From assembly GCA_026397755.1 (NCBI GenBank), contig JAPLUF010000128.1:1-37372 (forward strand): a DNA stretch of 37,372 nucleotides, in the 5' to 3' direction. The position numbers were made by a program, and so were the translations under genes. The notes under the pieces were generated by a model. It saw only the letters and a list, made by a program, of their open reading frames with translations, was not told the origin of the DNA and made no database searches. Each line of letters starts with the position of its first letter. Position 1 is the first letter of the stretch. The DNA comes from Verrucomicrobiota bacterium. Its GTDB lineage: Bacteria; Verrucomicrobiota; Verrucomicrobiia; Limisphaerales; UBA9464. Of this stretch, positions 1-37,372 are shown piece after piece.

Positions 1-1327
1 CGATTCGCCCGGTCCAGCGTCGGTGCCAGTCGAGGAATTTCGGATCCGATGTGGTGGATTTCGAGGCGGTCAGGATCTGTTGATCCGCATTCAGATTGGG
101 CGCCGTCGATCCGCTCTGGCCGAGGTCGATGGGCCGTAGCCCCTGGAAGGTCTGGGTGAAATCCGCTTGCGTCGAATGCATCCAGCCGAGGAGCTCTTCG
201 ATCAGGCCCGCGTCGGCGTCCTCCTCGGTCAGGAGTCCGAGCTTGCCGCGATAGGCCGCGAGCCAGTTTCGTTGAAACTGGGCCGGGAATGATTCCAGGC
301 ACTCCTGGGCCAGAGCGATGGCGGTGGCCTCGTGGTCGTCTAGGGTTGGCAGGAGCGCCTCGGCGAAGCGGGCGAGGTTCCATGAGGTGATCTTCGGTTG
401 GTTGCCGAAGGCGTAGCGGCCTTGACGGTCTATGGAGCTGAAGACGGTGGCCGGATCGTAGGCATCGATGAAGGCGCAGGGGCCGTAATCGATGGTCTCG
501 CCGCTCAGAGCCACATTGTCGGTGTTGAGAACGCCATGGACAAAGCCAACTCGCATCCACTGGGCTACGAGGGCCGATTGCCGTTCGATGACCGCTTCGA
601 GTAGGGCTTTTCCGGGTTTTGGGTCGTCGGCGCGCTCCGGGAAATGGCGCTGGAGCGTGTAGTTGGCGAGGGTCTTCAGGGCTTGGACATCACCCATGGC
701 CGAGAACAACTCGAAGGTACCGACGCGAATGTGGCTGGCAGCAATCCGCGTGAGGACTGCGCCGGGAAGGGTTGTCTCGCGGAAGACCGGTTCGCCGGTC
801 AGGGCGACCGCTAGGCTGCGGGTCGTAGGAATGCCCAGCGCGTGCATGGCCTCGCTGATGAGGTATTCCCGAAGCATGGGGCCCACCGCCGCTCGGCCGT
901 CACCCCCGCGCGAATAGGGGGTTAGGCCCGGACCCTTGAGTTGCACATCCCACCGCCGCCCTTGGGAATCTAAATGCTCTCCAAGCAATATTGCACGCCC
1001 GTCACCCAGTCGAGCGAGGTTGCCGAATTGGTGCCCGGCATAGGCCTGGGCGATGGGTTCAGAACCCTCAAAGATCTGGTTGCCGACGAAGAAGCTCACC
1101 TGCTCGGGTTGCCCCAATGCGTTCCCGTCGAGGCCCAGAGTGTTTGCTAAGTCCTGGTTGAAGATTCCCCAGCGAGGCTGGGAAACAGGTGTAGGACGCA
1201 CGGGGCTGTGCAAACCCTCTGGCAGTCGGGCGTATGAATTGTCCCAACGCCACCCCGCACCGAATGAGGCCGGGCTGCTGGTCTGGCTTTCGGCCTCCGG
1301 GGTCCAACTGGGCCGCTCAGAGGGCAT
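1..1327 (-). CDS. selO: SelO/YdiU family protein adenylyltransferase, 3' end cut by window edge
   Basis: SelO is a pseudokinase-fold enzyme that transfers AMP from ATP to Ser, Thr or Tyr of client proteins and is linked to redox stress. About 442 residues are present; the C-terminus lies outside the window. Reading the minus strand gives the family hallmarks in order: WDNSYARLPEG near the N-terminus, QIFEGSEPIAQAYAGHQFG, the catalytic-loop signature GFVHGVLNTDN, and IDYGPCAFIDAY in the place of the kinase DFG segment. The ATG at 1325-1327 is the first reasonable start before the conserved block. It overlaps the end of the upstream DUF2237 gene by 11 bases, so the two are probably cotranscribed. 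The C-terminal Cys/Sec typical of the family cannot be checked here. The family call is firm; the start is less so. Confidence 0.93.
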   Translation of the reverse strand, partial: MPSERPSWTPEAESQTSSPASFGAGWRWDNSYARLPEGLHSPVRPTPVSQPRWGIFNQDLANTLGLDGNALGQPEQVSFFVGNQIFEGSEPIAQAYAGHQFGNLARLGDGRAILLGEHLDSQGRRWDVQLKGPGLTPYSRGGDGRAAVGPMLREYLISEAMHALGIPTTRSLAVALTGEPVFRETTLPGAVLTRIAASHIRVGTFELFSAMGDVQALKTLANYTLQRHFPERADDPKPGKALLEAVIERQSALVAQWMRVGFVHGVLNTDNVALSGETIDYGPCAFIDAYDPATVFSSIDRQGRYAFGNQPKITSWNLARFAEALLPTLDDHEATAIALAQECLESFPAQFQRNWLAAYRGKLGLLTEEDADAGLIEELLGWMHSTQADFTQTFQGLRPIDLGQSGSTAPNLNADQQILTASKSTTSDPKFLDWHRRWTGRI

Positions 1328-1700
1328 GGGCTTGGAGGGCTTCAAGGGAAATGAGTTCGAGCACCCGCTGGTGGCAGGCTTCGAGGATCACTGGAGGAGC
1401 GCATCCGGCCTCGAAGCCTTCTTGCCAACGCAGGGCGCACAAACACCAGCGATCCCCAGCGCGCAGGCCAGGGAAGCCGAATTCGGGCCGGGGCGTGGAA
1501 AGGTCGTTTCCAGCGGCCCGGCTGAACTCCAGAAACTCACCGGTCAATTCAGCACAGACGATATGGCGGCCGGTATCTTGAGGTCCGGTGCGGCAGTAGC
1601 CATCGCGGTAGAAGCCTGTCTGTGGCGCGAAGCAGCAGGGCTCCAAAGGCAGCCCCAGCACATTGAGGTCCAGTATTTTTGTGGGACGTTGTGATTCCAT
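1317..1700 (-). CDS. DUF2237 family protein
   Basis: This is a 127-residue cytoplasmic protein of the small conserved DUF2237 family, whose function is not established. The family pattern is clear: NVLGLPLEPCC, then TGFYRDGYCRTGPQDTG, then the block GNDLSTPRPEFGFPGL followed by GDRWCLCALRWQE and an APPVILEA tail. Several conserved cysteines suggest metal or redox chemistry, but that is inference. I chose the ATG at 1698-1700 because the conserved domain begins a few residues later; the reading frame stays open upstream to 1889 without recognisable sequence. The gene ends inside the start of selO (11-base overlap, same strand), which suggests a two-gene unit. Confidence 0.85.
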   Translation of the reverse strand: MESQRPTKILDLNVLGLPLEPCCFAPQTGFYRDGYCRTGPQDTGRHIVCAELTGEFLEFSRAAGNDLSTPRPEFGFPGLRAGDRWCLCALRWQEGFEAGCAPPVILEACHQRVLELISLEALQAHAL

Positions 1701-2054
1701 CGATGTGCCGACGATAACCCTTAAAGTTCCGTGGCAAAGGGTGCATTCGTCTCGGGCTTTCATGAGCAACCCAGCACGGGGTGGGTCTCGAACGGCTCTT
1801 CTGGAGTTTCGATGCCTCCGCTTCGGAGGTGTTTGCAGGCGGATTGAACGACTGGACTCAGTGATCCAGGGGGAGGTTAGCCTTAGCATGGAGTAGAATT
1901 ACATGGGGCTCCACAGCCCCCCGTTTTGCTGCCAAGGCTTTAGATCGAGTGTTCATGGAGGTGAGTGAAGTTTCATCTGCCGCCGTTTGCGTTTGGCCTT
2001 GTTGGGCACACTTTGGTATTCGTTAGCTCCGTTGATTCCATGCACGAAAATCGA
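1701..2054. other. Divergent intergenic region, about 350 bases
   Basis: This region separates the minus-strand DUF2237 gene from the plus-strand DUF6797 gene and should hold both promoters. I see no convincing gene in it. A short hairpin GGGGCT-CCAC-AGCCCC lies at 1905-1920 and is followed by four T on the plus strand, so it could be a weak terminator or a leader hairpin. A purine-rich GGAGGT at 1957-1962 sits too close to the GTG at 1965 to be an ideal ribosome site for that start. Confidence 0.5.
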
Positions 2055-4373
2055 ATGAATTCCCGCTCACTGCGGATGGCAGCCACGCTCGCGCTGTCCA
2101 TCGTCTCTCTGTCCGCCGCCGAGAAGATCAATGAGGCCTTGCTCCAGAAGGATTTTCCCTTCCAGGGCGCCTGCATTAGTGCTTCGTTCCCGGCCAAGAA
2201 CACCGCCATGAAAGGTTTGGCCCTCCGCCTTCCGGGCGTGGCTGATGCTAACATGCTCTTCGACACCGACCTGTGCCGCATGGCGGCCGGTTGGACCGGA
2301 GGTTACATCAACACCCGCGGCGTGACCTTCGATGGTTCCCATGGCGGGCACCCTTCGATCGTCGGCAAGCAGTCCTTCGGGACGGCCGTGGTCCCCGGCG
2401 TTTCCCTCACCGGCGTGTTCACCGACGCCCGCAAGGAGCCGTTCGGACCTACCGATGCCTCGGCGGTCCGCTGGGATGGTTTGCACGTGGCCGGCGATCG
2501 CGTTCAGTTGAACTACACTGTGGCCGGCAGCATCGCCATTCATGAGCAACCCTCGGCCCGTCAGGCCGGCGGTCAGACTGTGTACATCCGCACCTTCCAA
2601 ATCGGTGGTGGCAAGAAGAGTGGTCTCTTCGCTCGCAAGACCAAGACTGACACGACCTTCTCCCTCCTACTGGCCGATGTAGAAAGTGGTCACGGCAAGC
2701 TGGAGAGCGGGGCCGCTGTGGTCAGCGCCAACGGGGTCACCACCCGGGTTCAGGCGAATGGGTTGCCCAAGGGGGCGTCCCTGAAGATCGAGGGGGGTCG
2801 GGTCCAGTTGGAGATCCCGATCGGAACCACGACCGGCGGTGTGTTCGAGGTGGCCGTGGTCAGCGGATCTGATTCTGAAGTGGCCCAGGCCACCGGCGCT
2901 CTCGCGGGCCAGCCGACCTTTGCCGACATCCAGCACGGCGGAGCGGCCCATTGGCCCCAAGTTGTGGAAACTCAGGGCGTGATCGGCAAGGGCGACGGAG
3001 CGTATGTCGTCGACCAAATTACTCCGCCCATCGAAAATCCCTGGAAGCGCCGCCTGCGCATTGGTGGTATGGACTTCTTCTCCGATGGTACCCGGGCTGC
3101 CGTCAGCACTTGGGATGGAGACATTTGGATTGTCTCAGGCATCGACGAGAGCCTGAAGAACCTGAAGTGGACGCGCTTCGCTTCGGGCATGTACGAGACG
3201 CTGGGACTGCGCATCGTCAACGACCAGATCTACACCTCCGGTCGCGACCAGCTCACCCGCTACTACGATTACAACCACGACGGTGAGGCGGACTATTACG
3301 AGAACTTCAACAACTCGGTGACCTCCACCGAAGGGTTTCACGAATTTCTCTTCGACCTCCAGACCGACAAGGAAGGCAACTTCTACTTCGCCAAGGCTGG
3401 ACCGGTGAAGGGCGGCGGACGTGGTTTCGAGACCATCTCTCGCGATGCCGGCACGTTGATGAAGGTTAGTGCCGATGGCAAAAAGTTCGAGACGGTGGCC
3501 ACAGGCTTCCGCGCACCGAACGGCATCGGCGTGAACCCCTGGAACGGCCAGATCACGACCGGTGACAACGAAGGCACCTGGGTTCCGACCTGCCCGGTGA
3601 ACTGGGTCAAGCCCGGTGGCTTCTACGGGGTCGAAGACCTCGCCCATGGCGCCGACGTCAAGAGCTTCAAGCAGCCCCTAACCTGGATGTCGCACGACGA
3701 GTATGACAACAGCGGTGGCGGCCAGGTGTGGGTCAACAGCGACAAGTGGGGCCACTTCTCCAAGCACTTGCTGCACATGAGCTACGGCCAGTGTGCCTTG
3801 TACCTCGTAATGCACGAGGAAGCCGGAAACGGTCAAATGCAGGGCGGTGTGGTTCGATTCCCGGTGAAGTTCGCCAGCTCGGCGATGCGCGCCCGCTTCA
3901 ACTCCAAGGATGGTCAGCTCTACGTGGCGGGCTTGCAGGGATGGCAGACGAAAGCCGTGAAGATCTCGGGCTTTGACCGGGTTCGCTACACGGGCAAGCC
4001 GGTCCATTCCATCGAGGCGATCAAGTACACCCCGAAGGGGCTCCGCCTGACCTTCACCCATGCGCTCGACGCCAAGGAAGCCGCCGACGCTGAGAACTTT
4101 TCGGCTCGTCGTTGGAACTACTTGCGTTCGTCTAACTACGGATCGGGCACCTACGAGGTGAAGAATCCGGAGAAGAAGGGTCGTGAGAAGGTGGCCGTTC
4201 AAAGCGCCCGTCTGCTGCCCGACGGCCGCACGGTCGAAATCGACATCGAAGACTTCCGCCCGGTGAATCAGCTCGAAATAAAGTTCAAGCTGAAGGCTAA
4301 GGACGGCACTGAGATCAATCAGGAGTTCCAATGCTCCGTGAACGTGGTGCCCGGTGGCGTGGCCGCTCGGTGA
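2055..4373 (+). CDS. Secreted DUF6797 / dehydrogenase-like beta-propeller protein
   Basis: This encodes a large exported protein of about 772 residues. The start chosen here puts an n-region (MNSRSLR) directly before a hydrophobic stretch and an AxA-like cleavage site, a normal Sec signal peptide. In-frame alternatives are ATG at 2040 and GTG at 1965. The N-terminal half resembles DUF6797 (INTRGVTFDGSHGGHPSI, VRWDGLHVAGDRVQLNY). The middle resembles PVC-type membrane-bound or sorbosone dehydrogenase propellers (ATGFRAPNGIGVNPWNG, TTGDNEGTWVPTCPVNW). The C-terminal third looks like a beta-sandwich. No CxxCH haem motif is present, although relatives in this phylum are often fused to cytochrome c domains. 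It is monocistronic, with a strong terminator after the stop. A role in periplasmic sugar oxidation or binding is inference. Confidence 0.82.
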   Translation: MNSRSLRMAATLALSIVSLSAAEKINEALLQKDFPFQGACISASFPAKNTAMKGLALRLPGVADANMLFDTDLCRMAAGWTGGYINTRGVTFDGSHGGHPSIVGKQSFGTAVVPGVSLTGVFTDARKEPFGPTDASAVRWDGLHVAGDRVQLNYTVAGSIAIHEQPSARQAGGQTVYIRTFQIGGGKKSGLFARKTKTDTTFSLLLADVESGHGKLESGAAVVSANGVTTRVQANGLPKGASLKIEGGRVQLEIPIGTTTGGVFEVAVVSGSDSEVAQATGALAGQPTFADIQHGGAAHWPQVVETQGVIGKGDGAYVVDQITPPIENPWKRRLRIGGMDFFSDGTRAAVSTWDGDIWIVSGIDESLKNLKWTRFASGMYETLGLRIVNDQIYTSGRDQLTRYYDYNHDGEADYYENFNNSVTSTEGFHEFLFDLQTDKEGNFYFAKAGPVKGGGRGFETISRDAGTLMKVSADGKKFETVATGFRAPNGIGVNPWNGQITTGDNEGTWVPTCPVNWVKPGGFYGVEDLAHGADVKSFKQPLTWMSHDEYDNSGGGQVWVNSDKWGHFSKHLLHMSYGQCALYLVMHEEAGNGQMQGGVVRFPVKFASSAMRARFNSKDGQLYVAGLQGWQTKAVKISGFDRVRYTGKPVHSIEAIKYTPKGLRLTFTHALDAKEAADAENFSARRWNYLRSSNYGSGTYEVKNPEKKGREKVAVQSARLLPDGRTVEIDIEDFRPVNQLEIKFKLKAKDGTEINQEFQCSVNVVPGGVAAR

Positions 4374-4407
4374 GCGGTTAGACGACGATCTTGTTTTAAA
4401 AAATTGC

Positions 4408-4443
4408 AAACCCGCCCCGGAATTTCCGAGGGCGGGTTTTTTG
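4408..4443 (+). terminator. Rho-independent terminator after the DUF6797 gene
   Basis: A perfect 10-bp stem (AAACCCGCCC at 4408-4417 paired with GGGCGGGTTT at 4430-4439) encloses a 12-base loop and runs into a T tract. It starts 35 bases after the stop codon at 4373. Confidence 0.9.
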
Positions 4444-4557
4444 ATGTCCCAGACCCCGGTTCAGTGCGGCGACTTCAGCGTCCCTGCGCTGAGCGTCTCG
4501 AGCTCAGGGACCTCTAGGATGAGGAGCGCCTCCTGCGGCGGTATTTTGGACCTGGGA

Positions 4558-4917
4558 TCAGTGGCTAGTGAAGGCACTCGTATGTCGGGCAAGCAGCGTT
4601 TGGAGGGATCCGCAAACCAGTTCGCAAAGTTGGAAGATCCCCGGGTCGGTGATGTGGTAGATCACGCTGGTTCCGTCACGACGGCGGCCCAAGATGCCCG
4701 CCTGGGTCAGGGTCTGGAGGTGTCGAGATGCATTGGCCTGGGTTAACCCGGTCTTTTCTATGAGATCGGAGACCGACAATTCGCCGCCTTCCAAGGCTCG
4801 AATGAGCTTCAAACGGCTGGGCTCCCCAAGGACCCGGAATCGAGCCGCGATGAGTTCCAGGGCTTCATCGCTGAGATCACTGGCGGAGACCCCTTTCACA
4901 TGCTCGCGCTTGGCCAT
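4558..4917 (-). CDS. ArsR/SmtB-type winged-helix transcriptional regulator
   Basis: This is a 119-residue protein that is almost entirely one winged helix-turn-helix domain. The sequence shows ARFRVLGEPSRLKLIRAL (helix 1-2), then LSVSDLIEKTGLTQANASRHLQTL (recognition region), then the wing GILGRRRDGTSVIYHI. The usual ELCVCD metal-site motif is absent: the matching segment reads ELSVSDL. The only cysteines, in LCELVCGSLQ, are in the C-terminal helix, so the effector may not be a classical alpha-3 metal ligand. It is transcribed alone, convergent with the DUF6797 gene. A palindrome 39 bases upstream probably serves for autoregulation. Its target genes are not evident from the neighbourhood. Confidence 0.9.
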   Translation of the reverse strand: MAKREHVKGVSASDLSDEALELIAARFRVLGEPSRLKLIRALEGGELSVSDLIEKTGLTQANASRHLQTLTQAGILGRRRDGTSVIYHITDPGIFQLCELVCGSLQTLLARHTSAFTSH

Positions 4918-4955
4918 GTTGCGAGCTTGTCCAAAAACGGGTTCATTTCCAACAG

Positions 4956-4973
4956 TATGAGCAAATACTCATA
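4956..4973. promoter_or_regulatory. Candidate ArsR operator
   Basis: This is a perfect inverted repeat TATGAG-N6-CTCATA, 39 bases upstream of the arsR-type start codon. The shape and AT-rich arms resemble known ArsR/SmtB operators. On the minus strand one arm overlaps a -10-like CATACT (4954-4959), so binding there would block transcription of the regulator itself. The sequence shows only the repeat; autoregulation is inferred. Confidence 0.55.
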
Positions 4974-5014
4974 AGAACAGGCGGTGTGGCCTAAGCGACG
5001 GATACTGGCACCTC

Positions 5015-5797
5015 TCAAGGGGTGTTGAAGTCGCTCCGGTAACAGGCGGTATCGCTCGCTTTTTGATCATCGTCGGCTTTCCCCGAGGACCCATCGGTCA
5101 GGCCAAAGTCACGAGCCCGAAGCTGTTTGGCCTTACGGTATTGGGCGTGCCCATCAACGAACACAAGGTTGCCGCCGCGGTTGTGGATATCGCTGTACCA
5201 ATCGATCCCGGGCTTGAGGTTGACATGCCAGAAAGTGTAGCCGCCTGGACAAAGTCCGAAATCCGTTGCGATCCCAGGACGTAGGGCGGTGAAGCTGACG
5301 AGTCGAATGGTTTCCTGCATGATGACGACATCGCTTGGGCGGGGAATGGAGGCGAGGCTTAGTTCCATGGGTACCGCATTGGGAAGGTAGCTGGTGGAGC
5401 TGATGGCGGTGGCATCGCTCCCATCGCCGGGTTTTTTTGCGTTGGGACAACTGTAGATCTTGGAGCTTCGGTTGGTTTGCGTCCCCTGCAGGTAGGGTGC
5501 GATGGCGTAGAGACAGTTGTTTTGCCACCCGGCGCCCTTGGTGTTCATGAAGTCCGGTACCTGAGAAGCTTTCGGCGGCAGTTTGCGGTGATCGGCCTCG
5601 TAGAGGGTCAATGCGAGACCGATCTGCCGCATGTTGTTCAGACAGGCCGTCTGGTTGGCCATTTGCTTGGCCCGTGCTAAGGCGGGCAGCAGCATCGAGG
5701 CGAGGATCGCGATGATGGCAATGACCACCAACAGTTCGATGAGGGTGAATCCGCGGGGCCTGGTGTGCGACGAAGGGCGAAAGTTGTTCAGAATCAT
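5015..5797 (-). CDS. Type II secretion pseudopilin-like protein with H-x9-DG motif
   Basis: This encodes a prepilin-like protein of about 260 residues. Near the N-terminus it carries the prepilin peptidase site and hydrophobic helix [20 protein letters not shown], cleaved after Gly with Glu at +5. The C-terminal part has the PVC-specific H-x9-DG signature [14 protein letters not shown]. Such proteins are very numerous in Verrucomicrobiota and Planctomycetota and are thought to be exported or surface proteins processed by a type II secretion or pilus system; individual functions are unknown. I start at the ATG at 5795-5797, with a GAGG about 8 bases upstream; a longer frame reaches 5932 but lacks recognisable sequence. 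It stops about 100 bases before the arsR-type gene on the same strand. Confidence 0.85.
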
Positions 5798-6130
5798 AGG
5801 AGTAGCCTCGGCTTCAGAAGTCTCTTGGGGAGGGTTCGTTATGCCGGTGATGGTGGGTGGCATTGTCAAGGCGTTTGATCCACAGGCGGATCGACAGGAG
5901 CTGTTCCCATACTGCGTCGTGCTGTAGGTCACGAGTCCCGGAGCAGTGATCCATGTGTCGCGAGTCTGTGGTTAGTTCGTGGGATTTCTGGCTGGGATCC
6001 GAGGGATCAGTCCTTGGGGACAGCACTCTTACGGTCAGTCTGATCCGGCGGTGATGGTCTGACGGGAGGAAAGTCTCCCGGATTAGATTGGACGAGCTGG
6101 GCAAAATGCGAAGGGTTTCCGCCGACACCT
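5798..6130. other. Divergent intergenic region, about 330 bases
   Basis: This lies between the minus-strand pseudopilin and the plus-strand ROK kinase. I see no gene. A perfect TTGACA -35-like box reads on the minus strand (5864-5869), but no convincing -10 follows at 17 bases. A small hairpin CGGGAG-N6-CTCCCG lies at 6063-6080 in the ROK leader. Confidence 0.4.
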
Positions 6131-7054
6131 ATGACTCATATTGGAATCGAAATCGGGGGCACCAAGATCCAGATCGTGGCGGGTGGTGCCGACGGGACCT
6201 TCTTGGAGCGCCATCGCTTAGCAGCCGATCGAGCTCGGGGTGGGGCTGGGATTCGGGAACAGATCGCTGCCGTGGTTCCCGGGTTAATGGCCCGGCATCC
6301 CATCGCCTCGGTGGGCGTGGGTTTTGGTGGACCTGTCGACCCGAAGACCGGGCAGATTTGTTGCTCTCATCAGGTGCCTGGGTGGCATGATTTTCCGCTG
6401 GGAGACTGGGTTCGCGAACTCACAGGAGTGCCTGTTGCCGTGGAAAACGATGCCAATGTGGCCGCCCTCGGAGAGGCGCTGCGGGGAGCAGGGCGGGGGT
6501 TTGGGTGCGTCTTCTGGATTAACATGGGCAGCGGTGTGGGCGGCGGCATGGTCGTGAATGGTCGTCTTTATCACGGTGCCTGCCCCGGCGAAGCCGAGAT
6601 GGGGCATCTGCGCTTGGATCGCTCGGGCCGCATCGTCGAGGATGCGTGCTCGGGTTGGGCCGTGGATCGCCGGATTCGTGCGGCCGTGATCGGCAAGGAA
6701 GGGTTACTGGCGCGTGCCGTCGGGGCCCAGACGACGGAGGGCAGCGAAGCACGTCACCTGCGTGCAGCCATCGATGACGGTGATCCGCTGGCTCAGCGCA
6801 TTGTGGAGGAAGTCGCCGATGACTTGGCCTTTGCCTTGTCCCATGCCGTTCATCTCTTTCATCCCGAGATCATCGTGGTGGGTGGTGGGCTTTCGTTGGT
6901 AGGAGAACCCCTTCGGGCAGCGATAGCCGCCGCCTTGCCGGACTACTTGATGGAGGCGTTCCACCCAGGTCCGCGGGTCGCTTTAGCGGGCTTGGGTGAA
7001 GACTCAGTGCCGGTGGGAGCTTTGGCGTTAGCCGCGGCGATCGTTGCGGCTTGA
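6131..7054 (+). CDS. ROK family sugar kinase (glucokinase-like)
   Basis: ROK kinases phosphorylate hexoses or N-acetylhexosamines with ATP in the cytoplasm. This 307-residue protein has the N-terminal phosphate-binding loop GIEIGGTKIQIVAGG, the second domain signature VAVENDANVAALGEA with the catalytic Asp, and GSGVGGGMVVNGRLYHG. It has no N-terminal helix-turn-helix, so it is a kinase rather than a NagC/XylR-type repressor. The His of GEAEMGHL is kept, but the CxCGxxGCxE zinc motif that normally follows is missing; the segment reads VEDACSGWAVDRR. Substrate cannot be assigned. It converges on the Gfo/Idh/MocA gene with a 38-base gap. Confidence 0.88.
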   Translation: MTHIGIEIGGTKIQIVAGGADGTFLERHRLAADRARGGAGIREQIAAVVPGLMARHPIASVGVGFGGPVDPKTGQICCSHQVPGWHDFPLGDWVRELTGVPVAVENDANVAALGEALRGAGRGFGCVFWINMGSGVGGGMVVNGRLYHGACPGEAEMGHLRLDRSGRIVEDACSGWAVDRRIRAAVIGKEGLLARAVGAQTTEGSEARHLRAAIDDGDPLAQRIVEEVADDLAFALSHAVHLFHPEIIVVGGGLSLVGEPLRAAIAAALPDYLMEAFHPGPRVALAGLGEDSVPVGALALAAAIVAA

Positions 7055-7092
7055 CCCGCTGACGACCGTCCTCCGGATTCTATGGAACCGGC

Positions 7093-8118
7093 TTAGAGTT
7101 TGACCGGTTTGCCCGAGGCTGCTGAGGCATCCGCGGCGAAGATTAATCGGTGCGAGCGGTATGCGTCGGCAAAGGAAGTCAGCGGCATGTCTTCGCCGCG
7201 GTCGAGGGCGTCGAAGAACGCCTGGAACTGGGTTTGGTAGGGGTGGTCTTTCACGTCGCCCGAGTCCACCGGCGAGTAGGACAACTGGCTCCACTTGTTT
7301 TTGTCGAGCATCCCCAGTTTCTGGCTGTGGAACTTGTTGTCCAAGATCGATCCCTCACTGCCCACGATGTGCGTGTGGAAGTAGTAGGGCTGAAGGCTGT
7401 CCACGCAGGAGGTGGTCTTGCCAATTCGGCCATCGCGGAACTTCACAATGCTGATTTGCGTGGTCGGGAAATCGTAGGGCGCGAAGTGGGGACTCTTGGA
7501 GGAGGTGGCGTAGGCGGTGACCTCTTCGGGTTCGCCACCCATAACCATCAACAGTGCATCGAGCGCATGGCACCCGGCGCTCAGGAGTGAACTGCCCGCC
7601 TCAGCCTTCTGATGGCTCCAACGGAACTGTCCGTACCAGGGACCAATACCGTGGTAATAATCGACCTCGGCAAAGTGAACTTCCCCGAGTAGTCCGGATT
7701 GAAGCATCGAGTGAATGGATTGGAATTGGGCCGAGAAACGCACCTCAAAGCAGACACACGTCTTGATTGAGGACCCACGCAAGGCCGCTGCCATGGCTTC
7801 GAGATCTGAGGCGGTGAGTGCCAAGGGTTTCTCGACAATGACATGCTTACCAGCTCGCACCGCCTGGATGAATTGAGCCGCATGGTCCTTTGGAAAACTA
7901 CAGAGGGACACGGCATGGATGTCCGGGTCGGCCAGCATGGCATCCAAGTCCTTGAACACGCGGATGGGTGAACCGTACTGCGCGCTGGCCACGGCAGGAT
8001 CAAGATCTCGCTTCGAGTAGATCGCGGTGACGCGCCCTTGGCGGGTCGCGTTAATGGCAGGGATATGGGCCGAGGCCACCCAACCGTGACCGATGACTCC
8101 GACGTTGTAGTGCTTCAT
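7093..8118 (-). CDS. Gfo/Idh/MocA family oxidoreductase
   Basis: This is a 341-residue NAD(P)-dependent oxidoreductase. The N-terminal Rossmann fold begins with GVIGHGWVASAHIPA. The family motif VIVEKPLALT, whose Lys is catalytic, follows at about residue 95. The C-terminal half is the mixed alpha/beta substrate domain. The ATG at 8116-8118 places the Rossmann strand at residues 5-10; the longer open frame to 8277 is not supported. Members act on sugars, inositols or their derivatives, and the convergent ROK kinase is compatible with sugar metabolism, but the substrate is unknown. No signal peptide is visible, unlike many PVC relatives that carry Tat signals. Confidence 0.88.
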   Translation of the reverse strand: MKHYNVGVIGHGWVASAHIPAINATRQGRVTAIYSKRDLDPAVASAQYGSPIRVFKDLDAMLADPDIHAVSLCSFPKDHAAQFIQAVRAGKHVIVEKPLALTASDLEAMAAALRGSSIKTCVCFEVRFSAQFQSIHSMLQSGLLGEVHFAEVDYYHGIGPWYGQFRWSHQKAEAGSSLLSAGCHALDALLMVMGGEPEEVTAYATSSKSPHFAPYDFPTTQISIVKFRDGRIGKTTSCVDSLQPYYFHTHIVGSEGSILDNKFHSQKLGMLDKNKWSQLSYSPVDSGDVKDHPYQTQFQAFFDALDRGEDMPLTSFADAYRSHRLIFAADASAASGKPVKL

Positions 8119-8295
8119 CGTGGATTGTTTTGATAGAAGATAGACTGCAAGGAGTGCCTTGGGGATAGGATTTGTTCGCAGGCCGTCTGCGAGGGCTCCC
8201 GGGCTGAAGACGCTGTCGTGGGCATCCTGGGCACCTTGGCCCATCCTCCTATTGGTAGGTAGACAACAAGTAAACAACGAGGGTAAGGGCGGTCA

Positions 8296-8344
8296 GTTCT
8301 CGGTCAGAACAGGATCGATGGATGTGAGTTACTGGATTCTCACA
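8296..8344. promoter_or_regulatory. Two inverted repeats upstream of the bL31 gene
   Basis: The 281-base divergent region 8119-8399 holds two short perfect inverted repeats: GTTCT-N5-AGAAC at 8296-8310 and TGTGAG-N10-CTCACA at 8323-8344. Either could be an operator. The second has CRP-like half-sites, but its spacing is twice the CRP norm. No further gene is seen in the region. Confidence 0.3.
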
Positions 8345-8399
8345 AATAAGGGCTTGTTTCCTCAGGTGAGCTCCCCCACCTTGAATCTTCTTTGCTGCT

Positions 8400-8699
8400 A
8401 TGAAAGTTGATGTGCACCCGAAAAACTACCGCACGATGATCTTCCGCGACTCGGCCTCTGGCCAGTCGTTCTTGTCCAAGTCCTGCGCCAACACCAACCT
8501 CACCGCCAAGTGGGAAGACGTCCAGGAGTACCCGCTTTACCTGCTCGTCATCAGCGCGTTCACCCATCCGTTCTACACGGGTCAGCAGAAGTTTGTGGAT
8601 ACGGCCGGCCGCGTGGACAAGTTCCAGCAGCGCTTGGCCAAGACCCAGCTAGCCCAAGCTGCTTTGGCGGACGCCGCTGGCAAGAAGAAGAAGAAGTAG
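8400..8699 (+). CDS. rpmE2: 50S ribosomal protein bL31 type B
   Basis: This small protein of the large ribosomal subunit (99 residues) bridges towards the 30S head. The sequence MKVDVHPKNYRTMIFRDSAS, then FTHPFYTGQQKFVDTAGRVDKF, is typical of the type B (zinc-free, C-minus) paralogue. Only one Cys remains in SKSCANTN, so no CxxC zinc ribbon is present. A Lys-rich tail (KKKKK) follows a short Ala/Gln extension. It precedes prfA, a common order, but an intervening hairpin suggests separate or attenuated transcription. In many bacteria type B paralogues are induced under zinc shortage; no second rpmE is visible here. Confidence 0.95.
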   Translation: MKVDVHPKNYRTMIFRDSASGQSFLSKSCANTNLTAKWEDVQEYPLYLLVISAFTHPFYTGQQKFVDTAGRVDKFQQRLAKTQLAQAALADAAGKKKKK

Positions 8700-8712
8700 C
8701 CGCAGAACTAAC

Positions 8713-8758
8713 AACCGCCCGCCGGTCGCCCAAAACGACCTGCGGGCGGTTTGCTTTT
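8713..8758 (+). terminator. Rho-independent terminator or attenuator between rpmE2 and prfA
   Basis: A long two-part stem is present: AACCGCCCGC (8713-8722) pairs with GCGGGCGGTT (8742-8751), and inside it GGTCG (8724-8728) pairs with CGACC (8736-8740). It is followed by TGCTTTT. It lies 14 bases after the rpmE2 stop. Confidence 0.85.
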
Positions 8759-8801
8759 GTCTGGTCCGCATCGGGCCTCGCTGTTCAGAACCTGACCCAG
8801 T

Positions 8802-9881
8802 ATGGATCTCCTGCCGTTCATCGAGAAGTTTCGCCGCCGCTTGGACGAGGTGGAAGCACTCCTCGGTGCCCCGGACGCCTTTAGCAATGCGGCCCGAGGG
8901 CAGGAATTGACCCGGGAGCACTCGCGCTTGCGGCAATTTTTGGCCGATGGGGATGCTTGGTTGAAGATCCGCCGAGATCTTGCTGAAAACCGTGAGCTTT
9001 TGGCGACGGAATTAGCCGGTTCCGAGATGGCGATCTTGGCGGCCGAGGAGGTTCAGCGCCTGGAGGCCGAGGTATCACATCTCACGGCGGCGGTTCAGCG
9101 GGGTATTATCCCTCCGGACCCCACAGATTCTCGCAACACCATTCTGGAAATTCGGGCCGGCGCGGGCGGAGCCGAGAGCGCGCTCTTTGCTGCAGACCTG
9201 TTGCGCATGTACAGTCGCTATGCCGAGGATCGTAGTTGGAAGATCGAGCCGATGGATTCCAGCCCCTCCGATCTAGGGGGCATGAAGGAAGTGATTTTCA
9301 TGATCACCGGCGAGGATGTGTTCAAGCGCATCAAGCATGAGTCCGGTGTTCATCGGGTGCAGCGGGTGCCGGCCACCGAGGCCCAGGGACGGATCCACAC
9401 CAGCACGGTGACAGTGGCCGTCATGCCGGAGGCCCAAGAGGTAGATGTGGTCATCAAGCCTGAAGACCTAGTGATCAACGTCTGTCGTGCCGGTGGCAAT
9501 GGCGGTCAGGGTGTCAACACCACTGATTCGGCAGTTCGCATCTTCCACAAACCCTCCGGCCTCGATGTCCGCTGTCAGGACCAGCGTTCACAGCAGAAGA
9601 ACAAGGCTCAGGCCATGATGGTGCTCCGATCCCGACTGTTGGATCGGAAGATGGCCGAGGAGCACGCCAAGTACGCCCAGCAGCGCAAGGATCAGGTAGG
9701 CACCGGCGAGCGCTCCGAGAAGATTCGTACCTACAATTTCCCCCAGAATCGGGTGACGGATCACCGGCTGGAACTGACGCTCTACAATCTGGCTGTTTTT
9801 ATGGATGGCGACCTAGATCCCATGATTGATCCGCTGATGAACGACGAAGTGAAACGCCGCCTTGCGGCCATTGAAGCCTGA
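8802..9881 (+). CDS. prfA: Peptide chain release factor 1
   Basis: RF1 recognises UAA and UAG in the ribosomal A site and triggers peptide release. The 359-residue length is normal. The codon-recognition tripeptide PAT is at residues 190-192 in RVQRVPATEAQGRIHTS, which marks RF1 rather than RF2. The catalytic GGQ is at residues 234-236, followed by VNTTDSAVRI. The bases around GGQ are unusual: the normal GAGGQH reads GNGGQG, so the residue after Gln is Gly. The gene follows the rpmE2 terminator and is 4 bases from the downstream HAD gene, with which it is probably cotranscribed. prmC, the GGQ methyltransferase gene that often follows prfA, is not here. Confidence 0.96.
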   Translation: MDLLPFIEKFRRRLDEVEALLGAPDAFSNAARGQELTREHSRLRQFLADGDAWLKIRRDLAENRELLATELAGSEMAILAAEEVQRLEAEVSHLTAAVQRGIIPPDPTDSRNTILEIRAGAGGAESALFAADLLRMYSRYAEDRSWKIEPMDSSPSDLGGMKEVIFMITGEDVFKRIKHESGVHRVQRVPATEAQGRIHTSTVTVAVMPEAQEVDVVIKPEDLVINVCRAGGNGGQGVNTTDSAVRIFHKPSGLDVRCQDQRSQQKNKAQAMMVLRSRLLDRKMAEEHAKYAQQRKDQVGTGERSEKIRTYNFPQNRVTDHRLELTLYNLAVFMDGDLDPMIDPLMNDEVKRRLAAIEA

Positions 9882-9885
9882 CACG

Positions 9886-10485
9886 ATGCCCACTCTGCAA
9901 TCTCCCCGAGCCCTGATCTTCGACTGCGACGGAACCATCGCCCACACCATGCCCCTCCATTGGCGGGCCTGGCAGTCGGTGACTCGTCGCTACGGCATCG
10001 ACTTTCCGGAGACCCGCTTCTATGCCTTGGGCGGGGTTCCGGGGCGCAATATTCTGAAGATGCTCTTTGTGGAGCAAGGGATCGATGGACTCGATCCGTT
10101 GGCGATTGCTAAGGAAAAGGAAGCCGCCTACCTGGAATTTCTGCACGAAGTCGGACCGGTCGAACCTGTGGTGGAGATTGCTCGGCGTCACCGCGGCGTT
10201 CTACCCATGGCCATCGCGACCGGCGGGTCGCGACCGGGCATCCCGGCGGTGCTGCGACATTTGGGTATTTACGATTGGTTTGGTGCCATCGTCACCAGCG
10301 AGGACGTGGTGCTACAGAAACCTGCCCCCGATATTTTTCTGGAGGCCGCTCGGCAATTGGGCGTCGACCCGGCCCAGTGCCGCGCCTTCGAAGACACCGA
10401 CCTCGGAATGGAATCCATTCGAGCTGCCGGCATGGAGGCCATCGACGTTCGGCTCTTGCCAGATTATCCGAAGCCGATGGTCTGA
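9886..10485 (+). CDS. HAD superfamily subfamily IA phosphatase/phosphomutase
   Basis: This 199-residue cytoplasmic hydrolase has all four HAD motifs: ALIFDCDGTIAHTM (nucleophile and acid Asp), MAIATGGS (motif II), LQKPAPDIF (Lys) and AFEDTDLGMESIRAAGM (Mg ligands). The cap region MPLHWRAWQSVTRRYGIDF resembles beta-phosphoglucomutase and YqaB-type fructose-1-phosphate phosphatases; the choice between mutase and phosphatase is open. The ATG at 9886 is 4 bases after the prfA stop, so translation is probably coupled. A longer in-frame start at 9862 would overlap prfA. It converges on the GrpE-like gene. Confidence 0.88.
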   Translation: MPTLQSPRALIFDCDGTIAHTMPLHWRAWQSVTRRYGIDFPETRFYALGGVPGRNILKMLFVEQGIDGLDPLAIAKEKEAAYLEFLHEVGPVEPVVEIARRHRGVLPMAIATGGSRPGIPAVLRHLGIYDWFGAIVTSEDVVLQKPAPDIFLEAARQLGVDPAQCRAFEDTDLGMESIRAAGMEAIDVRLLPDYPKPMV

Positions 10486-10499
10486 TTCTGGGCGATTGG

Positions 10500-11294
10500 C
10501 TAGCTCTGGGTGGCTGCGGTCTCCCTGGCGGCGATGGCTACCTGGATGCGCCGGATGCCCACGCCTTGGAAAGTATAACCCCAGGCGATCGTTCGATCCA
10601 CCGTGGCACCCTGAGGGGGTTCGGAGCCGTCGGCAATTTCATGCCGCTCGCTATCGAAAGGCTCACCCGCTTGGGCTTCATACGGCAAGATGCCGACTCG
10701 GCGCGTCGCATCGATGCAGGCGTTCCGGTAGTTGCCGATTTGTTGGATCAACTGGGGTTGGCCCGACGCCGTGGCTGCTTGGAACAGCGCGAAACAATGG
10801 TCCATGAGGTGAATGACCACCTGCAGTGAATCCTTCTCACCGCGGCGCAGTTTTTCGATTTCCAGTCGGAGGGTGGCCTTCTCACCGTCGTTGGCACGGG
10901 TCAGGAACTCCGAGAACCCCTTGGCTTCCGCAGCGATCTGGCTGGCGATATTGCCGGCCGCATTCACGGTCTTGGTGGAAATGGACTGAATGTCCTGCCA
11001 TTGGGCGGTGGCGGCGGCAATTTGCTGCGCGGTCTTGTCGAGTGAGCTGAGTTTCTCGGCGGCGGAGGCCAGGTTGACTTGTTCGAAGAGCTTTACAGCA
11101 GCCTCGTGGTCCTTCTGGAAGGGTTGGATGAAAATCCAAGCCCCGAGCCCCGTCAGGCCACCTACGAGGGCCATTTCCCTCCAGGTCCACATGGGGGCTG
11201 CCTTCCAGGCCACGGCGGCGGCGGTGGCCACGAGGACCACATCAGCCAAGAGGTAGGGCCACTTGGGAGTGCGAGGGACTTCGCTCAACGACAT
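10500..11294 (-). CDS. Membrane-anchored GrpE-like protein
   Basis: This is a 264-residue protein with an unusual layout. Two hydrophobic segments occupy about residues 14-30 and 41-58, followed by a long Ala/Gln/Lys-rich probable coiled coil (60-155). The last 100 residues follow the GrpE pattern: a helix LQVVIHLMDHCFALFQ, then GILPYEAQAGEPFDSERHEI, then GATVDRTIAWGYTFQGVGI and RRIQVAIA. In GrpE these match the GV-x-x-I, FDP-x-x-HEA, V-x-x-x-x-x-x-GY and R-x-A-x-V-x-VA positions of the beta-wing that opens DnaK. GrpE is normally soluble with no membrane segments. A DnaK nucleotide-exchange role at the membrane is inference; the pattern match is by eye. It is monocistronic and divergent from the COG2907 gene. 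Confidence 0.7.
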   Translation of the reverse strand: MSLSEVPRTPKWPYLLADVVLVATAAAVAWKAAPMWTWREMALVGGLTGLGAWIFIQPFQKDHEAAVKLFEQVNLASAAEKLSSLDKTAQQIAAATAQWQDIQSISTKTVNAAGNIASQIAAEAKGFSEFLTRANDGEKATLRLEIEKLRRGEKDSLQVVIHLMDHCFALFQAATASGQPQLIQQIGNYRNACIDATRRVGILPYEAQAGEPFDSERHEIADGSEPPQGATVDRTIAWGYTFQGVGIRRIQVAIAARETAATQS

Positions 11295-11358
11295 GGCCGG
11301 ACCTTAGAATGCAGTCCCCACGCGGAGGAAGGCACTTTTCAGTGTGGAGTGAACATCC

Positions 11359-11399
11359 CTCACAGGAGTGAGCGTTGGACATCCGACGGATATGTCGGA
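11359..11399. promoter_or_regulatory. Inverted repeats upstream of the COG2907 flavoprotein gene
   Basis: Two perfect inverted repeats lie in the divergent region: CTCAC-AGGA-GTGAG at 11359-11372 and TCCGAC-N6-GTCGGA at 11382-11399. The second ends 29 bases before the flavoprotein start and could be an operator. Confidence 0.35.
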
Positions 11400-11428
11400 G
11401 AATCCGGGGAGTTAACTGTGTCGTCCCC

Positions 11429-12724
11429 ATGTCCCCTCGTCCTTCTCTCGCCATCATTGGTACTGGAATTGCCGGACTCGGCTGCGCTCATTTCTTGCAT
11501 CGCCAGTTCGATCTGACGCTCTTCGATCCCAACAACCACGTCGGCGGGCATACCAACACCATCGAAGTGGTGGAGCCGGGCGGTCCTGTGCCTTTCGACA
11601 CGGGGTTCATGGTATTCAACCGGGTGACTTACCCCTATTTGGTGACCTTGTTCGAGGAACTCCATGTGCCGGTTCAACGCACCGATATGTCGTTCTCGGT
11701 TCAGCATGTCCCCAGTGGATTGGAGTTCTCGGGCTCCAGCTTGAATCATCTGTTCGCTCAGCGGCGTAATTTGTTTCGGCCCCGGTATTGGCGAATGCTC
11801 CTGCAGGTCAATCGCTTCAATGCCGAGGCGGTGCCCGCGTTGTCGGATCCGCAATGGGCCTCTGTGACCGTCGGCGATTATGTCGCACGTCGCGGTTACG
11901 GGCGGGATTTTCTCGAGCATTATCTCATTCCGATGAGTGGTGCGGTTTGGAGCACGCCTCCGGACCGGATGCTGGAGTTCCCGGCGCGCACCCTCATTCA
12001 GTTCTTCCACAACCATGGGTTCCTGGGCCTGCACACTCAGCATCCCTGGTGGACCGTGACCGGAGGGGCCCGCGAATATGTCCGCCGGCTGATCCCGCCC
12101 TTTGCCGACCGTATCCGGACCGGTTTGGGCGTGGTGGCGGTGCGTCGCGAGAGGGGCTCCGTTTGGGTGACCACTGACGACGGGCAGACCCATCGCTTCG
12201 ACAACGTGATCCTCGCGGCCCACGCCGATGAGTCACTGCGCCTGCTCACCGATGCCGATGCGGATGAGCGGCGGTTGCTCGGCGCCTTCCAGTATCAACC
12301 GAACCTGGCGACGGTGCACAGCGATCAGAACGTCATGCCCAAGGCTCGGCTTGCCTGGTCGGCCTGGAATTATCGCATGTCGCGGCATCCCTCCGGAGCC
12401 GTTCTCCCGCAGACCGTGTATTGGATGAACAGCCTTCAGGGCCTCAAAACGGACACCGACTATTTCGTGTCCATCAATGGCGAGCACGAGATCGATCCGG
12501 CCCGCGTTCACCGCAAGATTCCTTACACCCATCCGCTCTTCAGTCTGGAGGCCATTGCCGCCCAGAAGGAGTTGCCCGGCCTCAACCGTCGCGGAAACGG
12601 CCAGAATGTTTTCTTCGCCGGCAGCTACTTTCGCTACGGATTCCACGAAGACGCCTTCGGCAGTGCTGTGCAACTGTCCCGAGTCCTCAGTCACGAGCCC
12701 GTCTACCCGGGTATTGGTGAGTGA
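11429..12724 (+). CDS. FAD-dependent amine-oxidase-like protein, COG2907 family
   Basis: This is a 431-residue flavoprotein. The N-terminal dinucleotide fold starts SLAIIGTGIAGLGCAHFL, and the second FAD contact is the amine-oxidase-like VGGHTNTIEV. The family marks FDTGFMVFNRVTYPYL, FARR-type AQRRNLFRPRYW and the C-terminal VFFAGSYFRYGFHEDAF are all present. COG2907 genes usually sit beside DUF1365 and a cyclopropane-fatty-acid-synthase-like gene for modifying membrane lipids. Neither is present here; instead a sulfite dehydrogenase pair follows 91 bases downstream. The ATG at 11429 puts the FAD fold at residue 6. The substrate is unknown. Confidence 0.88.
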   Translation: MSPRPSLAIIGTGIAGLGCAHFLHRQFDLTLFDPNNHVGGHTNTIEVVEPGGPVPFDTGFMVFNRVTYPYLVTLFEELHVPVQRTDMSFSVQHVPSGLEFSGSSLNHLFAQRRNLFRPRYWRMLLQVNRFNAEAVPALSDPQWASVTVGDYVARRGYGRDFLEHYLIPMSGAVWSTPPDRMLEFPARTLIQFFHNHGFLGLHTQHPWWTVTGGAREYVRRLIPPFADRIRTGLGVVAVRRERGSVWVTTDDGQTHRFDNVILAAHADESLRLLTDADADERRLLGAFQYQPNLATVHSDQNVMPKARLAWSAWNYRMSRHPSGAVLPQTVYWMNSLQGLKTDTDYFVSINGEHEIDPARVHRKIPYTHPLFSLEAIAAQKELPGLNRRGNGQNVFFAGSYFRYGFHEDAFGSAVQLSRVLSHEPVYPGIGE

Positions 12725-12815
12725 CTGGAGGATCGTATGGAGGACCGTGGACAGGGTTCATTCTGTATCTCTCGGCGCTTTTCTAGGTCCATCATTCGGG
12801 GTTACCTTCGGATCC

Positions 12816-14039
12816 ATGCACCGGGAACTGGGAGAAGAGGGAACCAGCCGTCGGAGGTTCTTGAAGGCCGGCTTGGCTGGGCTGGCTGCTTCAGCCTGGG
12901 CTGAAGATAGGGTGCAACTGCCCTTCGACATTGGCGAACGGCCGCTAGTCAAGTATCCCCAGAAACGCCCCCTGATCCGTCACACGGCCCGTCCGCCGCA
13001 GTTGGAGACTCCATTTTCGGTTTATCAGGAAAGCCTGCTCACACCGAACGATGCCTTTTTCGTTCGCTATCACTTGGCCGGTTCGCCGCCTCCTCAGTCG
13101 GTGCTGAGCCCGGAGACCTTCCGCTTGCAAGTGCGCGGAACCATCCAGACGCCGCAGACCTGGAGCTTGGAGACGCTGAAGGAGAAGTTTGAGTCGGTCG
13201 AAGTGGTCGCCGTGAACCAATGCTCCGGAAATAGTCGAGGCTTCTTCCAACCGCGTGTTCCAGGAGGACAATCGGGCCATGGCAACATGGGGTGTGCGCG
13301 CTGGCGCGGGGTCCGCTTGGCCGATGTGCTCAAGGCTTCCAACTTGCTGCCTCAGTCTAAGCAGGTGCTCTTCGACGGGCTCGATCGGCCGTTGGTAGCC
13401 AGTATTCCCGACTTTGTGAAGGCGTTGGATGTTGAGCAGGCGCTCGACCCGGATGTGCTGCTTGCCTGGGAGATGAACGGCGAAGCGTTGCCTTGGCTCA
13501 ATGGCTATCCGCTGCGTCTGGTGGTGCCGGGGCGCTACGGAACCTATTGGGTTAAGCACTTGCACTCGATTCAGGTGGTGGACGCAACGTTCATTGGGTT
13601 CTGGATGAATCCGGCCTACCGCATTCCCGACGATCCTTGTGCGCATGTGGCTCCCGGAACCACGCCCAAGCGCACCGTGCCGATTGACCGGTTCAATGTG
13701 CGGTCTTTCCTCACCAGTCACCGGTCGGGAGATCGAATCGGGCCTGCAGGGCAGGGCGTGACGTTGCGCGGCATTGCCTTTGACGGCGGGTCGGGGATCT
13801 CGGATGTGACCGTGTCCACCGATGGTGGAAAGCGTTGGACGACCGCCCAACTGGGCAAGGATCTCGGCCGCTATGCTTTTCGAGAGTGGACCCTCGACTG
13901 GCGGCCTCCGACGGAGGGTTCGCCGGAGATTTTGGCCCGGGCCACCAATCGCCTCGGGCAAAGCCAACCAATGGATGCGCTGTGGAATCCAGCGGGCTAC
14001 ATGCGCAATGTCGTGGAACGAACCGTATTGAGCTTATGA
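12816..14039 (+). CDS. sorA: SorA-like molybdopterin sulfite dehydrogenase, Tat-exported
   Basis: This enzyme family oxidises sulfite to sulfate in the periplasm and passes electrons to cytochrome c. The 407-residue protein has a twin-arginine signal (TSRRRFLKAGLAGLAASAWA). The molybdenum-ligand Cys is at residue 136 in VAVNQCSGNSRGFF, and the cofactor-binding segment GHGNMGCARWRGVRL follows. The C-terminal third (from about residue 300) is the Ig-like dimerisation domain, with VSTDGGKRW. The last codons overlap the cytochrome gene by ATGA, which strongly supports a SorAB pair. An open frame reaches back to 12477 inside the flavoprotein gene, but the ATG at 12816 directly precedes the Tat signal. 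Substrate assignment as sulfite is by family; other sulfur compounds are possible. Confidence 0.85.
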   Translation: MHRELGEEGTSRRRFLKAGLAGLAASAWAEDRVQLPFDIGERPLVKYPQKRPLIRHTARPPQLETPFSVYQESLLTPNDAFFVRYHLAGSPPPQSVLSPETFRLQVRGTIQTPQTWSLETLKEKFESVEVVAVNQCSGNSRGFFQPRVPGGQSGHGNMGCARWRGVRLADVLKASNLLPQSKQVLFDGLDRPLVASIPDFVKALDVEQALDPDVLLAWEMNGEALPWLNGYPLRLVVPGRYGTYWVKHLHSIQVVDATFIGFWMNPAYRIPDDPCAHVAPGTTPKRTVPIDRFNVRSFLTSHRSGDRIGPAGQGVTLRGIAFDGGSGISDVTVSTDGGKRWTTAQLGKDLGRYAFREWTLDWRPPTEGSPEILARATNRLGQSQPMDALWNPAGYMRNVVERTVLSL

Positions 14040-14413
14040 TCCTGCGCTATTTTCAATACTCCACCTCGGGTCGTGGAATCCTCAGAGCTGTGGTGGCGTT
14101 GATGGGTGCTTTGGCACTGGCCGCGGCCACGGCGACCGTTCCGGAGTCTCCCAAAGCCAACCCGCATCACGCCGATGCTTGGGTGCTCCCTGTGGGTGAG
14201 CCAGCGCTGCCCGAGGGAGATCTGGCTGCACCGATTCGCCGCCATTGTGCCCTTTGCCATTCCTTCGACTACATTGCCACCCAGCCCCGATTGAGCCGAA
14301 CCGGGTGGACGGCCAGTGTCGAAAAGATGCGGGCCAAATACGGAGCACCGATCCCCACCAATGACGTGCCCGCCTTGGTGAATTTCTTGGTCAAGCACCA
14401 CGGCAAGGAATAA
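14036..14413 (+). CDS. sorB: SorB-like monohaem cytochrome c
   Basis: This is a 125-residue exported cytochrome. A hydrophobic segment at about residues 17-34 acts as signal or anchor. One haem-attachment site, C71-A-L-C74-H75, sits in IRRHCALCHSFDYIATQPR, and Met96 in SVEKMRAKYGAP is a plausible distal ligand. Size and layout fit the electron-accepting subunit of a sulfite dehydrogenase. Its ATG overlaps the sorA stop (ATGA at 14036-14039), so translation is coupled. Confidence 0.85.
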   Translation: MILRYFQYSTSGRGILRAVVALMGALALAAATATVPESPKANPHHADAWVLPVGEPALPEGDLAAPIRRHCALCHSFDYIATQPRLSRTGWTASVEKMRAKYGAPIPTNDVPALVNFLVKHHGKE

Positions 14414-14511
14414 AAGCTCGCTCAGGCGCGCTTGGGGAATGCACATCCGATCTAGCTATGAACTGCATTGAGGTTTCATCGTCCGTGGACACGATGATTC
14501 GAGGGAGTTTG

Positions 14512-15819
14512 ATGAGGAGAGGTCGGCCCCGTGCGTTGGGCGCGTTCGGCGTGCTGGGTGCCCTGCTAGCTGTGCTGTTGGCATCTTTAGCCTTGGTGGC
14601 TGCCGATGCCCCAGCACCCGCTTCGAGCAAAGCATCCAAGCCAGCCAAGGCAGATGTTCGCACCAACGTCCACCGCCGCTCGCCGCTGCCCAACGTGGTG
14701 ATTCTCGCAGCCGACGGCTGGGCAGATTCAGACCTAGGAACCAACGGGGCTTTCCCGAATCTGGAAAAGCTGGCCGTCTCGGGCCTGCGCTGGTCCCAGG
14801 CTTACGCGGGCGCTGCATCGACTCCCGCGAGTCGTGCGGCGCTGCTGACCGGACGGCATTCCGGGCATGGTCGGATCCGCGGGCCGGTTCCTGGTCCGCT
14901 GGCCAACGAAGATGTCACTCTCGGAGAAATATTTCGGGCGGCGGGATACCGGACGGCGGTGATTGGTGTGTGGGACTTGGGCGGCAACAACACTCCGGGC
15001 CATCCGATGAAGCAGGGCTTTTCGGATTGGTTTGGTTTTCTGGATTCCCGCGAGGCCAAGGACCTGTACCCCAAGGCCCTGTGGCGGAATACCGATGTCT
15101 TCGACAACCTCATCGACCAACGCGGGCGTTTGGCTAATTACGCCCCCGACTGGTTCGCGCGGTTCGCCACCAACTACATCCAGGTTCATGAGGATCACCC
15201 ATTCTTTCTGTATGTGGCTCATCCGCTACCCGGTGGCGTTGCTTCCGAAGATGTGCGCGGACGCCATCGATTGCAGTGGGATACCTTTGTCGGTGCGGTG
15301 GTTCGGGAACTCGAGCAAAGCCGCATTCGGCGCGAGACGCTCCTCGTGGTGACCAGTACTAGCGCAACCGCTCCCGGGGAGGATCGACTGGCCGAGGCCC
15401 GGCTCCGGGTGCCGCTGCTCTTCAGTTGGCCGGGCAAGATTCCGGCCGGCCAGACCAACGAACGCCCGGTGGCCTTGTGGGATGTATTGCCCACGGTCGC
15501 GGCCCTGGCTCGGATTCCGGTCCCTCAGGGCCTCGATGGTATTTCGCTCCTGCCGGAAGTGTTGGGGGGGCTCAAAGAGCCCTCCAATCGTGCCGGCGGC
15601 CTGTACTGGGAAACGGCCGAGGCCTCACCGAGTCGGGCGATCCGCTGGGACGATTGGAAGGCCGTCGAGCACCCCTCGACAGGAACGGTCAAACTGTATG
15701 ACCTGAAGGCCGATCCTGCTGCTGTGCAGAATGTCGCGGCTCATCAACCTGAACGGCTTGCCGAGGCCCGTCGCCGGTTGCGCGAAGCGGCCGACCCGTT
15801 GTCCCCTCATCGTCCCTAA
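14512..15819 (+). CDS. Sulfatase-fold protein lacking catalytic residues (pseudo-sulfatase)
   Basis: This is an exported protein of about 435 residues with the type I sulfatase fold. The start at 14512 gives a signal peptide with an n-region MRRGRPR and follows a GAGGGAG-type site; an ATG at 14458 is the alternative. Fold landmarks are clear: PNVVILAADG, SRAALLTGRHSGHGRIRG, FSDWFGFLDS, FFLYVAHPLP, PLLFSWPGKIPAG and LDGISLLPEVL. The active site is not conserved. The formylglycine position of C-x-P-S-R reads T-P-A-S-R, the metal-binding DD reads DG, GKWHLG reads GVWDLG, the SDNG ligands read STSA, and PHxP reads PGGV. Sulfate ester hydrolysis is therefore unlikely. It follows sorAB on the same strand and precedes larB by 14 bases. 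Role unknown; a binding or scaffolding role is possible. Confidence 0.8.
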   Translation: MRRGRPRALGAFGVLGALLAVLLASLALVAADAPAPASSKASKPAKADVRTNVHRRSPLPNVVILAADGWADSDLGTNGAFPNLEKLAVSGLRWSQAYAGAASTPASRAALLTGRHSGHGRIRGPVPGPLANEDVTLGEIFRAAGYRTAVIGVWDLGGNNTPGHPMKQGFSDWFGFLDSREAKDLYPKALWRNTDVFDNLIDQRGRLANYAPDWFARFATNYIQVHEDHPFFLYVAHPLPGGVASEDVRGRHRLQWDTFVGAVVRELEQSRIRRETLLVVTSTSATAPGEDRLAEARLRVPLLFSWPGKIPAGQTNERPVALWDVLPTVAALARIPVPQGLDGISLLPEVLGGLKEPSNRAGGLYWETAEASPSRAIRWDDWKAVEHPSTGTVKLYDLKADPAAVQNVAAHQPERLAEARRRLREAADPLSPHRP

Positions 15820-15833
15820 TACACTTCGATTCC

Positions 15834-16631
15834 ATGAGTCCCACGGATGCCCTCACGCTGTTAGAACGTTTTCGCAATGGTCAGGTGCCTGTCGAGCAAG
15901 TCCTTCAAGCCTTCCAGGCGGCCCCGGTGGTGGATCTAGGATTTGCCGTCGTCGATCAGCATCGAGCCCTGCGCAAGGGGTTCCCGGAGGTCATCTTTGG
16001 TGCGAGCAAAACCCCGGAACAGGTGGTGGCGATTGCCGGGGAAATTCTGGCGGCCGACGGACGAGTTCTCACCACGCGGGTGACCCCGGAACATGCCCGA
16101 GCCATGAAGGAGAAGTTTCCGCACACGATCCATCATGAGGCGGCCCGCTGTCTGACTCTTGAAACATCGCCGCTTCCCAAGCGGCCAGGAATCATTGCTG
16201 TCGTGGCCGCCGGCACGACCGATCTTCCGGTCGCCGAAGAGGCCGCGGTGACCGCTGACTTTATGGGCAACACCGTCCAGCGGATTTACGACGTCGGCGT
16301 GGCGGGGTTGCACCGCCTGCTGCGCCGGCTTCCCGACATTCAGTCTGCCAATGTGGTGATCGTGGTGGCGGGAATGGAAGCTGCATTGCCGAGTGTGGTT
16401 GGTGGCCTTATCAGCCGGCCTATCATTGGGGTCCCCACCAGTGTGGGGTATGGCTCCCACTTCGGCGGCCTGACGGCGCTGTTAGGAATGCTCAATTCCT
16501 GCGCCAGCGGTCTCACGGTGGTGAACATCGACAACGGCTTCGGAGCCGGTTACGCCGCCAGCGGCATTAATGCACTGGCCGCATCCTCATCGTCTGCGTC
16601 GGCTGCCTCGCTCTCGTCGACTCAGCCGTAA
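15834..16631 (+). CDS. larB: LarB, nickel-pincer cofactor biosynthesis carboxylase
   Basis: LarB carboxylates the pyridinium ring of nicotinic acid adenine dinucleotide and hydrolyses it, the first step towards the nickel-pincer nucleotide of lactate racemase and related enzymes. The 265-residue protein has the C-terminal AIR-carboxylase (PurE-like) domain: IAVVAAGTTDLPVAEEAA, VVIVVAGMEAALPSVVGGL, IIGVPTSVGYG and TVVNIDNGFGAGYAA. A Ser/Ala-rich tail ends the protein. larC and larE are not in the window. The LarB substrate NaAD is made by NadD, whose gene is convergent next door; this is a suggestive but unproven link. Confidence 0.92.
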   Translation: MSPTDALTLLERFRNGQVPVEQVLQAFQAAPVVDLGFAVVDQHRALRKGFPEVIFGASKTPEQVVAIAGEILAADGRVLTTRVTPEHARAMKEKFPHTIHHEAARCLTLETSPLPKRPGIIAVVAAGTTDLPVAEEAAVTADFMGNTVQRIYDVGVAGLHRLLRRLPDIQSANVVIVVAGMEAALPSVVGGLISRPIIGVPTSVGYGSHFGGLTALLGMLNSCASGLTVVNIDNGFGAGYAASGINALAASSSSASAASLSSTQP

Positions 16632-16688
16632 CGATTGAGTGAGGAGGAATGGGGTTGCGTGGCCAGCACGACTCATCTGAGGGAACCG

Positions 16689-17330
16689 TTACGACTCAGA
16701 AGGGTTCTGGTAAAGCCCCTCAGAGGCGATGACGTCGGCCGAGCCGGCGGGCACTAGGTGCGCGAAGGGAAGCCCCCGACGGATCCGGTCTCGGACCTCC
16801 GACGAGGAAATGCCAAGCGGCCACCCACGCAGGTGACGAAGTCGCCAGGGCGAAGGCAGGGAAGCCTGAGGTTGGCCGGGTCTTGGAATGACCACGAAGG
16901 TCACTGCCTTGGCCAACGCCTCGGCCTCACGCCATTGGGTTAAGGTGGGCACATGATCAGCCCCGATCAGCCAGAAGAGTTCAGCTCCCGGATGCCGGGC
17001 ATTGAACGTGTTGACCGTATCGATCGAGTAGCTCACGCCGCCTCGGCTCAGCTCATTATCATGGACCTCGGTGCGGGATTGGCCGGCCAGTGATCGACGG
17101 AGCATTCGCAATCGGGCTGCATCTGGGGCAGGTCGGGAACCCGGCTTGAAGGGTGACTGTGCGGCAGGAATAAAGAATAACCGGTCCAGCGCCAGTTCCT
17201 CCAGAGCCGCTTGGGCAACCAGCAGATGGCCACAGTGCAGCGGATCGAACGATCCTCCGTACAATCCCCATCGCGGTGGGCGATCGGGATTTGGAGTCGG
17301 GGAGGATGCCCTTGGGATCACTAGATTCAT
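16689..17330 (-). CDS. nadD: Nicotinate-nucleotide adenylyltransferase
   Basis: NadD makes nicotinic acid adenine dinucleotide from NaMN and ATP. The 213-residue protein has the nucleotidyltransferase motif GLYGGSFDPLHCGHLLVA, the segment FFIPAAQSPFK, LIGADHVPTLTQW, and the closing ISSSEVRDRIRRG. It starts at the ATG at 17328-17330 with a short Pro/Arg-rich extension before the fold. It is divergent from nadA across 250 bases, so NAD synthesis genes are grouped. Confidence 0.95.
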   Translation of the reverse strand: MNLVIPRASSPTPNPDRPPRWGLYGGSFDPLHCGHLLVAQAALEELALDRLFFIPAAQSPFKPGSRPAPDAARLRMLRRSLAGQSRTEVHDNELSRGGVSYSIDTVNTFNARHPGAELFWLIGADHVPTLTQWREAEALAKAVTFVVIPRPGQPQASLPSPWRLRHLRGWPLGISSSEVRDRIRRGLPFAHLVPAGSADVIASEGLYQNPSES

Positions 17331-17580
17331 GCTTGCTGCGCTAGAGTCCGCGCACTTCGCCGGCCCGAGTCAATCTTCCAGCCGGAGCCATGCCTGCAGT
17401 TTCGAACAAAGTCTCTAGGGACAGGCTCACTTTACTCGGACAACCGGGCCGCTTGGGCCAGGGACAGGCTGTTGGTCGCAGTTCGGAGCATGGCTTCGTC
17501 GTGGCTGGGCGATTCGGGCTTGGCTCGGACAATGCGACCCAACCCTTGGCACCGAGGGGTCTCGGGCTTAGCGTCTGTCC
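17331..17580. other. Divergent nadD/nadA promoter region
   Basis: This is a 250-base region with no gene I can support. An 11-base direct repeat AGGGACAGGCT occurs at 17417-17427 and again at 17460-17470, spaced by 32 bases. It could bind a shared regulator, but I recognise no known NAD-repressor site. Confidence 0.35.
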
Positions 17581-18525
17581 ATGGTTCACGCGTCCGATCC
17601 GCTGATCGCCTCTGTCCGCAAGCCGATGCCGCCGGCGCAGTTCGATGCCCTTTCCCGGGAGATCTTGGAACTGAAGCGTCGGCATAACGCCGTGATTCTG
17701 GCCCACAACTATCAGGTGCCGGAGATCCAGGACGTGGCCGACTTCGTAGGTGATTCCCTGGGCTTGTCCCAGCAGGCAGCCAAGACTTCAGCCGATGTGA
17801 AGCGGGTCATTCTCCCGGATCGCGATGCCGGTTGCTCCCTCGAAGAGAGTTGCCCGGCTGCAAAATTACGGGAACTCCAGGCGACCAATCCCGATTTCTA
17901 CACCATCGCTTATATTAACTGCTCGGCCGAGGTGAAGGCCTTGAGCGACTGCATCGTGACCAGCGGCAATGCGGTCAAAATTGTCGAGCACGCGCCGAAG
18001 GATCGGCCGTTGTTGTTCGTTCCGGATGAAAACCTGGGGGCTTGGGTCATCGAACAAACGGGTCGGCCAATGACCCTTTGGAAGGGCAATTGCTACGTCC
18101 ACGTTGAGTGGACCCACCAGGCCATCACCCGGATCCGCCAGCAGTTCCCCGGGGCTCCGGTTGTGGCCCACCCCGAGTGTACCCGATCGGTGCGGATGCT
18201 GGCTGACGAAGTTTGCTCCACCGAGAAGATGATCACCTGGTGCCGGAAGACCCCGGCCAAGGACATCATCATCGCCACCGAGGCAGGCATGTTGCACCGC
18301 CTGCAAAAGGAGTGCCCCGACAAGCATTTTATCCCGGCCCCGACGGAGCGTTGTGCCTGCAACGAGTGTCATTTCATGAAGATGAACACCCTCGAGAAGC
18401 TCCGGGATTGCATGACTACCTTGGAGCCCCAAGTCCTCTTGCCGCCTGAGATCATTGAGCGCGCCCGCAAGCCCATCGAGCGAATGCTGGAGATCAGCGC
18501 CTTACCCCTAGAAAACGCGGGCTGA
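17581..18525 (+). CDS. nadA: Quinolinate synthase with internal deletion
   Basis: NadA condenses iminoaspartate with dihydroxyacetone phosphate at a [4Fe-4S] cluster to give quinolinate. This 314-residue protein keeps the three cluster-cysteine regions: AGCSLEESCP (Cys85), WKGNCYVHVEWTH (Cys171) and RCACNECHFMKMNTLEKL (around Cys260). It also keeps AHNYQVPEIQDVADFVGDSL. Between ADV (ending at base 17799) and KRVILPD about 19 residues are missing. In E. coli and other NadA proteins this stretch contains the conserved GVxFMxETAKI block. The deletion is in frame. Either the enzyme is impaired or the assembly lost 57 bases here. The start at 17581 gives a 20-residue extension; a later ATG (residue 16) is possible. 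Confidence 0.9.
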   Translation: MVHASDPLIASVRKPMPPAQFDALSREILELKRRHNAVILAHNYQVPEIQDVADFVGDSLGLSQQAAKTSADVKRVILPDRDAGCSLEESCPAAKLRELQATNPDFYTIAYINCSAEVKALSDCIVTSGNAVKIVEHAPKDRPLLFVPDENLGAWVIEQTGRPMTLWKGNCYVHVEWTHQAITRIRQQFPGAPVVAHPECTRSVRMLADEVCSTEKMITWCRKTPAKDIIIATEAGMLHRLQKECPDKHFIPAPTERCACNECHFMKMNTLEKLRDCMTTLEPQVLLPPEIIERARKPIERMLEISALPLENAG

Positions 18526-18548
18526 GAGCCAGGTGTGCGGCCCCGGGG

Positions 18549-19097
18549 TTAGAGCGGTTGGCCTACGTGCAGGCCGTGGCGGAGGCAGTAGGCGCCATTG
18601 GTCACGTACTTGTCGGCCCAGTGCTTCAGGCCGGCGCGTTCCTCCGAAGTGAGCGGGCGGACGACCTTGGCGGGAGCTCCCAGCACCATCGAGCCGGCTG
18701 GGATTCGGCTGCCGGGAGTGACTAGCGCGTTGGCCCCGATAAGGCACTCTTCTCCGATGACCGATCCGTCCAAGACCGTGGCTCCCATGCCAATGAGGCA
18801 GCGGTCCCCAATGGTGCAGGCATGGACATTGGCGGAGTGGCCGACGGTGACATGGTCGCCGAGGATGCACGGATGGTCGTCAGAGAGGTGCAAGACGGCA
18901 TTGTCCTGAACGTTGGTGCCGCGTCCGATTTCAATGCGGTTGATGTCCCCGCGGAGTACGGCCCCGTACCAGACGCTGGATTCGTCGCCAAGAGTGACAT
19001 CGCCCACCACCACGGCGGTCTTGGCGATGTAAACGTCGCGGCCGAGCACGGGGCTTTTGCGGAGGTGGCGGTCGAGTTGGGCGATCAGGGTTTCCAT
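18549..19097 (-). CDS. Gamma-carbonic-anhydrase-like hexapeptide protein
   Basis: This is a 182-residue left-handed beta-helix protein. It shows the family core SVWYGAVLRGDINRIEIG, then NVQDNAVLH, then VGHSANVHACTIGDRCLIGMGATVLDG. Three metal-ligand histidines are in place (about 70, 87 and 92). Related proteins (YrdA, PaaY, Cam) bind zinc or iron and some are active carbonic anhydrases or thioesterases; activity cannot be told from the sequence. The ATG at 19095-19097 places the helix correctly; a longer frame to 19208 overlaps the ABC gene end and is not supported. It is the last gene of a minus-strand run with the ABC exporter and the PNPOx-like gene. Confidence 0.9.
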   Translation of the reverse strand: METLIAQLDRHLRKSPVLGRDVYIAKTAVVVGDVTLGDESSVWYGAVLRGDINRIEIGRGTNVQDNAVLHLSDDHPCILGDHVTVGHSANVHACTIGDRCLIGMGATVLDGSVIGEECLIGANALVTPGSRIPAGSMVLGAPAKVVRPLTSEERAGLKHWADKYVTNGAYCLRHGLHVGQPL

Positions 19098-19122
19098 GGG
19101 TGTTTTGGGTATAAGCCGATGA

Positions 19123-20932
19123 TCAGAGAATGGCGGCAGAAGCCTCCTGGGCCCGGTGCAAGCGGGTGTAGAGGCCGTCGACAGCCAGAAGCTCCGCGTG
19201 CGTGCCACGTTCCACGATGCGGCCGTCTTTCAGCACCACGATGAGATCCGCATCGCGGATCGTGCCCAACCGGTGGGCGATCACAAAGCTGGTTCGGTTG
19301 CTCATCAACCGCTTGAGTGCCTCCTGGATCAGACGCTCGGTGGCGGTATCGACGCTCGCTGTAGCCTCGTCGAGGATTAGAATAGGGGCATCCTTAAGGA
19401 GAGCCCGTGCGATGCTAATGCGCTGCTTCTCGCCCACGCTCAGGCGGATGCCCCGCTCACCCACCCGAGTGTCGAACCCGTCGGGCAAGCGTCGGATGAA
19501 CTCCGCGGCGTTGGCTGTTTCGGCCGCCGCGATGAGTTCCGATTCGGTGGCGTCCAGGCGACCATAGAGAATGTTTTCGCGGATCGTGCCGTTGAAGAGG
19601 AAGGGCTCTTGGCTGACGACGGCGATCTGGGAGCGTAGGTGGACCAGCGGGATGGATTCCAGTGGTTGACCGTCGACCGTGATCCGGCCCCTGGCGATTG
19701 GATAGAAGCGCGGCAGCAGGTTTACCAAAGTGGATTTGCCCGCACCGGTGGGCCCGACCAGCGCAATCGTCTGGCCGGCGTGCACTTGCAGATCAATGTC
19801 GTTCAGCGCATCCGGGCGTCCTTCGTAGGCAGCCGAAACACCTTCAAAAGAGACCTCTCCCCGGAGGCGGGTCGGGGACGTGCTGGTTGGATTAGAGGGG
19901 TTGGGGTTGGGGTTGGAAGCGGCCGTGGCGGCCTCCGCTGGGGCATCCAGAATATCAAAGACGCGTTCACCGGCGGCCCGGGCTGATTGGGACATTTGGT
20001 TCAATTGGTGCAGGACATTCAGCGGGGCGTAGAACATTCCTAGAAAGAGCAGGAATTCCACGAGTGCGCCGGGGGTCATGGCACCCGCAATGACTTTGCG
20101 TCCGCCCAGCCACAAGACCAGCACTGTGCCCAGAGCGGAGGCGAACTGCATGGCCGGGTTGTAGCCCGCCCAGGCCTTCATCACGGTCAAGGTGCCCTTT
20201 CGCAAGGCGTCGGCTCGCTGGGCGAAGCGAGAGTCTTCGTGAGCCTCGCGGCCGAAAGGCGGCGGTCCGGGTGTACCAGACACCGCCGGCCACCAGCAGC
20301 GGCACGGGAATGAGGGCGACGGCGGCCAGAGCAGGATCGTTGAGGAAGAGCAGTGTCGCCACGCCCAGTACACCCAACACCGCCACAACGCCCTGTTCGG
20401 TGCCATCGATGAGCAAGCGTTCCATGGCTCCGACGTCTTCGATGACTCGGGTCATCAGGTCGCCGGTGGCTCGGTGGTCGAACCAGCTGGGGGCTAGTTG
20501 CTGAAGGCGGCCATAGACCTGGCAGCGAATGTCGAAGATGACGTTCTGCTCGAAGCGGTTGTTGAGCCGGATTCGCAGGGAGTTGAAGGCATCTCTGAGG
20601 GCGAAGGCCGCGAGGAGTCCGAGGATGGCGCCCCCCAATTGTTCTTTCCGCCCGGATCCGATCACGTCGTCCATCACGAAGCGAGTCAGCTTAGGATAGG
20701 CGAAGGTCGCCAGTTGGCCCAACAGGGCGCAGACGATGGTGCCTGAGGCCAGCAGCGGGTAAGGCCGCAGGTAGCCTGCGACGCGACGGATGATTTCCCC
20801 CGTGGTGCGGGGACGGACGGCAAAGGCTCCCTTTGCGTCGCCATGGACATGGGCGAGGTATTGCACAATGACTGGATGAGAACGGACTGGCGTGACGGCT
20901 CTGGAACTCTGTCGGTTCAGGGACAAGCCCAA
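19123..20932 (-). pseudogene. MsbA-type ABC exporter, broken by frameshift and deletion
   Basis: Two overlapping minus-strand frames together encode a half-size type IV ABC exporter. The first (from 20932) gives the N-terminal transmembrane part through GGVWYTRTA at about 20261. The second continues from FGREAHEDSRF at about 20256 through the rest of the membrane domain and the ATPase: Walker A GPTGAGKST, signature LSVGEKQRIS, Walker B ILILDEATAS and the H-loop AHRLGTIRD. In relatives roughly 30 residues, including the second coupling-helix region, lie between these two points, so the lesion is a deletion with a frame change rather than a simple indel. A Pro/Asn/Ser-rich linker precedes the ATPase. 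Either the gene is dead or the assembly is wrong here. The start overlaps the PNPOx-like stop by 16 bases. Lipid A or lipid export is inferred from family only. Confidence 0.85.
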
Positions 20933-21504
20933 TGGGCTTCCCAGGAATCGGTGTCCCAGCGGAACCGGGCGCGCTCATGATACTCGGGCTTCAACTGCAA
21001 CCAGTCCAGTTCATGAACGGTGGTCACCAACACCGCGAATTGCTCAACCGGGTGATCTCCGAAAGGAATTTCCCACGGTGCTAGAATTTGTTCCCCGGGA
21101 TGAGGAACCGTTCCGTACAGGCGACGACTGCTGTGAGGCAGTTTCTCCCAGTGGTGGCGTGTGATCTCATTCTGAATGTGGACCCGGGTTTCTCCGCGGG
21201 CCCGCAACTGAATGCGCGACACTGGGTCGTAGAAGCACCATGTGGCCACGGGTTGGATCCGCACACCGGCGATCTTGTGGGCTCGGCTGTCCGAGAAACA
21301 AACCAGCGTTCGCTCATGGAGATCGACCTCGCGCAGAACCACGATGCGCGCATCCGGATGGTCAGGGCCGGCGGTCGCCAAAGTTGGGGTTCGCCACGGA
21401 TGGGACAGGTCCGAAGTGGCCTGGCTCAGGCGGTTCCAAATGTCGCCGTATAGGGATTCCAGAGACGGGGGATGCGCTTCAGAGGGACTCATGGACGGAG
21501 ACAT
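20917..21504 (-). CDS. Pyridoxamine 5'-phosphate oxidase-like FMN-binding protein
   Basis: This is a protein of about 195 residues of the Alr4036-type PNPOx-like family. The FMN-barrel pattern is visible: ARIVVLREVDLHERTLVCFSD, SRAHKIAGV, ATWCFYDPVSRIQLRARG, and the C-terminal LDWLQLKPEYHERARF with W. A canonical PdxH would have a longer C-terminal RxxPxxxEFW signature, which is absent, so vitamin B6 synthesis is not implied. Starts at 21504 or 21492 are both possible. It is the first gene of a minus-strand run leading into the ABC exporter. It may bind FMN or F420 in a general reductase role. Confidence 0.85.
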   Translation of the reverse strand: MSPSMSPSEAHPPSLESLYGDIWNRLSQATSDLSHPWRTPTLATAGPDHPDARIVVLREVDLHERTLVCFSDSRAHKIAGVRIQPVATWCFYDPVSRIQLRARGETRVHIQNEITRHHWEKLPHSSRRLYGTVPHPGEQILAPWEIPFGDHPVEQFAVLVTTVHELDWLQLKPEYHERARFRWDTDSWEAHWACP

Positions 21505-21691
21505 TATTTCAGGAGTGCGTGGGCCTCCAGTCCAGGAATGGCTGAGGGTGAATGAAGATTGCTGTGTTCTGGTAGTCTCGAACAGCCGCATTGCCCCGGT
21601 TCATTCGTCGGCCTTTCCCCGCAAAATCCCTTTTTCGCTCCCGCGCCTTTGGCTCAAGCTTTGCAGCGTGTCTGCGACGATTTCTAAGACC

Positions 21692-22765
21692 ATGCGGGCG
21701 GTGGTGTATCGTGGTGTGAATGATCTGAGGGTCGAGGAGGTTCCGGTGCCCCGGATTGGCTCCAGCGAAATCCTTGTGCGGGTGGGGGTTTGCGGGGTGT
21801 GTCCCACCGACATTAAGAAAGTCCAATACGGAACCCAGGCCCCGCCGCGGATTTATGGCCATGAAACGGCCGGCACCGTTGTTCGGGTGGGTGTTCGGGT
21901 TCAAGGGTGGTCGGTGGGTGACCGCGTCGGGCTTCACCATCATGTGCCGTGTCTGGACTGCCATTTCTGCCGGCATCGGGCTTTTGCCCAATGCGAAACC
22001 TACAAGCGCACGGGCATCACGGCGGGCTTCGAGCCGGCCGGTGGCGGTTATGCTGAATACGTCCGGGTTATGAATTTCTGCCTGCCCGGAGTGGTGAAGA
22101 TTCCGGCCAAGAACAGTTTGGAAGAAGGAGCCATGCTTGAGCCCGTAAATACGGTGCTCAAAGGCATCCGCAGCCTGCCCCTCCTGAAGGGCGACACGGT
22201 CTGGGTGGCTGGTGCCGGACCCATTGGGTTGCTCTTCATCGGAATGCTGTCCGCATTGGGGATGCGTGTGGTGGCGACCGACCTCATGGAATCCCGCCGT
22301 CACTTGGCCCGACGCTGGGGGGCCTGGAAGGCCTTGGACGGGGCGGATACGAACCTGGTGGAAGCGCTGCGCGCACTGACCCGTGGTCGCGGGTTGGATG
22401 CCGCCGTCGTTTGTGTGCCGGTCGATGCCGTGGTGGCCCAGGCTCAGGCGGCTTTGCGGGGCGGGGGGGCGACCCTGCTTTTTGCCCACACCTTGCGAGG
22501 CAAAATGGCACCCGTAGACCTCGGGGTTCTTTGCGTGGATGAAAAAGGATTGATGGGCAGCTATTCTTCGGACTTCACGCTGCAGAAAGAAGTCGCCCGA
22601 TGGGTGTTTTCGCGGCGCTTGGATGTCCGGAAGCTCATCACCCATCGCTTTCCGCTCGAGGAAACCGCGGCCGCCGTGGCGTTGGCAGCCCGTCCCAGCG
22701 AGGATTCCCTCAAGATCCTGGTCGAGAGTGGTTCGGCTCGAAGGCCCGGCGGATCGCCCCCCTGA
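21692..22765 (+). CDS. Zinc-dependent medium-chain alcohol/polyol dehydrogenase
   Basis: This is a 357-residue MDR-family enzyme. Catalytic zinc ligands are in GVCGVCPTDIKK (Cys) and YGHETAGTV (His-Glu). The structural zinc lobe is CLDCHFCRHRAFAQC. The NAD(P)-binding fold is VWVAGAGPIGLLFIGML. Overall it resembles sorbitol, threonine or galactitol-type dehydrogenases; the substrate is unknown. The ATG at 21692 starts MRAVVYRG, the typical first strand of the GroES-like domain; the much longer open frame back to 21242 is antisense to the PNPOx-like gene and is rejected. It is convergent with the superoxide dismutase gene. Confidence 0.92.
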   Translation: MRAVVYRGVNDLRVEEVPVPRIGSSEILVRVGVCGVCPTDIKKVQYGTQAPPRIYGHETAGTVVRVGVRVQGWSVGDRVGLHHHVPCLDCHFCRHRAFAQCETYKRTGITAGFEPAGGGYAEYVRVMNFCLPGVVKIPAKNSLEEGAMLEPVNTVLKGIRSLPLLKGDTVWVAGAGPIGLLFIGMLSALGMRVVATDLMESRRHLARRWGAWKALDGADTNLVEALRALTRGRGLDAAVVCVPVDAVVAQAQAALRGGGATLLFAHTLRGKMAPVDLGVLCVDEKGLMGSYSSDFTLQKEVARWVFSRRLDVRKLITHRFPLEETAAAVALAARPSEDSLKILVESGSARRPGGSPP

Positions 22766-22773
22766 AAACGACA

Positions 22774-22804
22774 ACGCCGGCGCACAGTGCATGCACGCCG
22801 GCGT
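22774..22804. terminator. Hairpin between convergent dehydrogenase and sod genes
   Basis: ACGCCGGCG (22774-22782) pairs with CGCCGGCGT (22796-22804) around a 13-base loop that contains the palindrome TGCATGCA. There is no T tract on either side, so it could be a weak bidirectional terminator or only a transcript-end structure. Confidence 0.4.
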
Positions 22805-22852
22805 GATCGGATGGAAACCCGGACGGCCCGTGAAGACCGGAGGGTACGGTGT

Positions 22853-23563
22853 TCAGGCAGTGAGCTTTTCGAACCGGGCCTCGATGAACTCCCAGTTGAG
22901 CACCTTCGAGAGGGCCTGCACGTAGTCGGCGCGGCGATTCTGGTGCTTCAGGTAGTAGGCATGCTCCCACAGGTCGATGCCGAAGAGCGGGGCCTCGCCG
23001 TTGGACAACGGGCTGTCCTGATTGGCAGTGGTAACCAGCTTCAGGCTCTTGTCCTTGGTGACCACAACCCAAAGCCATCCGCTTCCGAAAACGCCCATGG
23101 CGCGCTTGAGGAATTCTTCCTTGGCCTCGGCTTCACTGCTGAAGAGTTCTCCGAAGGCCTTCATGAGCGGTCCACCTTCGGTTAGCGGGGCCGAATCCTT
23201 CTTGAGGCTCTGCCAGAAGAGCGAGTGGTTGTAGTGGCCGCCCCCGTGATTGCGGACGGCGGAACGGATCTTCTCAGGAACGGTGTTCAGGTTCTTGAGC
23301 AAGTCTTCCACCGAGAGTTTCTGCAGGTCGGGGTAATCGACCAAGGCTTCGTTGAGCTTGGTGACGTAGGTCTGGTGATGCTTGCCATGGTGGATTTCCA
23401 TGGTTTTGGCATCGATATACGGCTCCAGTGCGTCGAAGGCGTATCCCAGCGCAGGCAACTTGTGGGGGCCGGAGGCGGATTGTGCGAAGGTTCGGAACGG
23501 AGCCGCAGCCATGGCTAAAGCCAAGGCACCGGCCGATTTGAGTGCGTGACGTCGAGTGATCAT
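22853..23563 (-). CDS. sodA: Exported superoxide dismutase, Mn-type
   Basis: This enzyme converts superoxide to oxygen and hydrogen peroxide. The 236-residue protein begins with a Tat-like signal (MITRRHALKSAGALALAMAA), which suggests a periplasmic location. Metal ligands are visible: His in MEIHHGKHHQTY, His in GGGHYNHSLFW, Asp and His in FGIDLWEHAYYLKHQ. Residues GGGHYNH, GSGWLWVV and NQDSPL favour manganese over iron. The start at 23561-23563 gives the signal peptide; the long upstream extension of the open frame to 23956 is antisense to the LysM gene. It is divergent from that gene. Confidence 0.94.
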   Translation of the reverse strand: MITRRHALKSAGALALAMAAAPFRTFAQSASGPHKLPALGYAFDALEPYIDAKTMEIHHGKHHQTYVTKLNEALVDYPDLQKLSVEDLLKNLNTVPEKIRSAVRNHGGGHYNHSLFWQSLKKDSAPLTEGGPLMKAFGELFSSEAEAKEEFLKRAMGVFGSGWLWVVVTKDKSLKLVTTANQDSPLSNGEAPLFGIDLWEHAYYLKHQNRRADYVQALSKVLNWEFIEARFEKLTA

Positions 23564-23714
23564 GCGGCGAGCAAATAGATTAAACTTAGAGTCAAAAAGT
23601 GGTCTCGGTTGGATCTGGGCGCAAGCTTGTGAATGTTTCCATTGGGTCACAGATGCACGAGAAACCGTCGCCAGCCTTGCGCCCGATTCGGTGCCGCTCT
23701 TAGGATAGCGGGGT

Positions 23715-24413
23715 ATGAGGTTGCTCCGAGTTGGTTCCCTGTCGATGGCCGTGATTCTGGGCGGGATCCTGTCCCTGCGGGCAGAGATCACACCAGAGGA
23801 CATTCGCCAGTTGCAGACCCGCTTCCAACAGGCCGAAGAGTCCGAGGAACGGTTGCGGGCCCGGATCCAGAAACTGGAAGCCACCATCGCCGAACTGCGT
23901 TCGCAACTCGGAGAGGTTCGATCTGTCGCGGCTTCTGCGGGCAAGGATGCTGTCACTCAGGAGCAACTCAAAAAGGTGGTCGACCAGTTGCGGGATTTGG
24001 ATCGCCGCCGTCAGGAGGACAACGAGAAGGTGGTGCACCAGATCAAGCGGCTTGCAGACCTGCCCACGGCACCGCCTCCGAGCTTCGACGATCCCAAACC
24101 AAAGGGTCGCAAGCCATCCGGAGAGCCGAGCGTCGGTGCCGGTGGGACCGCCAAGTCAGATCCAAAGTCTGATTCCAAGTCTGATCTCAAATCCGAGCCC
24201 AAGGCAGACGTGCCCAAGCCGACGTTGCCGACCGATTATGAATTCTATGAGCACGTTGTCCGTGACAATCAATCGGTGAGCCAGATCATCAATGAGTACA
24301 ACAAGGGCTACGGACTGAAGGTGCGATTGAAGCACGTGATCGAGGCCAACCCTAAGTTGCGCCCGGAGCGGTTGGTCACGGGGCAAAAGATCCGCATCCC
24401 GGTGGTCAAGTAA
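23715..24413 (+). CDS. Secreted coiled-coil protein with C-terminal LysM-like domain
   Basis: This is a 232-residue exported protein. It has a signal peptide (MRLLRVGSLSMAVILGGILS), then a heptad-like coiled coil at about 30-115 rich in Gln, Glu, Leu and Arg. A Pro/Lys-rich low-complexity linker (120-175) contains four KSDx repeats. The C-terminal domain has YEHVVRDNQSVSQIINEYN, then HVIEANPKLRPERLVTGQKIRIP, which matches a LysM peptidoglycan-binding fold. It may tether something to the cell wall through an oligomeric stalk. It is followed by two small membrane proteins on the same strand, possibly one unit. Confidence 0.8.
   Translation: MRLLRVGSLSMAVILGGILSLRAEITPEDIRQLQTRFQQAEESEERLRARIQKLEATIAELRSQLGEVRSVAASAGKDAVTQEQLKKVVDQLRDLDRRRQEDNEKVVHQIKRLADLPTAPPPSFDDPKPKGRKPSGEPSVGAGGTAKSDPKSDSKSDLKSEPKADVPKPTLPTDYEFYEHVVRDNQSVSQIINEYNKGYGLKVRLKHVIEANPKLRPERLVTGQKIRIPVVK
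24153..24200 (+). repeat. Four 12-base tandem repeats encoding KSDx
   Basis: Four 12-base units (AAGTCAGATCCA, AAGTCTGATTCC, AAGTCTGATCTC, AAATCCGAGCCC) encode KSDP-KSDS-KSDL-KSEP in the linker of the LysM-like protein. Copy number may vary by slippage. Confidence 0.8.
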
Positions 24414-24455
24414 GCCCAGACAGGCTTCGTAAGTCCCAGCAGCACGAATCCGCCT

Positions 24456-24836
24456 ATGAAACTCATCCGCCGACTGCACTTGTTTCTCGGGGTTTTCTTC
24501 ACCCCCCTGCTGGTTTTCTTCGTGGCGACTGGTTGGTATCAGACGATTAACCCAGAACGCCTTAAGACCGCGGGTGATGCCGAGACGCTGTTGCAAAAAT
24601 TTCGGGTGGTCCACACCGATCAGGTTTATCCGGGTGACCGGGAATTTAGTCGCCCTTCGTCGCCGAAGCTCTTTCAGGGACTCATCGTCGCCATGTCCGC
24701 GGCCGTTTTGATCTCGACGGCGCTTGGAGTCTTTCTGGCATTCAAGACGGTCCGCGGCACAGGGTGGGTGCTCTTCTGGTTGTTGGCGGGTCTGGCGGTT
24801 CCGGTAGTTCTGCTTTGGGCCGGACGAAGGGGATAA
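24456..24836 (+). CDS. Small PepSY-like membrane protein
   Basis: This is a 126-residue protein with three hydrophobic segments (about residues 7-27, 74-94 and 100-120). The N-terminal stretch LIRRLHLFLGVFFTPLLVFF and TGWYQT resemble the first helix of PepSY-associated membrane proteins, but no full PepSY domain is seen. A periplasmic loop of about 45 residues separates helices 1 and 2. Its stop is 2 bases before the start of the next gene, suggesting coupling. Function is unknown. Confidence 0.65.
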   Translation: MKLIRRLHLFLGVFFTPLLVFFVATGWYQTINPERLKTAGDAETLLQKFRVVHTDQVYPGDREFSRPSSPKLFQGLIVAMSAAVLISTALGVFLAFKTVRGTGWVLFWLLAGLAVPVVLLWAGRRG

Positions 24837-24838
24837 TC

Positions 24839-25237
24839 ATGTTATTGACTCCACTTCAATGGGTTTTGGTGGGTATCGCGGCGGCGGCTCTTTGGGTTGG
24901 CGTCTGGTATTGGTTTCGCACTCGCTTGCGCTATGTCATCGGCCAGAGCTCCCGACGGGTGGTTTTTGGTAAAACCACAGTTCGGCGGGTGCCTTTCGAA
25001 CAAATCCGGCGGATCCAAAAACCTCGGGGGGGGCTCCCATGGTATTGGACCGAAAATTGGCGCAATGGGTTCTTTGACAGTCACCGGGTTTTGGTCTTGG
25101 AGCGAAACACGGGTTGGTTCCCGTGGTTTGTGATCACTCCCTCCCGTCGATATGAGTTCCGATTCCAATTGAGGGACGCTATGGCTCGTCACGGAGTTCA
25201 GACCGAGGACGAAGGCGCAGTTGAAGATCTAGAATGA
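24839..25237 (+). CDS. Small membrane protein with a possible PH-like domain
   Basis: This 132-residue protein has one N-terminal membrane segment (about 5-26). A soluble, strand-rich C-terminal part follows: RYVIGQSSRRVVFGK, RVPFEQIRRIQKP, then RVLVLERNTGWFPWFVITPSRRYEF. The Val-x-Phe-x-x-Ile-x-x-Ile pattern recalls bacterial PH domains (YdbS/YdbT type), but the match is weak. It is probably cotranscribed with the preceding membrane protein. Confidence 0.65.
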   Translation: MLLTPLQWVLVGIAAAALWVGVWYWFRTRLRYVIGQSSRRVVFGKTTVRRVPFEQIRRIQKPRGGLPWYWTENWRNGFFDSHRVLVLERNTGWFPWFVITPSRRYEFRFQLRDAMARHGVQTEDEGAVEDLE

Positions 25238-25303
25238 TTCTCGAGCAAGTGGGCCCCGGCATCGTTGCCGAACGGCCAGGGGTTGATTAGCGTCTGGCCC
25301 GAA

Positions 25304-26674
25304 ATGCGATCATTGCTGATTTCAGGCGGGCGGGTGGTGGATCCGGCCAATGGACTCGACGGTGCAGCCGATGTCTTGGTGACCGATGGTCGAATCGCCC
25401 GGGTTGGTCTGTCCCTTCAGGCCCCGGCGGAGGCCGAACGGATTGACGCCACCGGGTTGGTGGTGTGTCCCGGACTGATCGACCTTCATGTCCATTTTCG
25501 TGAACCGGGACAGACCGCCAAGGAGACGATCGCCACCGGCGCTCAGGCGGCCGCCCGCGGTGGCTTCACCACGGTGGTTTGCATGCCGAACACGCAGCCG
25601 TCGATCGATTCAGCCAGCACTGTGGCCCTCATCCAGGAAAAGGCCCGCACGGCGGTGATTCGGATCGAGGTCTCCGGTGCGATGAGTAAGGGCATTCAGG
25701 GCGAAGAATTGGCGTCGATCGGTTCATTGGCTAAGGCCGGCGTGGTGGCGTTGACCGATGACGGTCATTGCATCCAGAACAACGATTTGATGCGCCGTGC
25801 CCTGGAATACGCCCGTCAGTTCGGACTGCCCGTGATGGACCACTGCCAAGACTACGGGATGGTCATGAATGGCGTGATGCACGAGGGGCTTCAAAGCCTT
25901 CGTCTGGGGCTCCGCGGATGGCCTGCTGCCGGTGAAGAGTTGATCGTCGCCCGCAACATCCTCTTGGCCGAACAAACTGGAACGCCAGTGCATTGTCAGC
26001 ACATGAGTGCGGCTGGCAGCGTTCGGCTGATTCGCGAAGCCAAAAAGCGTGGGGTGCCGATTTCTGGAGAGGCCTGCCCGCATCATTTCACACTCACCGA
26101 TTCGACCATCGCTGGCAGTGCAGAGTTTTGGGCTGGAGATGGCGCGGAATTGGCTCGGCGCGTCTTTCAGGGCCACCCGCTGCCTACTTGGCCCATTTAC
26201 CACACCCACTTTAAGATGAATCCGCCGTTGCGAACTGCGGCGGATCGGGAGGCGATTCTCGAGGGGTTGGTTGATGGAACCTTGGAGATTATTGCCAGCG
26301 ACCACGCTCCTCACACCGAGTCGGAGAAGGAAGTCGAATTTGACGACGCGCCCTTCGGGATCGTGGGTTTGGAACTCGAGCTGCCTCTATCTCTGATGCA
26401 GCTTTACCATACGGGGCGGCTTTCGCTTTCCGGGGTACTCGAGAAACTCACGATCAATCCGGCCCGTTTCCTCAAACTGTCCGAGGGTCGAGGGACGCTT
26501 TCGGTGGGGGCATGGGGCGATATTACTCTGTTTGATCCAGAGGCTTCCTGGGTTTGTGACCGTCGCGACACGGACAGTCTTAGCCAGAACAATCCCTTCC
26601 ACGGATGGCCCATAAAAGGGCGAGTGACGGGGACTTTCGTCGGTGGGCAGCGCGTATTTTCTTTAAGTAGGTGA
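25304..26674 (+). CDS. pyrC: Dihydroorotase
   Basis: This enzyme interconverts carbamoyl-aspartate and dihydroorotate in pyrimidine synthesis. The 456-residue, class I protein has DLHVHFREPGQTAKE with zinc-ligand histidines, MPNTQPS, VVALTDDG, CQHMSAAGSV, EACPHHFTLT and the catalytic SDHAPH. About 25 extra residues lie between LTDSTI and MNPPLR compared with many DHOases; this may be a lineage insertion. The start at 25304 (MRSLLISGG) is the natural beginning of the fold, although the frame stays open to 25265. pyrB is not adjacent in this window. Confidence 0.93.
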   Translation: MRSLLISGGRVVDPANGLDGAADVLVTDGRIARVGLSLQAPAEAERIDATGLVVCPGLIDLHVHFREPGQTAKETIATGAQAAARGGFTTVVCMPNTQPSIDSASTVALIQEKARTAVIRIEVSGAMSKGIQGEELASIGSLAKAGVVALTDDGHCIQNNDLMRRALEYARQFGLPVMDHCQDYGMVMNGVMHEGLQSLRLGLRGWPAAGEELIVARNILLAEQTGTPVHCQHMSAAGSVRLIREAKKRGVPISGEACPHHFTLTDSTIAGSAEFWAGDGAELARRVFQGHPLPTWPIYHTHFKMNPPLRTAADREAILEGLVDGTLEIIASDHAPHTESEKEVEFDDAPFGIVGLELELPLSLMQLYHTGRLSLSGVLEKLTINPARFLKLSEGRGTLSVGAWGDITLFDPEASWVCDRRDTDSLSQNNPFHGWPIKGRVTGTFVGGQRVFSLSR

Positions 26675-26873
26675 ACTGGTGACTCCGCAAGACAAGGCCT
26701 TCGCTCGCTGAGGAGTTTCTGGGGAAGTAAAACGTGTGGGTTGTGCGCGAGGAGGGGCTTCCGAGGCTTGGTTTGGGTAGTCCCGCTACTGCCTGATGGA
26801 GTCGAACCGGGTGTTTTTTGGTAATTGGGGTTTGGGCTGGATCGGGGTATTATTGATGCAATACTGTTAAATT
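26675..26873. other. Intergenic region pyrC to CAP-domain gene
   Basis: About 200 bases with no gene. A weak stem (ACTCC at 26682-26686 with GGAGT at 26712-26716) lies after pyrC. The AT-rich stretch just before 26874 probably carries the promoter of the next gene, but I cannot fix its boxes. Confidence 0.35.
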
Positions 26874-28958
26874 ATGATGCTCGGACGGATTTGGATGTTC
26901 CTAATGGCGTTGACGGGGATCCTATCCCTCCGGGTCGGGGCGGTTGATCCGCAGCCGGCGCCTCCAGCGATTCGGTTCTCACCCGGTTTGGCGGAGGCTC
27001 CGTTGGCTAAACGCCTCGAGACCGTGGGTGCGGGTGTGGTCGCTCCATGGCGTGAGTATTCCATCGGGGATCCGACTTCCGAGGAGCAAATGTATCTCGA
27101 ATACATTAATCGGGCCCGAGCTTCGCCTTGGGAAGAAGGGTACTTGCTGGCGACGAGCTCCGATGCAGAGATTCAGTTCACCTATGGTTTTTTTGGCGTC
27201 GATCTCCAGCGGGTCGTCGATGAGATCGCAGCGTACCCGCCTCAGCCGCCGCTGGCCTTCGAGCCGCGACTCATCAAAATCGCCCGCAGCCACAGTGAGT
27301 ACATGCTGCAAAATGCCGTCCAAGAGCATGAGGAACGAGACCCGGCGACCGGTGCTGTCATTAACACGACCTCCTCCCGTTTGCTGGGAACTGGTTACCC
27401 GCTGAGCGCCGGGGGTGAGAGTGTTTATGCTTACGCCAAGTTCCCACTGGAGGGGCACGCCAGTTTCGAAGTCGATTGGGGCTTTGAAGAGGGTGGTGTT
27501 CAGCGTCCGCCCGGACATCGTAACAGCAACCACGAAGGAGCGTTTCGGGAGTTGGGAGTCGGGGTGGTGCATGGAACCCGTTCCCGCGTGACCCCTCCGT
27601 TCACCAATATTGTGGGAACCAACGTGGTCATCACTCCGGCGGTGACCAACACTGTGGGTCCCAGCTTGGTGACACTGGATTTCGGGGCCCGTACCGGCCC
27701 ACAACCGCTGGTAACCGGTGTGGTGTATTACGACTTCAATACCAACGGTTTCTACGATGTGGATGAGGGGGTGCCGGGAGTTCGAGTGGAGGGAGAAACT
27801 TCTGGTTGGTTCGCCCTGACCCGTAGTTCCGGGGGGTATGCCATTCCCGCAGCGGAGGGAACCCAGAGGGTTCGTTTTTTGAGCGGTGACTACGAACTCG
27901 GAACCCGCACGGTGACTGTCATCGCCGGAAAGAATGTGAAGCAGGACTGGGTGCTGCCCTACGGCGGGACCCGAGTGCTAGGCCCCACTTCCGCATCGTC
28001 CGTCGGTCTGAACGTGTTCCGGGTTGAGCCCGTATTGGGAGCCTCTGGTTACGAGTGGGCCTCCATGCGTTGGGATGCTTTCACCGGGGTCGAGGGTGCC
28101 GAGGATGGAGGCGTGCGCTTTCAGTTCAGTGGTCTGGAAGGTTGGGATCCGGTGAAGCTGGGAACTCCAGCCTCTGGGACTCGCTCCTTCCAATTGGTTC
28201 ACACCAATGGGCTGGACCAGATTCTTCAGTTCCAGCCGAGGATCCGCCCAAGCACTGGAGCCGAGATTCGCTTCAAGTCCTTCCTGGGCTACACGACCAC
28301 GAACCAGATCGCCTCAGTGGAAGTTTCTACTAATGGTATTGAGTGGACAGTGCTCCTGCGGGAGCGGGGACGCGGTATTTCAGTGACTCCCAACGGCAGC
28401 TATGTGACCAAGTTTGTCTCGCTGGCCGCCTGGGTTGGGGTGGAACTGCGGGTTCGATTTCGTTTCTTTGTGGAACCCGTTGAGGGTGCCCGGTTTTACA
28501 GTCAGACCCAGCCGTCCTTTGGATGGTCTCTCGACGATCTTCAATTCACTAACTCGCAGGTAGGTACCGAGCCAGCCACCCACTCATTGGCAGTGGGCGA
28601 GCCCTTTGTCTTCAAGGGCGGTCCTGGGGAAAATTATGAGCTAAAGGCCCGTCCCCGCTTCGGAGGCCAGGTGTTGCCGTACTCGCTTCCGTTGGTTGTG
28701 CGGTTTTCACCAACGGCCGTTGCCTCCGGAACGGTGGTGGTCGAGGGAATCCGCCGGAACGAGTCCGGCCAAGTGGTCATTGATTTTGCACTCACCTCGG
28801 GTGTTGCGCGCGAGTGGGTGCTCCAAGGGCGCACTTCACTCGAGGAAGCGTGGCAAACGGTCCCCGGAGCTAGTTTGGTGGACCCCGGCGCCGGGAGGCT
28901 CAGTTGGGTTCATACGCCACCGGTCGGAAATTTCTTCTATCGGGTGATGGCGCGCTGA
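26874..28958 (+). CDS. Secreted multidomain protein with N-terminal CAP (SCP/YkwD) domain
   Basis: This encodes a 694-residue exported protein with a signal peptide over the first 23 residues. A CAP domain follows (about 65-230), with MYLEYINRARASPWEEG, LAFEPRLIKIARSHSEYM, AGGESVYAYAK and GHRNSNHEGAFRELGVGVV. A segment near residue 285 (GVVYYDFNTNGFYDVDEGVP) has the SdrD-B or prealbumin-like signature seen in surface adhesins. The rest is strand-rich, with FSLDD-like motifs of MAM/immune-inhibitor domains (SFGWSLDDLQF), ending in GNFFYRVMAR. The C-terminus could be a sorting tail, but I cannot identify one. Exact role unknown; extracellular binding or proteolysis are both possible for CAP proteins. 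Confidence 0.8.
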   Translation: MMLGRIWMFLMALTGILSLRVGAVDPQPAPPAIRFSPGLAEAPLAKRLETVGAGVVAPWREYSIGDPTSEEQMYLEYINRARASPWEEGYLLATSSDAEIQFTYGFFGVDLQRVVDEIAAYPPQPPLAFEPRLIKIARSHSEYMLQNAVQEHEERDPATGAVINTTSSRLLGTGYPLSAGGESVYAYAKFPLEGHASFEVDWGFEEGGVQRPPGHRNSNHEGAFRELGVGVVHGTRSRVTPPFTNIVGTNVVITPAVTNTVGPSLVTLDFGARTGPQPLVTGVVYYDFNTNGFYDVDEGVPGVRVEGETSGWFALTRSSGGYAIPAAEGTQRVRFLSGDYELGTRTVTVIAGKNVKQDWVLPYGGTRVLGPTSASSVGLNVFRVEPVLGASGYEWASMRWDAFTGVEGAEDGGVRFQFSGLEGWDPVKLGTPASGTRSFQLVHTNGLDQILQFQPRIRPSTGAEIRFKSFLGYTTTNQIASVEVSTNGIEWTVLLRERGRGISVTPNGSYVTKFVSLAAWVGVELRVRFRFFVEPVEGARFYSQTQPSFGWSLDDLQFTNSQVGTEPATHSLAVGEPFVFKGGPGENYELKARPRFGGQVLPYSLPLVVRFSPTAVASGTVVVEGIRRNESGQVVIDFALTSGVAREWVLQGRTSLEEAWQTVPGASLVDPGAGRLSWVHTPPVGNFFYRVMAR

Positions 28959-29008
28959 GGGGGGTAAAATTGTGGGCTTTAGACCCCCACAAATCCCCTG
29001 TCAGACCC

Positions 29009-29037
29009 TTAAGATGGCTGCAAGCCAACCTTATACT
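29009..29037 (+). promoter_or_regulatory. Candidate sigma-70-type promoter of sdhCAB
   Basis: TTAAGA (29009-29014), 17 bases, then TATACT (29032-29037). Matches to the consensus are 4 of 6 and 5 of 6. It would start transcription near 29044 and leave a leader of about 85 bases before sdhC. A weak hairpin TGTGGG/CCCACA at 28971-28991 after the CAP gene lies just upstream. Confidence 0.45.
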
Positions 29038-29128
29038 GTCGCAGAACGTTTGACGGTTTGGTTGTAAGGGAAGTATCTGGCGATGTGGAATTATTGAAAC
29101 CCCGAGTTTCTGCGGTGATTTTGATCCA

Positions 29129-29893
29129 ATGAACCTGCTGCAACGCGTTTGGCGATCCTCCCTAGGGAAGAAGTACCTGATGGCCTTGACCGGCCTGGCG
29201 CTCTTCGGTTTCGTCGTCGGCCATCTGGTGGGCAATCTCCAGGTATTCGGTAACCCGGAGTTGATTAACTCCTACGCTTACTTCCTGAAGTCCAAGCCAG
29301 GACTCCTGTGGGGAGCCCGATTGGGGTTGTTGGCCACGGTGACGGTCCATGTGGCTGCCGCGCTCACCCTCAGCGCGGCCAATAAGGCGGCGCGTCCGGT
29401 CGGCTATGTGGGCGGGTCAGCCTATGGCTCCAGTTGGCGTTCACGCTACATGCTGGTCAGCGGCCTCGTGATCATGGCCTTCGTCCTCTACCATCTGCTG
29501 CACTACACCGTGCAGTTGTCCCCGGTGAACGGTGTGAAGGGTGGTTTGGATTTCCGTTCTCTGACCGCCCGTCTGGCCGATGGCACCCAGGTCCAGGATG
29601 TGTACGCGATGATGGTTCACGGATTCCAAGTGGGTTGGGTTTCGCTTTTCTACCTGATTGCCCAGGCCTTGCTGTTCATCCATCTCGGCCATGGGTTGTC
29701 CTCGATGTTCCAGTCGCTGGGCTTGCGCAACCACGTTTGGGGATCTCGGATCGCCGCCTTTGCCCAAGTGGCCAGCTTCGCGGTGTTTTTGGGATATGCT
29801 TCGATCCCGGTGGCGGTGCTGACCGGCATGGGGAGCGACTACGTTAAGAACCTCACGAAAGCGCCGACGACCAACACGGAGACTCTTCGCTGA
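29129..29893 (+). CDS. sdhC: Succinate dehydrogenase cytochrome b subunit
   Basis: This is a 254-residue membrane anchor of succinate:quinone oxidoreductase, of the single-subunit five-helix type found in Bacteroidetes, Bacillus and PVC bacteria. Five hydrophobic helices are visible, with conserved His residues inside them ([45 protein letters not shown]) that fit two haem b groups. It begins [22 protein letters not shown], typical of the family. The start of sdhA is one base after its stop. Confidence 0.93.
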
Positions 29894-29894
29894 T

Positions 29895-31856
29895 ATGGCC
29901 ACGCTCAATTCTCAGATTCCCTCCGGCCCTCTGGCTGACAAGTGGGAGAAACACAAGTTCGGCTCCAAGCTGATCAATCCGGCCAACAAGCGGAAATACA
30001 AGGTCATCGTGGTCGGTGCCGGATTGGCCGGTTCCAGCGCCTCAGCGACCTTGGCCGAGTTGGGCTACGAGGTGCACAACTTCGTGTTCCACGGTTCCCC
30101 CCGTCGGGCCCATTCGGTGGCTGCTCAAGGTGGCATTAACGCGGCCAAGAATTACCAGAACGACGGTGATTCAGTGCATCGCCTGTTTTACGACACCATT
30201 AAGGGAGGCGATTACCGTGCCCGGGAGGCCAATGTCCACCGTCTGGCTGAGGTCTCGGTGAGCATCATCGATCAATGTGCTGCGCAGGGTGTCCCGTTTG
30301 CTCGTGAGTACGGTGGGTTGCTAGACAACCGGTCCTTCGGCGGTGCACAAGTTTCCCGCACTTTTTACGCCCGCGGCCAAACGGGTCAGCAGCTTCTGCT
30401 GGGCGCTTATTCGGCGCTGAACAAGATGATTGCTGCGGGTGGGATTCACTCCCATACCCACACCGAAATGCTCGATCTGGTGGTGGTCGATGGCAACGCC
30501 AAGGGCATCATCGTCCGCAACTTGCAGACAGGCGAAATCACCCGGCACAGCGCCGATGCGGTCGTTCTCGCCACCGGCGGCTATGGCAACGTCTACAACC
30601 TGTCCACCTACGCCCGCGGTTCCAACGTCACGGCCAGTTGGCGCGCCTACAAGCGCGGCGCCTGCTTCGCCAATCCCTGCTACACGCAAATTCACCCGAC
30701 GTGCATCCCGGTGTCGGGCGACTATCAGTCCAAGCTGACCCTGATGTCAGAGTCGCTTCGCAATGACGGACGCATTTGGGTTCCGAAGCGCAAGGAAGAC
30801 TGCAAGAAGAACCCCGCCGACATCGCCGAGGGTGATCGCGACTACTATCTGGAGCGCATGTACTCGGCCTTCGGCAATCTCGCCCCGCGCGACGTTGCCA
30901 GCCGAGCTGCCAAGTCCGTCTGCGACGAAGGGCGAGGTATTGGCGACACCGGGCTGGGTGTCTATCTGGATTTCGGTGACTCCATCCAGCGTTTAGGCGA
31001 AGGCAAGGTGCGCGAGCGCTACGGCAATCTGTTCTCGATGTACCACGAGATCACCAACGAGGATGCCTACAAGACGCCGATGCGCATTTACCCGGCGGTT
31101 CACTACACCATGGGTGGTCTTTGGGTGGACTACAACCTGATGAGCAACATCCCCGGCTTGTTCGTGCTGGGTGAGGCCAATTTCTCGGATCACGGGGCCA
31201 ATCGACTCGGAGCCAGCGCCCTGATGCAGGGACTCTCCGACGGTTACTTCGTACTCCCGAGCACCATCACTACCTACTTGGCCAATGTGAAGGCTGGGGG
31301 CCGTCCGGCGACCGATCGCGGGGAGTTTAAACAGGCTGAGGAAGAAGTTCAAAAATTCACCCGCCAAGTCACTTCGAGCAACGGCAAGCGCACGCCCGAC
31401 AGTTTCCACAAGCAGTTGGGCAAGATCATGTGGGACTACTGCGGCATGGCTCGGAGCGCGACGGGTCTTCAGAAGGGCATTCAGCTCATCGGTGATCTCC
31501 GCGAAGAATACCGCACCAATGTCAAAGCGTTGGGCGAGCCGGACGGTTGGAATCAACCTCTCGAGAAGGCCGGTCGTGTGGCTGACTTCATCGAGTTGGG
31601 TGAGCTCATGTGTCGCGACGCGCTCATGCGCGAGGAGAGTTGCGGTGGACACTTCCGCGAGGAGTACCAGTACACGCCCAATGACGCTGAAGTCCAGCAG
31701 GGCATCGTCAATGCGGGCGACGTGAAGCGCCGTGACGACCAGTTCGCTTTCGTGGCGGCCTGGGAATACGCCGGAGCCCCTGACAAGGCCCCGATCCTGA
31801 ACAAAGAGCCGCTCATCTACGAAGAAGTGAAGATGAGCACCCGGAGCTACAAGTAA
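29895..31856 (+). CDS. sdhA: Succinate dehydrogenase flavoprotein subunit
   Basis: SdhA carries covalent FAD and oxidises succinate to fumarate. The 653-residue protein has the Rossmann motif [15 protein letters not shown] and the histidyl-FAD site [24 protein letters not shown]. Also present are [23 protein letters not shown], the active-site region [12 protein letters not shown] and [12 protein letters not shown]. Length and insertions match the Bacteroidetes-type enzyme that pairs with a single SdhC. It is one base from sdhC and 32 bases from sdhB. Confidence 0.97.
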
Positions 31857-31888
31857 CCCGCAGCCGCACAATCCTTTCCCTACTGCCA

Positions 31889-32665
31889 ATGAAAGTTAGC
31901 CTGAAAGTCTGGCGCCAGAAGAACGCGAATGCCGCGGGCGAGTTCAAGACCTACGCGTCTCCCGAGCTGAATCCTAAAATGTCGTTCCTGGAGATGCTTG
32001 ACGTGGTGAACGAAGAGCTCTCTAACCGGGGCGAAGATCCCATTGCCTTCGACCACGATTGCCGCGAGGGCATTTGTGGCACCTGCTCGTTGGTTATCGA
32101 TGGCAAGCCCCACGGTCCTCACAAGGGCGTGGCCACGTGCCAGACCTACATGCGCAGCTTCAGCAATGGCGACGAGATCGTCATCGAGCCCTGGCGCGCC
32201 AAGGCCTTTCCAATCATTAAGGATTTGGTGTGTGACCGGAAGTCCTTCGACCGCATCCAGCAGGCCGGAGGATTCATCACTGTCCGCACCGGAAGCGCGC
32301 CCGATGCCAACAGCATCCCGGTGCCGAAGGAGAACGCCGATTTGGCGATGGATGCCGCTCAGTGCATTGGCTGCGGGGCCTGCGTGGCCGCCTGCAAGAA
32401 CGCCAGCGCCATGCTCTTCGTGGCCGCCAAGGTGTCCCATTTGGGTTTGATGCCGCAGGGACAACCCGAGCGTTACAAGCGCGTCAAATCCATGGTGGAA
32501 CAAATGGATACCGAGGGTTTCGGAGCCTGCACCGTGACGGGAAGCTGCGAGGCGGTTTGCCCGAAAGAAATCTCCCTCGACTTCATCGCCCGGATGAATC
32601 GCGACTACGCCGTGGCCCTCATCAAGGGAGAACCCAAGCAGGTGGCTGGCGGTGGCGCAGGTTGA
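31889..32665 (+). CDS. sdhB: Succinate dehydrogenase iron-sulfur subunit
   Basis: SdhB passes electrons from FAD to quinone. The 258-residue protein has the [2Fe-2S] cysteines C58, C63, C66 and C84 (CREGICGTC...ATCQ). It also has the [4Fe-4S] set [11 protein letters not shown] at 159-169 and the [3Fe-4S] set [14 protein letters not shown] at 214-224. It completes the sdhCAB operon. The tail ends in a Gly/Ala-rich stretch. Confidence 0.97.
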
Positions 32666-32672
32666 CTGTCTA

Positions 32673-32740
32673 GGGCTTTTTTAGCCCATGGTCGAAGCAT
32701 CGTGAGGGCCCTCGTGAGGGCCATCTCGATGGCTAAAAAT
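32673..32740 (+). promoter_or_regulatory. Structured element with two mutually exclusive hairpins
   Basis: A short hairpin GGGCT-TTTTT-AGCCC lies at 32673-32687. Its right half (TTTTTAGCC, 32678-32686) can instead pair with GGCTAAAAA at 32731-32739. Inside that outer stem, 32698-32713 pairs with 32716-32731 in 14 of 16 positions. The element sits between sdhB and the pseudopilin, ending 66 bases before the latter's start. It could be a terminator or antiterminator for sdhCAB, or a leader of the pseudopilin gene. The pairing is seen in the sequence; the switch is inference. Confidence 0.45.
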
Positions 32741-32805
32741 GCTCCTCTAAACTTGCAAATCGGAAGTTCCGGCTCGAAGATGTTCTCACCCTAGTTAGAA
32801 AATAC

Positions 32806-33657
32806 ATGAAGATCTCTCATAAGGTTTCGGTGGATACCCAGCGCCAAGGTTTTACGCTCATTGAGCTGTTGGTGGTCATTGCCATTATTGCCATTCTCGC
32901 CGGCATGCTCTTGCCCGCACTCGGCAAGGCCAAGTCTAAAGCACAAGGCATCATGTGCATGAACAACGGCAAGCAGCTCATGTTGGGCTGGACCCTGTAC
33001 TCCGGTGACAATTCTGATGCGGTGTGCCGCACGGCGGGTCTGGATTCTTTGGTTTCCGCGACGAGCGCGACGCGCAATTATCCACTGAACCAGTGGTGCA
33101 TGGGCACCATGGATGTGGGCAATGTGGCGACCAATAGCACATTGATCATGCATTCGGCGATGTACGGGTTTGTGAACGCGCTCGGGCCCTACAAGTGCCC
33201 GTCGGATCGTCACTCGTGGCAGGGCGGCACTCGCCGTCCTCTTGGCGGTGGTGGTATCCTGACGGTTCGTTCCATGTCGATGAATGCTTGGATGAACCCA
33301 ATTAATGCTTGGGCCGCCGATAGCAGCAGCGGCGGTTATCAAGGTGCCGGTATCACTAGCTTCCGTCGTCAGTCTCAGATCCAACGTCCGACCGACACTT
33401 GGGTGACCATTGATGAGAACCCGGCTTCCATTAACGACGGATGGTTCGTAGTCGATCCGAATTCCGGAAATTGGGTGGATATTCCGGCGACCTACCACAA
33501 CGGTGCGGGTGGCCTGTCCTTCGCAGATGGTCACTCCGAGATCAAGCGGTGGCGCGACGGTAACGTCACTAAGAAGGGTGCTAGCATCGGAGCATCTCCA
33601 GCGGACCGTGGCATTGACCTCAATTGGATGAAGGAGCGCAGCACATACGCTCGCTGA
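32806..33657 (+). CDS. Type II secretion pseudopilin-like protein with H-x9-DG motif
   Basis: This is a 283-residue protein of the same kind as the one at 5015-5797. After a short charged leader ([14 protein letters not shown]) it has the prepilin site and helix [19 protein letters not shown]. The mid-region holds [11 protein letters not shown], and the C-terminal motif is [20 protein letters not shown]. It is monocistronic, with a structured leader and a strong terminator, so it is possibly highly expressed. The two pseudopilins share the leader and the C-terminal motif but differ in between. Confidence 0.9.
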
Positions 33658-33682
33658 GCCTTCCGGTTCAAACGATATTTTC

Positions 33683-33709
33683 AAAGCCCGCCAATTGGCG
33701 GGCTTTTTT
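33683..33709 (+). terminator. Strong Rho-independent terminator after the pseudopilin
   Basis: A perfect 10-bp stem, AAAGCCCGCC with GGCGGGCTTT, encloses an AATT loop and continues into a T tract. It begins 25 bases after the stop codon. Confidence 0.93.
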
Positions 33710-33712
33710 ATG

Positions 33713-33732
33713 GTGCGCCCGGCAGGGCGCAC
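33713..33732. repeat. Perfect palindromic hairpin after the terminator
   Basis: GTGCGCCC-GGCA-GGGCGCAC is an 8-bp stem with a 4-base loop, 4 bases after the terminator. It has no T tract. It could be a REP-like element or a second transcript-end hairpin. Confidence 0.45.
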
Positions 33733-33846
33733 TCCGGTTTGCCGCGTGGTTTGTGTCACACCGCGATCGGTTGCTGTCCTCCTAGCTGTGCTGGATCCAT
33801 CAAGGCAGGCTTTGACGTCCGACGCCCGTGACGGTGTGATGAGCCC

Positions 33847-34509
33847 ATGCCGCGACGCCCCGCTGTAGACCGTTTTCTGCATGAGCGAGCCCGATTCGCA
33901 TCTGGGATCGAACGTGTGGCCGGAGTAGATGAGGCGGGTCGGGGTCCGCTGGCCGGACCGGTGGTTGCGGCCGCGGTCATTTTGCCTCGCGCTTGGGTCC
34001 TAGAAGGGATTCCGGATGCGTTTGCCGATTTGAACGACTCCAAGCAATTGACCGAAGCTCAGCGGAATCGGTTCTTCGCCGGGCTGACGGGTGATCCAGC
34101 CGTTCGCTACGCCATCGCTGCGGTGGAACCTTCGGTGATTGACGAGATCAACATCTTGCAAGCCACCCATCGTGCGATGAATCAGGCACTGGCCGATTTG
34201 GGGGACGACGTGGATCACGCGTTGGTGGACGGGCGTCCGGTTCGGAGTTTGCGACTGCCCCAGACAGCCTTGGTGAAAGGAGATTCTCTGAGCTACTCCA
34301 TCGCCGCGGCTTCTGTCCTCGCCAAGGTGACCCGCGATCGGGTGATGCGCGAAGCGGATGTGAAATGGCCGGGTTATGGGTTTGCCAGTCACAAAGGCTA
34401 TCCCACACCTGAACACCTAGAGGCCGTCCATCTCCTGGGACCTTGTCCCATCCATCGCCTGAGTTTTGCACCACTCCGACGGCCTGAGCCGGAGCTGTTC
34501 CCAACATGA
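33847..34509 (+). CDS. rnhB: Ribonuclease HII
   Basis: RNase HII cleaves RNA in RNA-DNA hybrids and removes misincorporated ribonucleotides. The 220-residue protein has the catalytic Asp-Glu in VAGVDEAGRGPLAGPVV, the third acid in HALVDGRPV, and the block SIAAASVLAKVTRDRVM. It ends with YGFASHKGYPTPEH and the usual PIHRLSFAPL. The stop overlaps the yraN start by ATGA (34506-34509), a common gene pair. Confidence 0.96.
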   Translation: MPRRPAVDRFLHERARFASGIERVAGVDEAGRGPLAGPVVAAAVILPRAWVLEGIPDAFADLNDSKQLTEAQRNRFFAGLTGDPAVRYAIAAVEPSVIDEINILQATHRAMNQALADLGDDVDHALVDGRPVRSLRLPQTALVKGDSLSYSIAAASVLAKVTRDRVMREADVKWPGYGFASHKGYPTPEHLEAVHLLGPCPIHRLSFAPLRRPEPELFPT

Positions 34510-34949
34510 GTCTCTGGACCCGACTTCGGAAACCCGTCAAGCCTGTCGAAGCCGGGGCCCACCTCCGCCTCGGAAGACGCGGCGAAGACGCCGCCCGGAG
34601 CGAATTGGAGAGGCTGGGGATGAAGATTTTGTGCGCCAACTACCGGCACGGGCGCGGGGAGATCGACCTGATTGCTCGGGACGGGGAAGTGCTGGCCTTT
34701 GTGGAGGTGAAGTCGCGGTCGTCGGAAAGTTGGGTGCGTCCGGCCCAAGCAGTCGGGCGCCCGAAGCAGCGCAAGCTGTCCGACACGGCGTTGGCTTACC
34801 TCAACGAACTCGGCCGGCCTCAAGTCGCCTTCCGCTTCGACATCGTCGAGGTGCTCTTTGCCGGCGCCGAGGTCCGGGAAGTGCGGGTCCGCGAAGTGCG
34901 GCACATCCCCAATGCCTTCCCGTTGGCCGAAGGGCGGATGTACCGCTAA
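34506..34949 (+). CDS. YraN family (UPF0102) nuclease-like protein
   Basis: This 147-residue protein has the endonuclease-like motif LGRRGEDAARSELERLG, ILCANYRHGRGEIDLIARDG and FVEVKSRSS, which gives the D-ExK core of the restriction-endonuclease-like fold. The role is unclear, probably DNA repair or uptake related. It overlaps rnhB and is convergent with the M48 protease gene (12-base gap). Confidence 0.93.
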   Translation: MSLWTRLRKPVKPVEAGAHLRLGRRGEDAARSELERLGMKILCANYRHGRGEIDLIARDGEVLAFVEVKSRSSESWVRPAQAVGRPKQRKLSDTALAYLNELGRPQVAFRFDIVEVLFAGAEVREVRVREVRHIPNAFPLAEGRMYR

Positions 34950-34961
34950 AGTCCCGTCGGT

Positions 34962-36236
34962 TCAGTGGACCAGGGCGGTGGATCCCGAGTCGAGACGCAG
35001 GGCAGCCTCCCGCTCCACCAAGGTCGGGTGCGAGTAGTAGAACCCGCTGAACCATGGATGGGGCGTCAGGTTGGAAAGGTTCTTCTCGTGCAGCTTGCGC
35101 AAGGATCCGATGAGCGAAGCACTTTCACCCATGGCGTTCCGGGCGTAGGCGTCTGCCTCAAATTCGTGCCGTCGTGACCGGCGGGTCCCTAAAGGGGTGA
35201 GCCAGAAGGTGACCGCACCGCCCAGCAATCCGGCCAAGAGCAGCACCGGGGCGGTGCCGGCCGATCCTTTGAAACCAAAGGCTTCGAGGAACACCGACTG
35301 GCGGGCCAACCAGCCCAGCAATGCGAAGCTCACGAGCGATGAAACGCCGGCCCAAATGAGCATCTTGGGAATATGACCGCGCCGGTAATGGCCGATTTCG
35401 TGGGCCAGCACCGCTTCGAGTTCCACCTCTGTCAACTGGGCGATCAACGTGTCGTAGAGCACGATTTTCCGGAATCGCCCAAAGCCTGTGAAGTACGCGT
35501 TGGAATGGGCAGAGCGCCGACTGCCATCGGCCACCTGGATTGTCTTGGCAGAGAATCCGGTGCGCTCGCCCAGTTTAAGGAGGCGATTCCGCAGCGAGCC
35601 TTCTGGCAGCGGGGTGAATTTATTGAACAATGGCAGGATGAGGATGGGGGCCAGAATCATCATTACCGCCTGGAACGCCATGAGGAGAACCCAGGCCCAG
35701 AGCCACCATTGGTCCCCGATCCAGTCGGTGAGTTTGAGAATGCCAGCGATCAGAGGTAGTCCCAAAGCCGTGCTGAGGGCCAGCATCTTGAGGTGGTCGG
35801 TGACCCAGACCTTTAGGGTGCTCTTGTTGAATCCAAAGCGTTCCTCGAGCCGGAATTGCGACCACCATTCCAGCGGAAGGTCCGGCAAGCCCATCACCAG
35901 TGAAACCACCAAGAGCCAGCCGGCGGTGGCCAGCACGCTCGAGCCGACCCAACCGGCCCAGAAACTCAGGCTCCAGGGGAGGAATCCGCTACAGAGAAAG
36001 AGGATCTTCATGGCCAAGCCCCACAGTTCCTCCATCTGGCCGAACCGGGATTTGGCGAGCGTATAGTCCACGGAGCGGCGGTAGGTGGCCTTATCCATGA
36101 TGTCCCGGACCGCCTCGGGCGGTTGGTGGGCATGGGTCTGGACATGGTTGCGATTCAACCGGTCCAGAAACCATTGGCCCAGCCAGCGCAACACCAGCAA
36201 CGACAGGGACAAAAGGAGGATGAATGTAGGAGTCAT
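34962..36236 (-). CDS. M48 family Ste24-type membrane metalloprotease
   Basis: This is a 424-residue integral membrane protease of the CAAX prenyl protease 1 type. The zinc motif HEIGH lies at about residues 279-283, with the third ligand in HEFEADAYA. An N-terminal membrane segment is followed by several more hydrophobic helices (about 75-130, 150-205 and 295-355). Conserved RFGFNKST and SRRSAHSNAYFTGFG are family marks. In bacteria without prenylated proteins it probably degrades membrane or misfolded proteins. The ATG at 36234-36236 starts directly before the first helix; a GTG at 36263 is an alternative. It is divergent from the RND adaptor. Confidence 0.92.
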   Translation of the reverse strand: MTPTFILLLSLSLLVLRWLGQWFLDRLNRNHVQTHAHQPPEAVRDIMDKATYRRSVDYTLAKSRFGQMEELWGLAMKILFLCSGFLPWSLSFWAGWVGSSVLATAGWLLVVSLVMGLPDLPLEWWSQFRLEERFGFNKSTLKVWVTDHLKMLALSTALGLPLIAGILKLTDWIGDQWWLWAWVLLMAFQAVMMILAPILILPLFNKFTPLPEGSLRNRLLKLGERTGFSAKTIQVADGSRRSAHSNAYFTGFGRFRKIVLYDTLIAQLTEVELEAVLAHEIGHYRRGHIPKMLIWAGVSSLVSFALLGWLARQSVFLEAFGFKGSAGTAPVLLLAGLLGGAVTFWLTPLGTRRSRRHEFEADAYARNAMGESASLIGSLRKLHEKNLSNLTPHPWFSGFYYSHPTLVEREAALRLDSGSTALVH

Positions 36237-36307
36237 CGAAAGCGTCTGGTTCGAGCCAAGCACCGGAAGGTCTTCCCGACAACGCGGGAAAACTTCGTTG
36301 GTGGATT

Positions 36308-36321
36308 GTACGTGTTCGTAC
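36308..36321. promoter_or_regulatory. Small inverted repeat upstream of the RND adaptor gene
   Basis: GTACG-TGTT-CGTAC, with 5-bp arms, lies in the divergent region 28 bases upstream of the adaptor start. It could be an operator for a TetR-like regulator, but no such gene is nearby and the arms are short. Confidence 0.25.
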
Positions 36322-36348
36322 GATCGTGGTAAGAAGACTCAATCGTCG

Positions 36349-37372
36349 ATGAAGATTCTGATTGTTATCCTGTTGGTCGGAGCCCTGGGAGCCGGGGGAT
36401 GGTTTTACACCCAGCGGCAGCGGGCTGGGGCAGTTCCGCAGGTCAGTACCAAGGTGGACACCGCGGTCATTGAGACCCGCAATATCAAGTTTGCCATTAA
36501 CGCCGCGGGCGACATCACACCGGCCGAGCAGGTGAGTGTTCGGCCGGAGGTCAACGGCAAGATCGAAGTCTTGCCGGTGGATGTGGGTGACCGGGTCAAA
36601 TCGGGCCAATTGCTCTTCAAACTGGATGATCGGGAGTTGCAGACCCAGCGTCAGCAGGAGGAAAAGAACGTCGAGCGTTCCCGGTTGCAATTGGGACAGG
36701 CCGAACGGGACTACAAACGGGCTCTGCAACTCTTTGAAGGCAAGCTGATCTCTCAGGAGCTCTTCGAAGACAGTCGCACCAAGTTTGATCTGGCCAAGAA
36801 CGAGCTGGCCTTGAGGGAGAAATCCTTTGAATTGATCATCGAGCGATTGCGCAAGACCGAGGTGATGGCCCCCTTTGATTCCACGATTCTCACTCGCCCC
36901 ATCTCGGTAGGGCAGGCTGTTTCCGGATCGGGCGGCTTCAATGCCGGCACCGAGGTGCTCACCATTGCCAACCTCAACGACCTGATCGTCAATGCGCACA
37001 TCAATCAGGCCGATGTGACCCGGTTGCACGTGGACCAGCAGGTGGAAGTCAGTGTCGAGGCGGTTTCGGGCCTCAAGGTGGTCGGCAAGGTCGAGCGCAT
37101 CGCGCCCCAGTCGACTCTGAAGAACAATATCCGTGGCTTCGCTGCGCGCATCCTCCTGAAGGACGTGGACAGTCAAATTCGCCCGGGTATGAGTGCCAAC
37201 ATTTCCATCCCGGTGGCCAGTGCCGACAATGTCGTTGCGGCGCCTTTGGCAGCGGTTTTCACGGAGACTAACCCGGCGACCCGAGAAATTGAGCGCCACA
37301 TCTGGGTTCGCAAGGATGAGACTTGGGAACGGCGCCCCATCAAGATCGGTGAGAGCGATTACTTCTTCGCCG
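36349..37372 (+). CDS. RND efflux / macrolide-type periplasmic adaptor, 3' end cut
   Basis: This is the membrane fusion protein of a tripartite efflux system, with 341 residues present. The N-terminal membrane anchor is KILIVILLVGALGAGGWFY. A lipoyl-like half follows (VSVRPEVNGKIEVLPVDVGDRVKSGQLLFKLD), then a long helical hairpin at about 95-165 and the second lipoyl half TEVMAPFDSTILTRPISVGQAV. The beta-barrel contains TIANLNDLIVNAHINQADV and IRPGMSANI. The hairpin lacks strong Tol-C tip hallmarks that I can name. The pump gene is expected to follow beyond the window. It is divergent from the M48 protease. Confidence 0.92.
   Translation, partial: MKILIVILLVGALGAGGWFYTQRQRAGAVPQVSTKVDTAVIETRNIKFAINAAGDITPAEQVSVRPEVNGKIEVLPVDVGDRVKSGQLLFKLDDRELQTQRQQEEKNVERSRLQLGQAERDYKRALQLFEGKLISQELFEDSRTKFDLAKNELALREKSFELIIERLRKTEVMAPFDSTILTRPISVGQAVSGSGGFNAGTEVLTIANLNDLIVNAHINQADVTRLHVDQQVEVSVEAVSGLKVVGKVERIAPQSTLKNNIRGFAARILLKDVDSQIRPGMSANISIPVASADNVVAAPLAAVFTETNPATREIERHIWVRKDETWERRPIKIGESDYFFA

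Follow-up and report, generated by a model that had tools for sequence, protein, structure and literature searches.

GrpE is viewed as soluble and as serving whichever DnaK it meets, and the recruitment of DnaK to the membrane is ascribed to J-domain proteins. GrpE proteins of the family PF01025, e.g., those of E. coli (1dkg) and M. tuberculosis (8gb3), comprise a soluble disordered tail, a stalk helix, a four-helix bundle and a beta wing. A second GrpE besides the canonical one is described in Myxococcus (MXAN_6672/MXAN_6671), where it is encoded in an operon with its DnaK and where the available text of the report mentions no membrane anchor (PMC11019930). Hsp70 cochaperones of the inner membrane include DjlB and DjlC, J-domain proteins that are tail-anchored (PMC8215388). 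The protein described here, referred to as mGrpE, shares with GrpE the stalk, bundle and wing and the conserved residues D165, G201, FD..H, G239 and R248, but it has a predicted N-terminal transmembrane hairpin in the place of the disordered tail, the equivalents of Gly122 and of the stalk residue Arg64 are replaced, and its gene lies apart from dnaK and dnaJ. Like the Myxococcus protein, mGrpE occurs besides a canonical GrpE; like DjlB and DjlC, it is a putative Hsp70 cochaperone of the inner membrane, but with an exchange-factor fold and an N-terminal anchor instead of a J-domain and a tail anchor. No description of a membrane-anchored GrpE was found in the literature searched, which consisted mostly of papers accessible without subscription.

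The window, i.e., the whole stretch of DNA analysed (37,372 nucleotides), is contig C169 of a Verrucomicrobiota MAG (G000; 3.79 Mb, 410 contigs, 80.6% complete). In all counts, "the order" means the order within Verrucomicrobiota to which the organism of the window belongs, probably Limisphaerales (Pedosphaerales). The mGrpE gene and its neighbourhood are as follows:

8802-9881, prfB
9862-10485, HAD hydrolase gene
10500..11294, minus strand, mGrpE gene with an ATG start, stop included, 264 aa, assigned from the open reading frame, orthologues and dN/dS
11375-12724, flavin amine oxidase gene
12477-14039, molybdopterin oxidoreductase gene

The preliminary description had stated that no dnaK or dnaJ is next to the gene, and indeed no chaperone gene was found among the nearest genes scanned in the window. 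Across the order, no conserved neighbourhood was seen around mGrpE, nor an operon or neighbour tie to a chaperone gene; genes of a UvrD/AddA-like nuclease-helicase and of fumarase, assigned by eye, recur near it in several families.

Orthologues were found in 56/59 genomes, counting that of the window, and nearly always in single copy. Full-length mGrpE is present in 53 of the 55 genomes of the order and in none of the 231 other genomes of the class, and a phylum-wide sample contained no full-length mGrpE outside the order at 1e-12. One of the two negative genomes of the order (G054) shares a genus with G308, whose mGrpE is very divergent. A scan of viral contigs found no relatives. Comparison with seven close orthologues gave dN/dS values of 0.05-0.17, which indicates purifying selection. 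In orthologues down to ~30% identity, the KWPF motif keeps its register, as does the start codon; this and the dN/dS values show that the reading frame is more than a chance one. Among distant orthologues, 21/53 C-termini read TLF, TLL, TLI, SLL, ELPL, QLPL or similar (e.g., L065, L074, L106, L164 and L173), compared to 1.6 expected from composition, an expectation that ignores relatedness. This C-terminal peptide is absent from the genus of the window; it resembles clamp-binding or SSB-tail docking peptides.

The protein encoded in the window can be divided into the following parts:

11202..11261, minus strand, transmembrane helix 1 (residues 12-31, KWPYLLAD...), from the structure model, hydropathy and the alignment of 40 orthologues
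11115..11183, minus strand, transmembrane helix 2 (residues 38-60), from the model, the alignment and orthologue hydropathy
10827..11114, minus strand, long coiled-coil helix (residues 61-156), the lower part of which, from ~103-115 on, aligns with the GrpE stalk
10695..10826, minus strand, GrpE four-helix-bundle (dimerisation) part (residues 157-200), predicted from the alignment
10524..10694, minus strand, GrpE beta wing (residues 201-257), with G201, F213, D214, H218, G239 and R248 conserved

As a single sequence, the window protein found no GrpE match in Pfam, NCBIfam or PDB scans, and the relationship appears only through its family. PF01025 was matched at E <= 0.01 by 34 of the 40 aligned orthologues (best 2e-12), many of which also matched NCBIfam GrpE models, and the search of the genomes with PF01025 recovered 22 orthologous loci above the gathering cut-off as secondary matches, the best orthologue scoring 46.1 bits over positions 21-164 of the 165 of the profile. 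The preliminary description had proposed to search the protein with a GrpE profile and to let the absence of a match count against homology; the window protein alone has none yet its family matches, so such a reading would mislead. A profile of the 40 orthologues retrieved GrpE in all of its best six chains among PDB sequences, with E. coli GrpE (1dkg) first (E 5.1e-6) and Geobacillus GrpE second, and a profile-profile comparison of the whole family with canonical GrpE gave 94.5% and E 8e-8 over columns 114-262. Coiled coils give false matches, and the 61-residue wing was therefore searched on its own; its best six PDB chains were again all GrpE (best E 2.3e-5), and hhalign aligned it with canonical GrpE at E 1.8e-8. 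The earlier recognition of a GrpE beta-wing pattern in the last ~70 residues was thus sound, the motifs being present in the window protein as GILPYEAQAGEPFDSERHEI (residues 201-220), GY (239-240) and RRIQVAI (248-254).

The AlphaFold2 model of the window protein (pLDDT 85, pTM 0.41) led to the same family. The best seven Foldseek matches were all GrpE (1dkg, E 1.7e-5), and VIA-align superposed model residues 103-257, wing included, on GrpE with a Z-score of 10.1. For a long-helix protein, a Z-score of ~10 is weak alone; the next rows after GrpE reached 7.8 or less and consisted of long helices or hairpins, which are uninformative on the anchor. The superposition proposed in the preliminary description thus places GrpE first for the C-terminal fold. 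In E. coli numbering, Asp100, Gly138, the F-D-P-x-x-H motif, Gly177 and Arg186 are kept in 36-40 of the 40 orthologues, save Pro151 (20/40); the wing and bundle residues in common with canonical GrpE, in the numbering of the window protein, are D165, G201, G239 and R248 (40/40 each) and H218 (39/40). Both sequence and predicted fold thus confirm the window protein as a real, distant GrpE homologue.

The predicted transmembrane helices are separated by a loop of 6 residues and form a hairpin, the first helix carrying the motif that reads KWPFLLGD in the alignment of the 40 orthologues. The two membrane helices and the long coiled coil described earlier are present in the model and in the family; helix 1 of the window protein reaches a best 19-residue hydropathy mean of 1.77 (cut-off 1.6), but its helix 2 alone remains below the cut-off, so the assignment of the hairpin rests on the family, in which hydropathy backs both helices in most of the distant members sampled. 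The notion of a membrane-tethered GrpE relative was supported. Basic residues mark the cytoplasmic side of membrane proteins (the positive-inside rule); here they flank the hairpin both before helix 1 and after helix 2, which points to an N-in/C-in topology with both ends predicted in the cytoplasm. In the model, a single helix (residues 38-177) spans helix 2, the coil and the GrpE stalk. The GrpE-aligned span extends from ~103-115 to 257-262, and in local hhalign runs it begins at ~110-115, with a 7-residue insertion (one heptad) ahead of the bundle. The GrpE module is thus complete, with the anchor added in front of it; the idea that the membrane helices and coiled coil stand instead of the GrpE helix was wrong, stalk, bundle and wing all being present.

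Genome searches indicated that a canonical soluble GrpE is encoded elsewhere in 58/59 genomes, above the Pfam cut-off and with ~130-173 bits. The second, canonical grpE anticipated in the preliminary description was accordingly found in all 58 other relatives, but the PF01025 genome search did not find it in the MAG of the window itself, most likely because the sequence is absent from an incomplete assembly. In the three loci read, the neighbours of canonical grpE are dnaJ and a gene judged by eye to be RsmE-like, which argues that canonical GrpE stays the housekeeping exchange factor. DnaK is present in 59/59 genomes. In genome G026, matches to J-domain, GrpE and DnaK models also lie close together at a site separate from the canonical genes (contig C88:8826-11583). 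A membrane-anchored J protein was considered as a partner of mGrpE and rejected: the J proteins recovered lack a transmembrane helix and appear to be soluble and of the CbpA type, in a set of ten loci of the order (full proteins L156-L159, L161 and L162) to which the genome of the window and G010 did not contribute.

It is about an even chance that mGrpE is a strongly diverged second GrpE paralogue that is anchored in the inner membrane by its N-terminal hairpin and whose GrpE part lies in the cytoplasm and binds DnaK there. On this reading, mGrpE would dimerise through its coil and helix bundle as GrpE does, at a distance from the membrane, and its two wings together would bind a cytoplasmic DnaK, the simplest candidate being the ordinary one. 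DnaK could thereby be concentrated beside membrane proteins or a membrane-bound machine; alternatively, ADP/ATP exchange and client release on DnaK would be accelerated at the membrane. Nucleotide exchange by mGrpE is an inference from homology, and that the protein works as a GrpE is of moderate probability. The replacement of the disordered N-terminal tail of GrpE by the anchor counts against an exchange factor, as does the lack of an operon or neighbour tie to chaperone genes.

The residues that contact DnaK bear on this question directly. Residues of GrpE are numbered after the E. coli sequence, in agreement with the PDB alignment, and the DnaK hairpin after a presumed E. coli DnaK sequence. 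In the bundle part, Asp165, equivalent to E. coli Asp100, is invariant, and Gln185 stands in place of Gly122; this position is Gln in 37, Asn in 2 and Glu in 1 of the 40 orthologues, and it is Gly in 20/20 canonical GrpEs of the order, HMMER, hhalign and MAFFT concurring in the assignment of the column. In E. coli, GrpE with G122D is inactive, Gly122 sits where the DnaK hairpin 276-302 docks, and the beta-hairpin of the nucleotide-binding domain (NBD) of DnaK contacts the GrpE bundle (PMC10825016). The stalk residue Arg64 of M. tuberculosis GrpE is required for nucleotide exchange (PMC10803776); its equivalent in mGrpE is Ala in 24/40, and the equivalent of E. coli Arg183 is Gln in 22/40. Such changes suggest weaker, slower or differently regulated DnaK binding compared with soluble GrpE; binding in the canonical, though altered, mode is possible.

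The altered contacts at these three positions are also what would be expected if the GrpE fold had taken on a structural or adaptor role, in which bundle and wing dimerise and bind something else, without exchange on DnaK. This possibility, which deserves serious consideration even though we would not favour it, is also in line with the short hydrophobic, docking-motif-like peptide that ends ~40% of distant members and with the unrelated output domains that the anchor module bears in sister lineages. Outside the order, the family profile matched residues 1-160 of longer proteins, mostly of 380-660 aa, with E-values down to 4e-30; these proteins have a hairpin and coil homologous to those of mGrpE (~1-160), with a KWPF-like motif, and end in a different conserved domain in the place of the bundle and wing. 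The model of this domain (pLDDT ~94 there) resembles the starch-binding domains CBM20/CBM41. Two kinds of proteins with the same hairpin were recorded:

L113:5914-7404, plus strand, anchor and CBM20-like protein, also found in L114-L121, L123-L125, L131 and L132
L126:5461-5982 (minus strand), L127:5572-6486 (minus strand) and L128:5747-6262 (plus strand), short proteins of the order with an N-terminal LGRGLxxLM motif

The L113-type proteins of Verrucomicrobiia, whose C-terminal fold is of the starch/glycogen-binding kind, are predicted from the model to bind glucan while anchored in the membrane, and they go unrecognised by Pfam. The same hairpin and coil with a CBM20/CBM41-like end support the view that domains have been exchanged downstream of an anchor common to Verrucomicrobiota. 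The LGRGLxxLM motif resembles the ParA-stimulating N-terminus of ParB, and the short proteins are possibly membrane-bound ParA regulators. Against reuse of the fold for another purpose stand the GrpE wing and bundle residues, which are invariant across an order-wide family of ~30-40% identity, and the basic residues of the helix: the position of M. tuberculosis Arg75 is Arg or Lys in 31/40 in the hhalign register, but not in another one, the helix register being uncertain, and R143, K148 and R151 are conserved.

A narrower alternative makes mGrpE the dedicated exchange factor of a second DnaK (DnaK2, ~650 aa), which most genomes of the order carry, the two forming a separate membrane Hsp70 system. 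The NBD beta-hairpin of DnaK2 is four residues shorter in 16/16 sequences (L133-L148) and faces the region where mGrpE differs, and in Myxococcus membrane proteins are the preferred clients of the second DnaK that has a GrpE of its own (PMC11019930). The distributions, however, do not agree, and DnaK2 was rejected as a strict partner since co-occurrence fails both ways: six genomes of the order (G049, G116, G128, G151, G178 and G200) have mGrpE without a detected DnaK2, and DnaK2-like proteins occur without mGrpE in ~40 genomes from outside the order; in the loci read, the two genes are also non-adjacent. This alternative is thus unlikely, and the default partner of mGrpE would be the canonical DnaK. 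The same DnaK2 sequences carry extra residues inserted close to position 351 of the Pfam model, and DnaK2 is spread in the class more widely than mGrpE. Finally, chance resemblance of a coiled-coil membrane protein to GrpE, which the silent single sequence and the false matches of coiled coils might suggest, is highly improbable given that the coil-free wing profile retrieves GrpE from the PDB and can be aligned to canonical GrpE, and that the predicted fold matches GrpE first.

The broader reading of mGrpE as an integral-membrane GrpE, an order-wide second exchange factor that would tie part of the DnaK cycle to a fixed site on the membrane and whose interface would be retuned for this use, is held tentatively, at somewhat less than even probability. 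The near-universal presence of mGrpE alongside soluble GrpE in the order suggests that chaperones have a place to dock at the cell membrane. The mGrpE family also offers a natural set of GrpE proteins whose DnaK interface has changed and in which the need for individual contacts can be examined. If the integral-membrane reading is true, the exchange step of the DnaK cycle, too, can be localised at the membrane.

Follow-up and report, generated by a model that had tools for sequence, protein, structure and literature searches.

Verrucomicrobiota and their relatives possess large sulfatase repertoires, which are counted as evidence for the use of sulfated glycans. The same is said of the PVC group in the accessible text of PMC6388578. 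A table in PMC4014121 gives ten active-site residues of sulfatases, including four metal ligands (Asp, Asp, Asp, Asn), FGly-binding Arg and Lys, and sulfate-binding His and Lys, while the formylglycine consensus quoted from PMC10154612 is C/S-X-P/A-S/X-R, the Cys or Ser being converted. In its accessible part, the SulfAtlas paper (PMC5066984) mentions nine sequences from Lentisphaerae and Planctomycetes in which a charged residue of the catalytic site is gone and which are perhaps inactive. Pseudoenzymes are already known as a kind and, as the accessible text of the review PMC10211241 has it, lose a catalytic motif and keep the fold; nowhere does that review use the word 'sulfatase'. The open-licence literature searched, to the extent of its accessible text, yielded no paper on bacterial S1 pseudo-sulfatases.

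We analysed a stretch of 37,372 nucleotides from a Verrucomicrobiota contig (JAPLUF010000128.1), hereafter the window, which encodes a protein of this sort.

14458 to 15819, + strand: degenerate S1-type sulfatase (pseudo-sulfatase), the longest open reading frame, 453 amino acids, with Pfam matches
14494 to 14610, + strand: signal-peptide-like N-terminal region, with a basic start and a hydrophobic stretch as read from the translation; poorly conserved

Translation of the window bears out the open frame reported in a preliminary description of this DNA. The start proposed there, 14512, is a valid in-frame ATG but is one of three (14458, 14494 and 14512), the frame itself opening at 14458. Since orthologue alignment shows ATG 14494, encoding the Met of MIRG, to be the start most widely common to orthologues, the real start is probably either 14494 or 14512. 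The character of the N-terminal region suggests that the protein is secreted.

The window protein has the full-length S1-sulfatase fold, as had been proposed. It matches Pfam Sulfatase (PF00884) with an E-value of 2.3e-32 (112.9 bits against a cut-off of 25) and SGSH_C with an E-value of 7.6e-13. An AlphaFold2 model based on 15 sequences has a pTM of 0.74 and a mean pLDDT of 71.6, the low values lying mainly at residues 1-71, and its best structural matches are the S1 sulfatase 9fo1 (Z 40.2, 2.5 Å over 361 residues) and 6prm (Z 40.1). Fold and PF00884 match are those of the S1 FGly-sulfatases of SulfAtlas. With the nearest solved members (S1_16 9fo1, PsS1_19B 6prm/6psm, and 7anb) it shares the whole fold and the C-terminal subdomain; the superpositions cover about 360 residues at 28-30% identity, with Z about 40. 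Unlike them, it lacks the FGly-forming Cys or Ser, the catalytic Lys and the sulfate-binding His and Lys, its metal site is incomplete, and two of its active-site loops are shortened. The altered sites are as follows.

14713 to 14718, + strand: former Asp-Asp metal pair, now D86-G87, located by orthologue alignment
14821 to 14835, + strand: former formylglycine motif C-x-P-S-R, now T-P-A-S-R (residues 122-126)
14965 to 14982, + strand: former GKW(A/H)LG, now GVWDLG (residues 170-175), Lys171 being gone
15229 to 15234, + strand: former sulfate-binding Pro-His, now P258-G259; the next loop is shortened
15355 to 15366, + strand: former SDNG metal ligands, now STSA (residues 300-303); the next loop, with the sulfate-binding Lys, is shortened

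When the ten positions of PMC4014121 were mapped onto the window protein through its alignment with intact orthologues, two were found to be kept, namely Asp86 (first metal ligand) and Arg126 (FGly-binding). G87 now stands in place of the second Asp, T122 of the nucleophile, V171 of the Lys, G259 of the sulfate-binding His, and T301 and S302 of the Asp-Asn pair, and the last Lys is gone as well, so that a single metal ligand of four, and only the Arg of the Arg/Lys/His/Lys set, remain. The PHANNE loop and the loop from SDNG to Lys are each about 20 residues shorter than in intact orthologues. All five motifs had been read correctly beforehand (D86-G87; T122-P-A-S-R126; GVWDLG at 170-175; P258-G-G-V261; S300-T-S-A303). 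The accompanying statement that every catalytic landmark was lost holds for most sites, but is slightly too strong in view of Asp86 and Arg126. Similarly, the change from GKWHLG to GVWDLG includes a real loss, Lys171 to Val, but its His is not counted as one because the intact orthologues, which mostly read GKWALG, already have Ala or Gly there. Judged by these residues, the protein should have no sulfatase activity.

That it might still act as a sulfatase, through a shifted nucleophile at Ser121 or through an unmodified Thr122, is scarcely credible. Ser121 is indeed invariant in the clade described below, but residue 122 may be T, A, I or P and residue 123 P, A or R, and the sequence further contradicts the idea in lacking the second Asp, the Asp-Asn pair, the Lys and the His. 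A shifted but complete active site, the finding that the preliminary description considered fatal to its own reading, was looked for in the alignment and not found: Arg lies at +5 rather than +4 from Ser121 and most metal ligands are gone.

The family search covered 50 genomes, of which 19, including the window's, belong to one genus (g1). The degenerate form is present in 12 of these 19, as ten full-length copies and two cut by contig ends (285 amino acids in G028; 118 in G023, reaching only the first metal site). Both partial copies agree with the losses over their extent; they (L016 and L026) were left out of trees and invariance counts, and pieces of own-genome paralogues (L003-L007) were left out of trees. 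Six genomes (G020, G024, G025, G030, G032 and G035) carry an intact orthologue, neither form was found in G029 (77% complete), and no genome among the 19 shows both. In every full-length degenerate copy the nucleophile, second Asp, Lys, His and Asp-Asn pair are gone, the Lys being replaced by V171 in all ten, while Ser125 and Arg126 are invariant, window included. Position 86 is D in seven copies, E in two and G in one, and position 122 shows the four residues mentioned above, none of them Cys or Ser. With these losses common to all ten, chance is no serious option, and the expectation that orthologues in related genomes would share them is confirmed throughout the full-length congeneric copies. 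Orthologues with a full site, which had been named as a contrary finding, do literally exist in six of the 19 genomes; however, they belong to other species still in the catalytic state, and thus help to date the loss without contradicting it.

For ten of the orthologues the source is a public MAG record, whose title is Verrucomicrobia, Verrucomicrobiota, Verrucomicrobiales or Verrucomicrobium in eight cases and Akkermansia muciniphila in two. The latter (L042 and L043) contain the locus, with 77% and 76% identity to the window protein over the best segments; because they fall in the window's genus group, these titles are probably wrong. An assembly or sequencing artefact was ruled out by the occurrence of the same losses in separate MAGs of the genus. 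So was a genome-wide loss of sulfatase use, since the window genome and its relatives keep full-motif sulfatases (L002 and others; L210, L211 and L213), the next-best sulfatases read in degenerate genomes being other paralogues with a full site. One degenerate copy (L044 3679-5139, genome G026) has some 24 extra residues, simple in composition, inserted into the old metal loop; the aligned intact orthologues all lack them.

As judged from alignments and trees, the degenerate clade descends from a catalytic S1 sulfatase within the genus, intact in other species. The intact form (e.g. L025 in G035, L030 in G011) is its orthologue by tree and identity, has the complete set D-D-C-R-K-H-D-N-K, and lies by dxs in the same genus or by larA in most other genera, not between sorB and larB. 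In a tree of 40 rows the degenerate clade falls among its intact congeners (99/100). With all other degenerate proteins excluded, a 34-row tree recovers the genus at 100/100; with only the g9 pair excluded, a 49-row tree does so at 91/100. An unconstrained 51-row tree instead put the degenerate proteins of g1 and g9 together (97/89), a grouping that carries a long-branch warning; the tree holding intact and degenerate g1 proteins together has a log-likelihood higher by 20.6. On average the window protein is 47.2% identical to its intact congeners, compared with at most 43.0% for other intact groups.

The gene is constrained, but less than its enzymatic neighbours. Over 45 full-length pairs, omega (dN/dS, Nei-Gojobori) lies between 0.155 and 0.294, as is inconsistent with decay, with a highest bootstrap upper bound of 0.371 (pair G022-G021); pairs involving the two partial copies give 0.136-0.433. 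Intact congeners show 0.055-0.159 in seven non-saturated pairs, 8 of 15 pairs being saturated. Control genes, compared in ten pairs of the same genomes where present on the locus, yield 0.014-0.124 for sorA, 0.034-0.099 for larB, 0.009-0.040 for nadA and 0.111-0.557 for sorB, and the pseudo-sulfatase changes at roughly three times the rate of sorA and larB. No stop or frameshift occurs in the ten full-length copies at pairwise dS of up to about 2, while in simulation 0.1 random substitutions per site left 1.5% of 200 copies stop-free. Homologous fold, lost catalytic residues and maintenance by purifying selection are thus found together, as in a pseudoenzyme, and the common losses and the selection support the earlier suggestion of a non-catalytic role rather than recent decay. 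A slowly decaying relic on its way to being lost is very improbable for this clade, the absence of stops and frameshifts and an omega well below 1 largely refuting it. Such a course would account for the fast N-terminal 70 residues and for genus g8, to which it could still apply: there three genomes carry an intact orthologue and two a degenerate one, and three have none between larA and galE.

The losses concentrate in the pocket. Alignment columns that do not vary among 18 intact orthologues were classed as pocket or non-pocket according to how far they lie from the catalytic positions: all ten degenerate copies keep 14 of 65 in the pocket as against 56 of the 84 scaffold columns outside it (Fisher p 3.6e-8). 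Within the clade, no part of the domain evolves faster than the old pocket loops, with omega of 0.35 and 0.42, while residues 1-70 have a pooled omega of 0.65 with 3 of 70 invariant. The main rival to a binding role bears on this region. It holds that the protein was neofunctionalised, its old pocket rebuilt with new residues for metal-free chemistry or small-ligand binding. Newly fixed residues do occupy or adjoin the old pocket (Ser121, Asp173 and His255, along with the kept Arg126), and segment 168-188 has an omega of only 0.09; yet the loops lining the pocket are shortened as well as fast, and no catalytic set is evident in the sequence. We regard this rival as unlikely, though worth bearing in mind.

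One part of the degenerate protein is very strongly conserved.

15136 to 15225, + strand: residues 227-256, comprising helix 229-243 and strand 249-255 in the predicted model; amino-acid sequence nearly frozen

In the degenerate clade 28 of these 30 residues are invariant and omega is 0.009. The segment has a dN of 0.008 compared with 0.152 for the domain, and a dS of 0.90 compared with 0.91; this equality of dS rules out constraint at the DNA level or from an antisense feature. Most of the segment is also fixed in the six intact congeners (e.g. W232, A234, R235, F236, N239, Y240 and H244-E245-D246-H247), but most of these residues vary in 18 intact proteins from other genera. A binding role is therefore probably older than the loss of catalysis. 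Shuffling of individual sites never reached such a run (0 of 5000), whereas shuffling in blocks of ten reached it in 315 of 5000, a marginal outcome according to which the frozen run may partly be ordinary clustering of conserved sites; the segment could also be structural core, not interface. Its helix is presumably surface-exposed. Elsewhere, the same 30-residue window is the lowest in dN in the g6 trio (rank 1 of 345), although with three sequences 1400 of 5000 shuffles are as extreme, and it ranks 99 of 345 in the g9 degenerate pair and 71 of 345 in the g8 degenerate pair.

Our preferred reading, which we hold to be probable while allowing considerable doubt, is that of a secreted or periplasmic pseudo-sulfatase that lost its site in the ancestor of the subclade and has been selected for a non-catalytic, partner-binding job. 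Starting from a catalytic S1 sulfatase of the kind still intact in other species of the genus, the subclade ancestor would have lost the nucleophile, most of the metal site, the catalytic Lys, the sulfate-binding His and Lys and parts of two loops. Purifying selection would since have acted on the non-catalytic job, which may be binding of a partner, protein or glycan, by the surface helix and strand at about 227-256, or else service as a scaffold; the binding role would probably predate the loss of catalysis.

The genes flanking the pseudo-sulfatase invite a more specific proposal.

12870 to 14039, + strand: sorA-like sulfite dehydrogenase catalytic subunit, within an open reading frame at 12477-14039; NCBIfam SorA, E 1.7e-179
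13835 to 14413, + strand: sorB-like c-type cytochrome subunit, with its true start inside the open reading frame; NCBIfam SorB, E 1.2e-19
15834 to 16631, + strand: larB, nickel-pincer cofactor biosynthesis; NCBIfam LarB, E 9.3e-89, above cut-off

The sorA-like match scores 596.7 bits against an NCBIfam cut-off of 600, and the sorB-like match 70.2 bits against 93. In the window, the pseudo-sulfatase stands between the sorA- and sorB-like genes (12870-14413) and a run of larB, nadD and nadA (15834-18525), an order shared by the clade. LarB uses a nicotinate dinucleotide precursor, so its proximity to nadD and nadA makes metabolic sense. Across the 12 genomes of the clade the degenerate gene adjoins sorB, larB or both: sorB precedes at every locus reaching far enough upstream and larB follows wherever the downstream side is reached. 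In the window 44 bases separate the sorB stop from the first ATG, and larB begins 14 bases after the pseudo-sulfatase, spacings that make co-transcription with sorAB and larB plausible; a promoter and terminator scan gave nothing above chance. These constant neighbours and short spacings would be explained if the protein were a SorAB accessory, for example an anchoring or sulfite/sulfate-handling periplasmic partner. We nevertheless rate this as distinctly improbable, given that sorAB stands without an adjoining sulfatase in all five intact congeners inspected (G020, G024, G025, G032 and G035, some on short contigs), a different gene following sorB in G025, so that no fixed partner is evident. 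Only the window subclade shows the link, the degenerate proteins of g6, g8 and g9 not being found beside sorAB. In intact congeners the sulfatase gene lies upstream of dxs, and no sulfatase is present at six dxs loci from five degenerate genomes and G029; its position therefore differs between the two halves of the genus.

The orthologue has lost its site in other genera too, and this is new here. Sorted by nine catalytic positions, the family comprises 24 intact orthologues (L176 being cut short) and 17 full-length degenerate ones, the remainder of the 50 genomes having two partial degenerate rows, two intact rows that group elsewhere (G018 and G041) and, in five cases (G004, G029, G043, G044 and G045), no usable orthologue. 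The 17 are made up of ten from g1, three of three from g6, two from g8 (G037 and G042) and two from g9 (G046 and G048), the share among genomes with an orthologue being two of five in g8 and two of four in g9. By coordinates, larA and the sulfatase are neighbours on one contig in 17 of the 50 genomes, and outside g1 the orthologue usually follows larA; the degenerate orthologue still adjoins larA in g6 and g8. In three other g8 genomes (G041, G044 and G045; loci L181, L182 and L183) galE directly follows larA and the sulfatase is cleanly absent from between them, showing that the orthologue is dispensable in some relatives. Pairs of degenerate proteins give an omega of 0.27 (G016-G017) and 0.31 (G046-G048). 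One more degenerate relative, in G088 from another family, lies downstream of larA.

The hypothesis that all degenerate rows go back to one origin was rejected with 17 rows, some from outside the family (p 0.034), but not with 17 family rows (p 0.22), and a grouping of the g1 and g9 degenerate proteins was not rejected either (p 0.24). The trees are thus compatible with one loss or with several; the loci, and the fact that g1, g8 and g9 also contain intact congeners, make several losses more likely. Loss of the same site in the matching gene of several lineages suggests a second, non-cutting job. It is conceivable, and we offer it tentatively, that the larA-linked S1 sulfatase became a pseudoenzyme repeatedly (in g1, g6, g8 and g9, possibly also in G088) from a bifunctional ancestor, the catalytic site having been dispensable in some lineages and the partner-binding surface not; the window protein would then be the best-sampled example, with that surface at 227-256.

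Compared with the sequences mentioned in the accessible text of PMC5066984, which lack one residue, the whole site is gone here, throughout a clade, with selection measured and with repeats in other genera. We found no clade-wide, selected S1 pseudo-sulfatase with sister-genus repeats in the open-licence literature searched, within its accessible text. The results suggest that a freshwater Verrucomicrobiota lineage maintains under selection a secreted, sulfatase-shaped protein with an erased site and a second, non-cutting job. Sulfatase counts would mislabel such a conserved siteless homologue, its 112.9 bits exceeding the Pfam cut-off of 25. Because a single family naturally offers genomes with an intact orthologue, with a degenerate one and with none, sulfatase roles besides sulfate cleavage become directly testable.

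Three further loci deserve mention. In G007 two short stretches with 59-69% identity (L060 7538-7816) represent a larA remnant immediately upstream of an intact sulfatase; apparently larA decayed at this locus and the sulfatase did not. A relative in G077 (L163 7825-9024) has a Ser-type motif, S-T-P-S-R, with the sulfate-binding His replaced by Gln, and could be either an active enzyme of the Ser type or one at an early stage of degeneration. Finally, L165 24-14371 in G054 contains at least nine sulfatase-like matches in a row over about 14 kb.
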